Shown here: piece after piece, positions 1 through 64,000 of the stretch | Layout of the letters: each line of letters opens with the position of its first letter | Numbering within the stretch: position 1 is the stretch's first letter | Assembly (NCBI RefSeq): GCF_900101165.1 | Contig: NZ_FNFK01000005.1 | Location: 1 to 64,000, forward strand | Length of the DNA stretch: 64,000 nucleotides | Direction of reading: 5' to 3' | From: Alkalibacterium thalassium | GTDB taxonomy: Bacteria; Bacillota; Bacilli; Lactobacillales; Carnobacteriaceae_A | The notes under the pieces: model-generated | The model's database searches: none | The model's input: the letters and a program-made list of their open reading frames with translations, nothing else | What the model was told of the DNA's origin: nothing | Translations under genes and position numbers: made by a program

Positions 1-64
1 GTATGTGTAAAGTTATTCTCGGAAATTTATTCTAGAAATCTGAAACGTAGTTTATTGTTTTTGT

Positions 65-113
65 CTTTCTCAAGCCTTTTTTGCTCTTCGAGCTTTTAAA
101 AGGCTTGAGAAAG
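65..113 (-). terminator. Hairpin terminator downstream of the transposase
   Basis: A perfect 16-bp inverted repeat (65-80 with 98-113) lies a few bases beyond the transposase stop codon on the minus strand. The stem ends in an A/T-rich tract, giving U-rich ends on both strands. It probably ends the transposase transcript and may also shield the element from outside transcription. Confidence 0.7.
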
Positions 114-119
114 TCAGTT

Positions 120-1529
120 CTAATTAAATAATTTCTGTAATTGCCCCATTGGACTTGATGGAGAGCCATTATTAGCTATTCTTCCAATTTTTACACCTAT
201 TGAAGGTCTATGTTGGCTTTTCTTCAAAGCTGCTCTCACTGCACCCTTAAACTCCGGCTGGAGTTTCGTTGTAAGTTCCGGTATTTTATCTGTTAGCGCT
301 TTGAGAAACGTTCCGTTCTTACGTGCAGATATGATCGCTGCTACATTCCCAGCACCTTGAGCTGAAAACCCTCGTCCTTGTCGTTTCATACGATAACTAT
401 AAGGACGATGATTACTTTCGCAAACACCAATCCCTTTATTTACGGGTAAATCCCTCATTTTAAATGGTTTAAGACTTTCCCAATTTCTATATAGATAAGC
501 TTTTAACATGGTAAGTTCTTCCTGAAATTCAGTTGCTTTTTCATTGTTAATTTCAATGCGACTCTCCGTTGTAGCGATTATGGTTTCAATACGATCCCAA
601 TCGTATGTACGCACAGCTTCTTTCATTTTCTTTTCCATCTTTTTATCAAAATACATTCGTTGTTTGATTTTCTCGTTTACATGATAAGCATCTCTAAAAT
701 GTTCGTGTCGCTGGCATTTGCCAATGATTTGATGGAATTTATCTTTGTCGTAACCACTGCCTCCATCACTGTTTGAAATGACGATCGTCTCGCGTATATC
801 ATACAGCGACTCTAACCAAAGGCTTGCACGTTTAAAAGCTTCTTTACTTGATACAGTACTCTCAAACATTTTAGAATTAATTAAGACAGGTCTTTTCTGT
901 TTTCCTTTATACTCTACCCCTTCATGAAACTGAACACGATGAATCTCAGGACGTTTTTTCTCCTTGCCTTTTGTAAGCATTAACCCGTCACCTTCAATAA
1001 ATAAGACAGGCGTTTTTTTCTTATCTTTCTGAGACGTCTCGTCTTGAAGAGGTGCTGTTTCTGTCCATTCTTGAATGGTTTCACCGACTTTTTGAGTGAT
1101 AGTATGAATGGTCGTATGACTCAGCGAAAAAGATGTAAGAAGATTAATAGCTTCTTCTGCTTTGCGGTACGTTCCATCTGAAGCTATTTGAGCTGCTTTC
1201 ATCTCTACAAGAGGAGAATTACGGATTCTAGGCTTTAAGCCGACGGCTTTATCAAAAGGAATCACACTTTTTTCGCCTTCTTTTCGCATACGGTGGCGTT
1301 CAAATTCAACGGTTCCGAATGTAAATTGAAGCGTACGGTCAGGCACACTGTCAATCTCATATCCTTGTTCTTTGTAATCATGAAGTAATTCTAAATCAAT
1401 CTGTTTAATAGCGGCACTGAGTAACTGTTGAGTGATACGTTGAAAAACCGTTTCTAAGGCTAATTCTGCTTCTAAAAGGGAAGAAGAATCCTTTAAAGTT
1501 GTGATGATTTCTGATATAATTTGATTCAT
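120..1529 (-). CDS. ISLre2-type transposase (UPF0236 family)
   Basis: The gene encodes a 469-residue transposase that would mobilise the surrounding element. The length and the basic, charged sequence are typical of UPF0236/ISLre2 transposases, including conserved-looking stretches such as FEGDG-like 'LFIEGDGLML' (about residue 175) and 'VISNSDGGSGYDKDKFHQI' (about 250). The acidic residues in these blocks are plausible catalytic candidates, but I cannot assign a triad with certainty. An AGAGG ribosome-binding site precedes the ATG at 1529. The frame is open from start to stop with no frameshift, so the copy may be active. A perfect hairpin follows the stop codon. Confidence 0.88.
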   Translation of the reverse strand: MNQIISEIITTLKDSSSLLEAELALETVFQRITQQLLSAAIKQIDLELLHDYKEQGYEIDSVPDRTLQFTFGTVEFERHRMRKEGEKSVIPFDKAVGLKPRIRNSPLVEMKAAQIASDGTYRKAEEAINLLTSFSLSHTTIHTITQKVGETIQEWTETAPLQDETSQKDKKKTPVLFIEGDGLMLTKGKEKKRPEIHRVQFHEGVEYKGKQKRPVLINSKMFESTVSSKEAFKRASLWLESLYDIRETIVISNSDGGSGYDKDKFHQIIGKCQRHEHFRDAYHVNEKIKQRMYFDKKMEKKMKEAVRTYDWDRIETIIATTESRIEINNEKATEFQEELTMLKAYLYRNWESLKPFKMRDLPVNKGIGVCESNHRPYSYRMKRQGRGFSAQGAGNVAAIISARKNGTFLKALTDKIPELTTKLQPEFKGAVRAALKKSQHRPSIGVKIGRIANNGSPSSPMGQLQKLFN

Positions 1530-1670
1530 AAGAAGACCTCTTTCTCTAGCGTTGTCGTTATCTCTAGATTAAGGGTCTTCTTTCTTTTTGTCTAGGTCGA
1601 ATTTCCCCTCTTCCGACATTAATTTTACACATAGAAGCCGCCATCATCGAAACAATCTGTTGATAAAGCA

Positions 1671-1699
1671 TTGAGTAAATGCTGCTTTATGTATATAGT
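1671..1699 (+). promoter_or_regulatory. Sigma-A type promoter for the HAD gene
   Basis: TTGAGT at 1671-1676 and TATAGT at 1694-1699 are separated by 17 bases. The site lies just right of the IS element and about 40 bases ahead of the HAD start codon, so the phosphatase gene keeps its own promoter despite the insertion. Confidence 0.55.
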
Positions 1700-1738
1700 A
1701 GGAGAATAGCAGTGAAAAAAGGAAGTGTGTAAATAGAT

Positions 1739-2518
1739 ATGGCAAACAGGAAATTATTCGTATTTGACATTGACGGCACTCTGCTGGACGAGAACAAGCA
1801 GATTCCTGACAGTACGAGAGAGGCAGTTAAGAGACTGGCTGAAAATTATGAAGTAGCTATAGCTACTGGCAGAAACCGGACCATGGCTTCAGAAATTATT
1901 GAGGAACTGGCCATTGAAAACTATATTGTCTGCAATGGTGCAGCTGCATATTATAAGCACGATTCAATCTATACCAATTTTTTAAATAAGGATGAGCTTG
2001 ATCGCCTTATTAGATTAGCTGACGAGAACGGACATCAAATTGTATATGAAACTGTCGATGAGCTCAAAAGACGAAGCAGCCAGGCAAATAAGAGGATGGA
2101 GGAAGGAATGGCTCATGTCGGGTTTCCAGTACCTGAACACGATCATGACTACTATAAGGAACAGTCTCTTGTACAGTGTCTGATTTTTTATACAGAAGAA
2201 GAATCCTCATTGTATGAAGATGGACAATTTGATCATTTCAGATTTGTGAGATGGCACGACAAAGGGGTCGATGTTCTTCCTGTTGGAGGATCCAAGTTTT
2301 CGACTATTGAACGTCTGGCTGAACACCTTGATATAAGAAATGAAGATATTGTGGCCTTCGGTGACGGATTTAATGATATGGAAATGATTAAACATGTCGG
2401 CACTGGTGTAGCGATGGGTAACGCTGAAGCTGAGGTAAAAAAAGTTGCTGATCTTGTAACAACAAGCAGCAGTGAGAATGGTATTCAGCTGGCTCTTGAA
2501 AAATTGGGTTTCAACTGA
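1739..2518 (+). CDS. Cof-type HAD-IIB hydrolase
   Basis: This encodes a 259-residue cytosolic phosphatase of the haloacid dehalogenase superfamily, Cof (IIB) subfamily. Such enzymes usually dephosphorylate sugar phosphates or flavin/pyridoxal phosphates; the substrate here is unknown. All four HAD motifs are visible: DIDGT with nucleophile D10 and acid D12, the ATGR motif II near 42-45, K186 in motif III, and GDGFND with D209 and D213 for magnesium. The region between motifs II and III (about 85-180) is the C2B cap. The ATG at 1739 has only a distant GGAAG ribosome-binding site. It is a single-gene unit closed by a terminator at 2545. Confidence 0.88.
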   Translation: MANRKLFVFDIDGTLLDENKQIPDSTREAVKRLAENYEVAIATGRNRTMASEIIEELAIENYIVCNGAAAYYKHDSIYTNFLNKDELDRLIRLADENGHQIVYETVDELKRRSSQANKRMEEGMAHVGFPVPEHDHDYYKEQSLVQCLIFYTEEESSLYEDGQFDHFRFVRWHDKGVDVLPVGGSKFSTIERLAEHLDIRNEDIVAFGDGFNDMEMIKHVGTGVAMGNAEAEVKKVADLVTTSSSENGIQLALEKLGFN

Positions 2519-2544
2519 TGAAATATGTCAATCTTGTGAAAAAC

Positions 2545-2566
2545 GACTGGGAAACCAGTCTTTTTT
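2545..2566 (+). terminator. Rho-independent terminator
   Basis: GACTGG (2545-2550), loop GAAA and CCAGTC (2555-2560) are followed by six Ts. The hairpin ends the HAD transcript ahead of the tRNA gene. Confidence 0.85.
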
Positions 2567-2622
2567 CTATGATCTTATAGACAAAGTAGGGTCTATGAGT
2601 AATAATAAGAAAGTATGACGCA

Positions 2623-2695
2623 GGGGGTATAGCTCAGTTGGGAGAGCGCTTCGCTGGCAGCGAAGAGGTCGTCGGTTCGAGCCCGTCTATCTCCA
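2623..2695 (+). tRNA. tRNA-Ala (anticodon GGC)
   Basis: The 73-nt cloverleaf is complete. The acceptor stem is 2623-2629 with 2688-2694 (two G-U pairs), the D arm is 2632-2647, and the anticodon arm is 2649-2665 with anticodon GGC at 2656-2658, which reads GCC/GCU alanine codons. The TTCGAGC T loop lies at 2676-2682. The discriminator base is A2695, and CCA is not encoded. The second pair of the T stem is T2672 against T2686, a U-U mismatch. It stands alone between two terminator-bounded protein genes. Confidence 0.93.
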
Positions 2696-2738
2696 TTCAA
2701 CCATCTAGCGTAACTACGCTGAGGAAAGAGGAATTGAT

Positions 2739-4076
2739 GTGATATCTGAAAACCAGCTGCATATTACTCAATACACTGTCATATCACAGAATGTGAAGTA
2801 TGGCTTTCTGTTAAGTCTGGCACTGTTTTTTGCTTCTCTGGCATTCTTATTCAATACCCCTCAGGAAATCATCACTGGACAGATTACGATCTTAACTTCT
2901 CCAGCCAATCTGACAACCGATTATTTTGCACTTTCAAACGTAGGCGCTACGCTTTTTAATTCTGCATTATTGACAGCGCATTCTATTGGTATCATCCGCC
3001 TGACGCGGGCGAAAGTCAACGGTCCGATTATTGCCGCTGTCTTTACAGTAGCTGCCTTTTCATTTTTTGGTAAAAACCTGTATAATTCCATGCCGATTGT
3101 TCTGGGTGCTTTTGCTTATGCAAGGGTAACGGGAGTCCCGGCAGAGAAATCCTTGCTGGCCGCTTTATTCGGGACAGCACTTGGACCGCTGGTGAGTGAA
3201 GTGACATTCAATATAGGTCTGCTGCTCCCGGTAGGTATTTTTTATGGATACTTAGTCGGATTTGTTGCTGGCTTTATCCTTCCGCCTCTGGCTAAGCACT
3301 TTGTCGGGTTTACAAAAGGTTTCAGTGTCTACAACGTTGGTTTCACCAGCGGTATAGTTGGAACAATTTTTACCTCACTTCTGAGAAGTACTGGTAGAGA
3401 CATTGAACCCGTTTCAATGATATCCAGCGGAAACAATCAGCCATTTACTATCATTTTTTTAACTTTGTTTACTCTGATGCTAGTAGGGGGGCTGTATTTA
3501 AATTCCTGGACGCTGAATGGTTATGGCGCACTGATCAAGCATTCCGGCCAGCTGTCCACTGACTTTCTTACTACCAACGGATTCAGTGTTACCCTGATCA
3601 ATATGGCACTGCTAGGTTTTGTCTCGACATTTTATGTGCTGTTTCATGGCGGAGAAATAAACGGACCGGCTATCGGTGGGATACTTACAGTTGTCGGGTT
3701 CGGTGCATTCGGGAAACACCTCCGCAACGTTATTCCTATTCTCATAGGGGTCACCTTGATGGGATATATCAATGGGTACGACATGAGTGCAACATCGGTA
3801 GTAATCGCAGGGTTGTTCGGGACGACGATTGCGCCTATAGCAGGTCGCTACGGCACGCTGATCGGTATTCTTGCCGGCGCACTTCACCTTAGTGTCGTCA
3901 GCAATACAGGGTATCTGCATGGTGGGATCAATTTATATAATAACGGGTTTGCAGGAGGCTTCGTAGCAGCCATTATGATTCCTCTGCTGGAAGCAATTCA
4001 GTATCAGCAGCAGAAGAGAAGACAGCTGAGAGAACCGGTGGATCCTGCGGATGAAATTAGAGTAGAGGAACGCTGA
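2739..4076 (+). CDS. DUF1576 polytopic membrane protein
   Basis: This encodes a 445-residue integral membrane protein matching what I recognise as the DUF1576 family; no function is established. The first 20 residues are followed by many hydrophobic segments to about residue 418, then a charged cytosolic tail. The protein is an internal duplication. Residues 58-215 and 272-417 align: LTTDYF with LSTDFL, VNGP (93-96) with INGP (307-310), FGK (110-112) with FGK (324-326), and YNVGF (198-202) with YNNGF (400-404). Such inverted or tandem repeats are typical of secondary transporters and channels, so transport is a fair inference. The start is GTG behind GAGGAAAGAGG. The nearer ATG at 2737 is followed at once by a stop. 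Confidence 0.8.
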   Translation: MISENQLHITQYTVISQNVKYGFLLSLALFFASLAFLFNTPQEIITGQITILTSPANLTTDYFALSNVGATLFNSALLTAHSIGIIRLTRAKVNGPIIAAVFTVAAFSFFGKNLYNSMPIVLGAFAYARVTGVPAEKSLLAALFGTALGPLVSEVTFNIGLLLPVGIFYGYLVGFVAGFILPPLAKHFVGFTKGFSVYNVGFTSGIVGTIFTSLLRSTGRDIEPVSMISSGNNQPFTIIFLTLFTLMLVGGLYLNSWTLNGYGALIKHSGQLSTDFLTTNGFSVTLINMALLGFVSTFYVLFHGGEINGPAIGGILTVVGFGAFGKHLRNVIPILIGVTLMGYINGYDMSATSVVIAGLFGTTIAPIAGRYGTLIGILAGALHLSVVSNTGYLHGGINLYNNGFAGGFVAAIMIPLLEAIQYQQQKRRQLREPVDPADEIRVEER

Positions 4077-4097
4077 CTTATAAGTTAACCTAAATTG

Positions 4098-4149
4098 AAA
4101 AGACGATAGTCTTTCCGGCCACTTTAAGCCGGAAGGACTATCGTCTTTT
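4098..4149. terminator. Bidirectional terminator between DUF1576 gene and def
   Basis: A 22-bp stem (4098-4119 with 4128-4149, one wobble position) begins with AAAA and ends with TTTT, so it can stop transcription from both converging genes. Confidence 0.85.
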
Positions 4150-4180
4150 TACATTATTATTCAGGTAATTCGCATTCGTA

Positions 4181-4756
4181 TTAGTCTTCTACTGTACCTA
4201 GTACATCAATGTCATCTGGCAGTGCCAATGGATTTTCAGGATCGATTCGATCGTAGAACATGATGCCGTTCAGGTGATCGATTTCGTGCTGGACGACAAT
4301 TGCCGGAAAATCTCTTAGTCGAATGCTCTGTTTTTTTCCGTCCAAGTCAAAGTAATCCACTTTAATCCGCTTGTGTCTTGGGACATAGCCTGGAACTTCG
4401 CGGTCGACAGACAGGCAGCCTTCTCCATCTGACAGGCAAGTCTGCTGGACAGAATGACTGATGATTTTAGGGTTGATCATCACAGCGCTGAACTCGGGGG
4501 TGCTGTCTTCTTCATCTGCCGAAGGGACATGTACAGCAATCAGCCTTTTAGATACATCGACCTGGGGAGCTGCGATTCCCACTCCAGGTCTCAATTCATA
4601 CTTTTCAGCAAGGTCAGGGTCCTGACTGTTCTTTAAAAACTGAAGCATATCTTCTGCGAGCGACTTTACTTCAGGATCTAAAGGAAATTCAATTGTTTCA
4701 GCAATTTGTCTTAAAGTAGGGTGTCCTTCTCTAATGACATCTTTCATAGTTAACAC
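4181..4756 (-). CDS. def: Peptide deformylase
   Basis: Def removes the formyl group from the N-terminal methionine of new proteins and complements Fmt, encoded near the other end of the window. All three metal-site motifs are present: GVGIAAPQ (58-65), EGCLS with ligand C114, and HEIDH with H157, E158 and H161. At 191 residues with an insertion between motifs I and II it fits the Gram-positive type 2 group. I choose the GTG at 4756 because GGAGG (4769-4765) lies eight bases upstream. The ATG at 4771 overlaps that ribosome-binding site, and the resulting MLTMKDV start fits the family. It is transcribed alone and divergently from pdhA. Confidence 0.93.
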
Positions 4757-6305
<1,549 letters not shown>

Positions 6306-6307
6306 TC

Positions 6308-7285
6308 ATGGCGAATCTTACAATGATTCAAGCAATCACGGAAGCACTTGATCAGGAAATGGCCCGTGATGAAAAAGTCCTGGTTTTCGGTGAAGACGTA
6401 GGTAAAAACGGCGGAGTATTCCGTGCGACTCAAGGACTTTTCGACAAGTACGGTGAAGATCGCGTCAGTGATACTCCACTTGCTGAATCTGGTATCGGAG
6501 GAATGGCTTTTGGTTTAGCTGTTCAAGGTTTCCGTCCAGTTATGGAAATCCAGTTCTTCGGATTCGTATTCGAAGTAATGGATTCAATTGTTGGTCAAAT
6601 GGCTCGTACCAGCTACCGTATGGGTGGAAAACTGCACCTTCCGGCAGTTGTTCGTTCACCATTTGGTGGAGGAGTACACACGCCTGAAATGCACGCAGAC
6701 AGTCTTGAAGGACTAATGGCTCAGTCTCCTGGACTTAAAGTTGTTATCCCTTCAAACCCTTACGATGCAAAAGGTCTTCTAACTTCAGCAATCCGTGACG
6801 AAGATCCGGTTGTTTTCCTTGAGCACATGAAACTTTACCGTTCTTTCCGTGATGAAGTTCCTGAAGAACAGTACACTGTACCTCTAGGTAAAGCTGCTGT
6901 AGCTAAAGAAGGAACAGACGTAACAGTTGTAGCCTATGGTTACATGGTCCGTGAAGCATTGAAAGCTGCTGAACAGCTTGAAAAAGACGGCGTATCTGTT
7001 GAGGTGATCGACCTGCGTACTGTTTCTCCAATCGACTATGAAACTGTTGTAGCTTCTGTTGAGAAAACTGGCCGCATGGTCATGGTTCAGGAAGCTCAGC
7101 GCATGGCTGGAGTAGGAAACACGGTTATTTCTGAAGTGTCTCAACGTGCAATCCTTTCTCTGGAAGCACCTATCGGATTTGTTACAGCACCTGATACAGT
7201 TTATCCATTCGGACAAGCTGAAAACGCTTGGTTGCCGAACGCTAAGGACATTACTGATTCAATCAAAGAAACCGTTGAATTTTAA
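6308..7285 (+). CDS. pdhB: Pyruvate dehydrogenase E1 component, beta subunit
   Basis: This is the 325-residue transketolase-like beta subunit of E1, which completes the ThDP pocket with PdhA. Visible family features are GEDVG (28-32), the '[16 protein letters not shown]' stretch near 120, and the C-terminal transketolase domain with 'VSPIDYETV'. It starts two bases after the pdhA stop, preceded by AAGGAGAG, so translation is probably coupled. It is followed by an unusual 128-base gap with a long hairpin before pdhC. Confidence 0.95.
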
Positions 7286-7303
7286 TATAATTTGATACAG
7301 TAA

Positions 7304-7367
7304 ACTCAAAAAGGAACATTCTTTTTAACTCGATACAAGAGAATAGAAAGATTGTTCCTTATTGAGT
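7304..7367 (+). promoter_or_regulatory. Long intra-operon stem-loop between pdhB and pdhC
   Basis: The repeat pairs ACTCAA (7304-7309) with TTGAGT (7362-7367), and AGGAACATTCTTT (7312-7324) with AAAGATTGTTCCT (7347-7359) with one mismatch. No U tract follows, so it is not a normal terminator. It may be an mRNA processing or stability element that sets E1 against E2/E3 levels. No clear promoter for pdhC is visible in the gap. Confidence 0.6.
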
Positions 7368-7413
7368 AAATTTAATTTCTTAAATGAAATCATTATAGAA
7401 GGGAAGAAGAATA

Positions 7414-8766
7414 ATGGCTTTTACATTTAAACTCCCTGATGTTGGGGAAGGTATGGCTGAAGGCGAAATCGTCAGCTGGTTAGTTTCTGAGGGAGACACA
7501 GTTGAAGAAGGCGATTCGATTGCAGAAATCCAAAACGATAAATCAGTTGAGGAACTAGCTTCTCCAGTTGATGGAACAATCAAAAAATTCTTAGTTGAAC
7601 CAGGTACAGTAGCTTCTGTAGGAGATCCAATCGTTGAGATCGACGCAGAAGGTCATGAAGGTGGCGAGGAAGAAGCTGATTCAACTGAAGAAGCAGCTGA
7701 ATCTGAAATGTCATCTGAAGAAACTGCTGCTGGAACAGAAGAAACAGATCCAGCAGGTTCAGAAGGTGCTACTTCCGGTGAGGTAGTTAAAACATCTGAT
7801 CCGAATAAACGTGTACTGGCTATGCCATCTGTTCGACAATATGCGCGTGAAAAAGATGTAGACATCAGCCTGGTTGAAGCCACTGGTAAAGGTGGACGTA
7901 CAACTAGAGACGATATCGACCGCTTCTTGCAAGGTGGCGGAGCATCTGCTGAATCTAAATCAGCTGATCAAGGGTCTTCTTCTGAAGAAGGAACTTCAAC
8001 TGAAAGCAAGCACATTCAACGTGTATCTTCAGAAGCGAAACCATTCAAATCTGGTCGTTCTGATGAAGAAACTAGAGAAAAAATGTCTACTACTCGTAAA
8101 GCAATCTCTAAAGCAATGGTCAACAGTTCATTGACAATTCCTTCAGTATCACTGTTCGATGAAGTTGATGTAACTAAATTGATGGCTCACCGCACTAAAT
8201 TCAAGACGATTGCCGCTGAGCAGGATGTTAAACTGACATTCCTACCTTACATTGTTAAAGCTGTCATCTCAGTTATGAAGAAATTCCCGGCATTGAACTC
8301 ATCTATCGATGATACAACTGATGAAGTAGTCTACAAAAACTACTTCAATATCGGTATTGCTGCAGATACTGAACAGGGACTTTACGTGCCAGTTGTTTCA
8401 GATGCTGATAAGAAATCAATGTTCGACATTGCATCAGAAATTTCAGAACTTGGGGCTAAAGCTCACGAAGGTAAATTGAAATCCAGCGACATGGCTGACG
8501 GCTCTATTTCAATTTCCAACATCGGTTCTGTTGGCGGCGGATGGTTCACACCAATCATCAACCACCCTGAAGTTGCCATTCTAGGTGTTGGCCGTATCGC
8601 TAAAAAAGCGATCGTAAACGACGAAGGTGAAGTCGTTGCTGCTCCAATGCTTGCATTGTCACTAGTATTCGACCACCGAGTAATCGATGGAGCGACAGGT
8701 CAGAAAGCTATGAACGAACTTAAACGTCTATTAGCAGATCCTGAATTATTATTAATGGAAGGATAA
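7414..8766 (+). CDS. pdhC: Dihydrolipoamide acetyltransferase (E2 of Pdh)
   Basis: PdhC is the core of the pyruvate dehydrogenase complex and moves the acetyl group from lipoate to CoA. In 450 residues I see one N-terminal lipoyl domain with lipoyl lysine K43 in NDKSVEE, then a flexible acidic Ser/Glu/Thr linker (about 80-130). A peripheral-subunit-binding domain at about 133-172 and a second linker follow. The catalytic acyltransferase domain runs from about 220 to the end, with HRVIDG (H421, D425). Some enterococcal relatives carry two lipoyl domains; here there is one. The ATG follows GAAGGGAAGAAG. Confidence 0.95.
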
Positions 8767-8778
8767 GGTGAATCGTAA

Positions 8779-10185
8779 ATGGTAGTAGGAGATTTCGCAA
8801 TTGAACTGGATACAGTAGTTATCGGAGCTGGACCTGGCGGATACGTAGCTGCAATCAGAGCTGCTCAAATGGGACAGAAAGTTGCTATTGTAGAAAAAGA
8901 ATATATCGGTGGTGTATGCTTGAACGTTGGATGTATTCCATCTAAAGCATTGATCGCTGCTGGTCACAAATACCAGGATTCTCTTGATTCTACATCTTTT
9001 GGTGTATCATCTGAGAACGTAACGATCGACTTCGCTAAAACTCAGGAATGGAAGAACAATCAAGTTGTTTCTAAACTGACTAAAGGTGTTGAAGGTCTGC
9101 TTAAGAAGAATAAAGTTGAGATTCTTGACGGAGAAGCTTTCTTCGTTGACGAAAATACTCTACGTGTTATGGGCGAAGATAAAGCTCAGACTTATTCTTT
9201 CAACAACGCTATTGTTGCAACAGGAAGCCGTCCGGTTGAAATCCCAGGATTTAAATTCGGTGAACGTGTTCTTGATTCAACTGGCGCATTGAACCTATCT
9301 GAAATTCCTGGAAAAATGGCTATCGTCGGTGGTGGATACATCGGTTCTGAATTAGCAGGAGTTTACGCTAACTTAGGTACCGAAGTCACTATCCTTGAAG
9401 GTCTGCCATCTATCCTTAATGGTTTCGACAAAGATATGGTTAAACTTGTTGAGAAAAACTTTAAATCTCGTGGCGTTGACATCGTTACTGATGCAATGGC
9501 TAAAGAAGCTGTTGTTTCAGATAACGGAGTGACAGTTAAATATGAAGCTAAAGGAGAAGAAAAATCTCTTGACGTGGATTACGTACTTGTCACTGTAGGA
9601 CGTCGTCCAAACACTGACGAGTTAGGTCTTGAACAGGCTGGCGTTGAAGTTGGAGACCGTGGTCTGATCAAGGTCGACAATCAGGGACGCACGAACGTAT
9701 CAAGCATCTGGGGCATCGGAGACGTTGTACCTGGACCTGCGTTGGCTCACAAAGCCAGCTATGAAGCTAAAATCGCAGCGGAAGCTATCTCAGGTAAGAA
9801 AGTAGCGGTAGATTACCGTGCACTTCCTGCAGTAGCCTTCACTGATCCGGAAATTGCTTCTGTTGGTTTAACAGAAAGTGAAGCGAAAGAACAGGATATG
9901 GATATTAAAGTCACTAAATTCCCACTTGGCGGAAACGGACGTGCATTATCTCTTAATGCCACTGAAGGATTTGTCAGACTGGTCACTACAAAAGAAGATA
10001 ATGTCATTGTAGGGGCTCAGGTTGCAGGAATCAGTGCATCTGATATCATTGCTGAATTAGGGTTAGCTATTGAAAGTGGTATGAATGCTGAAGATATCGC
10101 ATTGACTATCCACGGCCACCCTTCACTAGGCGAAACAGTTATGGATGCTGCTGAAGCTGCTTTAGGATTACCAATCCACATGTAA
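8779..10185 (+). CDS. pdhD: Dihydrolipoamide dehydrogenase (E3 of Pdh)
   Basis: PdhD reoxidises the dihydrolipoyl groups of E2 and passes electrons through FAD to NAD+. The 468-residue protein has the N-terminal FAD motif GAGPGG (16-21), the redox disulfide GGVCLNVGC (C47, C52), a second Rossmann motif GGGYIG near 188, and the C-terminal dimer-interface active site HGHPSLGE (H447, E452). It is the last gene of pdhABCD, 12 bases after pdhC, and is closed by a terminator at 10202. Confidence 0.96.
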
Positions 10186-10201
10186 GATTCAACAACTGGT
10201 T

Positions 10202-10239
10202 AGAAAGACCTTTAGTATGACTAGAGGTCTTTCTTTCTG
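10202..10239 (+). terminator. Terminator of the pdh operon
   Basis: AGAAAGACCT (10202-10211) pairs with AGGTCTTTCT (10225-10234), followed by a T-rich stretch. Confidence 0.8.
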
Positions 10240-10322
10240 TACATAGTCACCGAAGATTTTGCTTTTTGTCTTCACTTTTATTAAAATAAACCTATTCATT
10301 CGACACAGAAGAGGAGAATACG

Positions 10323-11102
10323 ATGACAAATCCAGAGAATAGACATGCATTGATTCTACAATGGTTAAAAGAAATCAAGTCATATATTACTGAACAGAAG
10401 AACAATGATTTGAACGTCGAGCAGAAAACAGCAGACAACGATCTGGTAACGAAAATGGATCGCTCGATAGAAGAGGAACTAGTAGAAAAAATTCGTAAGC
10501 ATTTCCCCGATGATAAAGTTGTAGGGGAAGAAGGCTTTGGAGACGATGTATCTAGTATGGATGGGACTGTCTGGTTTATTGACCCAATCGACGGCACACT
10601 TAACTTCGTCAAGCAGCAAGAAAACTTCGCCGTTATGCTGGCAGTTTATGAAGATGGAATAGGCCAATCTGCTTATGTGTTTGACATCACGGGAGATAAA
10701 TTGTACAGCGCAACTAAAGGGAAAGGCGTCAGTTGTAATGGTCAAAGGTTAGCTGAACCTGCGGACCTTTCACTCAGAGAGGGACTGATTGCAGCCAGTT
10801 CTGCACTGATGATGAAAGAAGAAAAAACAATTATACGTGAGATTGGAAATACGAGCATGGGAGTACGTATGCTAGGATCTGCTGGTCTTGAGAGTGTAGA
10901 GGTAGCTAAGGGAAGTGTAGTGGCTTATGTGGCTTCTAATCTCAAACCTTGGGATGTCGCTCCTGGACTTGTATTTATGGAAGAGTTGGGGATGTCTGCT
11001 GTGACGTTTACTAATGAACCGATCGATCTCCTGACTAACAATGACATTGTCTTTTCGACAAAAAATGCACACAAAGACATTATTAAGATGCTTAACGCTT
11101 AA
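10323..11102 (+). CDS. suhB: Inositol monophosphatase family protein
   Basis: This encodes a 259-residue magnesium-dependent, lithium-sensitive-type phosphatase resembling SuhB and Bacillus YktC. Its true substrate may be inositol-1-phosphate or another small phosphate such as 3'-phosphoadenosine compounds. Metal-site motifs are complete: GEE (E69, E70), DPIDGT (D87, D90) and WDVAPG (W210, D211). The 'WFIDPIDGTLNF' block is diagnostic for the family. ATG 10323 follows GAGGAG at good distance. It lies between the pdh terminator and the typA promoter, so it is a single-gene unit. The symbol is by similarity only. Confidence 0.85.
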   Translation: MTNPENRHALILQWLKEIKSYITEQKNNDLNVEQKTADNDLVTKMDRSIEEELVEKIRKHFPDDKVVGEEGFGDDVSSMDGTVWFIDPIDGTLNFVKQQENFAVMLAVYEDGIGQSAYVFDITGDKLYSATKGKGVSCNGQRLAEPADLSLREGLIAASSALMMKEEKTIIREIGNTSMGVRMLGSAGLESVEVAKGSVVAYVASNLKPWDVAPGLVFMEELGMSAVTFTNEPIDLLTNNDIVFSTKNAHKDIIKMLNA

Positions 11103-11108
11103 AAAACG

Positions 11109-11138
11109 TTGTACATGTCTTCTAATTACTGATATAAT
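11109..11138 (+). promoter_or_regulatory. Promoter for typA
   Basis: TTGTAC (11109-11114) and a perfect TATAAT (11133-11138) are 18 bases apart. This would give a leader of about 145 nt before typA. Confidence 0.6.
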
Positions 11139-11289
11139 ATTCTCTGCAACAATACAGGATATCTGGGAAACATTTATTCTTGAGTTAGGTATTCAGGAGT
11201 AAGTGTTTTTTTTTGTGAAAGTATATGAAAGTGTTATGAAAACACTATAAGCCAATTATTGATTTAGAACCACAAACTGGAGGAAATTT

Positions 11290-13122
11290 ATGAATAGACG
11301 AGATGATATAAGAAATATTGCAATTATTGCCCACGTTGACCACGGAAAAACTACCTTGGTTGACGAACTGCTGAAACAGTCGGACACTCTGGACGCGCAC
11401 AGCGAACTAGGGGAAAGAGCTATGGATTCCAACGATATCGAAAGAGAACGTGGTATTACGATTCTTGCGAAAAACACAGCAGTTAAATACAAAGATCACC
11501 GTATCAATATTCTGGATACCCCAGGACACGCCGATTTTGGTGGAGAAGTGGAACGAATCATGAAAATGGTTGACGGTGTTATCCTTGTCGTGGATGCTTA
11601 TGAAGGAACGATGCCTCAGACACGTTTCGTTTTAAAGAAAGCTTTGGAAATGAAACTTCGTCCACTAGTTGTCGTAAACAAAATCGATAAAGATACTGCT
11701 AGACCAGCCGAAGTGGTTGACGAAGTATTAGATTTGCTGATCGAACTGGATGCTGACGAAGATCAGCTGGAGTTCCCGGTTATCTATGCCTCTGCAATCA
11801 ACGGAACAAGCAGCTATTCTGCAGACTTGAGCACTCAGGAAAAAACGATGGAACCAGTCTTTGAAAGTATTCTTAAAGAAGTTCCATCTCCAGTAGATAA
11901 CAGCGAAGATCCGCTGCAGTTCCAAGTCTCTCTACTTGATTATAACGATTATGTCGGTCGTATCGGAATTGGACGAGTATTCCGTGGAACCATTAAAGTT
12001 GGAGATAACGTTACATTAAGTAAACTTGACGGCACAACTAAGAATTTCCGTGTAACCAAATTGTTTGGATACTTCGGTTTACAGCGTGTTGAAATTGAAT
12101 CGGCTAAAGCAGGCGATCTGATTGCTGTTTCCGGTTTTGAAGATATCTTTGTTGGAGAGACGGTAACACCTGTTGATCATGTAGATCCACTTCCGATCCT
12201 TAGAATTGACGAACCAACTTTACAAATGACTTTCGTTGTAAATAACTCTCCATTTGCTGGTAGAGAAGGTAAATTTGTGACTTCTCGTAAAATTGAAGAG
12301 CGCTTGATGCTTCAGTTACAGACAGACGTATCATTAAAAGTTGAACAGACAGACTCACCTGACGAATGGATCGTTTCAGGTAGAGGAGAACTGCACCTAT
12401 CTATTCTTATTGAAAATATGAGAAGAGAAGGATACGAACTGCAAGTTTCCAGACCTGTGGTTATTATTAGAGAATTCGACGGTAAGAAATTTGAACCGTT
12501 TGAAAGAGTTCAAATCGATACTCCAGAAGAATACATGGGTAGTGTCATTGAAAACTTAGGAACTAGAAAAGCAGAAATGCAGGACATGATTCATACTGGA
12601 AATGGACAAGTTCGTTTAATATTCCTTGCTCCTGCCCGTGGTCTGATTGGATTTACTAACGAATTTCTATCTATGACACGTGGATACGGAATCCTGAACC
12701 ACACATTTGACCAGTATTTACCAATGCTTAGCGGTAAAACAGGTGAACGTAGAAATGGTGCACTGGTTTCTATGGAAAATGGTGTGGCTACAACTTACGG
12801 CATTATGAACCTGGAAGATCGTGGAGTGATCTTCGTAGAACCGGGTACTGAGATTTACGAAGGAATGATCGTTGGTCAGCATAACCGTGACAATGATCTG
12901 GCCGTTAACCTGACTAAAGAAAAACAGAAAACAAATATTCGTTCAGCTAACAAGGATCAGACCAATGTCATCAAGCGTCCAAGAATCATGACACTTGAAG
13001 AATCACTTGAGTTCCTGGCTGACGATGAGTACTGTGAAGTAACGCCTGAGTCAATCAGACTGAGAAAGAAGATACTGAACAAGAATGAACGTGAAAAAGC
13101 AGCTAAGAAATCTAACAGCTAA
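11290..13122 (+). CDS. typA: Ribosome-associated translational GTPase TypA/BipA
   Basis: TypA is an EF-G-like GTPase that binds the 70S ribosome and helps 50S assembly and stress or cold adaptation. In 610 residues the G domain carries the P-loop AHVDHGKTT (G19-T21), switch [10 protein letters not shown] near 76 and NKID near 130. Domains II, III and V and the TypA-specific C-terminal region (from about 485) follow. ATG 11290 has GGAGG at good spacing. It stands alone with its own promoter, directly upstream of ylaN as in many Firmicutes. Confidence 0.97.
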
Positions 13123-13243
13123 TTAAACTGTGTGATAGTCTGAAGCTGATCTCCAGGTCATATAGCCTTTCACATTCCTGAGCAGTATGCTATACTAATG
13201 TAAGTTATAGACTACTTATGGATGATAAGGAAAGGAAATGCCT

Positions 13244-13519
13244 ATGGATCAGCTGCAGACTGCTCTAGCTAAAGATGTTCTTAACGAAGATGCGAAAAAG
13301 ATATCATCACTGATTGAAAATCAGCAGCATCTTTGTGTATCGTGTCCTGCTTTTGAAGAAGTCATAGATACTCAAATGTTCGGATTTTCGAAGAAAGTAG
13401 AATTTGCTATCGCTATGGGTATGATTGATGAAGAAGAAGGGCATCTGATGCTCGGGACCCTTGAGAAACATTTAAATGATGTTTACTCAGAGGCTTTTAA
13501 CTCTAAACAAAATGACTGA
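13244..13519 (+). CDS. ylaN: YlaN family protein (UPF0358)
   Basis: This small acidic helical protein is a recognisable YlaN homologue. Work in other Firmicutes links YlaN to iron homeostasis and to Fur; that role is family knowledge, not read from this sequence. The 'LCVSCPAFEEVIDTQMFGFS' stretch is characteristic. Two starts are possible. ATG 13238 has AAGG seven bases upstream, while ATG 13244 (MDQLQ, chosen here, 91 residues) has AAAGG eight bases upstream. The gene is closed by a strong terminator at 13528. Confidence 0.88.
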   Translation: MDQLQTALAKDVLNEDAKKISSLIENQQHLCVSCPAFEEVIDTQMFGFSKKVEFAIAMGMIDEEEGHLMLGTLEKHLNDVYSEAFNSKQND

Positions 13520-13527
13520 AACTTAAA

Positions 13528-13554
13528 AAACCCTCTCACAAAGAGGGTTTTTTT
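13528..13554 (+). terminator. Terminator of ylaN
   Basis: AAACCCTCT (13528-13536), loop CACAA, AGAGGGTTT (13542-13550), then a T run to 13554. The next promoter begins inside the T run. Confidence 0.92.
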
Positions 13555-13562
13555 GATATAAT
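13554..13562 (+). promoter_or_regulatory. Extended -10 promoter for ylbG
   Basis: TGATATAAT at 13554-13562 is a TGn-extended -10 box with perfect TATAAT. It sits directly behind the ylaN terminator and about 26 bases before the ylbG start. No good -35 box is visible, as expected for extended -10 promoters. Confidence 0.5.
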
Positions 13563-13588
13563 GAAAAAAACTCTTGAAGGTGAATCTA

Positions 13589-13909
13589 ATGAGCGAACAA
13601 AAAAATGGAAGAGCCGGGCTTATCGTATGGCTTTATACTACAAAATATGTAAATAAACTAAAACGTTATGGGCTAGTGCACTATGTCTCTAAAAATATTA
13701 ATTACGCAGTTCTGTATGTGAACAAGGACGAACGTGAAGATCTGAGTAGAACCATCAGCAAACAGCATTTCGTCAGAAAAGTGGAAAATGCCTACCAGTG
13801 CGAGCTGCCGAAGACATTTGACGGTGTTCTCGACAAAGTGACGGAGATGGCAAAGAAAAAAACTGAACTTGAAAAATCTGAACTGGAAACATCCAGACGA
13901 GTCATTTAA
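13589..13909 (+). CDS. ylbG: YlbG family protein (DUF2129)
   Basis: YlbG is a conserved small cytosolic protein of Firmicutes with no settled function; it usually lies beside rsmD (ylbH). The N-terminal half is a compact alpha/beta region (GLIVWLYTTKYVNKL), and the C-terminus is a charged helix. I start at ATG 13589 (106 residues) because GAAGGTG lies six bases upstream; an in-frame TTG at 13574 overlaps that site. The normal ylbG-rsmD junction is interrupted here by a 350-base structured element. Confidence 0.85.
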   Translation: MSEQKNGRAGLIVWLYTTKYVNKLKRYGLVHYVSKNINYAVLYVNKDEREDLSRTISKQHFVRKVENAYQCELPKTFDGVLDKVTEMAKKKTELEKSELETSRRVI

Positions 13910-13916
13910 CGTAATT

Positions 13917-14254
13917 CCGAAAGAAGTCTCCCACTTCTAAACGTATGGGTACGAAGCACCAGTGAAAGTGGGAGATGAATTTCGGTCAAGCGATAGCTTG
14001 AAGTCGCGAACTTCCGTTTCATTTGGTATACTTCTTGTGTAGACGAAAACCAAGTCTATACTTAGGCGATAACCAAGCCTACTAAGTATTCCTTGGCATT
14101 AGCCAAGTAAAAGAAAACCTATGAGGCAGGGACTGCCTTTTGAGCCTACCCATATCCGATTCCTCTGTCTGCATGAATTTTGTGCAAACAAGAATGGAGT
14201 TCGTAGGAAGCTCCCACTTCAAAATCCAAAGGATTTAAGTGGTGGGTAGTTCAC
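13917..14254 (+). mobile_element. IS200/IS605-like relic or non-autonomous element, no intact gene
   Basis: A roughly 340-base gene-less segment between ylbG and rsmD is full of hairpins. From left to right they are: CCGAAA/TTTCGG enclosing TCTCCCACTT/AAGTGGGAGA (13917-13985); TCAAGC/GCTTGA (13986-14001); twin hairpins TAGAC/GTCTA and TAGGC/GCCTA (14040-14081); CTTGGC/GCCAAG (14092-14107); AGGCAG/CTGCCT (14124-14138); and a right-end hairpin CCACTT-AAATCC/GGATTT-AAGTGG (14214-14242) followed by GGGTAGTTCAC. Subterminal hairpins with a TTCAC-type right end resemble IS605-family elements and the guide-RNA region of TnpB. No transposase or tnpB gene remains. The family assignment is from memory of such ends and is uncertain. 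Confidence 0.5.
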
Positions 14255-14278
14255 TTATAAGATAAAGGATGGAAATAT

Positions 14279-14836
14279 ATGCGTGTAATCTCCGGTGAGT
14301 ATGGTGGGAGACCCTTAAAAAGCTTAAAAGGATCGAACACCAGACCAACGACGGATAAAATCAAGGAATCTCTCTTTCATATGATAGGTCCTTATTTCAG
14401 TGGAGGAACTGCACTTGATCTTTATTCCGGAAGCGGCTCTCTTGGAATAGAAGCGGTCTCAAGGGGTATGGATAAAGCCTATCTGGTGGATATCAATCAG
14501 TCAGCTGTATCTGTGATAAATGAGAACGTAAAAATGACAAGAGAAGAAGATAAATTTACAGTATGGAAAAAGAAAGACAGGCAGGCACTTGCTAGTCTTA
14601 AAACAGCAGAAGAAACATTTGACTTAGTGTTTCTGGATCCTCCTTATGCGAAGCAGCAGATAGAAGAGGTTATCGGACTTCTGGTATCGTATGAGCTTCT
14701 CAAACCGGACGCACTGATTGTATGTGAAACGGATAAACACGTCCTGATCACTCCTACCAGTCACAGGCTGGCAGTATATAAAGAAAAGACATATGGTACC
14801 ACTAAACTGACTATATTTGAATGGGTGGAAGAATAA
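14279..14836 (+). CDS. rsmD: 16S rRNA (guanine966-N2)-methyltransferase RsmD
   Basis: RsmD methylates G966 of 16S rRNA in the assembled 30S subunit using SAM. The 185-residue Rossmann-fold protein shows the SAM-binding motif ALDLYSGSGSLGIE (45-58) and the catalytic N-methylase motif DPPY (120-123). The N-terminus MRVISGEYGGRPL is typical. ATG 14279 follows AAAGGATGG, which lies just beyond the IS605-like relic, so the insertion spared the gene's ribosome-binding site. coaD begins directly after its stop codon, implying coupled translation. Confidence 0.95.
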   Translation: MRVISGEYGGRPLKSLKGSNTRPTTDKIKESLFHMIGPYFSGGTALDLYSGSGSLGIEAVSRGMDKAYLVDINQSAVSVINENVKMTREEDKFTVWKKKDRQALASLKTAEETFDLVFLDPPYAKQQIEEVIGLLVSYELLKPDALIVCETDKHVLITPTSHRLAVYKEKTYGTTKLTIFEWVEE

Positions 14837-15334
14837 GTGAAAAAAGCAATGTATGTCGGCAGTTTTGATCCTGTGACAAGTGGACATATCAATATTCTTG
14901 TACGTGCGTCACGACTGTTTGATGAAGTTGTCGTAGTCGTCAGTGCCAATACAGCGAAAAAATACTGGTTCTCAGTCGATCAGCGTGTTGACATGATCCG
15001 AACCGCTCTTGAGGATAACGGAGTCAGACAGGTGAGTGTAATGGCTCACGACGGTCTGACCGTTTCTCTTGCAGAAGAACTGGATATTTCCATATTGATC
15101 AGAGGTATCCGGTCAATTAAAGATATGGAATATGAGGTAGATATCGCGACCTTGAATAAGATACAGAATAATAATATCGAGACAGTCTTTCTGATATCCG
15201 ATGAACAGTATCGGTCGATCAGTTCGACTATGGTCAAGGAAATTGCCTATTACAATGGGAAAATCGATTCACTTGTTCCTTCTAATGTAGCTGGAGCACT
15301 TATAGATGCAGTAATTAAAAGGCGGTCCTCTTAA
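14837..15334 (+). CDS. coaD: Phosphopantetheine adenylyltransferase
   Basis: CoaD carries out the penultimate step of CoA synthesis, adenylating 4'-phosphopantetheine with ATP. The 165-residue nucleotidyltransferase has the (T/H)xGH motif in SFDPVTSGHINI (H17) and the C-terminal ISSTMVKEI motif near 127. GTG 14837 follows the rsmD stop without a gap. A second CoA enzyme, coaBC, lies at 58.7 kb. Confidence 0.96.
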   Translation: MKKAMYVGSFDPVTSGHINILVRASRLFDEVVVVVSANTAKKYWFSVDQRVDMIRTALEDNGVRQVSVMAHDGLTVSLAEELDISILIRGIRSIKDMEYEVDIATLNKIQNNNIETVFLISDEQYRSISSTMVKEIAYYNGKIDSLVPSNVAGALIDAVIKRRSS

Positions 15335-16372
15335 GTGAAAAAAAGAAAAATTATTAAAGGTATAATCTATGCCACTGTTTTCTACTTCTTTTTCTTTGTG
15401 CCGATTCCTTATTATATTGAAAGACCGGGTAGTGCCGTTGAAATAAATCCGCTGGTTGAAGTCGAAGGTGTAGTGGAACCTGTCGATGGAAGGTATATGT
15501 TGACGACAGTCGAAATGTTTCAGGCAACGCCTTTCACCAGCTTTTTCCAGTTCCTCCCTTTTCACTCCGGTGTCTGGGAGAATCAGTTACTTGGTCAGAT
15601 AGATGATTATGAAGAATACCGGACTATGCAGAGGTATTTCATGAGCAATTCGATTGATATGGCGAAAGTCGCTGCATTCGAGGAAGCAGGCTTGCCTTAT
15701 GACATCGATTACCTAGGCGTATATGTAATGAGTGTATCAGACGAGTCTCAGTTTGAAGACGAGCTCTCTCCAGGAGACATTATTCTGGAACTGAACGGTG
15801 AGCGCTTTGAAAACACTCAGCAATTCGTTGATAGCGTAAGTGGGAAGGATGCCGGAGATACGGTCTCCCTTCTTATTGAAAGAGATGGCGAAGAACTGAC
15901 GGTCAATGGTGATCTTGTCGTGCTTGAAAGTACGGGTCAGCCAGGTATTGGAATTACTCTTGTGACCAGGACACAAGTAGAAACTGATCCGACAGTAGTC
16001 ATCAACTCTGGAAATATAGGTGGCCCCTCAGCAGGTCTGATGTTTGCCTTGGAAGTCTATACACAGATTACAGATTTCCCCTTAAATAACCTGCAGGTAG
16101 CTGGAACTGGAACCATCAATGAGTTCGGGGAAGTTGGTCGCATTGGTGGCGTCGATAAAAAAGTCGTAGCTGCTGACAGAGAAGGGGCAGATATCTTCTT
16201 TGTACCTGACGATCACGTAGATGAGGAGACGATTGCTCTTATACCGGATTACGTGTCGAATTATTATCTTGCCTTGGAAACAGCTGAAGCAATTGATACA
16301 GAGATGGAAATCGTTCCTGTACAACATATCAGCGATGCTATCAGCTATTTGGATCAGCTGGTTGGTGATTAA
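15335..16372 (+). CDS. Membrane-anchored PDZ/Lon-type (S16) protease, SepM/YlbL family
   Basis: This 345-residue serine protease is anchored by one N-terminal segment (about 8-26), with the rest outside the membrane. A PDZ domain spans about 125-195. The S16 Lon-like domain holds the Ser-Lys dyad, with S232 in NIGGPSAGLMF and K276 in RIGGVDKKVVAA. Relatives include Bacillus YlbL and streptococcal SepM, which trims a competence pheromone; the target here is unknown. GTG 15335 directly abuts the coaD stop. The downstream comE locus makes a link to competence tempting but unproven. Confidence 0.9.
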   Translation: MKKRKIIKGIIYATVFYFFFFVPIPYYIERPGSAVEINPLVEVEGVVEPVDGRYMLTTVEMFQATPFTSFFQFLPFHSGVWENQLLGQIDDYEEYRTMQRYFMSNSIDMAKVAAFEEAGLPYDIDYLGVYVMSVSDESQFEDELSPGDIILELNGERFENTQQFVDSVSGKDAGDTVSLLIERDGEELTVNGDLVVLESTGQPGIGITLVTRTQVETDPTVVINSGNIGGPSAGLMFALEVYTQITDFPLNNLQVAGTGTINEFGEVGRIGGVDKKVVAADREGADIFFVPDDHVDEETIALIPDYVSNYYLALETAEAIDTEMEIVPVQHISDAISYLDQLVGD

Positions 16373-16403
16373 GGTACAGCTGAACAGCGCTTTAAATTAT
16401 AGA

Positions 16404-16446
16404 AAACCGCAAATCTGGGTGTCCTCCCGAGATTTGCGGTTTTTGT
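16404..16446 (+). terminator. Terminator of rsmD-coaD-protease operon
   Basis: AAACCGCAAATCT (16404-16416) pairs with AGATTTGCGGTTT (16430-16442), extended inside by GGG/CCC, and a T run follows. Confidence 0.92.
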
Positions 16447-16447
16447 A

Positions 16448-16844
16448 TTCTTAGAAAGGCTTTCTTTTAGATGTATTTTAGATAATCTGCGAATAAATAC
16501 ATCAGACAAAACGGTGATAAAGAGATTCTATAATTGAAGAATCTCATCTAGAGGATGGTATTCTCATCAGAAGATATCTTTTGATGATCGAATAGCTGCT
16601 TGATTCATTTTAAGACTCACTCAATTCATCCGTTATGTCTGGTCTGATCTGGTTTTAAGACGTTTTTTAGAACCAACTTGTTGCAACTAAAAGCTCGAGT
16701 CTGTCGCAAAAGTTGTCTTAGCAGCAACTCCCTATGCCTGCAAACTTATTGCTTCACTCAATCCATTACAAAAAAACGACATTAATTTAGTGAGTTTTAG
16801 CTTAAATGGTAAATATGTATAGTATGACCAGAAGGGAGAGTGAA
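16448..16844. other. Gene-free region with palindromes ahead of comEA
   Basis: Nearly 400 bases without a credible gene. It contains a perfect hairpin GAGATTCT/AGAATCTC (16522-16545), a near-perfect 24-base palindrome at 16564-16587 (TCATCA arms, one mismatch), a TGCGAATA octamer at 16488-16495, and a TATAGT -10-like box at 16818-16823 that probably belongs to the comEA promoter. A small RNA or a long regulated leader is possible. Confidence 0.4.
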
Positions 16845-17513
16845 GTGGGTACGTTTGAAAAATTGAAACCATTTATCATTACTGCAGTGGCTGCGGCAGT
16901 TATTGCTTTAGTAGGCTACAGACTGCTTATAATAAAGCAAGCTCCGTACGAGCAGCTGCCGTCGAGTGAGGAGCAGACGCTGGATAGCTTGTTGTCAGCA
17001 GATGAGCTTCCCAAAGACGAAGGCGGAGACAATATTGTGGATGCAGCCTCACCCAATACCGACAAGGGTCAAGTATCGACTGTATTTGTAGACGTGAAAG
17101 GGGCGGTCAACCAACCCGGTGTCTACGAAATGCAGTCTGGACAGCGTGTAGCGGATGCTGTCCAAGTTTCTGGAGGAACAGTGGAGCAGGCGGAGGTGAA
17201 AGCAGTCAATTTCGCCCAGCTCCTATATGATGAAATGGTCATTTACATTCCATATGAAGGAGAAGAGGCTGATCTGCCACTCTTTGAGATCAGCCCGTAC
17301 GGAGAAGAGACAGATAAAGGTAAAATAAACATCAATACCGCGGGAGTAGGAGAACTGTTGGAATTAAATGGCATAGGGCCACAAAAAGCAGAAGCTATTG
17401 TTATTTATAGGGAAGAACAAGGTCCATTTGAAAAACCAGAAGACATCGTAAATGTATCGGGAATAGGAGAAAAGACGTTTGAAAAAATCCAGGATCAGAT
17501 TATCGTACATTGA
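16845..17513 (+). CDS. comEA: Competence protein ComEA (DNA receptor)
   Basis: ComEA is the membrane-bound double-stranded DNA receptor of natural transformation. It has one N-terminal membrane segment (about 9-27), an acidic linker, a SLBB-type domain starting VFVDVKGAVNQPG (about 84), and two C-terminal helix-hairpin-helix motifs (ININTAGVGELLELNGIG and VSGIGEKTFEKI). I choose GTG 16845 (222 residues) because GAAGGGAG lies six bases ahead. The longer in-frame ATG at 16806 lies upstream of a TATAGT box and has no ribosome-binding site. It heads the comEA-EB-EC cluster. Confidence 0.93.
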   Translation: MGTFEKLKPFIITAVAAAVIALVGYRLLIIKQAPYEQLPSSEEQTLDSLLSADELPKDEGGDNIVDAASPNTDKGQVSTVFVDVKGAVNQPGVYEMQSGQRVADAVQVSGGTVEQAEVKAVNFAQLLYDEMVIYIPYEGEEADLPLFEISPYGEETDKGKININTAGVGELLELNGIGPQKAEAIVIYREEQGPFEKPEDIVNVSGIGEKTFEKIQDQIIVH

Positions 17514-17522
17514 CAGAGAATA

Positions 17523-17551
17523 TTGCTTCACAAGTTCCGCTCTTGTATACT
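17523..17551 (+). promoter_or_regulatory. Promoter between comEA and comEB
   Basis: TTGCTT (17523-17528) and TATACT (17546-17551) are 17 bases apart, so comEB and comEC may be transcribed independently of comEA. Confidence 0.55.
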
Positions 17552-17606
17552 GTATAAATAGGTTAGACACTGAACATATTGAACACATTTGACAAGGAGT
17601 GACAAG

Positions 17607-18083
17607 ATGAATGAGAGAATACCATGGGACCAGTACTTTATGTCTCAGAGCATGCTTCTATCCATGAGAAGCACCTGCTCGAGACTTGCAGTGGGTGCCA
17701 CGATTGTCAGAGACAAACGAGTGATTTCCGGGGGCTACAATGGATCGGTAAGCGGTGATGTTCATTGCATCGATGAAGGCTGTTTTGTCGTCGACGGACA
17801 TTGTGTGCGAACAGTCCATGCAGAAGCTAATGCGCTGCTTCAATGTGCCAAGTTCGGTGTGAAAACTGAAGGAGCCGATCTCTATGTCACTCATTTTCCT
17901 TGTCTGCAATGTACAAAACAGCTTATACAGAGCGGGATTCAAAAAATATATTATCTGAATGATTATCGAAACCATCAGTATGCCGTTGAATTGCTTAAAA
18001 AAGCCGGTGTCCTGACGGAAAAAATATCTGTACCGACGGATTTCTTCAAAACAATCGAGCACGTTTACACTGATCCTGTTTAA
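17607..18083 (+). CDS. comEB: ComE operon protein 2, dCMP deaminase-like
   Basis: This 158-residue zinc-dependent cytidine/deoxycytidylate deaminase-fold protein is most likely a dCMP deaminase feeding dUMP synthesis. It is usually found in the comE locus but is not needed for transformation. The zinc and catalytic residues are in place: HAE (H71, E73) and PCLQC (C99, C102). ATG 17607 follows AAGGAGT by six bases; an in-frame TTG at 17589 lies upstream of that ribosome-binding site and is rejected. Confidence 0.92.
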   Translation: MNERIPWDQYFMSQSMLLSMRSTCSRLAVGATIVRDKRVISGGYNGSVSGDVHCIDEGCFVVDGHCVRTVHAEANALLQCAKFGVKTEGADLYVTHFPCLQCTKQLIQSGIQKIYYLNDYRNHQYAVELLKKAGVLTEKISVPTDFFKTIEHVYTDPV

Positions 18084-18096
18084 TAATTCCTGACTA

Positions 18097-20475
18097 GTGA
18101 TTAGAGGAAGACTGATCATCTTTTCTATTCTGATAGGTTTACTGGTATCGTATATCCTGACGGGGTATACTGTGCTTCTTCTCATACTCATCAGCGCCAT
18201 GATTAAAACAGTAAGGTCTGCGGACCGTCGTCTGACAGGACTGATTATTTTCAGTCTAGCTGTCGTCACTATCCGTATGCACGCAGCTGACGATCAATTT
18301 GATCCGTCGGACTCTATTCCAGAAGACTCCTATCTTGTTGAAGTTAAGCAAACAAGTTGGACCGTAGATGGCGATCGTCTTCGTTTTCAAGGGTTTGCAA
18401 TGAACGAAAAGGTTAGTCATGAAGTCATGGTGGTACACCGATTATCCAGCGAACAGGAAAAAGAAGAACGCAGAGCACTTATTCCATCTCACTTGTTGAT
18501 TGAAGGCGAGTTAAACCAGCCAGGTCAGGCAACCAACTTCAATCAGTTTGATTATCGGACCTATCTGAATCGAAAGAATATAACCTATGTTCTGTATACG
18601 AATGAGATAGAAGACATTGACCTTGCGCCATCCTTTTTAGAACGGGCCTACAAAACAGATCCGCTTAGACAAGACCTGCTGAATTATTGTGACCGGATCT
18701 TTCAGCCGACTACCGGACGCTATATCAAAGCATTGATATTTGCAGACAGGCGGGAACTGGGAGCGGAAGTGACCGAGACCTTCAAGAAGTTAGGAATCAT
18801 TCATCTTCTTAGTATTTCGGGACTACATGTCTCACTGCTGATTGGTATGATGGACCGAATTATGACTGGTATGACTGTGACCAGAGAGTCGAAGAGGCTG
18901 GTCTTTCTTTTCATCCTGCCGGTGTTCTACATATTTGCGGGTTTTGGCATAAGCATATACCGGGCGGCCATGCAGGCATGGATCCGATACCTTTCCGATA
19001 CTCTCGACTGGCACCTGACATCGCTTGACTGTTGGGGACTCACATTCTGTCTTGCCGTGTTTGTACGGCCAGTGATCATCTTTTCAGTGGGCTTTCAGCT
19101 GAGCTTTCTTATGAGCTTCATCCTTCTGTTTCTTTCTGATCAGGCCTTTTTCAGGGATCTGTCGGGAATAAAGCAGATAGTTCTCGTCAACTGTGCACTA
19201 TTCGCTTTTTCCGTACCAGTTCTCAGCTTTCATTTCTACGAGCTGTCCTGGGGCGTGCTCTTTTTAAACAGTCTGTTCGTACCGTATGTCACCTATCTTC
19301 TTATGCCAGCGCTTCTCATTCTTTTCGTTAGCTCACCGCTTCTTGCACTTACTCAATTCGGGCTTATTCTGGATGAACTGGTCAGGTGGGTGATTGTCAT
19401 TATGGAAAAGGCGAGTCTGATCATTGATCAGGCGATGTCACTGATGGTCGTCACAGGAAGGTTCAGTGGAACCATGATTGTACTATGGATCGTCTTCTGT
19501 ATTTTAGGACTGCTTCAAGTGGAAAAGAGTAAAAAGTTAATTTCTACCATACCGGTTGCAGCTTTGCTCCTGCTGCTTATAAATGTGAATACCTATTCAC
19601 CGATCGGCCAGGTTATGATGATCGATGTGGGTCAGGGCGATGCAGTTCTGATTAAAGAACCATTCGGGAGAGGATCTGTTCTGATCGACACTGGAGGCTT
19701 ACAGGTATGGAATGAAAAGGAAGAGTGGCAGATCAGAAGCAATGACTATACGCTGGGAGAAGAGGTACTGATTCCTGTGATGAAAAGTCTGGGAATCAGA
19801 ACACTCGATCAGCTGGTGATTACCCATCCGCATTGGGACCATTATGGTGCCATGAGCGAACTTATCCATTCCTTTCCTGTGAAGACGTTGGTGATGAATG
19901 ACTTTACAAAAAACCACTCAGCCTTTCGACAGTCTCTTTCCCAGATAAAGGAAGGTGCCTTGAACGTTCGAATTATAAAACCCGATGAACCTGTGAAGCT
20001 GACAGATCAGCTTCATGTCATTCATGACAACTGGACAGATCAGACGAATGAAAACAACCAGTCTATCGTTCTGCTGGGCAAATATGGAAGACTGGACTGG
20101 CTGTTTACGGGAGACATAGAGGAAGTAAGAGAAAAGAATATAATGAAGCACTTCCCTGAACTGAATGTCGATGTACTGAAAGTTGCTCACCATGGTAGTA
20201 GGACGTCTACACACGAAGCATTTTTAAAACAGATCGACCCTGACTATGCTCTGATATCTGTTGGGGAGAACAACCGATTCGGTCATCCTAATCGGGAAAA
20301 AATCGATCAGCTGAGCGGATATCCGGTCTCTCTGTTTCGAACCGACGAGAATGGGGGCATACGCTATACCTATTCGGACCTCAAGTATCTGGACAATTAC
20401 CTTCAGAAAAAAGGGGCATTTAACGTAATGACTGATAACGATAGTAAGGAGTCAAATGATGAAAACAGCTTTTAA
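18097..20475 (+). CDS. comEC: ComEC/Rec2 DNA-uptake channel
   Basis: ComEC forms the membrane channel for single-stranded DNA in transformation. The 792-residue protein has hydrophobic N-terminal segments, a soluble OB-like stretch (about 70-190), the Competence membrane domain (about 200-490, with LSISGLHVSLL), and a C-terminal metallo-beta-lactamase domain. The latter shows MIDVGQGDAVLI and THPHWDH near residue 576, plus HHGS further on. The GTG start has no obvious Shine-Dalgarno sequence, so the N-terminus is uncertain; translation may be coupled to comEB 13 bases upstream. Its 3' end overlaps holA. Confidence 0.93.
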   Translation: MIRGRLIIFSILIGLLVSYILTGYTVLLLILISAMIKTVRSADRRLTGLIIFSLAVVTIRMHAADDQFDPSDSIPEDSYLVEVKQTSWTVDGDRLRFQGFAMNEKVSHEVMVVHRLSSEQEKEERRALIPSHLLIEGELNQPGQATNFNQFDYRTYLNRKNITYVLYTNEIEDIDLAPSFLERAYKTDPLRQDLLNYCDRIFQPTTGRYIKALIFADRRELGAEVTETFKKLGIIHLLSISGLHVSLLIGMMDRIMTGMTVTRESKRLVFLFILPVFYIFAGFGISIYRAAMQAWIRYLSDTLDWHLTSLDCWGLTFCLAVFVRPVIIFSVGFQLSFLMSFILLFLSDQAFFRDLSGIKQIVLVNCALFAFSVPVLSFHFYELSWGVLFLNSLFVPYVTYLLMPALLILFVSSPLLALTQFGLILDELVRWVIVIMEKASLIIDQAMSLMVVTGRFSGTMIVLWIVFCILGLLQVEKSKKLISTIPVAALLLLLINVNTYSPIGQVMMIDVGQGDAVLIKEPFGRGSVLIDTGGLQVWNEKEEWQIRSNDYTLGEEVLIPVMKSLGIRTLDQLVITHPHWDHYGAMSELIHSFPVKTLVMNDFTKNHSAFRQSLSQIKEGALNVRIIKPDEPVKLTDQLHVIHDNWTDQTNENNQSIVLLGKYGRLDWLFTGDIEEVREKNIMKHFPELNVDVLKVAHHGSRTSTHEAFLKQIDPDYALISVGENNRFGHPNREKIDQLSGYPVSLFRTDENGGIRYTYSDLKYLDNYLQKKGAFNVMTDNDSKESNDENSF

Positions 20476-21496
20476 GCAACTGAAATCCATTTCCAATGAT
20501 AAGCTCAACAGCTGTTATCTGATTTGGGGAACAGAAGAACTTCTCCTGGATAACGCTGTAAAAGCCTTCAATAAGAGAATGGAAGAAGATAATGAAGACC
20601 CGATGAACATCTACCATTTCGATCTGTCCGACACCCCGATACAGGATGTCATTCATGAAGCTGAAAGTTATCCTTTTTTCGGGGGTAATAAGCTGATCAT
20701 TGTACATGACAGCTATATCTTTACAGGAAAAAAGGTGACACATTCCTTTACTCATGAAATTGAGCAGCTGGAAAGGTATATCAATGATCCTTCTGAGTTT
20801 TCAGTTCTGGTTTTTCTAGCACCGTATGATAAGCTGGATAAGCGGAAGAAAATAACCAAACTTGTATTGAAGAAGGCTGAAGTAATTGAAGCCAACCCGG
20901 ATAAGCAGACGGATGTAAAAGAATATGCGCTGTCTTTTTTCAGTCAGAAAGGATTGTCGATTTCCAGAGAAGGAGTAGATCTTTTAGTTAATCTGACCGA
21001 TCATAATCTGACTCGAACGATCAGAGAAGCGGAGAAGCTGGCCTTATACCACTCAGGAGAAACGGCAGTATCGATCGATGCGATTCATCAGCTGGTATCC
21101 AAGTCACTGGAACAGAATATCTTTGAGCTGAACGAACGCGTACTTAAAAAAGATGTCGGTGGATCGATCCAGCTTTATCAGGATCTGCTGACTCAGAAAG
21201 AAGACCCTGTAAAGATTTTAGCTTTGATGATCAGTCAGTTCAGACTGCTCCTGCAGGTGAAGATACTTAAGAACAAGGGATATCAGCAGTCTGATATCGC
21301 AACGATACTGAAAGTACACCCTTATCGTATAAAACTGGCTGTACAGAAACAGCAGAAGTTTCCTCAGCCTGTACTGTCTCAAGCGCATCACATGCTTATA
21401 ACTGCAGACCATGAAATAAAGACTGGAAAGGTCGATCCTGAGCTGCAAATCGAGCTGTTTATTTGGAAATTCTCCAAACTGCAGGAGAAGATATAA
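20459..21496 (+). CDS. holA: DNA polymerase III delta subunit
   Basis: HolA is the clamp-loader subunit that opens the beta sliding clamp. The protein of about 345 residues starts MKTAFKQLKS and carries the typical YLIWGTEELLLDNAV segment, then the AAA+-like fold and C-terminal collar domain (FIWKFSKLQ). AAGGAG at 20446-20451 is seven bases from ATG 20459 and only four from ATG 20456, so I use 20459. It overlaps the end of comEC, the usual comEC-holA-rpsT order. Confidence 0.95.
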   Translation: MKTAFKQLKSISNDKLNSCYLIWGTEELLLDNAVKAFNKRMEEDNEDPMNIYHFDLSDTPIQDVIHEAESYPFFGGNKLIIVHDSYIFTGKKVTHSFTHEIEQLERYINDPSEFSVLVFLAPYDKLDKRKKITKLVLKKAEVIEANPDKQTDVKEYALSFFSQKGLSISREGVDLLVNLTDHNLTRTIREAEKLALYHSGETAVSIDAIHQLVSKSLEQNIFELNERVLKKDVGGSIQLYQDLLTQKEDPVKILALMISQFRLLLQVKILKNKGYQQSDIATILKVHPYRIKLAVQKQQKFPQPVLSQAHHMLITADHEIKTGKVDPELQIELFIWKFSKLQEKI

Positions 21497-21515
21497 GCAA
21501 TGAATGAAAAAATCA

Positions 21516-21544
21516 TTGAAAAAAGCTTGCAGATATTGTAAAAT
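21516..21544 (+). promoter_or_regulatory. Promoter for rpsT
   Basis: TTGAAA (21516-21521) and TAAAAT (21539-21544) with a 17-base spacer, about 105 bases ahead of rpsT. Confidence 0.55.
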
Positions 21545-21649
21545 GAGGAATGTTGAATAAATCAACTGTTAAGGTTGTCATTTATTGCAGGATATGAGCA
21601 ATAATCTGTAGACCAATTTAATTGAGACGATATAAGGAGTGTTTTACCT

Positions 21650-21901
21650 ATGCCAAACATGATTCAAACTGAAAAAAGACAGAGACAAGACGTTAAGAAG
21701 AGACTGAATAACATGAGTCAGGTTACTTCAATGAGAACAGCTAAGAAAAAATTTGTTGCTGCGGTAGACAGCAACGCAGACAACGCTCAGGAGCTTTACA
21801 GAAAAGCTGTTAAAGCGATCGATAAAGCTGCTGCAAAAGGTCTTGTTCATCCGAACAAAGCTGCTAGAGACAAGTCCCGTTTAAGCAAAAAATTAGCATA
21901 A
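21650..21901 (+). CDS. rpsT: 30S ribosomal protein S20
   Basis: S20 binds 16S rRNA early in 30S assembly. The 83-residue basic helical protein starts [13 protein letters not shown] and ends [17 protein letters not shown], both typical. It is preceded by AAGGAG, has its own promoter, and is closed by a terminator at 21910. Confidence 0.97.
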
Positions 21902-21909
21902 TTGACTGA

Positions 21910-21953
21910 AAAGTATTCTCTTGAGACGCAAAGTCTTTGAGAATACTTTTTTT
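21910..21953 (+). terminator. Terminator of rpsT
   Basis: AAAGTATTCTC (21910-21920) pairs with GAGAATACTTT (21939-21949), with a T run to 21953. Confidence 0.92.
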
Positions 21954-21996
21954 ATGATAAACTAAGCTTGAATGACTGCTAGAGAGGGGAATTTAT

Positions 21997-23982
21997 TTGG
22001 TCGAACAAGCATTTAAACTGAAATCAGTATACCAGCCAGGGGGAGACCAGCCTGAAGCAATAAAGAAATTGGTCAAGGGAATCAAGGAGAACCAGAAAGA
22101 GCAAGTTTTACTTGGAGCGACAGGGACTGGGAAGACATTTACCATGTCCAACGTAATTCAGGAAGTGAACAAGCCAACACTTGTCATGGCACATAACAAG
22201 ACATTGGCCGGTCAACTTTATACGGAGTTTAAGGAATTCTTTCCGGACAATGCTGTCGAATACTTCGTCAGTTATTACGACTACTATCAGCCTGAAGCAT
22301 ACGTGCCGTCTTCCGACACCTTCATTGAAAAGGATGCCAGCATTAATGATGAAATAGATAAGTTGCGACACTCTGCGACAAGTGCTTTGCTTGAGCGAAG
22401 AGATGTGATTGTAGTTGCTTCTGTATCCTGTATTTATGGACTGGTCAATCCGAAAGATTACGCGGAACACGTCCTTTCTCTGCGTTCAGGAATGGAAATC
22501 AGCAGGGAAACGCTGCTCAGACGCCTAGTCGATATGCAGTTTGAACGAAACGACATTGATTTTCAGCGTGGACGCTTTCGTGTTCGCGGGGATATCATTG
22601 AAGTTTTCCTTGCCTCCAGAGAAAGTGAAGCCATTCGTATTGAGATGTTCGGTGATGAGATAGACAGGATTAGAGAAGTTGATGTTCTGACAGGTGAAGT
22701 CAAAGCGGATCTGTCTCACGTACCGATCTTCCCTGCCACTCACTTCGTTTCAAATGATGAACAGACTAGGTCGGCTATCGAATCCATTCAGGCAGAACTG
22801 AAGGACCGTCTGGAAGAATTGAAAAGAGATAATAAACTGCTCGAAGCACAGCGACTGGAACAGCGGACGAATTATGATATTGAAATGATGATGGAAATGG
22901 GCTACTGTTCAGGCATAGAGAACTATTCTAGACACTTGGATGGCCGGAAGCCTGGTCAAGCACCCTATACACTGCTGGACTTCTTCCCTGAAGACTCTCT
23001 TTTCATTATTGATGAATCTCATATCACTATGCCTCAGATCAGAGGGATGTACAATGGGGACAGAGCCAGAAAACAGCAGTTGATCGATCATGGTTTCCGC
23101 CTGCCGAGCGCACTGGATAACCGCCCGCTGCGCCTGGAAGAGTTTGAAGAACGCGTGCCTCAGATCAACTATATTTCAGCTACGCCGGCTGATTATGAAA
23201 TGAACCGATCCAGTCAAATCGTCGAGCAGATCATTAGACCAACAGGCCTGCTTGATCCAATCGTTGAAGTCCGTCCGATCAAAGGACAGATTGATGACTT
23301 GATCGAAGAAATCAATGATCGAGTCGAGAAAGACGAAAGAGTCTTCATTACGACATTGACCAAGAAAATGTCCGAGGACTTGACCGACTACCTTAAAGAG
23401 GTAGGGATAAAAGTCGAATACTTGCATAGTGACGTTAAGACGCTGGAACGGACACAGATCATCCGGGACCTTCGTGTCGGGAAGTTTGACGTTCTGATCG
23501 GAATCAACTTGCTTAGAGAAGGTCTGGACGTTCCCGAAGTCTCTATGGTTGCTATTCTGGATGCAGATAAGGAAGGATTCCTGAGAAGTGCCCGTTCACT
23601 GATTCAGACTATCGGACGAGCTGCTCGAAATGAAAATGGCCGAGTGATCATGTACGCAGACCGTATAACGGACTCAATGAAGCAGGCAATAGAGGAAACC
23701 GAACGTCGTCGCCAGATTCAGGAAGAGTATAATAAGGAACATGGCACCACGCCGAAGACGATCAAAAAAGAAGTAAGAGATCTTATCAGAATCTCTACCG
23801 TTGTTGATGATGAAGAAAAAGACTTGTCAGAAGAAGTCGTCAAGCAACTGTCCAGAGAAGAGAGACGACAGCTGATCGAAACAATGGAGCTGGAAATGAA
23901 AGAAGCAGCGAAAGAACTAGACTTCGAGAAAGCCGCACAACTACGGGATGTTGTCATGGAATTAAAGACGAAATATTCATAA
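21997..23982 (+). CDS. uvrB: Excinuclease ABC subunit B
   Basis: UvrB is the damage-verifying helicase-like subunit of nucleotide excision repair. In 661 residues I see Walker A GATGTGKT (40-47), the beta-hairpin region [17 protein letters not shown] near 95, the IIDESH Walker B near 338, helicase motif VI in QTIGRAARN, and the C-terminal UVR domain that contacts UvrC. The start is TTG behind GAGGGG. In many Firmicutes uvrA follows; here the pyrimidine operon follows, so uvrA must lie elsewhere. I saw no LexA box upstream. Confidence 0.97.
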
Positions 23983-23997
23983 TCTATAAATATCCGG

Positions 23998-24026
23998 TTG
24001 ACTTTTTTACAGTAAACCTTTAGAGT
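23998..24026 (+). promoter_or_regulatory. Promoter of the pyr operon
   Basis: TTGACT (23998-24003) and TAGAGT (24021-24026) are 17 bases apart, immediately upstream of the first PyrR attenuator. Confidence 0.65.
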
Positions 24027-24053
24027 TAATTTAAATTAAATAACTGTCCTTTA

Positions 24054-24222
24054 AAGATAGTCCAGAGAGGCTAAGAAGGAGACGCGTATCTTCATGATGT
24101 ACCAGAGAGTATGTATGGAGATAATAGTCAGGTAGACTGGTTATGCCAGAACTGCCGGATTATGCCCAACAAAACAGTCAATGGGAAGCACTCTTATCTT
24201 AGATGGATAGGAGTGCTTTTTT
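24054..24222 (+). promoter_or_regulatory. PyrR-dependent attenuator upstream of pyrR
   Basis: The PyrR-binding loop AGTCCAGAGAGGCT (24059-24072) followed by AAG is an excellent match to the known anti-antiterminator. It is closed by AAGATA/TATCTT (24054-24059 with 24087-24092). The intrinsic terminator is at 24186-24222: AAGCACTC pairs with GAGTGCTT and is followed by six Ts. When UMP is high, PyrR stabilises the first hairpin and transcription stops. Confidence 0.9.
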
Positions 24223-24323
24223 GTATACTTCAAACGAAGTAAGTGACATGCTTTATCGGCAGATATTTAATAAAAAAGCTGGACATAGAAATATGCTTTT
24301 CAGCTGTCTACAGGAGGCAGGTC

Positions 24324-24866
24324 ATGGAAAATAAAACAGTAGTAGAAGTTGTCAACGAAGCGGCAATCAAACGGGCACTGACACGTATTACTTATGAGAT
24401 TATTGAAAAAAATAAAGGGATCGAGAAACTGGTGCTTGCAGGTATCCGTACGAGAGGAATCATTTTAGCCCAGAGAATTGCAGATCGTATTCTTGAACTG
24501 GAAGGCGAATCGGTCGAAGTAATAGAGCTGGACACATCATTGTATCGCGATGACAGAGAAGATGATGCTTCTGCAGCACAGGTATCAGCCGGACATGTTC
24601 AGGATGCAGCCGGTAAAAAAGTAGTGATTATTGATGATGTACTGTATACAGGCAGAACTATACGAGCAGCCCTTGATGCTATAATCGATAGAGGAAGACC
24701 TGAAAAAATATATCTAGCTGTACTGATAGACAGAGGCAATCGGGAGCTTCCCATAAGGGCAGATTTTGTCGGCAAGAATCTTCCAACTTCCCGTGAAGAG
24801 TCCGTTCAGGTTTATTTGAATGAAGCAGATGGAAAAGAACACGTAGATATAATAAAACCGTCATGA
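24324..24866 (+). CDS. pyrR: Pyr operon attenuation regulator / uracil phosphoribosyltransferase
   Basis: PyrR binds the pyr leader RNA in response to UMP and also has weak uracil phosphoribosyltransferase activity. The 180-residue protein has the PRPP loop VVIIDDVLYTGRT near 96. ATG 24324 lies six bases after AGGAGG. An in-frame ATG at 24243 would add 27 residues without a ribosome-binding site and is rejected. It is the first gene of the operon, between two attenuators it would control itself. Confidence 0.95.
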   Translation: MENKTVVEVVNEAAIKRALTRITYEIIEKNKGIEKLVLAGIRTRGIILAQRIADRILELEGESVEVIELDTSLYRDDREDDASAAQVSAGHVQDAAGKKVVIIDDVLYTGRTIRAALDAIIDRGRPEKIYLAVLIDRGNRELPIRADFVGKNLPTSREESVQVYLNEADGKEHVDIIKPS

Positions 24867-24891
24867 ACAAAGTGATGTGAGCTTTAACTGA

Positions 24892-25067
24892 AGCCCCGTG
24901 AGGCACAGAAGGTCACAGGATAGACTATGAGTACAAAGGATGCTTGGGGGCTCCGTGAGTTCATTCAGCTAAAATAGCTGAAAGGATCGTAAGCCTGACT
25001 TGCAGCTGTTATTGTTTCATAGTTATTCCCGTGAAGACCCGGTGTCCCTGGATACACCGGGTCTTTT
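24892..25067 (+). promoter_or_regulatory. Second PyrR-type attenuator, between pyrR and pyrB
   Basis: AGCCCCGTGAGGC (24892-24904) followed by ACAGAAGG resembles the relaxed PyrR-binding loop. ACTATGA near 24923 can pair with TCATAGT near 25017 as an antiterminator. The terminator pairs AAGACCCGGTGT (25034-25045) with ACACCGGGTCTT (25054-25065) plus a short T run. A second control point is common in Gram-positive pyr operons, often next to pyrP, which is absent here. Confidence 0.75.
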
Positions 25068-25114
25068 AATATCCAGAGAGCCACTGAATATCCGTAAATA
25101 CAAAGGAGGAAGAA

Positions 25115-26029
25115 ATGGATACGTCAGAAAGAAGACAGGCCAGACACTTTGTTTCATTGAATAATTATAACGAGAATGACATCATGTCATTAATAAAGAA
25201 GGCACTTGCCTACAAGCATAACTTATCTGTTCCTAAGTACAAGGGAATGTATGCCGTGAACTGCTTTTTTGAAGAAAGTACGCGCACACACAAAAGCTTT
25301 GAGATGGCTGAAAAAAAATTAGGAATGGATGTGCTGGATTTTCAGCCCTCCATGAGTAGTGTCAGGAAAGGTGAAAGTCTCTATGACACGGTTCTTACCT
25401 TTCAGTCACTGGGAATCGATCTGATGGTTATCAGACACAGTGATGTTGCTTACTATAACCAGCTGATCGACAGCGAGTCCATTACATGCTCAATCGTCAA
25501 TGGAGGAGATGGTGCCGGACAGCACCCTAGTCAGTCTTTACTTGATCTTATGACGATTTATGAAGAATTTGGAACATTTAAAGGTGTGAAGGTCGCCATA
25601 GCAGGGGATATCCTTCACTCAAGAGTAGCCAGAAGCAATATGCAGATCCTGAAGAAACTTGGAGCCGAACTCTTTTTTTCCGGTCCGGAAGAGTTTCTTG
25701 GAACTGAATGTCAGACATATGGCGAGTACAGATCTATTGATGAACTGGCAGATCAAGTCGATGTTGTAATGCTACTTCGGGTTCAGCGTGAAAGACATAT
25801 ACAGCAGCCAAGTCACGAGCTGGATGTCTCATATTTGGCTCAGTATGGGTTGACCAAAGAAAGAGAATCCAGAATGCACAGAAAAGCCATCATCATGCAC
25901 CCGGCACCAGTTAACCGAGGCATCGAAATTACTGATGAGCTGGTAGAATGTGATCGATCGAGAATAGTCAGACAGATGGAAAATGGAGTATTTGCACGTA
26001 TGGCAATTATAGATTCGATTTTAAACTAA
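25115..26029 (+). CDS. pyrB: Aspartate carbamoyltransferase, catalytic subunit
   Basis: PyrB condenses carbamoyl phosphate and aspartate, the committed step of UMP synthesis. The 304-residue protein has the carbamoyl-phosphate motif STRTH in FFEESTRTHKSFE (about 50-60), HPSQ near 133 and HPAPVNRG near 264. There is no PyrI partner, as expected for Gram-positive bacteria. AGGAGG precedes ATG 25115. Confidence 0.97.
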   Translation: MDTSERRQARHFVSLNNYNENDIMSLIKKALAYKHNLSVPKYKGMYAVNCFFEESTRTHKSFEMAEKKLGMDVLDFQPSMSSVRKGESLYDTVLTFQSLGIDLMVIRHSDVAYYNQLIDSESITCSIVNGGDGAGQHPSQSLLDLMTIYEEFGTFKGVKVAIAGDILHSRVARSNMQILKKLGAELFFSGPEEFLGTECQTYGEYRSIDELADQVDVVMLLRVQRERHIQQPSHELDVSYLAQYGLTKERESRMHRKAIIMHPAPVNRGIEITDELVECDRSRIVRQMENGVFARMAIIDSILN

Positions 26030-26048
26030 AAAACAGGGGATGACACGT

Positions 26049-27329
26049 GTGTCAATTTTAATAAAAAATGCAGAAATAATTGATGGAACAGGACAGACTC
26101 GTCAAGTAGATATATACACTGACAAGGGAATCATTCAGAAAATTGGTATGAATCTTGATGATGAAGCTGGACGGATACTGGATGCTGAAGGAAAATTGGT
26201 TTCACCTGGACTGATTGATGTACATGTCCATCTTAGAGAACCGGGCTATGAGTACAAAGAAACGATCGAGAGTGGGTCAAAGGCAGCAGCTCGAGGCGGA
26301 TTTACAACTATCTGTGCTATGCCGAATCTCAGCCCAGTTCCTGATACGCCTGAACGATTCAAGAAAATCATAGAGAGAATAGATGAGAATGCGCAGGTCA
26401 AAGTGAAACATTACGCTCCGATAACAAGGGAACTTACAAGCAATGAACTGACTGATCAGAAGGCTATGTTAGAAGAAGGAGCCTTTGCTTTTACAAATGA
26501 CGGTGTCGGAGTTCAGACAGCTGGAATAATGTATAAAGCAATGCTTGAAGCCGCAGAAAATGGCGCAGCACTAGTGGCTCATACCGAAGATGACAGCCTC
26601 CTGTTTAATGGTGTGATGCATGAAGGGAAAAGAAATAAGGAACTGAACCTTCCCGGCATGCTGCAGCTGACTGAGTCAACGCAGATTGCAAGAGATGTCC
26701 TGCTGGCTGAAGCCACTGGAGCTCATTACCATGTCTGTCATGTGTCAGCAAAAGAAAGTGTGCGTGTTATTCGAGATGCAAAACGTTCTGGAATCAACGT
26801 GACGGCAGAGGTCACACCACACCATTTACTTTTATGTGATGAGGATATCCCTTCTGATACAAGCCAGTATAAAATGAATCCCCCTTTGCGCAGCAGAGAG
26901 GACAGAGAGGCTCTGATCGAAGGGCTGATTGATGGGACGATCGACATGATCGCCACAGATCACGCTCCTCATAGCGATGAAGAGAAAAGCGGATCAATGA
27001 TCGGGTCTCCTTTTGGCATTGTGGGAAGCGAAACAGCTTTTGCTCTGTTATACACTTATCTTGTTAAAAAAGGGAAGCTCAGCTTAGATCAGCTGATTAG
27101 TAAGTTGACCACCATCCCTGCAGATATATTTCAAATGGAAACTGGAAGAATCGAAGTTGGGGCACCAGCAGATCTGGCCTGCTTTGATCTGGGTGGGGAA
27201 GAACGTATCTCGCGTGAGGATTTCCTCTCAAAATCTTCAAATACCCCATTCTTAGGCTGGAAAGTCAACGGACTGACAGTATTTACAATGGTTGATGGTC
27301 AAGTCGTATATGAGGGGGAGAACATATGA
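26049..27329 (+). CDS. pyrC: Dihydroorotase
   Basis: PyrC cyclises carbamoyl aspartate to dihydroorotate. The protein is a type I zinc amidohydrolase of about 426 residues with [10 protein letters not shown] near 57 and IATDHAPHS near 302 carrying metal and catalytic residues. I start at GTG 26049 because GGGG at 26036-26039 is nine bases upstream; the ATG at 26040 directly abuts that sequence and would lack proper spacing. Its stop overlaps the carA start in ATGA. Confidence 0.95.
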
Positions 27330-28417
27330 AAAAAAGAATGCTCGTACTGGAAGACGGAAATGTCTTTAAAGGATTCGGATTTGGTGCTGACAAAGAAACG
27401 ATCGGAGAAGTCGTGTTCAACACAGGAATGACCGGTTATCAGGAATCGATCACTGATCAGTCATACAATGGTCAGCTGCTGACTTTTACTTATCCTTTAG
27501 TAGGAAATGCAGGCATAAACAGGGATGACTACGAATCCATTTTCCCAACGATAAAAGCTGTGATCGTCAAAGAATTTGCGAGACGACCATCAAACTGGCG
27601 AAGCAGAATGAATCTGGATGAATTTTTAACAGAAAAAGATATTCCGGGGCTTACTGGTGTCGATACGAGGCGACTAACGCGAGTGATTCGTGAACACGGT
27701 GCTATGAAAGCCATTTTAACGGATTTTACAGAAGAGACTGATGCATTGATCGATCGGCTTAAATCCGTTACTCTTCCGACTGATCAGGTTGCTCAAGTGT
27801 CTACTGAACGCCCTTATGTCAGTCCTCAAAATGGACGTCGCGTGATTGTCATCGATTTTGGTCTGAAGCATAGTATCCTGCATGAATTGAATAAAAGAGA
27901 ATGTCATGTAACGGTTCTGCCGCATGATACAAAAGCAGAAACCATACTTAATCTGAAACCTGACGGGGTGATGCTGACGAACGGCCCAGGGGATCCTAAA
28001 GATCTGCCGTATGCTCATGACATGATCAGAGAACTACAGAAACATGTACCGATTTTCGGGATATGTCTTGGTCATCAGCTGATTGCTCTGGCGAATGGTG
28101 CAGATACGTTTAAAATGACTTTTGGTCATAGAGGATTTAATCACCCAGTACGTGAGATCGCGACTGGTCGAATCGATTTTACGTCTCAGAACCACGGATA
28201 TGCGGTATCTGAAGAATCAGTCGATAATAATGAACTGAGAATCACACACATTGAAATCAATGATGGAACAGTTGAAGGCTTGAGACATCGCCGGTATCCG
28301 GTGTTCAGCGTACAGTATCATCCGGATGCTGCACCTGGTCCTCATGATGCCGCAGACCTGTTCGACCAGTTTATTGAAGAAATAGATGCATGGAAGGTGG
28401 AAGAAACGAATGCCTAA
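27326..28417 (+). CDS. carA: Carbamoyl phosphate synthase, small (glutaminase) subunit
   Basis: CarA releases ammonia from glutamine for CarB. The 363-residue protein has an N-terminal CPSase small-chain domain and a class I glutaminase domain with nucleophile C247 in FGICLGHQ and H332. The third triad position reads [10 protein letters not shown], with D334 where many CarA proteins have Glu; this looks like a conservative family variant. It overlaps pyrC by four bases and carB by eight. Confidence 0.96.
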
Positions 28418-31400
28418 GCGAACAGACATGAAGACGATTGTAGTGATTGGCTCTGGACCAATCATCATCGGGCAGGCTGCAGAATTTGACTATGCCGGGA
28501 CTCAGGCGTGTCTTGCTCTGAGAGAAGAAGGCTATGAAGTGGTCCTTATCAACTCTAACCCGGCTACGATCATGACGGATAAGGAGATAGCAGATAGAGT
28601 GTATATCGAACCTCTGACTGTCGAATTTATTTCAAGAATACTGAGAAAAGAGCGACCGGATGCACTGCTTCCGACCTTGGGTGGACAGATGGGACTGAAT
28701 ATGGCGATTGCGCTCAATGAGACAGGCATACTTGATGAGCTGGGAATCGAGCTGCTGGGTACTCGTCTATCAGCTATTAATAAAGCAGAAGACCGCGATC
28801 AGTTTAGAGAACTGATGAGAGAGTTGAATGAACCTGTACCGGACAGCGACATTGTTCATACCACCCAGGAAGCATTGGATTTCGCAGACTCAATCGGTTA
28901 TCCCGTTATTGTCAGACCGGCATTTACCATGGGTGGAACTGGAGGCGGACTGTGTGACAATGAAAAAGAACTGCACGACATCGTTGGAAATGGACTGAAA
29001 CTGTCTCCAGTGAACCAGTGTCTGATCGAGCGCAGTATTGCCGGATATAAAGAGATTGAATACGAGGTCATGAGAGATTCTGATGACAATGCGATGGTCG
29101 TGTGTAATATGGAAAATATCGATCCCGTCGGCATTCATACGGGAGATTCGATCGTGATTGCGCCTAGTCAGACCCTGACCGACAAGGAATATCAGCTGCT
29201 GAGAGATGCCTCCCTTAAAATCATTAGAGCATTGGGTATTGAAGGGGGATGTAACGTCCAGCTGGCTCTTGACCCGAACAGTTTTGATTACTTCGTAATT
29301 GAAGTCAATCCAAGAGTAAGCCGATCCTCTGCTCTGGCCAGTAAAGCTACAGGTTATCCTATTGCTAAACTTGCAGCTAAAATCGCTGTAGGATTGACTT
29401 TAGATGAAATGAAAAACCCTGTCACTGAAACGACATATGCCCAGTTCGAACCAGCTCTGGATTATGTAGTTGCTAAGATCCCGAGATGGCCTTTCGATAA
29501 ATTTGAAACAGGGGACCGCACACTGACTACTCAAATGAAAGCGACAGGTGAAGTTATGTCGATTGGTCGGACTATTGAAGAAAGTTTATTGAAGGCTGTC
29601 CGGTCACTTGAAATAGGGGTCAGCCATATACAGCTGGCTGAGCTGGATCATCTTGACGATGACCAGCTGATCAACAAGACAGTCAAAGCTCAGGATGACC
29701 GTCTGTTTTATCTTGTTGAAGCCATTAGAAGAGGGTATCCAGTGGAAGAACTCGCGTCACTGACAAAAATCGACTTATTCTTCCTCGACAAACTGCTTCA
29801 TATCGTCGAAATCGAACAGCGGCTGACAGAAGGTCGGTGGGATCTTGATCTGCTTGCCTATGCTAAATCCTATGGCTTTTCTGACTGGAAAATAGCTGAA
29901 CTATGGAATGCGACCGAAGATGAAATCAGTCAGTTCAGAGTCATGCATGAGCTTCTGCCGGTGTACAAGACGGTCGATACGTGTGCTGCTGAATTCGAAT
30001 CATCCACGCCCTATTTCTACAGTACTTATGAAGAGGAGCAGGAGAGCTTGGTTACAGATAAACAGTCAGTGCTTGTCTTGGGTTCCGGTCCGATCCGCAT
30101 AGGGCAGGGGGTTGAATTCGATTATGCGACCGTCCATTCAGTTAAAGCCATTCAGGAAGCTGGGTATGAGGCGATCATAATGAACAACAATCCGGAAACT
30201 GTGTCTACAGACTTTTCCATTTCGGATAAGCTGTACTTTGAACCTTTGACAGTTGAAGATGTCATGAATGTTATCCAGCTGGAAAATCCAGTAGGAGTGA
30301 TTGTTCAGTTTGGTGGACAGACGGCTATCAATCTGGCTGAACCTTTACAAAAACGTGGGGTTAAAATTCTTGGGACTACTGTTGAAGATCTGGATCGAGC
30401 AGAGAACAGAGATGAATTTGAGAAAGCCCTGAAGAGTCTGAGTATTCTTCAGCCTGAGGGAGGAACCGCTGTTACGGAAGAACAAGCGCTGACTATAGCC
30501 TCTTCTATAGGCTATCCGGTTCTTGTCCGTCCGAGTTATGTACTTGGAGGCAGAGGAATGCAGATTGTAGATAATGCTACTGATCTGTCAAAATACATGA
30601 ATGATGCTGTACGTATATCTTCAGAACATCCCGTACTTATCGACCGCTACCTGATAGGCGAAGAAGTAGAAGTGGATGCCATCTGTGATGGAGAACAGGT
30701 GCTGATTCCAGGAATCATGGAGCATGTAGAACGCTCGGGCGTCCACTCTGGAGATTCCATGGCTGTTTATCCACCACAGCGCCTTTCTCAGAACGTGATC
30801 GATACGATTATCGATTACACCGAAAGATTGAGTCTGGGTCTGAACTGTGTGGGGCTCATGAATATTCAGTTTGTTATTCACGAAGAGACGGTATACGTTA
30901 TTGAAGTTAACCCGCGAGCTAGTCGTACTTTACCATTTCTAAGCAAGGTTACCGGCATTGCAATGGCTCAAGTTGCAACCAAAGCCATACTAGGTCAATC
31001 AATTCTGGATCAGGGCTATACACCGGGTCTCCATACACTTTCTTCAATGGTCCATGTAAAAGCACCAGTGTTCAGTTTTTCTAAACTGAACAAAGTGGAT
31101 GCCACGCTGGGACCAGAAATGAAATCGACTGGAGAAGTCATGGGGAGCGACAGCACATTGGAGAAAGCATTGTACAAAGCCTTTGAGGCAAGTGATATGA
31201 GACTTCCGGAACACGGAACCGTCTTATTCACTGTATCTGATGAAGATAAAAATGAAGCTGCTGATTTAGCGGCCAGACTGGTCAGTATCGGCTATTCCAT
31301 TACCGCTACGCAAGGGACGGCCCATGCTTTCGGTCAAAGAGGAATACCGGCTGAGTATATTGAAAAAACTGGTAATCCTGAAGACCAGTCATATGATATT

Positions 31401-31595
31401 CTTGATCTGATTATGAGTGGACAAGTCAATCTGGTGGTTAATACTATGGGCAAAAACATCGATGCTGTACAAGACGGTCTGTCAATCAGAAAAAGCTCAA
31501 TTGAAAAAGGGATTCCACTGATGACATCACTTGATACTGTTTCAGCCATCATCAGTGTTCTTGAATCGCGTACATTCACAACTTCAGCACTTTAA
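28410..31595 (+). CDS. carB: Carbamoyl phosphate synthase, large subunit
   Basis: CarB makes carbamoyl phosphate from bicarbonate, ammonia and two ATP. The 1061-residue protein has the usual two homologous ATP-grasp halves: [20 protein letters not shown] near the N-terminus is mirrored by [18 protein letters not shown] near 560. An MGS-like allosteric domain follows at the C-terminus (from about 935). I start at ATG 28410 (MPKRTDMKT), the family start, behind GGAAGGTGG; an ATG at 28386 would add eight residues. Confidence 0.97.
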
Positions 31596-31619
31596 AATAC
31601 TATTAAATGGAGGAGCAAT

Positions 31620-32546
31620 ATGACACGACTATCTGTTTCACTACCCGGATTAAATTTAAAAAATCCAGTTATGCCTGCAAGTGGGACGTTCGGATTTGGT
31701 GATATGTACCATGATTTGTATGACTACGATCGTCTTGGAGCAATTGTGTTGAAATCTACCACCCGTCAGGCAAGAATAGGCAATGAAGATCCGAAATTTC
31801 ATCCTTTGAAGCATAGCGCACTCAATGCAGTAGGTTTAAAAAATCCTGGTGTAGAAAAGGTTGTCAGCGAAAAACTGCCACGATTACGTGGATTCAAGAC
31901 CCCGGTCATCGGAAGTGTAGCAGGAGAGACGGAACAGGAATTTGTAGAAGTAGCAGATATTTTAAGCGGATCCGGTGTGCTGAGCGCTCTGGAGCTGAAT
32001 TTATCCTGTCCTAATGTAAAAGAAGGAGGACTGACTTTTGGAGTCGATCCATCCGCTGTCAGACGCATAACCGAAAAAGTCAAGCAGGTGACTTCACTTC
32101 CAGTGTACGTCAAACTGACGCCTAATGTGACGGATATTGTGACTATCGCCAAGGCGGCTGAAGAAGGAGGAGCAGATGGTCTGAGCCTCATCAATACAGT
32201 TTTAGGGATGAATTTTGACACTAAAACTAGAAAGCCGGTCCTGGGGAATGTAATGGGTGGGCTGTCAGGTGAGAGCATCTTTCCAGTCGCTGTTAGAATG
32301 GTCTATCAGGTATCACATGAGGTGTCAGTTCCGATTATCGGAATGGGTGGAATCCGAAGCGCAGATGATGTCATTCAAATGTTTCTGGCGGGAGCTTCGG
32401 CTGTCGCTGTAGGGACAGCAACTTATCATAACCCGGTGGTCATGAATGAAATTATTGATGCTCTTCCTGGCCGAATGGCTGATCTGGGTATCGAGTCGAT
32501 CGAAGACTTGATCAGGGAAGTGAAGGAGGGACGCCGGCTTGGATAG
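31620..32546 (+). CDS. pyrD: Dihydroorotate dehydrogenase, class 1B-like catalytic subunit
   Basis: PyrD oxidises dihydroorotate to orotate on FMN. The 308-residue protein has the class 1 catalytic cysteine C130 in LNLSCPNVKEGG and the FMN-binding GGIRSADD near 243. Sequence style (NPVMPASGTFGFG, NAVGLKNPGVE) matches the 1B group, whose members normally pair with the iron-sulfur flavoprotein PyrK and use NAD+. No pyrK is present between carB and pyrD or elsewhere here. The Lactiplantibacillus plantarum pyr operon has the same order without pyrK. Confidence 0.94.
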   Translation: MTRLSVSLPGLNLKNPVMPASGTFGFGDMYHDLYDYDRLGAIVLKSTTRQARIGNEDPKFHPLKHSALNAVGLKNPGVEKVVSEKLPRLRGFKTPVIGSVAGETEQEFVEVADILSGSGVLSALELNLSCPNVKEGGLTFGVDPSAVRRITEKVKQVTSLPVYVKLTPNVTDIVTIAKAAEEGGADGLSLINTVLGMNFDTKTRKPVLGNVMGGLSGESIFPVAVRMVYQVSHEVSVPIIGMGGIRSADDVIQMFLAGASAVAVGTATYHNPVVMNEIIDALPGRMADLGIESIEDLIREVKEGRRLG

Positions 32547-33246
32547 TGAACCGATCATTGCACTGGATTATGCTAATGTAGAAGATACTGAAGCGTTTTT
32601 AAATCGATTCGATTCTGATACATTAAATGTTAAAATAGGTATGGAACTGTTTTATCAGCAGGGACCAGAGATCGTCTATCTGGTCAAGAACAGAGGGCAT
32701 AGTGTCTTTCTTGATATCAAGCTTCATGATATTCCAACAACAGTGAGAAAAGCGATGTCCGGCATTGCCGGTCTTGGAGTGGACATGATAAATGTTCATG
32801 CAGCAGGTGGAAGCCAGATGATCGAGGCAGCGATTGAAGGACTTGAAAAAGGAACAGCCGCTGGCCATAAACGCCCGCTCTTACTGGCAGTCACTCAGCT
32901 GACATCGACTTCGGAACAGTCTATGCAGGCAGAACAAGGGACAAGCTTTACAATGAAAGAGAGTGTACGACATTATGCGGAGCTGGCCTTTAAATCAGGA
33001 GCCAATGGCGTGGTCTGTTCTGCTCAGGAAGCTGAACTGATCAGAGGGGCAACGGATGACAGTTTTCTTAGAGTGACGCCAGGTATACGTCTTGATTACT
33101 CGTCCAAAGATGATCAGGTAAGAATTGCTACACCTTCAGAAGCGAGGGAAATGGGATCCACTCATATTGTAGTCGGACGTCCGATCACTCAAGCTGCTGA
33201 TCCAGCAGAAATCTACAGCACGATTCAAAGCGAATGGAAAGGATAG
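32539..33246 (+). CDS. pyrF: Orotidine 5'-phosphate decarboxylase
   Basis: PyrF converts OMP to UMP, the last step of the pathway. The 235-residue TIM barrel has the catalytic DxKxxD motif in FLDIKLHDIP (D59, K61, D64). The TTG start overlaps the end of pyrD by eight bases, with GGAGGG eight bases ahead, so translation is coupled. Confidence 0.96.
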   Translation: MDSEPIIALDYANVEDTEAFLNRFDSDTLNVKIGMELFYQQGPEIVYLVKNRGHSVFLDIKLHDIPTTVRKAMSGIAGLGVDMINVHAAGGSQMIEAAIEGLEKGTAAGHKRPLLLAVTQLTSTSEQSMQAEQGTSFTMKESVRHYAELAFKSGANGVVCSAQEAELIRGATDDSFLRVTPGIRLDYSSKDDQVRIATPSEAREMGSTHIVVGRPITQAADPAEIYSTIQSEWKG

Positions 33247-33251
33247 AGAGA

Positions 33252-33881
33252 ATGAAAACAGAACATCACACCATACCTGAAGAATTGTTAAGAATAAAAG
33301 CTGTCACAGTATCACCAAAAGAGCCATTTACATGGTCAAGCGGACTCAAAAGTCCTATTTACTGCGATAATCGTCTGACTATGAGCTATCCTGAAGTAAG
33401 AGAGAAGATTATCAGTGCATTCGTCAATATCATTCAGACTTATTACCCTGAAGTGGAAGTGATTGCTGGTACTTCTACAGCAGGAATTCCCCATGCTGCA
33501 TGGATTGCAGACAGACTCAAACTGCCGATGGTCTATATCCGTAGTGAAGCGAAAAAGCATGGAACCGGAAAGCAGATCGAAGGGACCTTCCAGCCTCATG
33601 CTAAGATCGTAGTGATCGAAGACTTGATCTCTACTGGACAGAGTGTCATCGATGCCGTCAATGCAGCAAAAAGTGAAGGTGCTGATGTACTGGGGGTGGC
33701 TGCTATATTTACCTATGAGCTCGACTTGGGGACCAGCGCCTTTCATGACTTGAATATAGACTACCGCACTATAACAGATTATTCTTCTCTGATCGAGACT
33801 GCATTAAGGAACGGGCTTGTGGATCAGGAAGAGATGTCGCGTCTTGAAAACTGGAAAAAGAGTCCGGAAAGTTGGCTTTGA
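33252..33881 (+). CDS. pyrE: Orotate phosphoribosyltransferase
   Basis: PyrE joins orotate and PRPP to give OMP. The 209-residue protein has the PRPP-binding loop VVIEDLISTGQS near 120 and the orotate-site segment FTWSSGLKSPIYCDNR near 26. I start at ATG 33252 (MKTEHH), nine bases after GAAAGGA; an in-frame ATG at 33234 lies inside pyrF and has no ribosome-binding site. It is the last gene of the pyr operon; no strong terminator is visible before the rpsO promoter. Confidence 0.95.
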   Translation: MKTEHHTIPEELLRIKAVTVSPKEPFTWSSGLKSPIYCDNRLTMSYPEVREKIISAFVNIIQTYYPEVEVIAGTSTAGIPHAAWIADRLKLPMVYIRSEAKKHGTGKQIEGTFQPHAKIVVIEDLISTGQSVIDAVNAAKSEGADVLGVAAIFTYELDLGTSAFHDLNIDYRTITDYSSLIETALRNGLVDQEEMSRLENWKKSPESWL

Positions 33882-33884
33882 TGC

Positions 33885-33913
33885 TTGATTTTCACCTGTA
33901 AATCCTGTAGTAT
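33885..33913 (+). promoter_or_regulatory. Promoter for rpsO
   Basis: TTGATT (33885-33890) and TAGTAT (33908-33913) with 17 bases between, giving a leader of about 100 nt that could carry S15 autoregulation. Confidence 0.5.
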
Positions 33914-34017
33914 TTGTATAGTGTTGACAGCGTCGACACACTGACCTTTACTTGGTTTGTCGTTTCACCAGCGCTTACTCAGTAAATGGAGTCATAAACA
34001 GGAAAGAGGTGGAAAAC

Positions 34018-34287
34018 ATGGCAGTTTCAAAAGAACAGAAACAACAGATCATTACTGATTACGCTCGTCACGAAGGAGATACTGGTTCTCCGGAAGTACA
34101 GATCGCAGTTTTGACTGCTGAAATCAACGAGTTGAATGAACACGCAAAGACACACAAGAAAGATTTTCATTCAATGCGCGGACTAATGAAAAAAATTGGT
34201 CACCGTCGTAACCTTCTTGCTTATCTACGTAACAAAGACATTACCCGTTACCGTGAATTGATCAAGAGACTTGGTTTACGTCGTTAA
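34018..34287 (+). CDS. rpsO: 30S ribosomal protein S15
   Basis: S15 binds 16S rRNA and nucleates the central domain of the 30S subunit. The 89-residue sequence [12 protein letters not shown] to [12 protein letters not shown] is canonical. ATG 34018 follows AGAGGTGG. An upstream in-frame ATG at 33952 would add 22 foreign residues and is rejected. pnp follows after a terminator, the classic rpsO-pnp pair. Confidence 0.97.
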
Positions 34288-34370
34288 TTTTGTCCTGTCA
34301 CATCACGCTGATCTTCATGCTTATGCATAAAGAATGAGCGGGACTACAGACAAATTAATCTTACTAGTTG

Positions 34371-34397
34371 AAGCGGGATTCTTAGGAATCTCGCTTT
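34371..34397 (+). terminator. Terminator between rpsO and pnp
   Basis: AAGCGGGATTC (34371-34381) pairs with GAATCTCGCTT (34386-34396) with one mismatch; the downstream T content is modest, so readthrough into pnp is likely. Confidence 0.65.
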
Positions 34398-34519
34398 ATT
34401 TACTATAACAAACACTCAGAGGCTTAATTGTCTACTATGCAAATGTGAGCAGATGAAAATGAATCTGATCTGCTGACCTTTGTCTAGTAGGTTAGGCTGC
34501 CTGAACAAAGGAGAATATC

Positions 34520-36634
34520 ATGTCAAACAAACAAGTGTTCAAGACAACTATCGGCGGCAGAGAACTGACCGCAGAAATCGGACAAATGGCAAAGCAGGCT
34601 AACGGGGCAGTTCTTGTCCGTTACGAAGATACTGTTGTTCTATCCACTGCTGTCGGCAGCAAGAAGCCAAGTAGTATGCCGTTCTTTCCGCTTATGGTTG
34701 TATATGAAGAAAAAATGTACTCAGTAGGTAAGATTCCAGGAGGCTTCATCAAACGTGAGGGCCGTCCTTCAGAGAATGCAACATTAACAGCGCGTCTGAT
34801 CGACCGTCCCCTTCGTCCAATGTTTGCTGACGGATTTAGAAACGATGTTCAAATCTTCAATACAGTTATGTCCGTAAATCCTGATAATTCTCCGGAAATG
34901 TCAGCCATGTTCGGATCATCCCTTGCTCTATGCATTTCTGACATTCCATTCAACGGACCAATCGCTGGAGTTACTGTCGGACGAGTAGACGGCAAATTCA
35001 TCATCAACCCGACTGAAGAGGAAACTGAAAAATCAGATATCGAACTGATCGTAGCTGGTACCAAAGATGCTATCAACATGGTAGAAAGTGGAGCGGATCA
35101 AGTTGCTGAAGAAGATATGCTTGAAGCCCTTCTGTTCGGACACGATGCAATCAAAGAGCTCGTTGCTTTCCAGGAAGAAATCGTTGCTGCAGTCGGACAG
35201 GAAAAAATGGATGTCACTCTACTCCTTCCTGATGAAGAACTTAAACAGGAAATTATCAGCAAGTATAACGATCAGATGAAAGAAGCGATCCAGACTTTCG
35301 ATAAACAGGAACGTTCTGAGAAGACTGGTGCTTTGAAAGACCAGATCATCGAAGTCTACGAAGAAGAGTACCGTGATTCGCCAGATCTTGATTCTATTGT
35401 AAAAGATGTCAAGACAATCGTCGACGGGATGGAAAAAGACGAAGTCCGTCGTCTGATTACAGAAGAGAATACCAGACCTGACGGCCGTAAAGTAGACGAG
35501 ATTCGTCCACTTGAATCCGAAGCAGGCATTCTGCCTCGCGTTCACGGATCAGGGTTATTTACACGTGGCCAGACTCAGGCATTGTCAGTTGCTACGCTTG
35601 GACCATTGAACGAACATCAGATCATTGACGGATTGAGCAGTGAAGACAGCAAGCGATTCATTCACCACTATAATTTCCCTCCATATTCTGTTGGAGAGAC
35701 GGGGCCTGTCAGAGGACCAGGTCGACGTGAGATCGGTCACGGGGCTTTGGGTGAACGTGCACTGTCATATATCATTCCTAATGAGGAAGACTTTCCGTAC
35801 ACCATTCGTTTAGTAGCGGAAGTACTTGAATCAAATGGATCATCTTCTCAGGCAAGTATTTCTGCCGGAACACTCGCGCTGATGGATGCCGGTGTGCCTA
35901 TTAAAGCACCAGTCGGCGGTATTGCCATGGGCTTAGTTATGGACGGAGAAAACTATACAGTACTGACAGATATTCAGGGACTTGAAGATCACCTTGGCGA
36001 TATGGACTTTAAAGTTGCCGGTACAAGAAAAGGGATCACCGCTTTGCAGATGGATATCAAGATCGAAGGAATTACGAAAGAGATTCTTGAAGAAGCACTT
36101 GTACAGGCTAAGAAAGCTCGTCTTGAGATCATTGATAACATCGAAGAAGAAATTCCAGAACCTCGCAAAGAACTGAGCAAGTACGCGCCTAAGATCGAAT
36201 CAATCAAGATCAAGCCTGATCAGATAAAAGTCGTTATCGGTAAAGGCGGCGAAACGATCAACAGCATTATTGATGAAACGAATGTTAAAATCGATATTGA
36301 TGAAGAGGGTAATGTTTCTATTTACGGTCAGGATGCAGAAGGCATCAAGCGAGCGATCGAACTTATCGAAGAGCTGACTGAAGAAGTGGAAATCGGCAAG
36401 GTTTATACTGGAACGATCAAGCGAATCGAGAAATTCGGTGCATTTGTGGAAATCATCAAGGGTACAGATGGTCTGGTTCATGTATCGGAACTGTCTGATA
36501 AGTACATTAAGGATGTTGCCAAAGAATTTTCTGTCGGCGATGTGCTTGATGTCAAAGTGACGGAAATCGATGACAGAGGCCGTGTCAACTTGTCACGAAA
36601 AGCTGTACTGAATGGGAACAGCGACGAAGCCTGA
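34520..36634 (+). CDS. pnp: Polyribonucleotide nucleotidyltransferase (PNPase)
   Basis: PNPase degrades RNA 3'-5' phosphorolytically in the RNA degradosome. The 704-residue protein has two RNase PH domains (about 1-215 and 310-540) joined by an all-helical linker, then a KH domain ([10 protein letters not shown] near 570) and an S1 domain ([15 protein letters not shown] near 630). ATG 34520 follows AAAGGAG. RNase J2 is encoded 1.3 kb downstream. Confidence 0.98.
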
Positions 36635-36670
36635 TTGGACTCAGCTTCCATTATTTAAAAGTATAAAAAT

Positions 36671-36731
36671 AACCCGCATGGCTATCCTTACGAGGCAACT
36701 GCTTATCGTAAAGGACAGCCATGTGGGTTTT
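36671..36731. terminator. Bidirectional terminator between pnp and birA
   Basis: AACCCGCATGGCT (36671-36683) pairs with AGCCATGTGGGTT (36717-36729), extended inward by TCCTTACGA complementarity, with T-rich ends on both strands. Confidence 0.88.
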
Positions 36732-36743
36732 TACATAACTGCA

Positions 36744-37724
36744 TCAGAGGTAACCGGATTGTCCTCTGACTGAGAAATTCAAAGAATTGAGATGGTCTGT
36801 TTCGTTAGTATCCGGATATCGGATGACTAGTTCTCCTTCATCACTGATGTCCATGACACGGGCAGATTTTGAGATCTGGTCATGATGAACGGTGATTTCC
36901 CGACCGATAAGTCCAGACTTTTCTCTGCATACCGAAATGAATGTAGACGCATCCATCGACTCGCTCCATGCTGTATAAAAGGTGTCGAACCAGGATAGAA
37001 ATCTGGTGATGATCGGATTAGGGTCAATGATCTGATCATTTTCGATTGCCAGAGAAGTGGCTTTAGATTTCAACTCTTCAGGGAGTTCTTCTCTGGACAG
37101 ATTCGTGTTTATTCCCGTTCCGATCACGATGCCGGTCAGTTCTGATCCGCTGAAGTGAGATTCTACGAGAATGCCAGCCACTTTACGGCCGTCGATGAGA
37201 ACGTCATTTGGCCACTTGATAGAAGCAGACCAGTCCGGTTCAAGTGCTTTGACCAGAGCAGCAGCAGTCAGCTGAGTCAGAAGGACAGCCTGCTGACTGT
37301 CGAATTTTGGTTTGAGTACGATAGTCAAGGCAACGGATTTTCCTAGATCAGTATGCCAGGAACGGCCCAGCCTGCCTTTTCCTTTGTACTGATAATCAGT
37401 CAGGATGACCGACCCATGAGCCAGTTCTTGAAGGTTTTTTAAAGCATAGGTATTTGTCGAATCGATTCTGTCGAAGAACTGGAACGATCGCCCGATAGAA
37501 TAAGATTGCAGGTTTTCCGCTACAGACTCTTTACTGACTAGAGGGAGTGTCAGTCTGCAGGTGTCCTGTTCAGTCTGAATCGAGTAGCCCTGCATTTCAG
37601 CATCATTTATAAGCTGATTTATCTCTTCTGTCTCTATGTGAAAGGTCTTACTGACGAGATCAAAAGAAACGAAAGACGGATAGTCTGCTTTAAGTAAAGC
37701 AATAAAAGAAGAAATTAGTGACAT
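36744..37724 (-). CDS. birA: Bifunctional biotin ligase / biotin operon repressor
   Basis: BirA attaches biotin to carboxylases through biotinyl-AMP. The 326-residue protein has an N-terminal winged-helix region (about 1-65), which in the family binds DNA, the ligase core with KGKGRLGRSW (114-123) and KWPND near 165, and a C-terminal SH3-like cap. GGAG lies six bases before the ATG at 37724. It is transcribed against its neighbours and separated from pnp by a terminator. Confidence 0.93.
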   Translation of the reverse strand: MSLISSFIALLKADYPSFVSFDLVSKTFHIETEEINQLINDAEMQGYSIQTEQDTCRLTLPLVSKESVAENLQSYSIGRSFQFFDRIDSTNTYALKNLQELAHGSVILTDYQYKGKGRLGRSWHTDLGKSVALTIVLKPKFDSQQAVLLTQLTAAALVKALEPDWSASIKWPNDVLIDGRKVAGILVESHFSGSELTGIVIGTGINTNLSREELPEELKSKATSLAIENDQIIDPNPIITRFLSWFDTFYTAWSESMDASTFISVCREKSGLIGREITVHHDQISKSARVMDISDEGELVIRYPDTNETDHLNSLNFSVRGQSGYL

Positions 37725-37794
37725 GAGAGACTCCTTTTTAAAATTAGTTAATTAAGGTCAGTATACCTGATAAGTAGGCATTTGCCTATATCTA

Positions 37795-37803
37795 TGCTAT
37801 ACT
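37795..37803 (+). promoter_or_regulatory. Extended -10 promoter for rnjB
   Basis: TGCTATACT is a TGn-extended -10 box about 90 bases before rnjB; the -35 region (TAGGCA) is poor. Confidence 0.45.
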
Positions 37804-37894
37804 GAAACTGTTAAGCACATAACGGGCGAACGTACATAGGTGAAATAAACTATAAAATCAAATGCTGTAACAAGCGTATTAGAGGTGGAAGATT

Positions 37895-39577
37895 GTGAGT
37901 AATATAAAGATTATTCCTCTTGGAGGAGTAAGAGAAAATGGTAAAAATCTGTATGTACTGGAATCTGGAGACGATATTTTCGTCTTGGACTGTGGACTGA
38001 TGTATCCTGAAGATGAACTGTTCGGAATCGATGCGGTCATTCCTGATTTCAGTTATCTTGAAGAAAACAAAGACAAAATTACCGGAGTCTTTCTGACTCA
38101 TGGCCATGAAGATGCAATAGGCGCACTGCCTTATTTCCTTGATACATTTAATGTTCCTGTATTCGGTTCAGAGCTGACTATAGCTTTAGCTAAGCTGTTT
38201 GTGGGTCAGTCTAATCTGTCGACATCCTTCGATGACTATCATGTGATCGATGAACACACTGAAATCGACTTTAATGGAACAACAGTCAAATTCTTCCGTA
38301 CGACCCATACGATTCCAGATTCAATGGGAATCGCCGTTCATACAGAAGAAGGAAACATTGTCTACACCGGGAACTTCAAGTTCGATCAGAGTTCTCAGGA
38401 CATGTACAGAACAGATCTTTCTCAGATCGCAGACTTAGGTAAAGAAGGCGTTCTGGCCCTGCTGAGTGATTCTGGGGACGCAGAAAGTCAGACTGAAAAT
38501 GTGTCTGAGAAAAAAGTCCAGGAAGAAGTGCTTGATATCTTTCAGGATACCAGCAGCAGGATTATCGTGGCTGCAGTAGCAAGCAATATTTTAAGAATTC
38601 AGCAGGTTTTAAATGCGGCGCACAGTTCAGGTAGAAAAGTGTTCATCACTGGAAAGAACCTGGAAGCTATTCTAGAAACAGCCATGGATCTTGACAAGCT
38701 GACACTGCCTGATGAACATCTGATTGAACCTATCAGTAAAATCGATAAATATGATGACGACGAAATTCTGATTCTCGAAACGGGATCAGCGGGTGAGCCG
38801 ATCAAAACACTCAACCGTATGGCTACATCTAATCATGATCAGGTGAACATCAAAGAAGGGGATCTTGTGTTTATTGCTACCAGCCCATCTACAGCAATGG
38901 AAGTCATGGTAGCTGAGACAGAAAACCTGATTTATAGAGCCGGTGGGACAGTAGTCAAGTTATCCGGCAGACTGAAAGCGTCCGGGCATGCGACGCCTAA
39001 TGATCTGCAGCTGATGATCAACCTGCTGAGACCGACTTACTTCATACCGATTCAGGGTGAATACAGAATGCTTGCTGCCCATGCAGACCTGGCAAATGAG
39101 ACAGGAATCCCTTATCAGAATATCTTTATTTTGAGTAATGGTGACGTCGTTAGCTATGCTAAAAATAAAATGACACAAAGCGGACAGGTATCTGCAGATA
39201 ATACACTGATCGACGGGATAGGTATCGGTGATATCGGGAACATTGTCTTGCGTGACAGACGTCTGTTGTCAGAAGATGGTATTTTCGTTGCAGTAGTTAC
39301 AATCGACCGTAAAAAGCAGCGTATCGTGTCTGATCCTCATATCGTTACGCGCGGATTTGTATTTGTAAAAGAGAGTCAGGATCTGATTAATGAATCGACG
39401 GAAATAGTGAAGAGTATAGTCAAAAAAAATCTCAAGCATAACGATTTTGACTGGGGTTCAATCAAACAGGATATTCGTGAAGGCCTGAATAACCACCTGT
39501 TCAAGAAAACGAAGAGAAGACCGATCATTCTTCCAGTAATTATGGAAGTCAATCAGAACAGACGCTTTACGAGATAA
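37895..39577 (+). CDS. rnjB: Ribonuclease J2-type protein
   Basis: This 560-residue metallo-beta-lactamase/beta-CASP protein belongs to the RNase J family, which acts in mRNA decay and 5'-end processing. It looks like the J2 paralogue because metal-site residues have decayed. The HxHxDH motif reads HGHEDA (H69, H71, D73, A74), the TGD position reads TGN (N160), and the later HGEY motif reads QGEY. RNase J2 proteins are usually poorly active and support RNase J1 in a complex. The location after rpsO-pnp also fits rnjB. GTG 37895 follows AGAGGTGG. Confidence 0.9.
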   Translation: MSNIKIIPLGGVRENGKNLYVLESGDDIFVLDCGLMYPEDELFGIDAVIPDFSYLEENKDKITGVFLTHGHEDAIGALPYFLDTFNVPVFGSELTIALAKLFVGQSNLSTSFDDYHVIDEHTEIDFNGTTVKFFRTTHTIPDSMGIAVHTEEGNIVYTGNFKFDQSSQDMYRTDLSQIADLGKEGVLALLSDSGDAESQTENVSEKKVQEEVLDIFQDTSSRIIVAAVASNILRIQQVLNAAHSSGRKVFITGKNLEAILETAMDLDKLTLPDEHLIEPISKIDKYDDDEILILETGSAGEPIKTLNRMATSNHDQVNIKEGDLVFIATSPSTAMEVMVAETENLIYRAGGTVVKLSGRLKASGHATPNDLQLMINLLRPTYFIPIQGEYRMLAAHADLANETGIPYQNIFILSNGDVVSYAKNKMTQSGQVSADNTLIDGIGIGDIGNIVLRDRRLLSEDGIFVAVVTIDRKKQRIVSDPHIVTRGFVFVKESQDLINESTEIVKSIVKKNLKHNDFDWGSIKQDIREGLNNHLFKKTKRRPIILPVIMEVNQNRRFTR

Positions 39578-39607
39578 TTATTTTGTATATAATTAAATTC
39601 AGATACT

Positions 39608-39799
39608 GTACTAGGGGAGTCAATATATTGGCTGAGAGTGAACTGTGAGTTCAGACCCTTAGAACCTGTACGTTCATACGTGCGCAGGAAGAGTACTTAA
39701 CTGAGATCGACAGATCAGAGTAGGCACAAGCGCGCTCTCATAAATGTCATAATCTCCTTCCCTAGTTCAGTAAACTAACTAGAGGAGGAGATTTTTTTT
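39608..39799 (+). promoter_or_regulatory. TPP riboswitch with terminator overlapping the thiT ribosome-binding site
   Basis: The thi-box aptamer is at 39608-39696. P1 is GTACT/AGTAC, with GGCTGAGAG (39630-39638), GACCCTTAGAACCTG (39654-39668) and GCGCAGGAA (39682-39690). Downstream, 39751-39767 pairs with 39777-39793 and is followed by a run of Ts touching the thiT ATG. The right arm contains the Shine-Dalgarno AGGAGG (39783-39788). Bound TPP should therefore stop transcription and also hide the ribosome-binding site. Confidence 0.95.
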
Positions 39800-40366
39800 A
39801 TGCAGAACAGACAGTTGAGGATCTATCTTGAAGGGACCTTATTTGCCGCACTTGGGATGGTGCTCTCCTGGATTCCCTCAGGAATAGGGTCGTCATTCAG
39901 TGTTTCCTTAGGCATGATTCCGTTGACTTTCTACGCTATCAGAAGAGGATTGGGGCCAGGGATATTTGCCGGTTTTTTATGGGGGATCCTTCATTTTGTT
40001 ACAGGATCGGTATATATGCTGAATGTGTATCAAGTCATTATTGAATATACAATCACCTATGCGAGCATTGGGCTGGCCGGATTCTACTCCAAAGACATTC
40101 TTGAGGGGATCAGAAACCAGAAAGGAAAACGGGTAAACATGACTATCGTCGCTGCTGTTCTAGTTGGAGCTGCCGCTCGGTATTTCTGGCACTTTATAGC
40201 CGGCTGGATATTCTGGGGAGACTATGCTTTATGGGGACTCAGTGCCTTTACATTTTCTCTAGTCATGAACGGTCTGAGTATGATCTCGACCGCCTTAGTG
40301 ACCATGATCGTATTGCTGATGCTGTATGACCGGTCTCCACTGATTTTTTTCCCTAAAGGGAAATAA
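39800..40366 (+). CDS. thiT: ECF transporter S component for thiamine, ThiT
   Basis: ThiT is the membrane thiamine-binding subunit that works with the shared ECF energising module (EcfA, EcfA', EcfT). The 188-residue protein has about six hydrophobic segments and the aromatic-rich thiamine-site region 'RYFWHFIAGWIFWGDYA' near 130. The preceding TPP riboswitch confirms the substrate. ECF module genes are not in this window. Confidence 0.95.
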   Translation: MQNRQLRIYLEGTLFAALGMVLSWIPSGIGSSFSVSLGMIPLTFYAIRRGLGPGIFAGFLWGILHFVTGSVYMLNVYQVIIEYTITYASIGLAGFYSKDILEGIRNQKGKRVNMTIVAAVLVGAAARYFWHFIAGWIFWGDYALWGLSAFTFSLVMNGLSMISTALVTMIVLLMLYDRSPLIFFPKGK

Positions 40367-40410
40367 CTGCTGCCGGCTTAAGATAGTGGACAGGAGGTTA
40401 CAGGCTAATG

Positions 40411-40442
40411 TACACTAAGATAAATAACATTACCTTAGTGTA
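40411..40442 (+). promoter_or_regulatory. Perfect inverted repeat before cls
   Basis: TACACTAAG (40411-40419) and CTTAGTGTA (40434-40442) form a perfect 9-bp stem ending two bases before the cls ribosome-binding site. It could be an operator or an mRNA hairpin affecting initiation. There is no T tract. Confidence 0.5.
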
Positions 40443-40456
40443 TGAAGGAGACCTGT

Positions 40457-41911
40457 ATGACGATTTTAAGCACGATTTTCTGGGGGTTTATTTTTCTGAA
40501 CTCGGCTTTAGCCATATTTACTGTGTTTAAAGAAAAGGAACGGGACATCGCAGCGATCTGGGCCTGGCTGCTGGTCATTACGATGCTGCCAGGTTTCGGA
40601 TTTGTAATCTATCTTTTTTTGGGAAGAAAAATATCACAAGAATCCATTTTTGATCTTCGAAGTCAGGATCGTATCGGCATGCATCAGCTGGTCGAGTCAC
40701 AGAAGAGTCTGATCGAATCAGAGAACCTTGATGTTCCTGAATCAAATTATCAGGATAAGACATTTGAAATGGTCCGTTTATTTCTGGAAAGTAATCAGGC
40801 TGTTTTAACGAAAGGCAATAAAGTAAGAATCATAAGTGATGGAGAGGAAAAATTCGACCAGCTCATAAGAGATATTGAGAAAGCAGAGCATCATATTCAT
40901 GTGACGTATTATATCTTTAGAGGGGATAATATAGGTCTGAGACTCTTGAGGGCTCTAGAAGAAAAAGCGAAACAGGGAGTTGAGGTCAAAGTATTGTACG
41001 ACCCGGTTGGGGCCCGAGTACTGGGCAAAGATTTCTTCAACAAACTGAGAACATACGGCGGCCATGCTGAACCGTTTTTCGGCTCGAAATTTTTCCTGAT
41101 CAACTTGCGTCTAAACTATAGAAACCACCGGAAGATTGTCGTAATTGATGGAAAAGTCGGCTACACTGGAGGATTTAACGTTGGCGATGATTATCTGGGT
41201 ATGTACGAAAAAATGGGCTACTGGAGAGATACCCATCTAAGAATAGAGGGAAATGGTGTGCTTACTCTGCAGACTCGATTTTTAATGGACTGGAACGCAT
41301 CAGCTAAAGACAAGCAAGTAAACTATGGGGAAGCTTATTTCCCGTTTTCAAGTCTAAAAGGGTCAACAGATATGCAGATCGTTTCCAGTGGTCCGGACAA
41401 TGAGATGCATGCCATCAAGAAAGGGTTCATCAAAATGATCAGTATGGCTAAAGAATCCGTTTTGATCCAGACACCTTATTTCATTCCTGATGAAGCATTG
41501 ATGGAAACAATCAAAATAGCCATCCTGTCAGGCATCAAAGTGAAAGTGATGATACCTAACAAGCCGGATCATCCATTTATTTATCGTGCCACTCTAAGCT
41601 ACGCAGAAGAACTGGTAAAGAGTGGGGCAGAAGTTCATATTTACGACAATGGATTTCTTCATTCCAAAGTTATTGTGATAGACGGTGAGATTTTATCAGT
41701 AGGGACTGCAAATTTTGATATAAGAAGTTTCCGTCTGAATTTTGAAGTCAATGCATTTATTTATGATCGTTACCTCGCCAAAAAACAGGTCAGACTTTTT
41801 GAAGAGGATGAAAAGAAATCGTATTTACTGACAGAAGACATGATCAACAATTATTCCAGATGGGAAATTTTTAAACAGCAGTTTTCCCGGCTTTTTTCAC
41901 CCATACTATAA
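40457..41911 (+). CDS. cls: Cardiolipin synthase
   Basis: Cls condenses two phosphatidylglycerols to cardiolipin at the membrane. The 484-residue protein has two N-terminal membrane segments (about 3-22 and 35-56) and two phospholipase-D HKD motifs: NHRKIVVID (H224, K226, D231) and HSKVIVID (H402, K404, D409). ATG 40457 lies six bases after AAGGAG; the ATG at 40442 precedes that site. Cardiolipin rises under salt stress in many bacteria, which fits the neighbouring opuC and ntp operons. Confidence 0.95.
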   Translation: MTILSTIFWGFIFLNSALAIFTVFKEKERDIAAIWAWLLVITMLPGFGFVIYLFLGRKISQESIFDLRSQDRIGMHQLVESQKSLIESENLDVPESNYQDKTFEMVRLFLESNQAVLTKGNKVRIISDGEEKFDQLIRDIEKAEHHIHVTYYIFRGDNIGLRLLRALEEKAKQGVEVKVLYDPVGARVLGKDFFNKLRTYGGHAEPFFGSKFFLINLRLNYRNHRKIVVIDGKVGYTGGFNVGDDYLGMYEKMGYWRDTHLRIEGNGVLTLQTRFLMDWNASAKDKQVNYGEAYFPFSSLKGSTDMQIVSSGPDNEMHAIKKGFIKMISMAKESVLIQTPYFIPDEALMETIKIAILSGIKVKVMIPNKPDHPFIYRATLSYAEELVKSGAEVHIYDNGFLHSKVIVIDGEILSVGTANFDIRSFRLNFEVNAFIYDRYLAKKQVRLFEEDEKKSYLLTEDMINNYSRWEIFKQQFSRLFSPIL

Positions 41912-41919
41912 CTATCATT

Positions 41920-41984
41920 CACGTCTGTTCACTGCATGTGGAAATCCTTAGGGTACGTCCAGCATATTGAACAGGCGTGTTTTT
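41920..41984 (+). terminator. Terminator of cls
   Basis: CACGTCTGTTCA (41920-41931) pairs with TGAACAGGCGTG (41968-41979) with one wobble, followed by five Ts. Confidence 0.8.
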
Positions 41985-42056
41985 ATTCCTTAATTAATTC
42001 TGTCTCATCATATTATAATGATTAAATCATAAAATGATTTTTTATATGCAAAATTA

Positions 42057-42070
42057 TACAAACGCTTACA
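42057..42070 (-). promoter_or_regulatory. Candidate catabolite-responsive element
   Basis: Read on the minus strand the site is TGTAAGCGTTTGTA, one base from the core consensus TGTAAnCGnTnnCA bound by CcpA. It lies about 40 bases upstream of a possible opuC promoter. Confidence 0.35.
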
Positions 42071-42110
42071 ATAGGGTCATCACAAGGAAGTTGGCTTAAA
42101 AACGTATCAT

Positions 42111-42139
42111 TTGCAATTGTTTAAGCTTTCTGTAATAAT
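42111..42139 (+). promoter_or_regulatory. Candidate promoter for the opuC operon
   Basis: TTGCAA (42111-42116) is 17 bases from AATAAT (42134-42139), which is preceded by TGT as in extended -10 boxes. Other positions in this AT-rich region cannot be excluded. Confidence 0.35.
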
Positions 42140-42385
42140 GAATAAGGTCCTTTTTCTTGCAAAAATATGTAGGGTAAACTGCATGTGTTTGCTTGAAGAA
42201 ACTAATTAGCCAGTAAGGTTAGGCAGGAACATTAAAAATGAATGAGATAACCGCTGGTACATAATCCAGTTATGTGTCTGTGTCTGTGTGAAGAGAAGAA
42301 GGTCTATTCCTTTTGTGGATTCATACAGTTTTTTTATGTGTTAAAACTCAGACCATAACAGAATAAACGTAGAGGAGATACGATT

Positions 42386-43552
42386 ATGATCGAGTTCAAA
42401 AATGTATCAAAAGTATACGGAGATGGAACGAAGGCTGTTGACGATGTATCGTTTACGATCAACGCAGGAGAATTTGTCGTTCTGATCGGAACGTCCGGGA
42501 GTGGGAAAACGACGACCATGAGGATGATCAATCGGATGATTGATTCGACATCCGGAGAGATCCTTATTGACGGAAAAGACATAAAAAAAGAAGATGCCGT
42601 TCAGCTGAGGAGAAAAATCGGATATGTTATCCAGCAGACAGGCCTTATGCCTCACATGACAGTATACGAAAATATTGTAATGGTTCCAAAATTATTAAAA
42701 TGGGAAAAAGAAAAAATGCAGGAGATCGCAGAACGTCTACTGAAGCGAGTCGATATGGGTCCTGAATTTCTTGACCGTTACCCACAGGAACTTTCTGGCG
42801 GACAACAGCAGAGAATTGGTGTCATCCGAGCACTTGCCGCTAATCAGGATATTATCCTAATGGATGAACCGTTCGGTGCACTGGATCCGATCACTCGAGA
42901 TGCCTTACAAGAACTGGTCAAGCACCTTCAGGAAGAAATGGGTCGTACAGTCGTATTCGTTACTCATGATATGGACGAAGCACTTAAGCTAGCAGACAAG
43001 ATTGCGATCATGTCAGAAGGAAAAATCATTCAGTATGACACACCCGATAATATTTTAGCCGAACCTGCAAATGAATTTGTCGAGAGCTTCCTGGGTGAGG
43101 ACAGACTGCAGCAGCGTTCAACCATGCAGACGGTAGATCAGGTCATGGTGAAGAGACCCATTTCAGTTACATCGGATATTACGTTGGGAGAAGCCATTCG
43201 TGTCATGAGAGACAGAAGAGTAGATACGTTATTTGTAACTGATATGGATAATGTCCTTCAGGGGCTGGTCGATTTCGAAGCAATAAACAAAAATAGAAAG
43301 ACAGCCTCTACAGTGCAGGACATTATGTCTCATGTCTATTACGTAAAATCTGGAACCTTACTGAGCAGTGTGGCAGACAAGATGCTCAAGCGTGGATACA
43401 AGAACATCCCTGTTGTCAGCGAAGAAGGGAAACTGGAAGGTCTTGTCACACGGGCATCACTGGTAGATATCGTCTACGATACAATCTGGGGAGATGACGA
43501 AGAAGTGGAAAGCATTCCTCTAGAGACGACCCAGTTTTCAGAATCAGAATAG
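42386..43552 (+). CDS. opuCA: Osmolyte (betaine/carnitine/choline-type) ABC transporter ATPase with CBS domains
   Basis: This is the ATP-hydrolysing subunit of a quaternary-amine uptake system for osmoprotection. The 388-residue protein has Walker A GTSGSGKT (35-42), signature LSGGQ (136-140), Walker B ILMDEP (157-162), and two C-terminal CBS domains (about 255-370) that sense ionic strength in the family. ATG 42386 follows AGAGGAG. It heads a four-gene operon. Confidence 0.94.
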   Translation: MIEFKNVSKVYGDGTKAVDDVSFTINAGEFVVLIGTSGSGKTTTMRMINRMIDSTSGEILIDGKDIKKEDAVQLRRKIGYVIQQTGLMPHMTVYENIVMVPKLLKWEKEKMQEIAERLLKRVDMGPEFLDRYPQELSGGQQQRIGVIRALAANQDIILMDEPFGALDPITRDALQELVKHLQEEMGRTVVFVTHDMDEALKLADKIAIMSEGKIIQYDTPDNILAEPANEFVESFLGEDRLQQRSTMQTVDQVMVKRPISVTSDITLGEAIRVMRDRRVDTLFVTDMDNVLQGLVDFEAINKNRKTASTVQDIMSHVYYVKSGTLLSSVADKMLKRGYKNIPVVSEEGKLEGLVTRASLVDIVYDTIWGDDEEVESIPLETTQFSESE

Positions 43553-43564
43553 GAGGAGACCTAA

Positions 43565-44197
43565 GTGATCGATTTTTTTAACAACTATGGTGCTCAGATG
43601 ATGAGACTGATCTGGGAGCACTTATATATATCAATAATAGCATTAGGTTTAGGGGTGATCGTAGCTGTCCCAGTCGGCATACTGCTGACACGGACGGATA
43701 AGCTGGCAACGTTTTTCATCGGTCTGGCATCCATACTTCAGACTGTCCCGTCACTGGCACTGCTGGCACTGATGATTCCTTTTCTTGGGATCGGTCGGTT
43801 TCCGGCTATCATGGCACTGTTCATTTACTCTCTGCTTCCGATCCTCAGAAATACGTATACAGGTATGAAGGGTGTGAATCCGGATCTTGTAGACGCAGCT
43901 AGAGGTATGGGAATGACAGAATCACAGCTGGTCAGAAAGGTGGAGCTCCCTCAGGCAGCCCCAGTTATAATGGCGGGGATCAGACTTTCAGGTACATACG
44001 TTATTGCCTGGGCAGCTCTTGCTTCATATATCGGAGCAGGCGGACTTGGAGATTTTATTTTCAATGGGTTGAACCTGTATATTCCTGAGCTGATCATAGG
44101 AGGCACGATTCCTGTGACCATACTAGCTTTACTCGTAGATTTTGTATTAGGTCGTGTAGAGAAGAAGGTTACACCTAGAAACCATGTCATAGACTAG
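43565..44197 (+). CDS. opuCB: Osmolyte ABC transporter permease
   Basis: This 210-residue permease has about five membrane segments and the EAA-type loop '[26 protein letters not shown]' region that contacts the ATPase. It pairs with OpuCD, a second related permease in the same operon. GTG 43565 follows AGGAGGAG. Confidence 0.92.
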
Positions 44198-44213
44198 AGA
44201 AAGGCTGATAATA

Positions 44214-45170
44214 ATGACGTTTAAGAAAAAAATGAAACTTGCTGCTTTAAGTTCTGCAGCAGTAATGATGACAGCTTGTTCTCTTCCTGGCCTTGGAGCA
44301 GGTCTGACCGAAGAAGGGAATATTACCATTGCTACTCAGTCTTCTACTGAGATGGTCATTTTAGGCTACATTGTTCAGGGGATGGTCAATCATTACTCAG
44401 ACATCAATGCTGATGTTATTCAGAACCTCGGATCGTCCACTATGGTTACACAGGCTTTAGCCCAGGGTGATGCGGATGTAGCTGCTGCAAGCTACACAGG
44501 GACTGCGCTGACAGGCGAATTAGGGATGGATCCGATCACGGACCCTGATGAAGCCAGAGAGGCTGTGACAGAAGGATTTAGAGAACAGTATAATATGAGA
44601 TATTTTCCATCATATGGATTTGAAAACACCTATGCCTTTCTCGTAACCAGTGAACTGGCAGAAGAGCATGGACTCGAAACAATAAGTGATCTGGAGCCCA
44701 TTGCTGGAGATCTGACTGCTGGAGTCGATAATTCCTGGATGGAAAGAGAAGGAGACGGGTACCGGGCGTTTCTTGAGACTTATGAATTTGACTTTGACAC
44801 CGTCTATCCTATGGAAATAGGTTTGGTGTACGATGCGGTTCAATCAGGTAATATGGATATCGTCCTGGGATATTCAACGGACGGACGTATCGCCAGTTAC
44901 GATCTGGTCTTTCTTGAAGACGACCTCAACTTCTTCCCTCCATATGACGCAAGTCCATCAGCTTTATATGATACGCTTGAAGAATACCCTTTAATTGAAG
45001 ATATTCTTCTGAAACTTGAGGGAATGATTGAAACTGAGCAGATGCAGGAAATGAACTTTATTGCCGATGAATATCTGATCGAGCCGGCAACTGTAGCTGT
45101 AGAATTTCTTGAAGCCAATAATTATTTTGAAGACAGTGAACCTTATCTCGAACCAGCAGGAGGGGAATAA
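44214..45170 (+). CDS. opuCC: Osmolyte-binding lipoprotein
   Basis: This 318-residue substrate-binding protein is anchored outside the membrane by lipid on C22 of the lipobox MTAC. The OpuAC-type domain follows, starting GNITIATQSSTEMVILGYIVQ in two stretches near residue 33. Several aromatic residues (W, F, Y) are available to bind a quaternary ammonium group. The sequence is strikingly acidic, in line with secreted proteins of salt-adapted bacteria; this is an impression, not a calculation. Confidence 0.92.
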   Translation: MTFKKKMKLAALSSAAVMMTACSLPGLGAGLTEEGNITIATQSSTEMVILGYIVQGMVNHYSDINADVIQNLGSSTMVTQALAQGDADVAAASYTGTALTGELGMDPITDPDEAREAVTEGFREQYNMRYFPSYGFENTYAFLVTSELAEEHGLETISDLEPIAGDLTAGVDNSWMEREGDGYRAFLETYEFDFDTVYPMEIGLVYDAVQSGNMDIVLGYSTDGRIASYDLVFLEDDLNFFPPYDASPSALYDTLEEYPLIEDILLKLEGMIETEQMQEMNFIADEYLIEPATVAVEFLEANNYFEDSEPYLEPAGGE

Positions 45171-45171
45171 G

Positions 45172-45861
45172 ATGTTAAATATAGAAGGATTAGATGAATT
45201 ATCACAAATGAATAATGTTCAGCAGCTGATTTACTATGTACAGCAGAACGGACCCTATTTATGGGATCAGTTTGTCAGACACTTTCTCATCTCGATTTAC
45301 GGTGTGCTGTTTGCAGCTCTTGTTGCCATTCCTCTGGGATTTTATATAGCCAGACACAGTAAGCTGGCTGACTGGGTCGTCGGCGCAGCTAACGTCATAC
45401 AGACAATACCGTCACTGGCGATGCTGTCGATTCTTATGCTAGGATTTGGGATAGGAGTCAATACAGTAATTATTACAGTATTTCTATATTCGCTGCTTCC
45501 AATCGTTAAAAACACATATGCGGGTGTGAAGAGTGTAGATAATGCGCTGATGGATGCGGCGAAGGGCATGGGCATGACCCGCTGGCAGCAGACTTACAAA
45601 GTTGAACTGCCTATGGCTTTATCAGTGATCATGGCCGGTCTAAGGAATGCTCTGGTTGTGGCGATCGGGGTAACGGCTATAGGAACATTTATTGGTGCGG
45701 GAGGACTTGGAGATATCATACAAAGAGGTGTCAATGCTTCTCAAGGAGGAGCTATCATCCTGGCCGGTGCGATTCCAACTGCGCTGATGGCTGCTGTGGC
45801 CGATCTGGTCCTGGCGTGGCTTGAAAGAAAACTGAATCCTGCAAGTCGGGTAAGCAGATAA
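45172..45861 (+). CDS. opuCD: Osmolyte ABC transporter permease
   Basis: This second permease is 229 residues from ATG 45172, chosen because GGAGGGG precedes it; a longer in-frame start at 45109 lies inside opuCC. It shows the same EAA loop (MDAAKGMGMTRWQQTYKVEL) as OpuCB, consistent with ancient duplication. The gene ends the operon at the terminator at 45865. Confidence 0.92.
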   Translation: MLNIEGLDELSQMNNVQQLIYYVQQNGPYLWDQFVRHFLISIYGVLFAALVAIPLGFYIARHSKLADWVVGAANVIQTIPSLAMLSILMLGFGIGVNTVIITVFLYSLLPIVKNTYAGVKSVDNALMDAAKGMGMTRWQQTYKVELPMALSVIMAGLRNALVVAIGVTAIGTFIGAGGLGDIIQRGVNASQGGAIILAGAIPTALMAAVADLVLAWLERKLNPASRVSR

Positions 45862-45864
45862 AGT

Positions 45865-45910
45865 AAAACAGCTATGGAGATGGATGGACTATCTCTCATA
45901 GCTGTTTTTT
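45865..45910. terminator. Terminator shared by opuCD and the minus-strand orphan gene
   Basis: AAAACAGCTATG (45865-45876) pairs with CATAGCTGTTTT (45897-45908), and a T run follows on the plus strand. The convergent gene ends exactly at the hairpin's right edge. Confidence 0.85.
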
Positions 45911-46232
45911 ATTTTGCTAATCTGATATGCCTGATATCTTTGGCATTGATTAAGTAGGTCGTGCGTGATGATGCAGTTTTTATAATGATTTGAGTTGAGT
46001 GAGGTGAAAATACTGGAATCCCGATATACTCGTTGATCTGATCTGAATGAGTAGTAGGATTGACCTGAATGATAATACGCTGCTGCTTTTTCACAGACTG
46101 TTTAAGGAATAAGCCCAACTGACTCTTGGGCATCTGTGGCTGTACTTTAGATAAACTGGTAGAAAACAGGGCGCCGTATCCTTTCCTGAAAACATCTACA
46201 ATATGCTGTGTTTCGATGGCTAATTTACTCAT
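45909..46232 (-). CDS. Uncharacterised 107-residue protein under LexA-like operators
   Basis: I do not recognise this protein with confidence. It is basic. The N-terminal 50 residues look helical (MSKLAIETQHIVDVF), and residues 50-107 look beta-rich (QRIIIQVNPT, STQIIIKTASS, TTYLINAKDIRHIRL). This layout faintly recalls small YolD-like proteins that accompany SOS DNA polymerases, but no polymerase gene is nearby. The start is ATG 46232, six bases after a strong GGGGAGG; upstream in-frame ATGs lie inside the promoter and operators. A good sigma-A promoter overlaps a LexA-like box, with another box just downstream, so expression is probably induced by DNA damage. Confidence 0.75.
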   Translation of the reverse strand: MSKLAIETQHIVDVFRKGYGALFSTSLSKVQPQMPKSQLGLFLKQSVKKQQRIIIQVNPTTHSDQINEYIGIPVFSPHSTQIIIKTASSRTTYLINAKDIRHIRLAK

Positions 46233-46244
46233 GATCGTCCTCCC

Positions 46245-46291
46245 CGAACATATGTTACCTTTAGTATATCGTACGAACATACATTCGTCAA
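46245..46291 (-). promoter_or_regulatory. LexA/DinR-like double operator and promoter
   Basis: On the minus strand TTGACG (46291-46286) and TATACT (46268-46263) are 17 bases apart. CGAACATACATTCG (46274-46287) lies between them, and CGAACATATGTTAC (46245-46258) lies just downstream of the expected transcript start. The second box has one mismatch to the Bacillus consensus CGAACrnryGTTyC and the first has two. Confidence 0.65.
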
Positions 46292-46420
46292 CAGTCTCAT
46301 GTAGTTTTTTTAATAATTGTCTGTAATGTATTTGTCTGTCTAAAATTCTGGAGCATGATCAAGTCAGATAAAGAGGAACTGAAGATAAACCCGAACTGGG
46401 AGGAGATTTTAGTGCTTTTG

Positions 46421-46449
46421 TTTCAATTTAACTAAAAAAAACGTATAAT
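46421..46449 (+). promoter_or_regulatory. Promoter for degV
   Basis: TTTCAA (46421-46426) and a perfect TATAAT (46444-46449) are 17 bases apart, 33 bases before degV. Confidence 0.6.
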
Positions 46450-46482
46450 AGAAATGAATACATTATAAGGAGTGGGTATTTT

Positions 46483-47349
46483 ATGGATTATCAGCTGATA
46501 ACCGATTCCTGTTGTGATCTTCCGCTGGAACTAGTGGAAAGATTCGACTTGGATATTGTCAACTTCACAATTACTATCAGTGGAAAAGAGCTGATCGACG
46601 ATATGGGAAAAACGTTTGATAAGACGTCCTTTTTTAATCGACTTAAAGAAGGTGAGACTGCTTCAACCTCACAAATCAACGTTCATGCCTATCTCGAAAA
46701 ATTTAAGAAGTATGTAGAAGAAGGTAAGCCGGTTATTTACTTAGGGTTTTCTTCTGAACTTAGTGGGTCACTTAATAGTGCCCGTCAAGCTAAACAGATG
46801 CTTGAAGAAGAATATGATGATGTGGATCTGACCATTATCGACACAAGGGCAGCCAGCCTGGGGGAAGGTCTACTAGTCTATGAAGCTGCACTCAAAAAAG
46901 AGGCAGGTATGAGTAAGGAAGATCTGGTCAAGTGGGTCGAGGATAATAAGTTGAACTATCACTCCTGGGTTACCGTAGATGACATTAAACATCTTCAACG
47001 TGGGGGAAGAATCTCAGCTACTGCAGCGACAGTAGGTTCACTGCTCAATGTTAAGCCCATCATCATCTTGAACCGTGAAGGGAAGCTTGTCCCGTTCTCA
47101 AAAGTTCGAGGCAGGAAGAAGTCGCTTCAGTTCCTTATCGATCAGACAGTTAAAAACATCAGAGATGAAGAGGATCATGCGGTCTTTATCGGTCATGTTG
47201 GAGTACCTGAAGATGCTGACTTTGTCAGAGAGAAACTGCTTGAAAAAGTGAGCCCTAAGGAAATCATCATATCAAGTTACGGTCCCACAATCGCAGCCCA
47301 TACAGGATTTGGCTCTTTATCCGTCTTCAGTTATGGAGAAGAACGGTAA
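46483..47349 (+). CDS. DegV family fatty-acid-binding protein (FakB-like)
   Basis: DegV/FakB proteins bind a fatty acid in a deep pocket and present it to the kinase FakA for incorporation into phospholipid. The 288-residue protein has the N-terminal TDSCCDLPLE, the TSQIN loop near 65, SSELSGSLNSA near 88 and the C-terminal HTGFGSL motif, all typical. Which fatty acid it prefers cannot be told. It has its own promoter and AAGGAG. A short hairpin GCAGTC/GACTGC (47371-47393) follows without a clear T run. Confidence 0.9.
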   Translation: MDYQLITDSCCDLPLELVERFDLDIVNFTITISGKELIDDMGKTFDKTSFFNRLKEGETASTSQINVHAYLEKFKKYVEEGKPVIYLGFSSELSGSLNSARQAKQMLEEEYDDVDLTIIDTRAASLGEGLLVYEAALKKEAGMSKEDLVKWVEDNKLNYHSWVTVDDIKHLQRGGRISATAATVGSLLNVKPIIILNREGKLVPFSKVRGRKKSLQFLIDQTVKNIRDEEDHAVFIGHVGVPEDADFVREKLLEKVSPKEIIISSYGPTIAAHTGFGSLSVFSYGEER

Positions 47350-47406
47350 CCGTTTAGATCTCTCGTCACCGCAGTCATGAATAAAGAGACTGCTGATAAG
47401 TTTAAG

Positions 47407-47436
47407 TTGACACTAATTTTGAGAGTATGCTATTAT
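47407..47436 (+). promoter_or_regulatory. Promoter of the ntp V-ATPase operon
   Basis: Perfect TTGACA (47407-47412), 18-base spacer ending TGC, and TATTAT (47431-47436). This is one of the strongest promoters in the window. Confidence 0.7.
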
Positions 47437-47442
47437 AAATTT

Positions 47443-47539
47443 TGTTAATACAATTTATATCAATGCGGTTGGGCGTGAGCTTTCAAGGTTATTTTCTTCT
47501 AGGGCGAGAAGAAGGCCTGTTAGCCGCGCCCTTTTTTTT
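47443..47539 (+). promoter_or_regulatory. Structured leader with conditional terminator before ntpF
   Basis: The intrinsic terminator is GGGCG (47502-47506) plus GGC (47514-47516) pairing with GCC (47523-47525) plus CGCCC (47527-47531), then eight Ts. A competing hairpin TTCTTCT/AGAAGAA (47494-47500 with 47507-47513) puts the left GGGCG in its loop and excludes the terminator. A second GGGCG at 47471-47475 can also claim CGCCC. The layout suggests attenuation of the whole operon; the ligand or factor is unknown. Confidence 0.6.
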
Positions 47540-47556
47540 GAAAGGGGGAATATAAA

Positions 47557-47883
47557 GTGAACCGTGAAGCAATTAATTATGTTAAAGATGCTGAGGCTAG
47601 AGTTGAAGAACTTAGAGCCAATGCGGAAAAAGAGATAAAAGACATCAAGGCTGGGACTGCTCTTCGAATGGATAAGATAACCGAACAGACCGAACACGAA
47701 CTGGCTGCTTTTAGAAAAGAGTGGCAAGAACAAGTCGAGTCCAGGCTGGAAGAAGACGAGAAAGTGTTTGAAGAGCAGATCAATGAAGATATCAACCGTT
47801 TCAACGGCACCTATGAATCGGAAAAAGACAGACTAGCCAGTCGAATAGCAGAGGAGGTATTGCGTCGATATGGCAATAGCTAA
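47557..47883 (+). CDS. ntpF: V-type ATPase stalk subunit NtpF (G/H type)
   Basis: NtpF is a 108-residue, almost wholly alpha-helical coiled-coil protein that forms the peripheral stalk with NtpE. The charged heptad-like sequence (AEARVEELRANAEKEIKD) shows this. GTG 47557 follows AAGGGGG. It is the first gene of ntpFIKECGABD and overlaps ntpI by 14 bases. Confidence 0.88.
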   Translation: MNREAINYVKDAEARVEELRANAEKEIKDIKAGTALRMDKITEQTEHELAAFRKEWQEQVESRLEEDEKVFEEQINEDINRFNGTYESEKDRLASRIAEEVLRRYGNS

Positions 47884-49831
47884 AATGAAAAAACTGACTT
47901 TATTAGCAGAACATACTAATAAAGAAGCTGTTTTGAAGAGTGTCCAGGAAATGCAGAGTCTTGAAATCATTCCTGTAGCAGAAGTTCTGGAGGAAAGTCT
48001 GCTGAATGACTTCGATACGAGTGCTTCGCGTGATTTGTCTAACGACAGTCAGGCCAGACTGCAGGATATTGAATATGCAATCAATTACTTACAAGATTAC
48101 GTCGAACAGCCGGGTTTGATAGAGCGCCTTAAAACTAAGAAAGAAGTATTTTCATTAAAAGAACTTGAAAGCATTGTAGAGAGTGCAGACGTTGATGCTC
48201 TTCTGGAGCAAGTATCCCTGAAGGAAAAGCAGCTCAACAATCTGGATGAGAAAATCAAAGACCTCAAACAGGAAGAAGAATTCCTGAGAAAGTGGCGGGC
48301 ACTTAGTTTCAAGCCTGAAGAGGTCAGTCATTTCAGACTGATGGATGTTCTGGTGGGAACCGTTGATAAAGAACAATCAGAAGCACTTGTTGAGGGTTTA
48401 CGTGATAATGGCAGAATATATTATGACGAAGTATATAGAAGAAGTGACGAAGTCGCTTATCTCATCATTCTTCCTAAAACCGAGAGAAAGCAGTTTGATG
48501 ATCTTGTCGCTCAATACAGTTACAGAGAACTGACATATACACATGAACTTCTTCCGGAAGATGAGTTATACCGTAATCTTACCGAACAGAAGCAAGTCAG
48601 AGGTGATAAAGAAAAGATAATTGCTGAGATGAAGAAATGGACAAGTCTCTACAGGAACCTGGAGCTCGCTGAGGAATATTACTACAATCTGTCTGAACGA
48701 GAAAAAGCACACAATCTTCTTCTAGACAGCCATCACCTGTTCCTTCTATCTGGATGGATAGAGGAAGAGAAAGTGGATTCTTTAAAGGCTAACATCGATC
48801 AGACGATCGGCGAGAGCGAAGTCGCTGTTCTATCCGAAGATATAATGATGAAGGAATACAATGAGGTTCCTGTCGTGCTGAAGAATAACAGTTTTGTCCG
48901 ACCATTCGAGATGATTACAGAGATGTTCAGTTATCCAAAATACAACGAAGTCGACCCCACACCGTTGATGATGCCGTTCTTTATGGTATTCTTCGGCATG
49001 ATGGCCGCCGACCTTGGCTACGGTATGCTGCTCTTTGGAGTCACATTGTTCGCCTTGAAGGCATTCAATATAGAAGGGTCGATGGGGAACTTCTTGAAGT
49101 TTCTTTACACCCTCTCGTTTCCGACGATGGCCTTCGGAGTATTTTTCGGAAGTTTCTTCGGAATAGAGCTGCCCATACAAGTCTTCTCCTTACAGGATGA
49201 TGTACTTGAAATTATGGCATTTTCAGTTGTGCTCGGACTGATCCAGCTGCTTTACGGGCTCGTCTTGAATGGAATCATCAAAGGAAAGCAGGGACAGAGA
49301 GCCTCTTCATACGTCGATGGCTATGCCTGGTTCCTTATGCTGATCGGTTTCATCCTATGGGTCGGTGGAGCCATGCTGCTGAACATGCCGCTGCTTACGC
49401 AGATAGGTATCGGACTTGTGGTTCTTAACGCAGTAGGGATCCTTGTCGTATCAGCACTTTCCAGTTCCAACAAAGCATTGGGTATTGGTCTTGGAGCATA
49501 CAATTTATATGGAATATCAGGTTATGTAGGAGATATTGTCAGTTATACAAGACTGATGGCACTGGCAGTAGCAAGTGCAAATATTGCGATGGCGTTCAAT
49601 ATGATCATCGGTTTCCTGCCGCCTATAGCAAGATTTACTGTAGGTGTTCTGATCATTATTGCCCTGCAGGCACTAAATATAGCACTGACATTCTTAAGTG
49701 CTTATGTCCACACATCCCGACTGCAGTACGTTGAGTTCTTCGGTAAATTCTTCGAAGGCGGAGGCAGACCACTGACTCCACTCAAAATGCTTGAAAAACA
49801 TGTCTGGATGGAAGACAATAATAACGGTTAA
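47870..49831 (+). CDS. ntpI: V-type ATPase membrane subunit I (a subunit)
   Basis: NtpI provides the ion half-channels beside the c ring and anchors the stalk. The 653-residue protein has a long charged, coiled-coil cytosolic half (about 1-350) and a membrane half with about seven to eight segments (about 365-640). GEx-type conserved loops such as 'SYTRLMALAVASANIAMAFN' carry the essential arginine region. ATG 47870 lies 12 bases after AGGAGG inside ntpF. Confidence 0.94.
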   Translation: MAIAKMKKLTLLAEHTNKEAVLKSVQEMQSLEIIPVAEVLEESLLNDFDTSASRDLSNDSQARLQDIEYAINYLQDYVEQPGLIERLKTKKEVFSLKELESIVESADVDALLEQVSLKEKQLNNLDEKIKDLKQEEEFLRKWRALSFKPEEVSHFRLMDVLVGTVDKEQSEALVEGLRDNGRIYYDEVYRRSDEVAYLIILPKTERKQFDDLVAQYSYRELTYTHELLPEDELYRNLTEQKQVRGDKEKIIAEMKKWTSLYRNLELAEEYYYNLSEREKAHNLLLDSHHLFLLSGWIEEEKVDSLKANIDQTIGESEVAVLSEDIMMKEYNEVPVVLKNNSFVRPFEMITEMFSYPKYNEVDPTPLMMPFFMVFFGMMAADLGYGMLLFGVTLFALKAFNIEGSMGNFLKFLYTLSFPTMAFGVFFGSFFGIELPIQVFSLQDDVLEIMAFSVVLGLIQLLYGLVLNGIIKGKQGQRASSYVDGYAWFLMLIGFILWVGGAMLLNMPLLTQIGIGLVVLNAVGILVVSALSSSNKALGIGLGAYNLYGISGYVGDIVSYTRLMALAVASANIAMAFNMIIGFLPPIARFTVGVLIIIALQALNIALTFLSAYVHTSRLQYVEFFGKFFEGGGRPLTPLKMLEKHVWMEDNNNG

Positions 49832-49863
49832 AACTATATTTATAATAATGGAGGAAAAAAATA

Positions 49864-50340
49864 ATGAGTAACTTTGAACTGTTTTTTGGAGATAATTTAG
49901 GTTTTGTATTTGGTGCAGTAGGTGTCGCTCTGGCAGTCATCCTTTCAGGTATCGGATCATCAAGAGGGGTAGGATCTGCAGGTGAAGCAGCAGCTGCCTT
50001 GACAAAAGAACAGCCGGAAAAATTCGGTCGTGCCCTTGTTCTACAGATGCTTCCAGCAACACAGGGACTTTACGGTTTCGTTATCGGACTGCTGATTATT
50101 ATCAACTTGTCTACTAACCTTGACGTATCAACTGGATGGTACTATCTGATGGTCGGACTTCCTGTAGGATTTACTGGACTGACATCCGGTACGCTTCAGG
50201 GTCGTGTCTCAGTAGCTGCAATGCAGATCCTAGCTCAAAAACCTGAACACACAACTAAAGGGATCATTTATTCAGCGATGGTTGAAACATATGCAATTTT
50301 AGGTTTCGTTATTTCCCTGATGATGATAATCTTCATGTAA
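49864..50340 (+). CDS. ntpK: V-type Na+-ATPase rotor ring subunit K (c subunit)
   Basis: NtpK builds the rotating ion-carrying ring. The 158-residue protein has four membrane helices in a duplicated hairpin. All five residues that hold Na+ in Enterococcus hirae NtpK have counterparts: L63, T66 and Q67 (in MLPATQG), Q112 (in TLQGR) and E141 (in AMVETYA). This favours Na+ over H+ as the coupling ion. GGAGG precedes ATG 49864, and a strong hairpin follows the gene. Confidence 0.96.
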   Translation: MSNFELFFGDNLGFVFGAVGVALAVILSGIGSSRGVGSAGEAAAALTKEQPEKFGRALVLQMLPATQGLYGFVIGLLIIINLSTNLDVSTGWYYLMVGLPVGFTGLTSGTLQGRVSVAAMQILAQKPEHTTKGIIYSAMVETYAILGFVISLMMIIFM

Positions 50341-50351
50341 TAAATGAGAGA

Positions 50352-50410
50352 AAGGAATTTAGAATTCAGTGATCAGACAGCCATCTGTCACTTAATAAAC
50401 TGAATTCCTT
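50352..50410 (+). promoter_or_regulatory. Intra-operon stem-loop between ntpK and ntpE
   Basis: AAGGAATT (50352-50359) and AATTCAG (50363-50369) pair with CTGAATTCCTT (50400-50410) in overlapping registers, above an inner hairpin GACAG/CTGTC (50376-50389). No T tract follows. It could protect the 3' end of an upstream ntpFIK message and raise ntpK output, since the ring needs many copies. Confidence 0.55.
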
Positions 50411-50450
50411 GTTTCATTTCATTATTATTACTCTGAACAGGAGGGAAATC

Positions 50451-51029
50451 ATGGCAGATTTAAAATTACTGACTGAACGAGTCGTTGAAAAAGAAAAAGC
50501 GGCTATCCGAAATGAAATTGAAGAAGCTAAAAAACAGGCTGAAGATGACATTCAGGCTGCCGAAGCAGAAGAGGTACAGAAACGCCTTCAAGCTAAGGAG
50601 CAGATCGAATCAGATGCCGAACATGATTACACGATTCGAAGAAACACATTGGATATCAGACGGCGCAATGAGGTGCTGGCTGCGAAACAGTCTATTCTGG
50701 ACAACATGTTCAAAGAGGCTAAAAACAGACTGGATAATCTGGATGATGAGACATTCAGACAGTTTACTGCGAACGTATTGAAACAGTTCGACAAAGAAGG
50801 ACAAGTGACGTTGAAACTGGGAGAAAAGTCTGCCCATTCTATTGACGGAACTTGGGTAACTTCTAATAAACCTGCTGAGCTGACTGTGCTGGTATCCAAG
50901 GATACTGTAAAAGGACAGTCCGGCTTCATTATTGAAAAAAATGGCATAGAATACAACTTCTTATTCGATTCTTTAGTGGAAGATGCCAGAACGGACATTT
51001 TACCAGATATATCTAACGAATTATTTTAA
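50451..51029 (+). CDS. ntpE: V-type ATPase subunit E
   Basis: NtpE forms the peripheral stalk with NtpF. The 192-residue protein has a long charged helix at the N-terminus (about 1-85) and a globular C-terminal domain. ATG 50451 follows GGAGG; the in-frame start at 50409 would add an unlikely hydrophobic leader located in the intergenic hairpin region. Confidence 0.93.
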   Translation: MADLKLLTERVVEKEKAAIRNEIEEAKKQAEDDIQAAEAEEVQKRLQAKEQIESDAEHDYTIRRNTLDIRRRNEVLAAKQSILDNMFKEAKNRLDNLDDETFRQFTANVLKQFDKEGQVTLKLGEKSAHSIDGTWVTSNKPAELTVLVSKDTVKGQSGFIIEKNGIEYNFLFDSLVEDARTDILPDISNELF

Positions 51030-51043
51030 GGAGGAGAATACAG

Positions 51044-52048
51044 TTGAAAGATACCGCTTATGGTTCAAGTAATGTTCTCATACGGATTTACGAGAACGAT
51101 CTCCTCACTCGATCTCATTTCGAACGCATGCTGACTGCCGATTCTTTTGAAGATGCTGTCAACGTGCTGAGAGAAACACCTTACAGGAATGACGTCGATA
51201 GAATCAAAGAAGATAAAAGTTATGATGAGATGTTCATGAATGAGCTCCACCAGACATTCGATGAGCTGTTAAAGATTGTTCCCAACAAGGAACTTATAGA
51301 GCTTGCTGGATTGAGGTATGCTTATCACAACCTGAAAGTTCTCTTTAAAGAGGAGTTTACAGATCAGAATCTGGATCATTTATTCATCCCGATCGGCCGT
51401 TATCCTGTATCAGAATTGAGACAGGCAGTCAGAACAGGTGAATCTGATGTCCTTCCTGCTGAGTATATGGACAGCATCCATGAACTTCAGGAGGATTACG
51501 ATCAGTATCAGAACGTTCAGTCTGTCGATATCATACTGGACAGACGGTACTTTACACATCTTCGTCTTCTGGCTGACCAGACAGGTGAAGAGGGCGTGCC
51601 TGAACTGATAGAAACGCTTATAGATTATAACAACATATCTACTTTGGTCAGAGGAATGAAACAGAATAGAACACGCAATTTTCTGCTGACTGTTCTTTCA
51701 AGTTCCGGATCTATTCCTAAAGAAGATCTGCTCGAAATTGCAGATAATGGGCAGCAGTATGCGCTACAGTATTTTAGAACAAGTGATTACAGAAAATTGA
51801 TCGAACAGTCTGTCGATTCTGAAACGAATGAACTATCTACTGTCAGGATCGATCATCAGACAGATGATGCGTACATGAATATGATGAGAGATGCCAGACT
51901 TCAGTCTTTTGGTCCGATGCCGGTGCTTGCTTATCTTTATGCTAAGGAAATTGAAGTCAAAAACCTCAGACTTATTCTTTCAGGTAAGGAAAATGGTGTA
52001 CCTGCTGATGCGATCAGAGAAAGGATGCGATTGAACTATGCCCAATAA
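51044..52048 (+). CDS. ntpC: V-type ATPase subunit C (d subunit)
   Basis: NtpC is the funnel-shaped helical connector between the central rotor shaft and the membrane ring. The 334-residue, soluble, helix-rich protein fits the V-ATPase d/AC39 family. The TTG start follows AGGAGGAG, and the 3' end overlaps ntpG by 11 bases. Confidence 0.93.
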   Translation: MKDTAYGSSNVLIRIYENDLLTRSHFERMLTADSFEDAVNVLRETPYRNDVDRIKEDKSYDEMFMNELHQTFDELLKIVPNKELIELAGLRYAYHNLKVLFKEEFTDQNLDHLFIPIGRYPVSELRQAVRTGESDVLPAEYMDSIHELQEDYDQYQNVQSVDIILDRRYFTHLRLLADQTGEEGVPELIETLIDYNNISTLVRGMKQNRTRNFLLTVLSSSGSIPKEDLLEIADNGQQYALQYFRTSDYRKLIEQSVDSETNELSTVRIDHQTDDAYMNMMRDARLQSFGPMPVLAYLYAKEIEVKNLRLILSGKENGVPADAIRERMRLNYAQ

Positions 52049-52349
52049 AATTGGAGTTGTCGGAGACAAAGATTCCGTTCTGGCATTCAAAATGCTCGGC
52101 TTTTCTGTTTACTTCGCATCTGAAGCGAAAGAGACCCGTCGAATCATCGACAATCTGTCAGACAAAGATTATGGTGTGATTTACTTGACAGAACAATTAG
52201 CAGAATTAGTCCCTGAAACAATCAGACGCTATGACGCTAAAATGAAACCTGCCATCATTTTGATCCCTAATCATACAGGCTCACGTGGCATCGGTAAGAA
52301 ACGTGTGCAGGAAAATGTCGAAAAAGCAGTGGGTCAAAATATTTTATAG
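52038..52349 (+). CDS. ntpG: V-type ATPase subunit G (F subunit)
   Basis: NtpG binds NtpD in the central shaft. The 103-residue Rossmann-like protein begins NKIGVVGDKDSVLAFKMLGF, a typical F-subunit start. It overlaps ntpC, so its translation is probably coupled. Confidence 0.93.
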   Translation: MPNKIGVVGDKDSVLAFKMLGFSVYFASEAKETRRIIDNLSDKDYGVIYLTEQLAELVPETIRRYDAKMKPAIILIPNHTGSRGIGKKRVQENVEKAVGQNIL

Positions 52350-52361
52350 GAGGGTACGATT

Positions 52362-54146
52362 TTGAGTAAAGGAACGATTGTAAGTGTTTCTGGCCCTTTG
52401 GTCACAGCAAAAGGGATGGAAACAGCTAATATACAAGATATTTGCCGTGTAGGTAAACTAGGCCTTATTGGTGAAATCATTGAAATGAGAAACGACGTTG
52501 CCTCTATACAGGTTTACGAAGAAACGTCTATGGTAGGTCCAGGAGAAGTCGTCGAAACGACTGGTGAAGCATTATCCGTTGAGCTTGCTCCGGGTATGAT
52601 TTCTCAGATGTTTGACGGAATCCAGAGACCACTAGATGAATTTATGGAAAAAACAAACAGTAACTTTCTTGAACGCGGCATGTCGATCGAGCCGCTGAAT
52701 CGTGAGAAACAGTGGGAATTCACTCCTTCTCTGGAAGAAGGAACAGAAGTATCTGAAGGAGACATTGTCGGTATTGTTCAGGAAACTAAAGTAATTGAAC
52801 ACCGCATCATGGTGCCTTTCGGCGTTAAAGGTAAAATCAAATCTATTTCTTCTGGTTCCTTCACTATAAGCGACCCAATCTACGTGCTTGAAACTGAAGA
52901 TGGCGAAAAAGAATTTACTATGATGCAGAAATGGCCAGTCAGAAGAGGCCGTCCAATCAAGACAAAGCTGAACCCGGAAGAACCGCTTATTACCGGTCAG
53001 CGAGTTATTGATACATTCTTCCCAGTTGCCAAAGGTGGCGCGGCTGCTGTTCCTGGACCTTTCGGAGCAGGTAAAACTGTCGTTCAGCACCAGATCGCAA
53101 AATGGGCAGACGTTGACTTGGTGGTCTATGTAGGCTGCGGAGAACGCGGGAATGAGATGACAGACGTTATCAATGAGTTCCCTGAACTGATCGACCCGAA
53201 TACTGGAGAATCAATTATGGAGCGGACTGTACTGATTGCCAACACTTCCAATATGCCCGTTGCTGCGCGTGAAGCCTCTATCTACACGGGTATTACAATT
53301 GCTGAATATTTCCGTGATATGGGCTATTCTGTAGCAATCATGGCAGATTCGACATCACGATGGGCTGAAGCCTTACGTGAAATGTCAGGTCGTCTGGAAG
53401 AAATGCCTGGTGATGAAGGGTATCCAGCCTATCTGGGCTCTCGTCTTGCAGAATACTATGAACGTGCAGGTAAAGTGGTTACGCTTGGATCTGGAGACCG
53501 TACTGGAAGCATAACAGCGATCGGTGCCGTGTCCCCTCCTGGAGGAGATACTTCTGAACCGGTAACGCAGAATACCTTGCGTGTCGCTAAAGTATTCTGG
53601 GGTCTGGACAGTTCCCTTGCCCAAAGACGTCACTTCCCATCGATCAACTGGTTGAATTCCTATTCACTATATAGTAATGAAATGAATGACTATGTAGGTA
53701 AGCAGCTCGGAGAAGACTGGAATGACATGGTAACGCGAGCGAAAGCCCTCTTACAGGATGAATCGGAACTGCAGGAAATCGTCCGACTAGTCGGAGTAGA
53801 ATCTCTATCAGAACGCGACCGTCTGAAACTGGTTGTTGCCAGAATGATTCGTGAGGACTTCCTTCAGCAGAATGCCTTCGATGATGTAGATACCTACACA
53901 TCAAGAAACAAGCAGTATGAAATGCTGTTTACCATCCTTAACTTTGAAGATCAGGCTGTTCGTGCGATGGATCTGGGCGCCTATTATGATGAAATCATTA
54001 AAGGCACAGACAATGTACGTGAACGTGTCGGTCGAATGAAATATATCAGTGAAGATGATATTAAGACAATTGAAACGATCCGTAATCAAACGAAAGATGA
54101 TATTCAGACAGTATTAGAGAAAGGCGGTGTTGAATCAGATGCTTAA
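52362..54146 (+). CDS. ntpA: V-type ATPase catalytic subunit A
   Basis: NtpA hydrolyses ATP in the A3B3 head. The 594-residue protein has the P-loop GPFGAGKTV near 234, the catalytic glutamate region [12 protein letters not shown] near 257, and the non-homologous insertion (about 110-190) typical of V-type A subunits. The TTG start follows AGGAGGG. It overlaps ntpB by eight bases. Confidence 0.97.
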
Positions 54147-55515
54147 AGAGTATAAAACAGTTTCAGAAGTCGTCGGCCCGCTGATGACAGTTGAAGGTGT
54201 CGAAGGCGTCAAGTTTGACGAGCTGGTCGACATCGAACTTCAGACCGGTGAGCGCCGGAGAGGACAGGTTCTTGAAATCAACGGAGACAAAGCTGTGGTA
54301 CAGCTTTTTGAAGGATCAACAGGGATCAACCTGGAAGATACTAAAGTACGTTTCCTGGCTAAACCTCTCTCACTAGATGTATCAGAAGATATGATCGGAC
54401 GAACATTTGATGGGATGGGGCGAGTCAGTGATGGTGGACCGAACCTGATTCCTGAAAAAAGTCTGGACATCAATGGAATTGCGATCAATCCGATTGCAAG
54501 AGACTATCCGGATGAATTTATTCAGACAGGTATTTCTACAATCGATCACCTAAACACGCTTGTTCGTGGGCAGAAGCTTCCGGTATTTTCCGGTTCTGGA
54601 CTTCCGCACAAAGAACTCGCTGCACAGATTGCCCGACAGGCCAGTGTAACGAATACAGATGAGAAATTTGCCGTTGTATTTGCTGCGATCGGTATCACAT
54701 TTGAAGAAGCCGAGTACTTCATGAATGACTTCAAAAAAACCGGAGCGATCGACCGGTCTGTTCTGTTCATCAACCTTGCAGATGATCCGGCGATCGAACG
54801 TATTGCGACACCAAGAATGGCCTTGACTGCTGCAGAATACCTGGCTTTCGAAAAAGATATGCATGTTCTGGTCATCATGACCGATATGACAAACTATGCC
54901 GAAGCGCTGCGTGAAATTTCTGCTGCCCGCCGTGAGGTACCTGGTCGTCGTGGGTATCCTGGATACCTGTATACCAACCTGGCTACACTTTATGAGCGCG
55001 CAGGTCGTCTGGAAGGAACCAAAGGGTCTGTAACACAGATTCCGATTCTGACCATGCCTGAGGATGACATTACCCATCCGATTCCCGATCTGACAGGGTA
55101 TATTACTGAAGGGCAGATCATCCTATCACGGGACCTGTATAACCAGGGCTATCAGCCTCCAATCAATGTTCTGCCTTCTCTGTCCAGATTGAAAGATAAA
55201 GGTACGGGAGAAGGAAAGACCAGAGTGGACCACGCGCCTACAATGAACCAGATTTTCTCTGCCTATGCACAGGGTAAAGAGGCTAAGGAACTCTCTGCCG
55301 TGTTAGGTGAAGCTGCACTGTCTGAAACAGACAGAAAATATGTCGAGTTTACAAATAAATTCGAAAAAGAGTACGTGAATCAGGGGAACTATACTAACCG
55401 TACGATTCAGGAAACTCTGGACCTAGGCTGGGAACTTCTGAAAGTTCTGCCTCGTGCAGAGCTGAAACGTATCAAGGATGATATGCTTGACAAGTATCTG
55501 CCAAAAGGAGAGTGA
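54139..55515 (+). CDS. ntpB: V-type ATPase regulatory subunit B
   Basis: NtpB alternates with NtpA in the head. The P-loop is replaced by [11 protein letters not shown] near 148, as expected for the non-catalytic subunit, and [21 protein letters not shown]-type sequence is conserved. I start at ATG 54139 (MLKEYKTV, 458 residues), which matches the Enterococcus hirae start; an in-frame GTG at 54127 adds four residues. Confidence 0.97.
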
Positions 55516-55520
55516 GGTAA

Positions 55521-56153
55521 ATGGCTAAATTAAATGTCAACCCCACTCGTATGGAACTGGCAAATCTAAAAAAAAGATTGAATCTTGCCAGCAGAGGGCA
55601 CAAGCTTCTGAAAGACAAGCAGGATGAACTAATGCGTCAGTTCATTCAGCTCATCAGGAAGAATAATGAACTTAGAAACCAGGTAGAAGAAAAGCTCGAG
55701 AAAGCAATGCAGTCATTCGCAATGGCCAAGTCATTACTTCATGAAAATTATATTGAAGAACTGATGGCTGTACCAAGCCGAAGTGTATCCTTGAATATCG
55801 ATCGTAAGAACATCATGAGTGTTCGCGTACCACAGATGAACTTCCATTATGATGATCATACGAACGACGCAGCCGACTTAAGCTATGGATATTTGAATTC
55901 CAACGGTGAACTGGATCTGACCTTTGAATACCTAATCGATGTCATGCCAGATATGCTTGAACTCGCTGAAATCGAAAAAACTTGTCAGCTGATGGCAGAT
56001 GAAATTGAGAAAACACGAAGACGAGTCAATGCTCTGGAATATATGACCATTCCTCAGCTTGAGGAAACGATTTACTTTATTCGGATGAAACTTGATGAGA
56101 GTGAACGTTCAGCTATTACCCGACTGATGAAAGTTAAGGATATGGGACAGTAA
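55521..56153 (+). CDS. ntpD: V-type ATPase subunit D
   Basis: NtpD is the coiled-coil central shaft. The 210-residue protein starts [19 protein letters not shown] and shows long N- and C-terminal helices flanking a short middle segment. It ends the operon. The ntpH and ntpJ genes that follow in Enterococcus hirae are absent. Confidence 0.96.
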
Positions 56154-56165
56154 CAGTTGATAATT

Positions 56166-56219
56166 ACAGTGAAAATGGAGAATAAGGCATAAGTTCTTAT
56201 ATCTGTTTTCACTGTTTTT
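56166..56219 (+). terminator. Terminator of the ntp operon
   Basis: ACAGTGAAAA (56166-56175) pairs with TTTTCACTGT (56206-56215), followed by a T run; the long loop may fold internally. Confidence 0.8.
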
Positions 56220-56284
56220 ACATAGTATGGACAACTAGAAACTTAATAGAATGAAGATAGGCTATCAGCCAGGAGGCAAGAGTC

Positions 56285-57658
56285 ATGACACCATCTTTTT
56301 TTGAAAAAAAGAATAAAAAGAGAGCACTCGTTTTTGGTGGAGGCGGTGAGCGCGGCTCATTTGAAATAGGTGTCTGGAGAGCTCTTGATGAGCTTGACTA
56401 TGTTCCGGATATCATCACAGGCACATCTGTAGGTGCCCTGAACGGTGCACTGTATATTCTGGGCAATGTCTCTGAGGCGGAGAGGATGTGGAAAGAAATT
56501 GAAACCGGCAAGGTTCTGGATCTCGATGCACCACTGTCGATCGACAGTTTTAAAGACTATCGACGTACTCTGACTGGTTTTCTGATCAGGATAATCAGAG
56601 AAAAAGGAATTAGTTCAGCTCCTCTAAAAGCTCTAATTGATACGTATATTGATGATGAGAGCAGGATAAGAAGTGACGGTACAATTTTCGGTCTATCGAC
56701 AACCAACTTGAAGACGAGAGAAATCGAGTATTATTTTCTGGACGATATTGAAGAAGGCAGGCTTAATGACTACCTTCTAGCCAGTGCGTCACTTTATCCA
56801 GCCATTCAGAAAAAAATGATCGACGGGACCCCGTACATCGATGGGGGCTACTGGAATAACATTCCGATAAACATGGCACTGGATAAATTGCCCGACCAGA
56901 TTGTCCTTGTTGACCTCCAGGGCCCTGGACTACTCCATTATGACCACCGGATAGAAGAATGCGAGTCACTGCTGATCCGAACAAAGTGGCCGCTTGGAGA
57001 TATGCTGCTGTTTGATACGAACAGGACAGAAGTGAATATAGAACTGGGCTACTGCGAGACTATGAAGTTAGCCAGGCCGGATATCTATAGAGGACTATGG
57101 TATACTTATGATACAGACACAGTAGAAACAGACGCCTCTGTCTTCTATCTCGCTTTGAATGGGCTTTTGACTGGTAAACGGTCAAAAGGGGTCTATGAAT
57201 ATATTAAAAGGGATAATCATCAGCTGATCTTTTTGAGAGAGATTGAGAAACGATGGGGCAGCGCTGTGGATGAAACCACTGTTTCTCTAGCTTTATGTGA
57301 ACTGACAGGTAAATTGTTCAACATGATCCCTGATAAAATATACAGTATAGACAAGTTTCAAAATGAGATAATCCATCGTCTGATTAAAATGAGAGATGCA
57401 GAACGGAAAAATCCTATAAATGAGTTTGAACCCAGATTTCTCTTAAGTGGAAAAGAGTGGACGGAAGAATTTCTTGAAGGATTACCGCTGATATCGAACC
57501 GGACACTTGTCATACAGATTTTTGAGAGACTTGAAGATGAGCAGCTGAAGTGGGATACCCCTTTCTATAAGCTAATGATTCGAACCAGACCTTTTCCGTT
57601 CATTATTGCTTTATACTGTAAATATCTTTTGAACAAAAATTTAGGTTTGTATAGGTAA
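56285..57658 (+). CDS. Patatin-like phospholipase family protein
   Basis: This 457-residue protein has an N-terminal patatin domain (about 14-230): the oxyanion motif GGGGER (18-23), the nucleophile elbow GTSVG with S48, and DGG with D186 forming the Ser-Asp dyad. Family members hydrolyse phospholipids or other acyl esters. Residues about 240-457 are a charged region I do not recognise, so the protein is about 150 residues longer than simple RssA/YlbK forms. No signal peptide is visible. AGGAGG precedes ATG 56285. It is a single-gene unit between the ntp terminator and the gmk promoter. Confidence 0.87.
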   Translation: MTPSFFEKKNKKRALVFGGGGERGSFEIGVWRALDELDYVPDIITGTSVGALNGALYILGNVSEAERMWKEIETGKVLDLDAPLSIDSFKDYRRTLTGFLIRIIREKGISSAPLKALIDTYIDDESRIRSDGTIFGLSTTNLKTREIEYYFLDDIEEGRLNDYLLASASLYPAIQKKMIDGTPYIDGGYWNNIPINMALDKLPDQIVLVDLQGPGLLHYDHRIEECESLLIRTKWPLGDMLLFDTNRTEVNIELGYCETMKLARPDIYRGLWYTYDTDTVETDASVFYLALNGLLTGKRSKGVYEYIKRDNHQLIFLREIEKRWGSAVDETTVSLALCELTGKLFNMIPDKIYSIDKFQNEIIHRLIKMRDAERKNPINEFEPRFLLSGKEWTEEFLEGLPLISNRTLVIQIFERLEDEQLKWDTPFYKLMIRTRPFPFIIALYCKYLLNKNLGLYR

Positions 57659-57671
57659 AATCAAAATTAAC

Positions 57672-57701
57672 TTTCAATTCTACAGTCTGATATGGTAGAA
57701 T
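57672..57701 (+). promoter_or_regulatory. Candidate promoter for gmk-rpoZ
   Basis: TTTCAA (57672-57677) and TAGAAT (57696-57701) are 18 bases apart, about 46 bases before gmk. Confidence 0.45.
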
Positions 57702-57747
57702 TGGGGATAAGTTTTCATGGAGAATTTGTGTTGGGAAGGACTTGTAA

Positions 57748-58365
57748 ATGAAAGATAGAGGATTGTTAATCGTTCTGTCCGGCCCGTCCGGGGTAGGAAA
57801 AGGAACAGTGAGAAAAGCTATTTTCGATAATTATTCAAATGAATTTGATTATTCCATATCAATGACCACACGCAAGAGACGTGAGGGTGAAAAAGAAGGC
57901 ATTGACTACTATTTCAGAACTAAAGAAGAGTTCGAACAGCTGATAGCTGAAGATGGTCTGCTGGAGTATGCTGAATATGTTGGAAACTACTATGGAACCC
58001 CATTGGAGTACGTCAATCAGACGCTGGATGAAGGTCGGGATGTCTTTTTGGAAATCGAGGTCCAGGGAGCTTTGAAAGTCCGAGAAAAAATGCCTGAGGG
58101 AATCTTTATATTTCTATCGCCACCGGATCTGGATGAACTTAAGTCAAGAATCGTCAACCGTGGAACAGACAGTGATGAAATGATTGAGAGACGAATGCAT
58201 AAAGCTGTAGAAGAACTTAAGCTGATTCAGTATTACGACTATGTGGTAGAAAACGATACAGTTAAAAATGCAGCAAGAAAAATCAGAAACATCATAGAAA
58301 GTGAACACCTCAAAGTGACAAGGAATTTAAGAGAGTACGCAGAAATTATAGAGGAGATGGAATAA
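57748..58365 (+). CDS. gmk: Guanylate kinase
   Basis: Gmk phosphorylates GMP to GDP. The 205-residue protein has the P-loop [10 protein letters not shown] (11-20) and the GMP-binding [10 protein letters not shown]-like block [11 protein letters not shown] (about 40). The stop codon is followed immediately by the rpoZ ATG, the standard gmk-rpoZ pair. Confidence 0.97.
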
Positions 58366-58578
58366 ATGCTGTTATACCCTTCACAGGATGATTTACTTAA
58401 AAAGATCGATTCGAAATATTCATTGGTGATACTGGCTGCCAAGAGAGCCAAACAACTTCACGACAATCCGTCAGCTGCTATGCTGGAAACGTACCAGAGT
58501 GTTAAAAATGTCGGGAAGGCCCTAGAAGAAATTAAATCCGGTGATCTGGTCATCGATCCGGATAGTCTTTCAAATTAA
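58366..58578 (+). CDS. rpoZ: RNA polymerase omega subunit
   Basis: RpoZ helps beta-prime fold and assemble. The 70-residue protein carries the conserved [14 protein letters not shown] segment (18-31). It abuts gmk and ends at the terminator at 58586. Confidence 0.95.
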
Positions 58579-58585
58579 ATCAATG

Positions 58586-58646
58586 AAACCTCTGATCGTC
58601 TGTTCATCAAAGATTTTTCTTTGCCGGACAAGTTCAGAGGTTTTTT
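58586..58646 (+). terminator. Terminator of gmk-rpoZ
   Basis: AAACCTCTGA (58586-58595) pairs with TCAGAGGTTT (58634-58643), followed by a T run. Confidence 0.88.
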
Positions 58647-58729
58647 CTAGTGTATAAACTGGGAAAGTACTATGAGGACACATAGGCTGAAAATTGGTAA
58701 ACTAATAAAAACAGCAATGAGGTGACGTA

Positions 58730-59929
58730 ATGATCAATGGAAAAAAGATAGCCCTGTATGTAACGGGAGGAATAGCTGTATACAAAGCAGTGGACTTGTT
58801 GAGAGAACTGATAAAAAATGGAGCAGAGGTAAGGGTGGCTATGACAAAAGGAGCAGCAGAGTTCGTCACACCCCTGACCTTTCAGATTCTGAGCAAACAT
58901 ACTGTTTATATTGATACATTTGCTGAAGACGACCCTAGTACAGTCAATCATATCAATTTGGCTGACTGGGCGGACTACTCTATAGTAGCGCCCCTTACTG
59001 CCAATACATTGGCAAAGATGGCACATGGGTTAGCTGATAATTTCGTGACATCAGCTCTTCTTGCAGTGACCCATCCAGTATTCACTGTACCTGCGATGAA
59101 TGGAAATATGTACAGAAATACCGTGACTCAGGAAAATATTGAGAAGCTTTCAGCTAGAGGAATAGGTGTCATGAGCCCTGATACTGGGTTTCTGGCTGAA
59201 GGGTACAGTGGAGAAGGACGTTTTCCTGAAAAATCCAGAATAATAGACGAGCTGGAAGCTTTTATCCGAGATTACTCTGAGAAGCTTCCTCTAAGAAACA
59301 AAAAAATCATTGTGACTGCTGGTGGAACAAAAGAACGGATCGATCCGGTCAGGTATATTACAAATGACTCGTCAGGAAAAATGGGACATGCATTGGCAGT
59401 GGAAGCCTGGAAGAGAGGAGCCGAAGTGGTATTGATCAGTGCAAGTCAGCTGGCTACACCAGATTATATTACGCGTGTCCCTGTTGAATCTGCTGAAGAG
59501 ATGCTGAGAACTGTGACTGATGAATTTGACGATGCGGATGCAGTGATCATGGCTGCTGCAGTATCCGATTATACGCCTGCTACCGTTGAAAAACAGAAGA
59601 TGAAGAAAAAAGATAGCCTCACATTATCATTCAGAAAAAACCCGGATATACTAAAAAGTCTAGGAGAAAAGAAAAAACCAGATCAGTTGCTCATCGGTTT
59701 TGCAGCTGAAACGGAAGATCTGATTCGATACGCAGAAAAGAAGCTGAATGATAAAAATGCTGACTTGATTATTGCCAATGACGTCGGGAAAAAAGACAGA
59801 GGCTTCAATGTTGATGAAAATGAAGTGACCATGCTGTCGAGAAAGTCGGAACCTGTTACGATAAGTTTGAGGAGCAAATCAGATGTTTCAGTCGAGGTCA
59901 TAGACTGGTTGGTCACTAATATGAACTGA
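58730..59929 (+). CDS. coaBC: Bifunctional phosphopantothenoylcysteine decarboxylase / phosphopantothenate-cysteine ligase
   Basis: CoaBC makes 4'-phosphopantetheine, the substrate of CoaD (14.8 kb). The 399-residue protein has an N-terminal FMN decarboxylase (about 1-180) with catalytic H74 in VNHINL and PAMN (121-124), and a C-terminal CTP-dependent ligase (about 188-399). The substrate-loop Cys expected in the LACG motif is replaced: residues 155-158 read LAEG, with E157. GAGGTGA precedes ATG 58730. It starts a run of closely spaced genes, coaBC-priA-fmt-rsmB. Confidence 0.94.
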   Translation: MINGKKIALYVTGGIAVYKAVDLLRELIKNGAEVRVAMTKGAAEFVTPLTFQILSKHTVYIDTFAEDDPSTVNHINLADWADYSIVAPLTANTLAKMAHGLADNFVTSALLAVTHPVFTVPAMNGNMYRNTVTQENIEKLSARGIGVMSPDTGFLAEGYSGEGRFPEKSRIIDELEAFIRDYSEKLPLRNKKIIVTAGGTKERIDPVRYITNDSSGKMGHALAVEAWKRGAEVVLISASQLATPDYITRVPVESAEEMLRTVTDEFDDADAVIMAAAVSDYTPATVEKQKMKKKDSLTLSFRKNPDILKSLGEKKKPDQLLIGFAAETEDLIRYAEKKLNDKNADLIIANDVGKKDRGFNVDENEVTMLSRKSEPVTISLRSKSDVSVEVIDWLVTNMN

Positions 59930-59942
59930 AAGGAAGAATCAG

Positions 59943-62357
59943 ATGGCATTATTTGCTGAAGTTATAGTGGACGTGCCTACGTTACAGACAAATCAGCCTT
60001 ATTCCTATAAAATCCCAGAGCGTTTTGAAGCGTTTATTCAGAAAGGCATGAGAGTGATCGTACCTTTTGGTAAGGGAAGCCGAACGGTCCAGGGCTTTGT
60101 CGTGGGCTTCAGTGATCAGACGACTTTTTCGGGCGATATAAAAGAAATCCAGTCCCTCATGGATAACTCGCCGGTACTGAGTGAAGAAATGATTACTCTT
60201 GGCAGCGACCTGGCTTATCAGACTTTCAGTTTTCAGATCAAATGCTATCAGACAATGCTTCCTGCTGTACTAAAAGCGCGTTATGTCAGAGTAATACGTG
60301 TTATCGATGAGATTGATGAAGACCTGCTGTTCGATTTGTTTAAAGGCAAAGATCGAATAAGCTGGGAAGAGGCTGAGAAAGCTGACAGCCTGGATATTGT
60401 CCTTAAACTGGAAAAAGAAAATAAAGTGCATATCGATTACCTCGTTACAGACAAGAGTACAGTCAAAAAAGAAAAATATGTCAGACCGTTATTGTCATAT
60501 GAGCACCTGGAAGAAATGAAGATGGGGATTCCGTCAAATGCGCACAAGCAGCTGATCCTTTTAAACCTGCTGCAGCAGATGGAAAAAGAAGAGGAGCAGC
60601 CTGTCACAGCATTTAAAGAACACGGTCTGTCCTTGTCTCATATTCGGACGGGAGAAGGAAAAGGCTGGTGTGAAGTTGTCGAGAAGGAAGTCCTGAGAGA
60701 TCCTTTTTCAGATATTACTTTTGAACAGAGTCAGCCGCTTTCTCTGACAGCCGATCAGAAATTGGCTTTCGACACGATCGATCGGGCTGTAAAGACTGAA
60801 CAGCATGAAGTCTTTCTGCTTCAGGGGGTGACAGGAAGCGGCAAGACGGAAGTTTATCTTCAGACGATTTCTGAAGTTCTAGAAAAGGATAAAGGGGCTC
60901 TCATGCTTGTACCTGAAATTGCCCTGACACCACAGATGGTCGAACGATTCAAAGGACGTTTCGGAGACCGTGTAGCTGTTCTGCACAGCGGCTTGTCTGA
61001 TGGCGAAAAGTATGATGAATGGAGAAAGATCGAGAGAGGACAGGCTCAAGTAGTGGTAGGCGCCCGTTCCAGTATTTTTGCGCCACTAAAAAAGATCGGG
61101 CTGATTATCATTGACGAAGAACACGAAACGACCTACAAGCAGGAAGAGTTTCCTAAATACCATGCCCGTGATGTAGCAGTCTGGCGGGGACAGTATCATA
61201 ACTGTCCTGTCCTGCTGGGAAGTGCAACGCCTTCTCTGGAATCAAGGGCGCGAGCGATGAAAGGAGTATATACCCTTCTGGAACTGAGTGAGCGGGCTAA
61301 CCAGGCTGCTATGCCGCAAGTTAAGGTTATCGATATGCGTGAGGAAGCTAAAAACGGTAACCGATCCACTTTTTCAGACGTGCTCCTGACTGAGCTGGAC
61401 AAGCGCATCCATAAGAATGAACAGGCTGTCCTGCTTTTGAACCGAAGAGGCTACTCATCGTTTGTCCTCTGTCGGGACTGCGGATACGTACTGGAATGTC
61501 CCAATTGTGACATATCTCAGACCCTTCATATGGATACTAAGACAATGAAGTGCCACTACTGCGGCCATGAAGAAGGGATTCCAAGAAACTGTCCGATATG
61601 TACAAGCCCTGCGATCCGTTACTACGGTACCGGGACTCAAAAAGTTGAAGAGGAACTGCAGGAGTATCTTCCAGACGCCCGCATCATTCGTATGGATGTT
61701 GATACTACAAGAAAAAAAGGGGCACATCAGAAACTGTTCAAGCGGTTTGAACAGAAACAGGCTGATATCTTGCTCGGGACTCAGATGATAGCCAAAGGTC
61801 TGGATTTTCCGGATGTCACTCTAGTTGGGGTCATTAATGCAGACACATCTCTTGGACTACCGGATTTCCGGTCTGCAGAAAAAACCTTTCAGCTGCTTAC
61901 TCAGGTGAGTGGGCGATCCGGACGTGGACAGAAGACTGGAGAAGTCATTGTCCAGTCTTACAATCCTGATCATTACGCCATTCAGAAAGCAAAGCATCAC
62001 GATTATGATTCATTTTTCAAAAAAGAGATGAATCTGAGACGGCTCAGTGAATACAGTCCTTATTATTTTCTGCTTAAGCTGTCAGTCAGTCATGAGAACG
62101 AAATGACTGCAGCTAAGAAAATTCATGAATTCATAGAGTTTTTGAAACCGTCTTTAAGTGAACAGGCTATTATATTAGGACCGACTCCAAAGTCCATTGC
62201 CAGAACACATAACCGCTATCATTTCCAGACGATCATCAAATATAAAAAAGAAGAGAAACTTAAAGAAAAGTGCCATGAGCTGCTGATGAATACCCAGAAA
62301 GAACAAGCTAAAGGTCTGTATATATCCTTGGACTATCATCCGCTCGACTTTATTTAA
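59943..62357 (+). CDS. priA: Primosomal protein N' (replication restart helicase PriA)
   Basis: PriA reloads the replisome at stalled forks. The 804-residue protein has the N-terminal 3'-DNA-binding domain, Walker A GVTGSGKTE (295-303), the DEEH box in IIDEEHETTYKQ, and eight zinc-binding cysteines from CRDCGYVLECPNC to CPIC (about 515-560). It starts 13 bases after coaBC behind AAAGGAAG. Confidence 0.97.
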   Translation: MALFAEVIVDVPTLQTNQPYSYKIPERFEAFIQKGMRVIVPFGKGSRTVQGFVVGFSDQTTFSGDIKEIQSLMDNSPVLSEEMITLGSDLAYQTFSFQIKCYQTMLPAVLKARYVRVIRVIDEIDEDLLFDLFKGKDRISWEEAEKADSLDIVLKLEKENKVHIDYLVTDKSTVKKEKYVRPLLSYEHLEEMKMGIPSNAHKQLILLNLLQQMEKEEEQPVTAFKEHGLSLSHIRTGEGKGWCEVVEKEVLRDPFSDITFEQSQPLSLTADQKLAFDTIDRAVKTEQHEVFLLQGVTGSGKTEVYLQTISEVLEKDKGALMLVPEIALTPQMVERFKGRFGDRVAVLHSGLSDGEKYDEWRKIERGQAQVVVGARSSIFAPLKKIGLIIIDEEHETTYKQEEFPKYHARDVAVWRGQYHNCPVLLGSATPSLESRARAMKGVYTLLELSERANQAAMPQVKVIDMREEAKNGNRSTFSDVLLTELDKRIHKNEQAVLLLNRRGYSSFVLCRDCGYVLECPNCDISQTLHMDTKTMKCHYCGHEEGIPRNCPICTSPAIRYYGTGTQKVEEELQEYLPDARIIRMDVDTTRKKGAHQKLFKRFEQKQADILLGTQMIAKGLDFPDVTLVGVINADTSLGLPDFRSAEKTFQLLTQVSGRSGRGQKTGEVIVQSYNPDHYAIQKAKHHDYDSFFKKEMNLRRLSEYSPYYFLLKLSVSHENEMTAAKKIHEFIEFLKPSLSEQAIILGPTPKSIARTHNRYHFQTIIKYKKEEKLKEKCHELLMNTQKEQAKGLYISLDYHPLDFI

Positions 62358-62376
62358 GAGGAAAGGGGTTTATCCT

Positions 62377-63321
62377 ATGTATAAAATAGTATTTATGGGA
62401 ACACCTGAATTTTCAGTACCGATACTGGAAGGACTTATACAGGAAGAAAATTACGAGGTGATTGGAGTTGTCACTCAGCCGGACCGTAAAGTGGGACGTA
62501 AAAAGGTGGTGACTCCGCCACCTGTTAAAAAGAAAGCCGTTGAACATGGCATTGCTGTTTTCCAACCGGAAAAACTGTCAGGATCCGAAGAGATGAATCA
62601 GGTGCTTGCGCTTGAACCTGATATCATCGTTACCGCTGCCTATGGACAGTATGTGCCGACGAAAATGCTTAAAGCGCCAAAGTATAAGGCAGTCAATGTG
62701 CACGCATCTCTGCTTCCAAAGTACAGAGGTGCGGCGCCTATTCATTATGCACTAATCAATGGGGATAGAGAAACAGGTGTAACCATCATGTACATGGAAA
62801 AGGAAATGGATGCAGGAGACATCATTTCCCAAAGGTCTCTGAGAATTGATCCGGAAGATACTGTTGGAACGCTTTTCGGTAAATTAAGTTTGATCGGTAG
62901 AGACCTCCTTCTGGACACCCTTCCGGATATCTTTTCCGGGACTCACACACCTACAAGTCAGGATTTGTCTGAAGTGACCTATTCACCGATGATTTCCAGA
63001 GAAGAAGAAAAAATCGACTGGACTAAGCGAGCAGAGACCATCGCTTTTAAAGTACGTGGAATGAATACATTTCCCGGAGCATATACCTTGCTGAAAGGTC
63101 AGAGATTCAAGATCTGGCGGGCAGAGGCAGTCAGTCAATCATCTGATAAAGAGCCTGGAACGATAGTCAGACTTACAAATAAGGACATGCAGATTCAGTG
63201 CGGAGAACAGACTGTCTTGTCCCTTAAGGAAGTTCAGCCATTCGGTAAGCCTAAAATGACGATAGAAGACTTTCTGTCCGGAGCAGTCAACCACTTAGAA
63301 GAAGGGGAACGATTTGAGTAA
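62377..63321 (+). CDS. fmt: Methionyl-tRNA formyltransferase
   Basis: Fmt formylates initiator Met-tRNA. The 314-residue protein has FMGTPEFSVPIL at the start, the folate-site NVHASLLPKYRGAAP (107-121) with catalytic H109, and a C-terminal OB fold from about 208. AGAGGAAAGGGG precedes ATG 62377. Its stop overlaps the rsmB start. Def, the enzyme that removes the formyl group, is at 4.2-4.8 kb. Confidence 0.97.
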   Translation: MYKIVFMGTPEFSVPILEGLIQEENYEVIGVVTQPDRKVGRKKVVTPPPVKKKAVEHGIAVFQPEKLSGSEEMNQVLALEPDIIVTAAYGQYVPTKMLKAPKYKAVNVHASLLPKYRGAAPIHYALINGDRETGVTIMYMEKEMDAGDIISQRSLRIDPEDTVGTLFGKLSLIGRDLLLDTLPDIFSGTHTPTSQDLSEVTYSPMISREEEKIDWTKRAETIAFKVRGMNTFPGAYTLLKGQRFKIWRAEAVSQSSDKEPGTIVRLTNKDMQIQCGEQTVLSLKEVQPFGKPKMTIEDFLSGAVNHLEEGERFE

Positions 63322-64000
63322 TCAGAAGATAAAGCAAAGCAGCCGTTACCTGGCTGTTGAAATTTTCGACAAGGTTGAAGCCAGTCAGGCATTCAGTAAT
63401 ATTGTACTGAACGATGTCCTCAGACAGAATCAGCTGTCTCCAGAAGATACACGTTTTCTGACTGAGCTGGTATATGGTGTCATTCAGAATAAGATGAAGC
63501 TGGATTATCAACTGGATCCATTTATCAGAAAACAGAAGAAAATAGATGGATGGGTCATGCAGCTGCTGCGTGTATCCTTATACCAAATCACACTTCTCGA
63601 TAAAATACCTATGCATGCGATAGTCAATGAAGCTGTTAATATTGCTAAGGTCAGAGGAAACAGAGGGATCGCAGGGTTTGTCAACGGCGTACTCCGTGCT
63701 ATTGAGCGAAAAGGCGTACGCTCAGCAGATGACATCAGTGAACCGATAAAAAAATTGTCCATTATGTACAGTTACCCTGAGTGGATCGTTACACTTCTAT
63801 CAGAAGAAGTTGGAATGGAAGAGACAGAACAAATACTCGATTCCTTATCTGACAAGGCCCGCTTAAGTTTAAGGGTTAACACGACACTCAAGTCTGTGGA
63901 AGACGTTCAGAGGCATCTGGAACTGGAAGGATTTGAAACTGAAAAGAGCAAAGTGTCTGCAAACGGACTGATTTGTCTGCGAGGTCTGCCTGTGCACTCG
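63314..64000 (+). CDS. rsmB: 16S rRNA (cytosine967-C5)-methyltransferase, 5' part
   Basis: The frame runs open from TTG 63314 to the window edge (229 codons) and is therefore partial. The translation begins MSNQKIKQSSRYLAVEIFDK and contains the NusB-like RNA-binding domain of RsmB/Sun, with VNEAVNIAK and GFVNGVLRAIERK (about 95-135). The linker and the beginning of the methyltransferase part follow (RLSLRVNT near 180). AAGGGG lies about eight bases before the TTG, which overlaps the end of fmt by eight bases. The catalytic cysteines lie beyond the window. Confidence 0.93.
   Translation, partial: MSNQKIKQSSRYLAVEIFDKVEASQAFSNIVLNDVLRQNQLSPEDTRFLTELVYGVIQNKMKLDYQLDPFIRKQKKIDGWVMQLLRVSLYQITLLDKIPMHAIVNEAVNIAKVRGNRGIAGFVNGVLRAIERKGVRSADDISEPIKKLSIMYSYPEWIVTLLSEEVGMEETEQILDSLSDKARLSLRVNTTLKSVEDVQRHLELEGFETEKSKVSANGLICLRGLPVHS

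Follow-up and report, generated by a model that had tools for sequence, protein, structure and literature searches.

The 107-codon gene described here lies in the 64,000-nt stretch of Alkalibacterium thalassium DNA that was analysed (the window). Judged by the conservation of two LexA-type boxes in its promoter, it is almost certainly under LexA (SOS) control, and its product is very likely a distant, shortened homologue of YolD, a protein suspected of assisting error-prone DNA polymerases. The whole explanation that we propose, and regard as moderately probable, is that a LexA-repressed gene with two operators encodes a damage-tolerance effector built on the YolD core. The regulation and the homology are well supported, while the biochemical role is one that we infer.

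Promoter and operators of the 107-codon gene

The coding sequence occupies positions 45909-46232 of the minus strand (ATG at 46232, stop at 45909) and is present in single copy. The earlier note had read a promoter TTGACG-17-TATACT before this gene, with one palindrome between the -35 and -10 elements and another near the start point, and the minus strand indeed has this arrangement. The -35 hexamer TTGACG lies at 46286-46291 (TTGAC or TTGC in orthologues) and is followed, after a 17-nt spacer, by the -10 hexamer TATACT at 46263-46268 (TATAMT in most orthologues); this is the best promoter-like site there (10/12). LexA-type box 1, CGAATGTATGTTCG, sits in the spacer, running from 46287 to 46274, and LexA-type box 2, GTAACATATGTTCG, runs from 46258 to 46245, beginning at about +1 and extending through the leader into the Shine-Dalgarno sequence GGGGAGG (46239-46245, minus strand), which abuts it. 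A longer frame from an in-frame upstream ATG (46280) was considered and rejected: it would start inside box 1, in the operator region, and this ATG is unlikely to be the true start because conservation of the protein begins at the ATG at 46232.

The gene is convergent with a glycine-betaine-type ABC transporter (opu) operon, with a hairpin terminator between the two (45865-45908, no strand assigned; -21.8 kcal/mol, z = -9.1), and divergent from a degV-like gene. Among named relatives the closest is A. pelagium, whose copy is 95% identical at the protein level. Elsewhere in the window, a Na+ riboswitch aptamer (RF03071, Rfam match of 47.5 bits) was found at 47467-47513 on the plus strand, just before a V-type ATPase operon that starts at about 47557; this fits a sodium-translocating V-ATPase in an alkaliphile.

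The paired boxes are conserved beyond chance

Box 1 and box 2 each differ from GAACNNNNGTTC by one mismatch. A LexA-like box on its own means little, because single boxes are enriched neither in the window (23 observed against 27 expected, one mismatch allowed) nor across the genome (143 with at most one mismatch, against 208 for the reversed control pattern). A search of 41 genomes for the two-box pattern gave a single match in each of 25, and the reversed control matched none of the 41. Nearly all of these matches (24/25) precede the 107-codon gene or a homologue, and the remaining one falls in the lexA-yneA region of another family; at locus L199, the scan located a homologue in a genome where the protein search had missed it. 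Paired boxes before this gene are significant and exceed chance.

Conservation upstream of the orthologues was checked and spoke for both operators. Among the 64 orthologues examined, box 1 was found in all 64 and box 2 in 60, and in these 60 both boxes are in register, down to about 20% protein identity, with a centre-to-centre distance of 25-32 bp, mostly 27-29. The four orthologues that keep box 1 and have lost box 2 (L218, L222, L229 and L231) are all diverged; three of them come from one genus and have lost the QMP motif, described below, as well. The first half-site of box 2 (window position 46257) reads AAAC or TAAC, not GAAC, in 56 of 60 orthologues, a departure that may reflect the base at the start point or a deliberately weaker site.

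LexA-type boxes elsewhere in the genome

The GAAT half-site of box 1 is shared with the boxes before recA (CGAATGAATGTTCG, locus L101), the umuC-yolD operon (CGAATGTATGTTCC) and a second yolD (CGAATATGTGTTCC) of the same genome, and the lexA region holds the boxes CGAACATCCGTTTG and AGAACAGTTGTTCA. All carriers of the 107-codon gene that were checked have a lexA gene. The double SOS control proposed in the earlier note thus gains support from several sides, as both boxes are conserved, the same box type occurs at recA, lexA and umuC-yolD, and the likely counterpart lp_1611, discussed below, is peroxide-induced and has a LexA box (PMC2174512), all of which argues for repression by LexA. The same note had remarked that neither a polymerase nor lexA is adjacent; this is true, but similar boxes precede umuC-yolD, the second yolD and lexA at other sites in the genome.

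The second canonical YolD-like gene (genome G000, contig C58, locus L123, 906-1359) stands alone, with no polymerase near it and an upstream LexA-type box that reads GGAACACATATTCG on the locus; the genome therefore holds three YolD-related SOS genes.

Distribution in Lactobacillales and probable identity of lp_1611

The gene had been taken for an orphan, a description that the survey did not bear out, since it is widespread and syntenic. In the first sample, every member of its own family and all six members of a second family had exactly one copy. At least two more families of Lactobacillales include many carriers, and one of these would be Lactobacillaceae to judge from the gene order (opu genes, gmk, rpoZ, coaBC, priA). 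The gene is usually found at one locus. The convergent opu operon adjoins it in many genomes, but the neighbour is not the same in every family (cardiolipin synthase, recN-argR, V-ATPase, gmk), and the operators are retained regardless. We rejected a prophage or defence origin, given the constant chromosomal neighbourhood and the lack of PHROG or PADLOC support.

A wider profile, run on 399 genomes sampled from the class, gave no significant match outside Lactobacillales; within the order it added only weaker relatives, in streptococcus-like and other families, with either no LexA box or at most one weak box. Loci L240-L247 hold such weak full-length relatives, from the streptococcus-like family f4 and from families f3 and f8, some of them beside trmD or acpS. 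They carry no LexA double box and may have escaped from LexA control.

In Lactiplantibacillus plantarum WCFS1, lp_1611 is described as an ORF of unknown function that lies beside the opu genes in the opposite orientation, carries a LexA/DinR motif and was induced 32-fold by hydrogen peroxide (PMC2174512). Position, orientation and LexA box make it very probably the counterpart of the 107-codon gene, because its arrangement is that of loci L188 and L189, which lie beside and opposite opu genes. Apart from lp_1611, the literature search yielded no description of the protein family; supplementary tables lay outside this search, and those of PMC3616900, with its reconstructed LexA regulon of Lactobacillaceae, may for instance list it.

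The 107-aa family is distantly related to YolD

Searched as a single sequence, the 107-aa protein gave nothing usable in Pfam, NCBIfam, PHROGs, PADLOC or PDB, and PF08863 matched neither this protein nor any of 30 orthologues; the canonical YolDs of the same genome do match PF08863, below the cut-off. In a profile-profile comparison by hhalign, the canonical YolD profile, made of sequences from the same and related genomes, aligned with that of the 107-aa family at 94.8% probability (E 5.5e-8, 76 columns), against at most 1.5% for the controls, a reversed profile and 40 column shuffles. Moreover, in its own genus the family profile retrieves the YolDs that neighbour umuC (E 5e-8 to 4e-4). An intermediate was found in a YolD of another family that adjoins a UmuC-type polymerase (L193), which joins a YolD N-terminus to a C-terminus resembling the 107-aa family and scores 43.5 bits against the 107-aa family and 21.9 against canonical YolD. 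In the tree, L193 branches next to the 107-aa family, which makes up one side of a branch with support 99/94.

From the profile-profile comparison, the predicted fold, the tree and the L193 intermediate, we consider the 107-aa family to be a sister clade of YolD, with an SH3/WYL-like core and without the N-terminal arm. The earlier guess of a YolD-type protein went in the right direction by these same lines of evidence, but no PF08863 score was obtained and the arm is missing: the DRGxxKW/MMLSDH N-terminal segment, nearly invariant in canonical YolD, is absent from the alignments of the 107-aa family.

The family alignment shows a signature segment of its own, QMPxxQ[IL]xxF[LI]xQ, at residues 33-45 (46098-46136, minus strand), which leads into a predicted helix. 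Its key positions are conserved across the 64 orthologues (M34 in 58, P35 in 59, Q38 in 60 and F42 in 54). Canonical YolD does not conserve Q38 or F42 of the QMPxxQ[IL]xxF motif, which suggests a partner surface different from that of YolD. A beta-clamp motif in the same segment (QLGLF here, QLSLF in L005, QLTLF in L188) was set aside as only a lead, with Leu at position 4 in only 17/64 and the segment predicted to be helical.

A predicted free SH3/Sm-like barrel

AlphaFold2 predicted a five-stranded SH3/Sm-like barrel for residues 53-105 (45918-46076, minus strand; block pLDDT 86-92), which ends in IRHIRL, preceded by a helix at residues 36-49 and by 25 N-terminal residues at low confidence. 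The 107 residues would amount to a single barrel with a short N-terminal helix; no fused DNA-binding domain was found, nor a match to such a family, and neither LysM or another Pfam domain nor a hydrophobic segment was seen in the sequence; the barrel is predicted to be soluble. The Foldseek matches to solved structures were WYL domains (PafBC at the top, with BrxR and CapW) and Hfq, at E 0.002 or worse and a TM score of about 0.5. The AlphaFold2 model of canonical YolD matches the same WYL and Hfq structures and, in addition, DriD and CapW bound to ssDNA. YolD has already been placed in the WYL-like SH3 group and proposed as the Gram-positive counterpart of UmuD (PMC6511836).

These structural matches raise the possibility of a free-standing WYL-like domain that, by binding ssDNA or RecA-ssDNA, serves as a damage sensor or as a modulator of the filament. 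The WYL domains of PafBC and DriD bind ssDNA (PMC11804915, PMC12340889). Retention of the gene in genomes lacking UmuC or YolD, described in the next section, would fit such a role, as would the matches to PafBC, BrxR, CapW and Hfq and those of the YolD model to ssDNA-bound DriD and CapW. However, the likeness in fold is general to SH3/Sm barrels, and the DNA-binding partner domain is missing, and we consider this function unlikely.

The gene persists without UmuC-type polymerase or YolD

None of the genomes tested lacks a Y-family polymerase altogether, and most of those with the 107-codon gene also have one of the UmuC type. Seven genomes with the gene have only DinB-type polymerases and none of the UmuC type, and two others (G068 and G082) have a divergent second polymerase and no DinB; since some carriers have only the DinB type and G068 and G082 lack it, no single Y-family type is required. 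Both boxes and the gene are kept in G017, G314, G366 and G143, which are 99% complete, without a UmuC-type polymerase or a canonical YolD. In G012, which is less complete, the sole match to the YolD profile is the 107-aa gene itself.

As far as gene content can tell, the 107-aa protein is not an obligate Pol V subunit, because its gene is retained in these four nearly complete genomes, where UmuC-type polymerase and YolD are both absent. The persistence of the gene where both are missing also makes it plausible that the function of the protein is new, as had been suggested.

The same data bear on whether the protein could depend entirely on a UmuC-type polymerase for its action, as a subunit or competitor of the YolD type that might, for instance, pair with canonical YolD and restrain Pol V. 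This would agree with the homology to the YolD core, with the umuC-yolD operon and second yolD that this genome holds under similar boxes, and with the UmuC-type polymerase in most carriers. Nevertheless, the gene is kept in seven genomes that lack a UmuC-type polymerase, of which at least four (99% complete) lack YolD too, and the protein does not have the arm through which contact with the polymerase is predicted, which leaves a role confined to UmuC rather improbable.

An SOS cell-division inhibitor standing in for YneA has less to recommend it. In this genome, no yneA is found between lexA and the divergent ynzC-like (DUF896) gene (L127 844-1289, contig C58 of G000), unlike the lexA-yneA arrangement of L200, and a small, tightly repressed protein is typical of such inhibitors. 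The Gram-positive SOS division inhibitors YneA, SosA, ChiA and DivS are membrane proteins, however, and YneA has a LysM domain, while the 107-aa protein reads as soluble and homologous to YolD; this makes division inhibition improbable, and weaker as an explanation than a damage-tolerance effector. A role in regulating the adjacent opu transporter genes, which has been suggested for lp_1611 on positional grounds (PMC2174512) and is consistent with the convergent opu operon in many genomes, is very improbable: the operators persist whichever neighbour a family has, gene and operon have a strong terminator between them, and no helix-turn-helix family was found.

A proposed model for repression and function

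In the mechanism that we propose, a LexA dimer on box 1 would cover the spacer between -35 and -10 and block binding of RNA polymerase, and a second dimer on box 2 would cover +1 and the leader and block initiation. After damage, RecA filaments would trigger the cleavage of LexA, relieving both blocks and producing a strong switch-on. The product would be a compact SH3/WYL-like (Sm-like) domain, namely the YolD core without the DRGxxKW arm, which in YolD is predicted to grip the UmuC-type polymerase. It would act at stalled forks on a partner present in all hosts, which may be Y-family polymerases in general, RecA or ssDNA. That the protein is such a stand-alone damage-tolerance effector at stalled forks, and not an obligate subunit of a UmuC-type Pol V, is a proposal that we hold tentatively, at slightly under an even chance.

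A broader idea, conceivable though doubtful, is that the family represents a separate SOS effector class throughout Lactobacillales, a free YolD/WYL-like domain that would sense or bind ssDNA, RecA filaments or the replication machinery without a UmuC-type polymerase, and that would have two operators since its production must be fully off without damage.

The role of YolD proteins is unsettled, as is the existence of a true Pol V in Gram-positive bacteria (PMC6511836, PMC13335488). YolD is a weak analogy for the function of the 107-aa protein, because even for YqjX, a canonical YolD of B. subtilis, the authors saw no significant effect on mutagenesis and detected no contact with PolY2 (PMC13335488). 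The 107-codon gene offers a natural experiment in this respect: a single-copy YolD core that lacks the polymerase-binding arm, is controlled by a double SOS operator across lactic acid bacteria, and survives where polymerase and YolD are absent. In addition, lp_1611, until now a hypothetical gene 32-fold up in peroxide, gains a conserved identity, provided that it is the counterpart, as is very probable.

Comparison with known systems

For lp_1611, the published description (PMC2174512) names no protein family, second box or wider conservation. UmuD/UmuD' of E. coli Pol V is likewise a small SOS protein, and YolD, its proposed counterpart, has an SH3-like core (PMC6511836); no homology to UmuD is shown, however, and the 107-aa protein has no visible self-cleavage module and is not encoded with umuC. 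With PafBC, DriD, CapW and BrxR, the likeness is in the fold of the predicted barrel, shared with their WYL domains; in those regulators the domain is the C-terminal sensor of a transcription factor, whereas here it would be free. The closest comparison is the YolD family (PF08863: YolD, YqjX and YozL of B. subtilis, YolD of S. aureus), with which the 107-aa family shares SOS control by LexA boxes, the SH3/WYL-like core, a helix and first strand that match ungapped, and the C-terminal IRHI motif. In contrast to YolD, the gene is not adjacent to a UvrX/YqjW-type polymerase at any locus read, is present in genomes without UmuC and YolD, and has its own QMPxxQ[IL]xxF motif and two operators.
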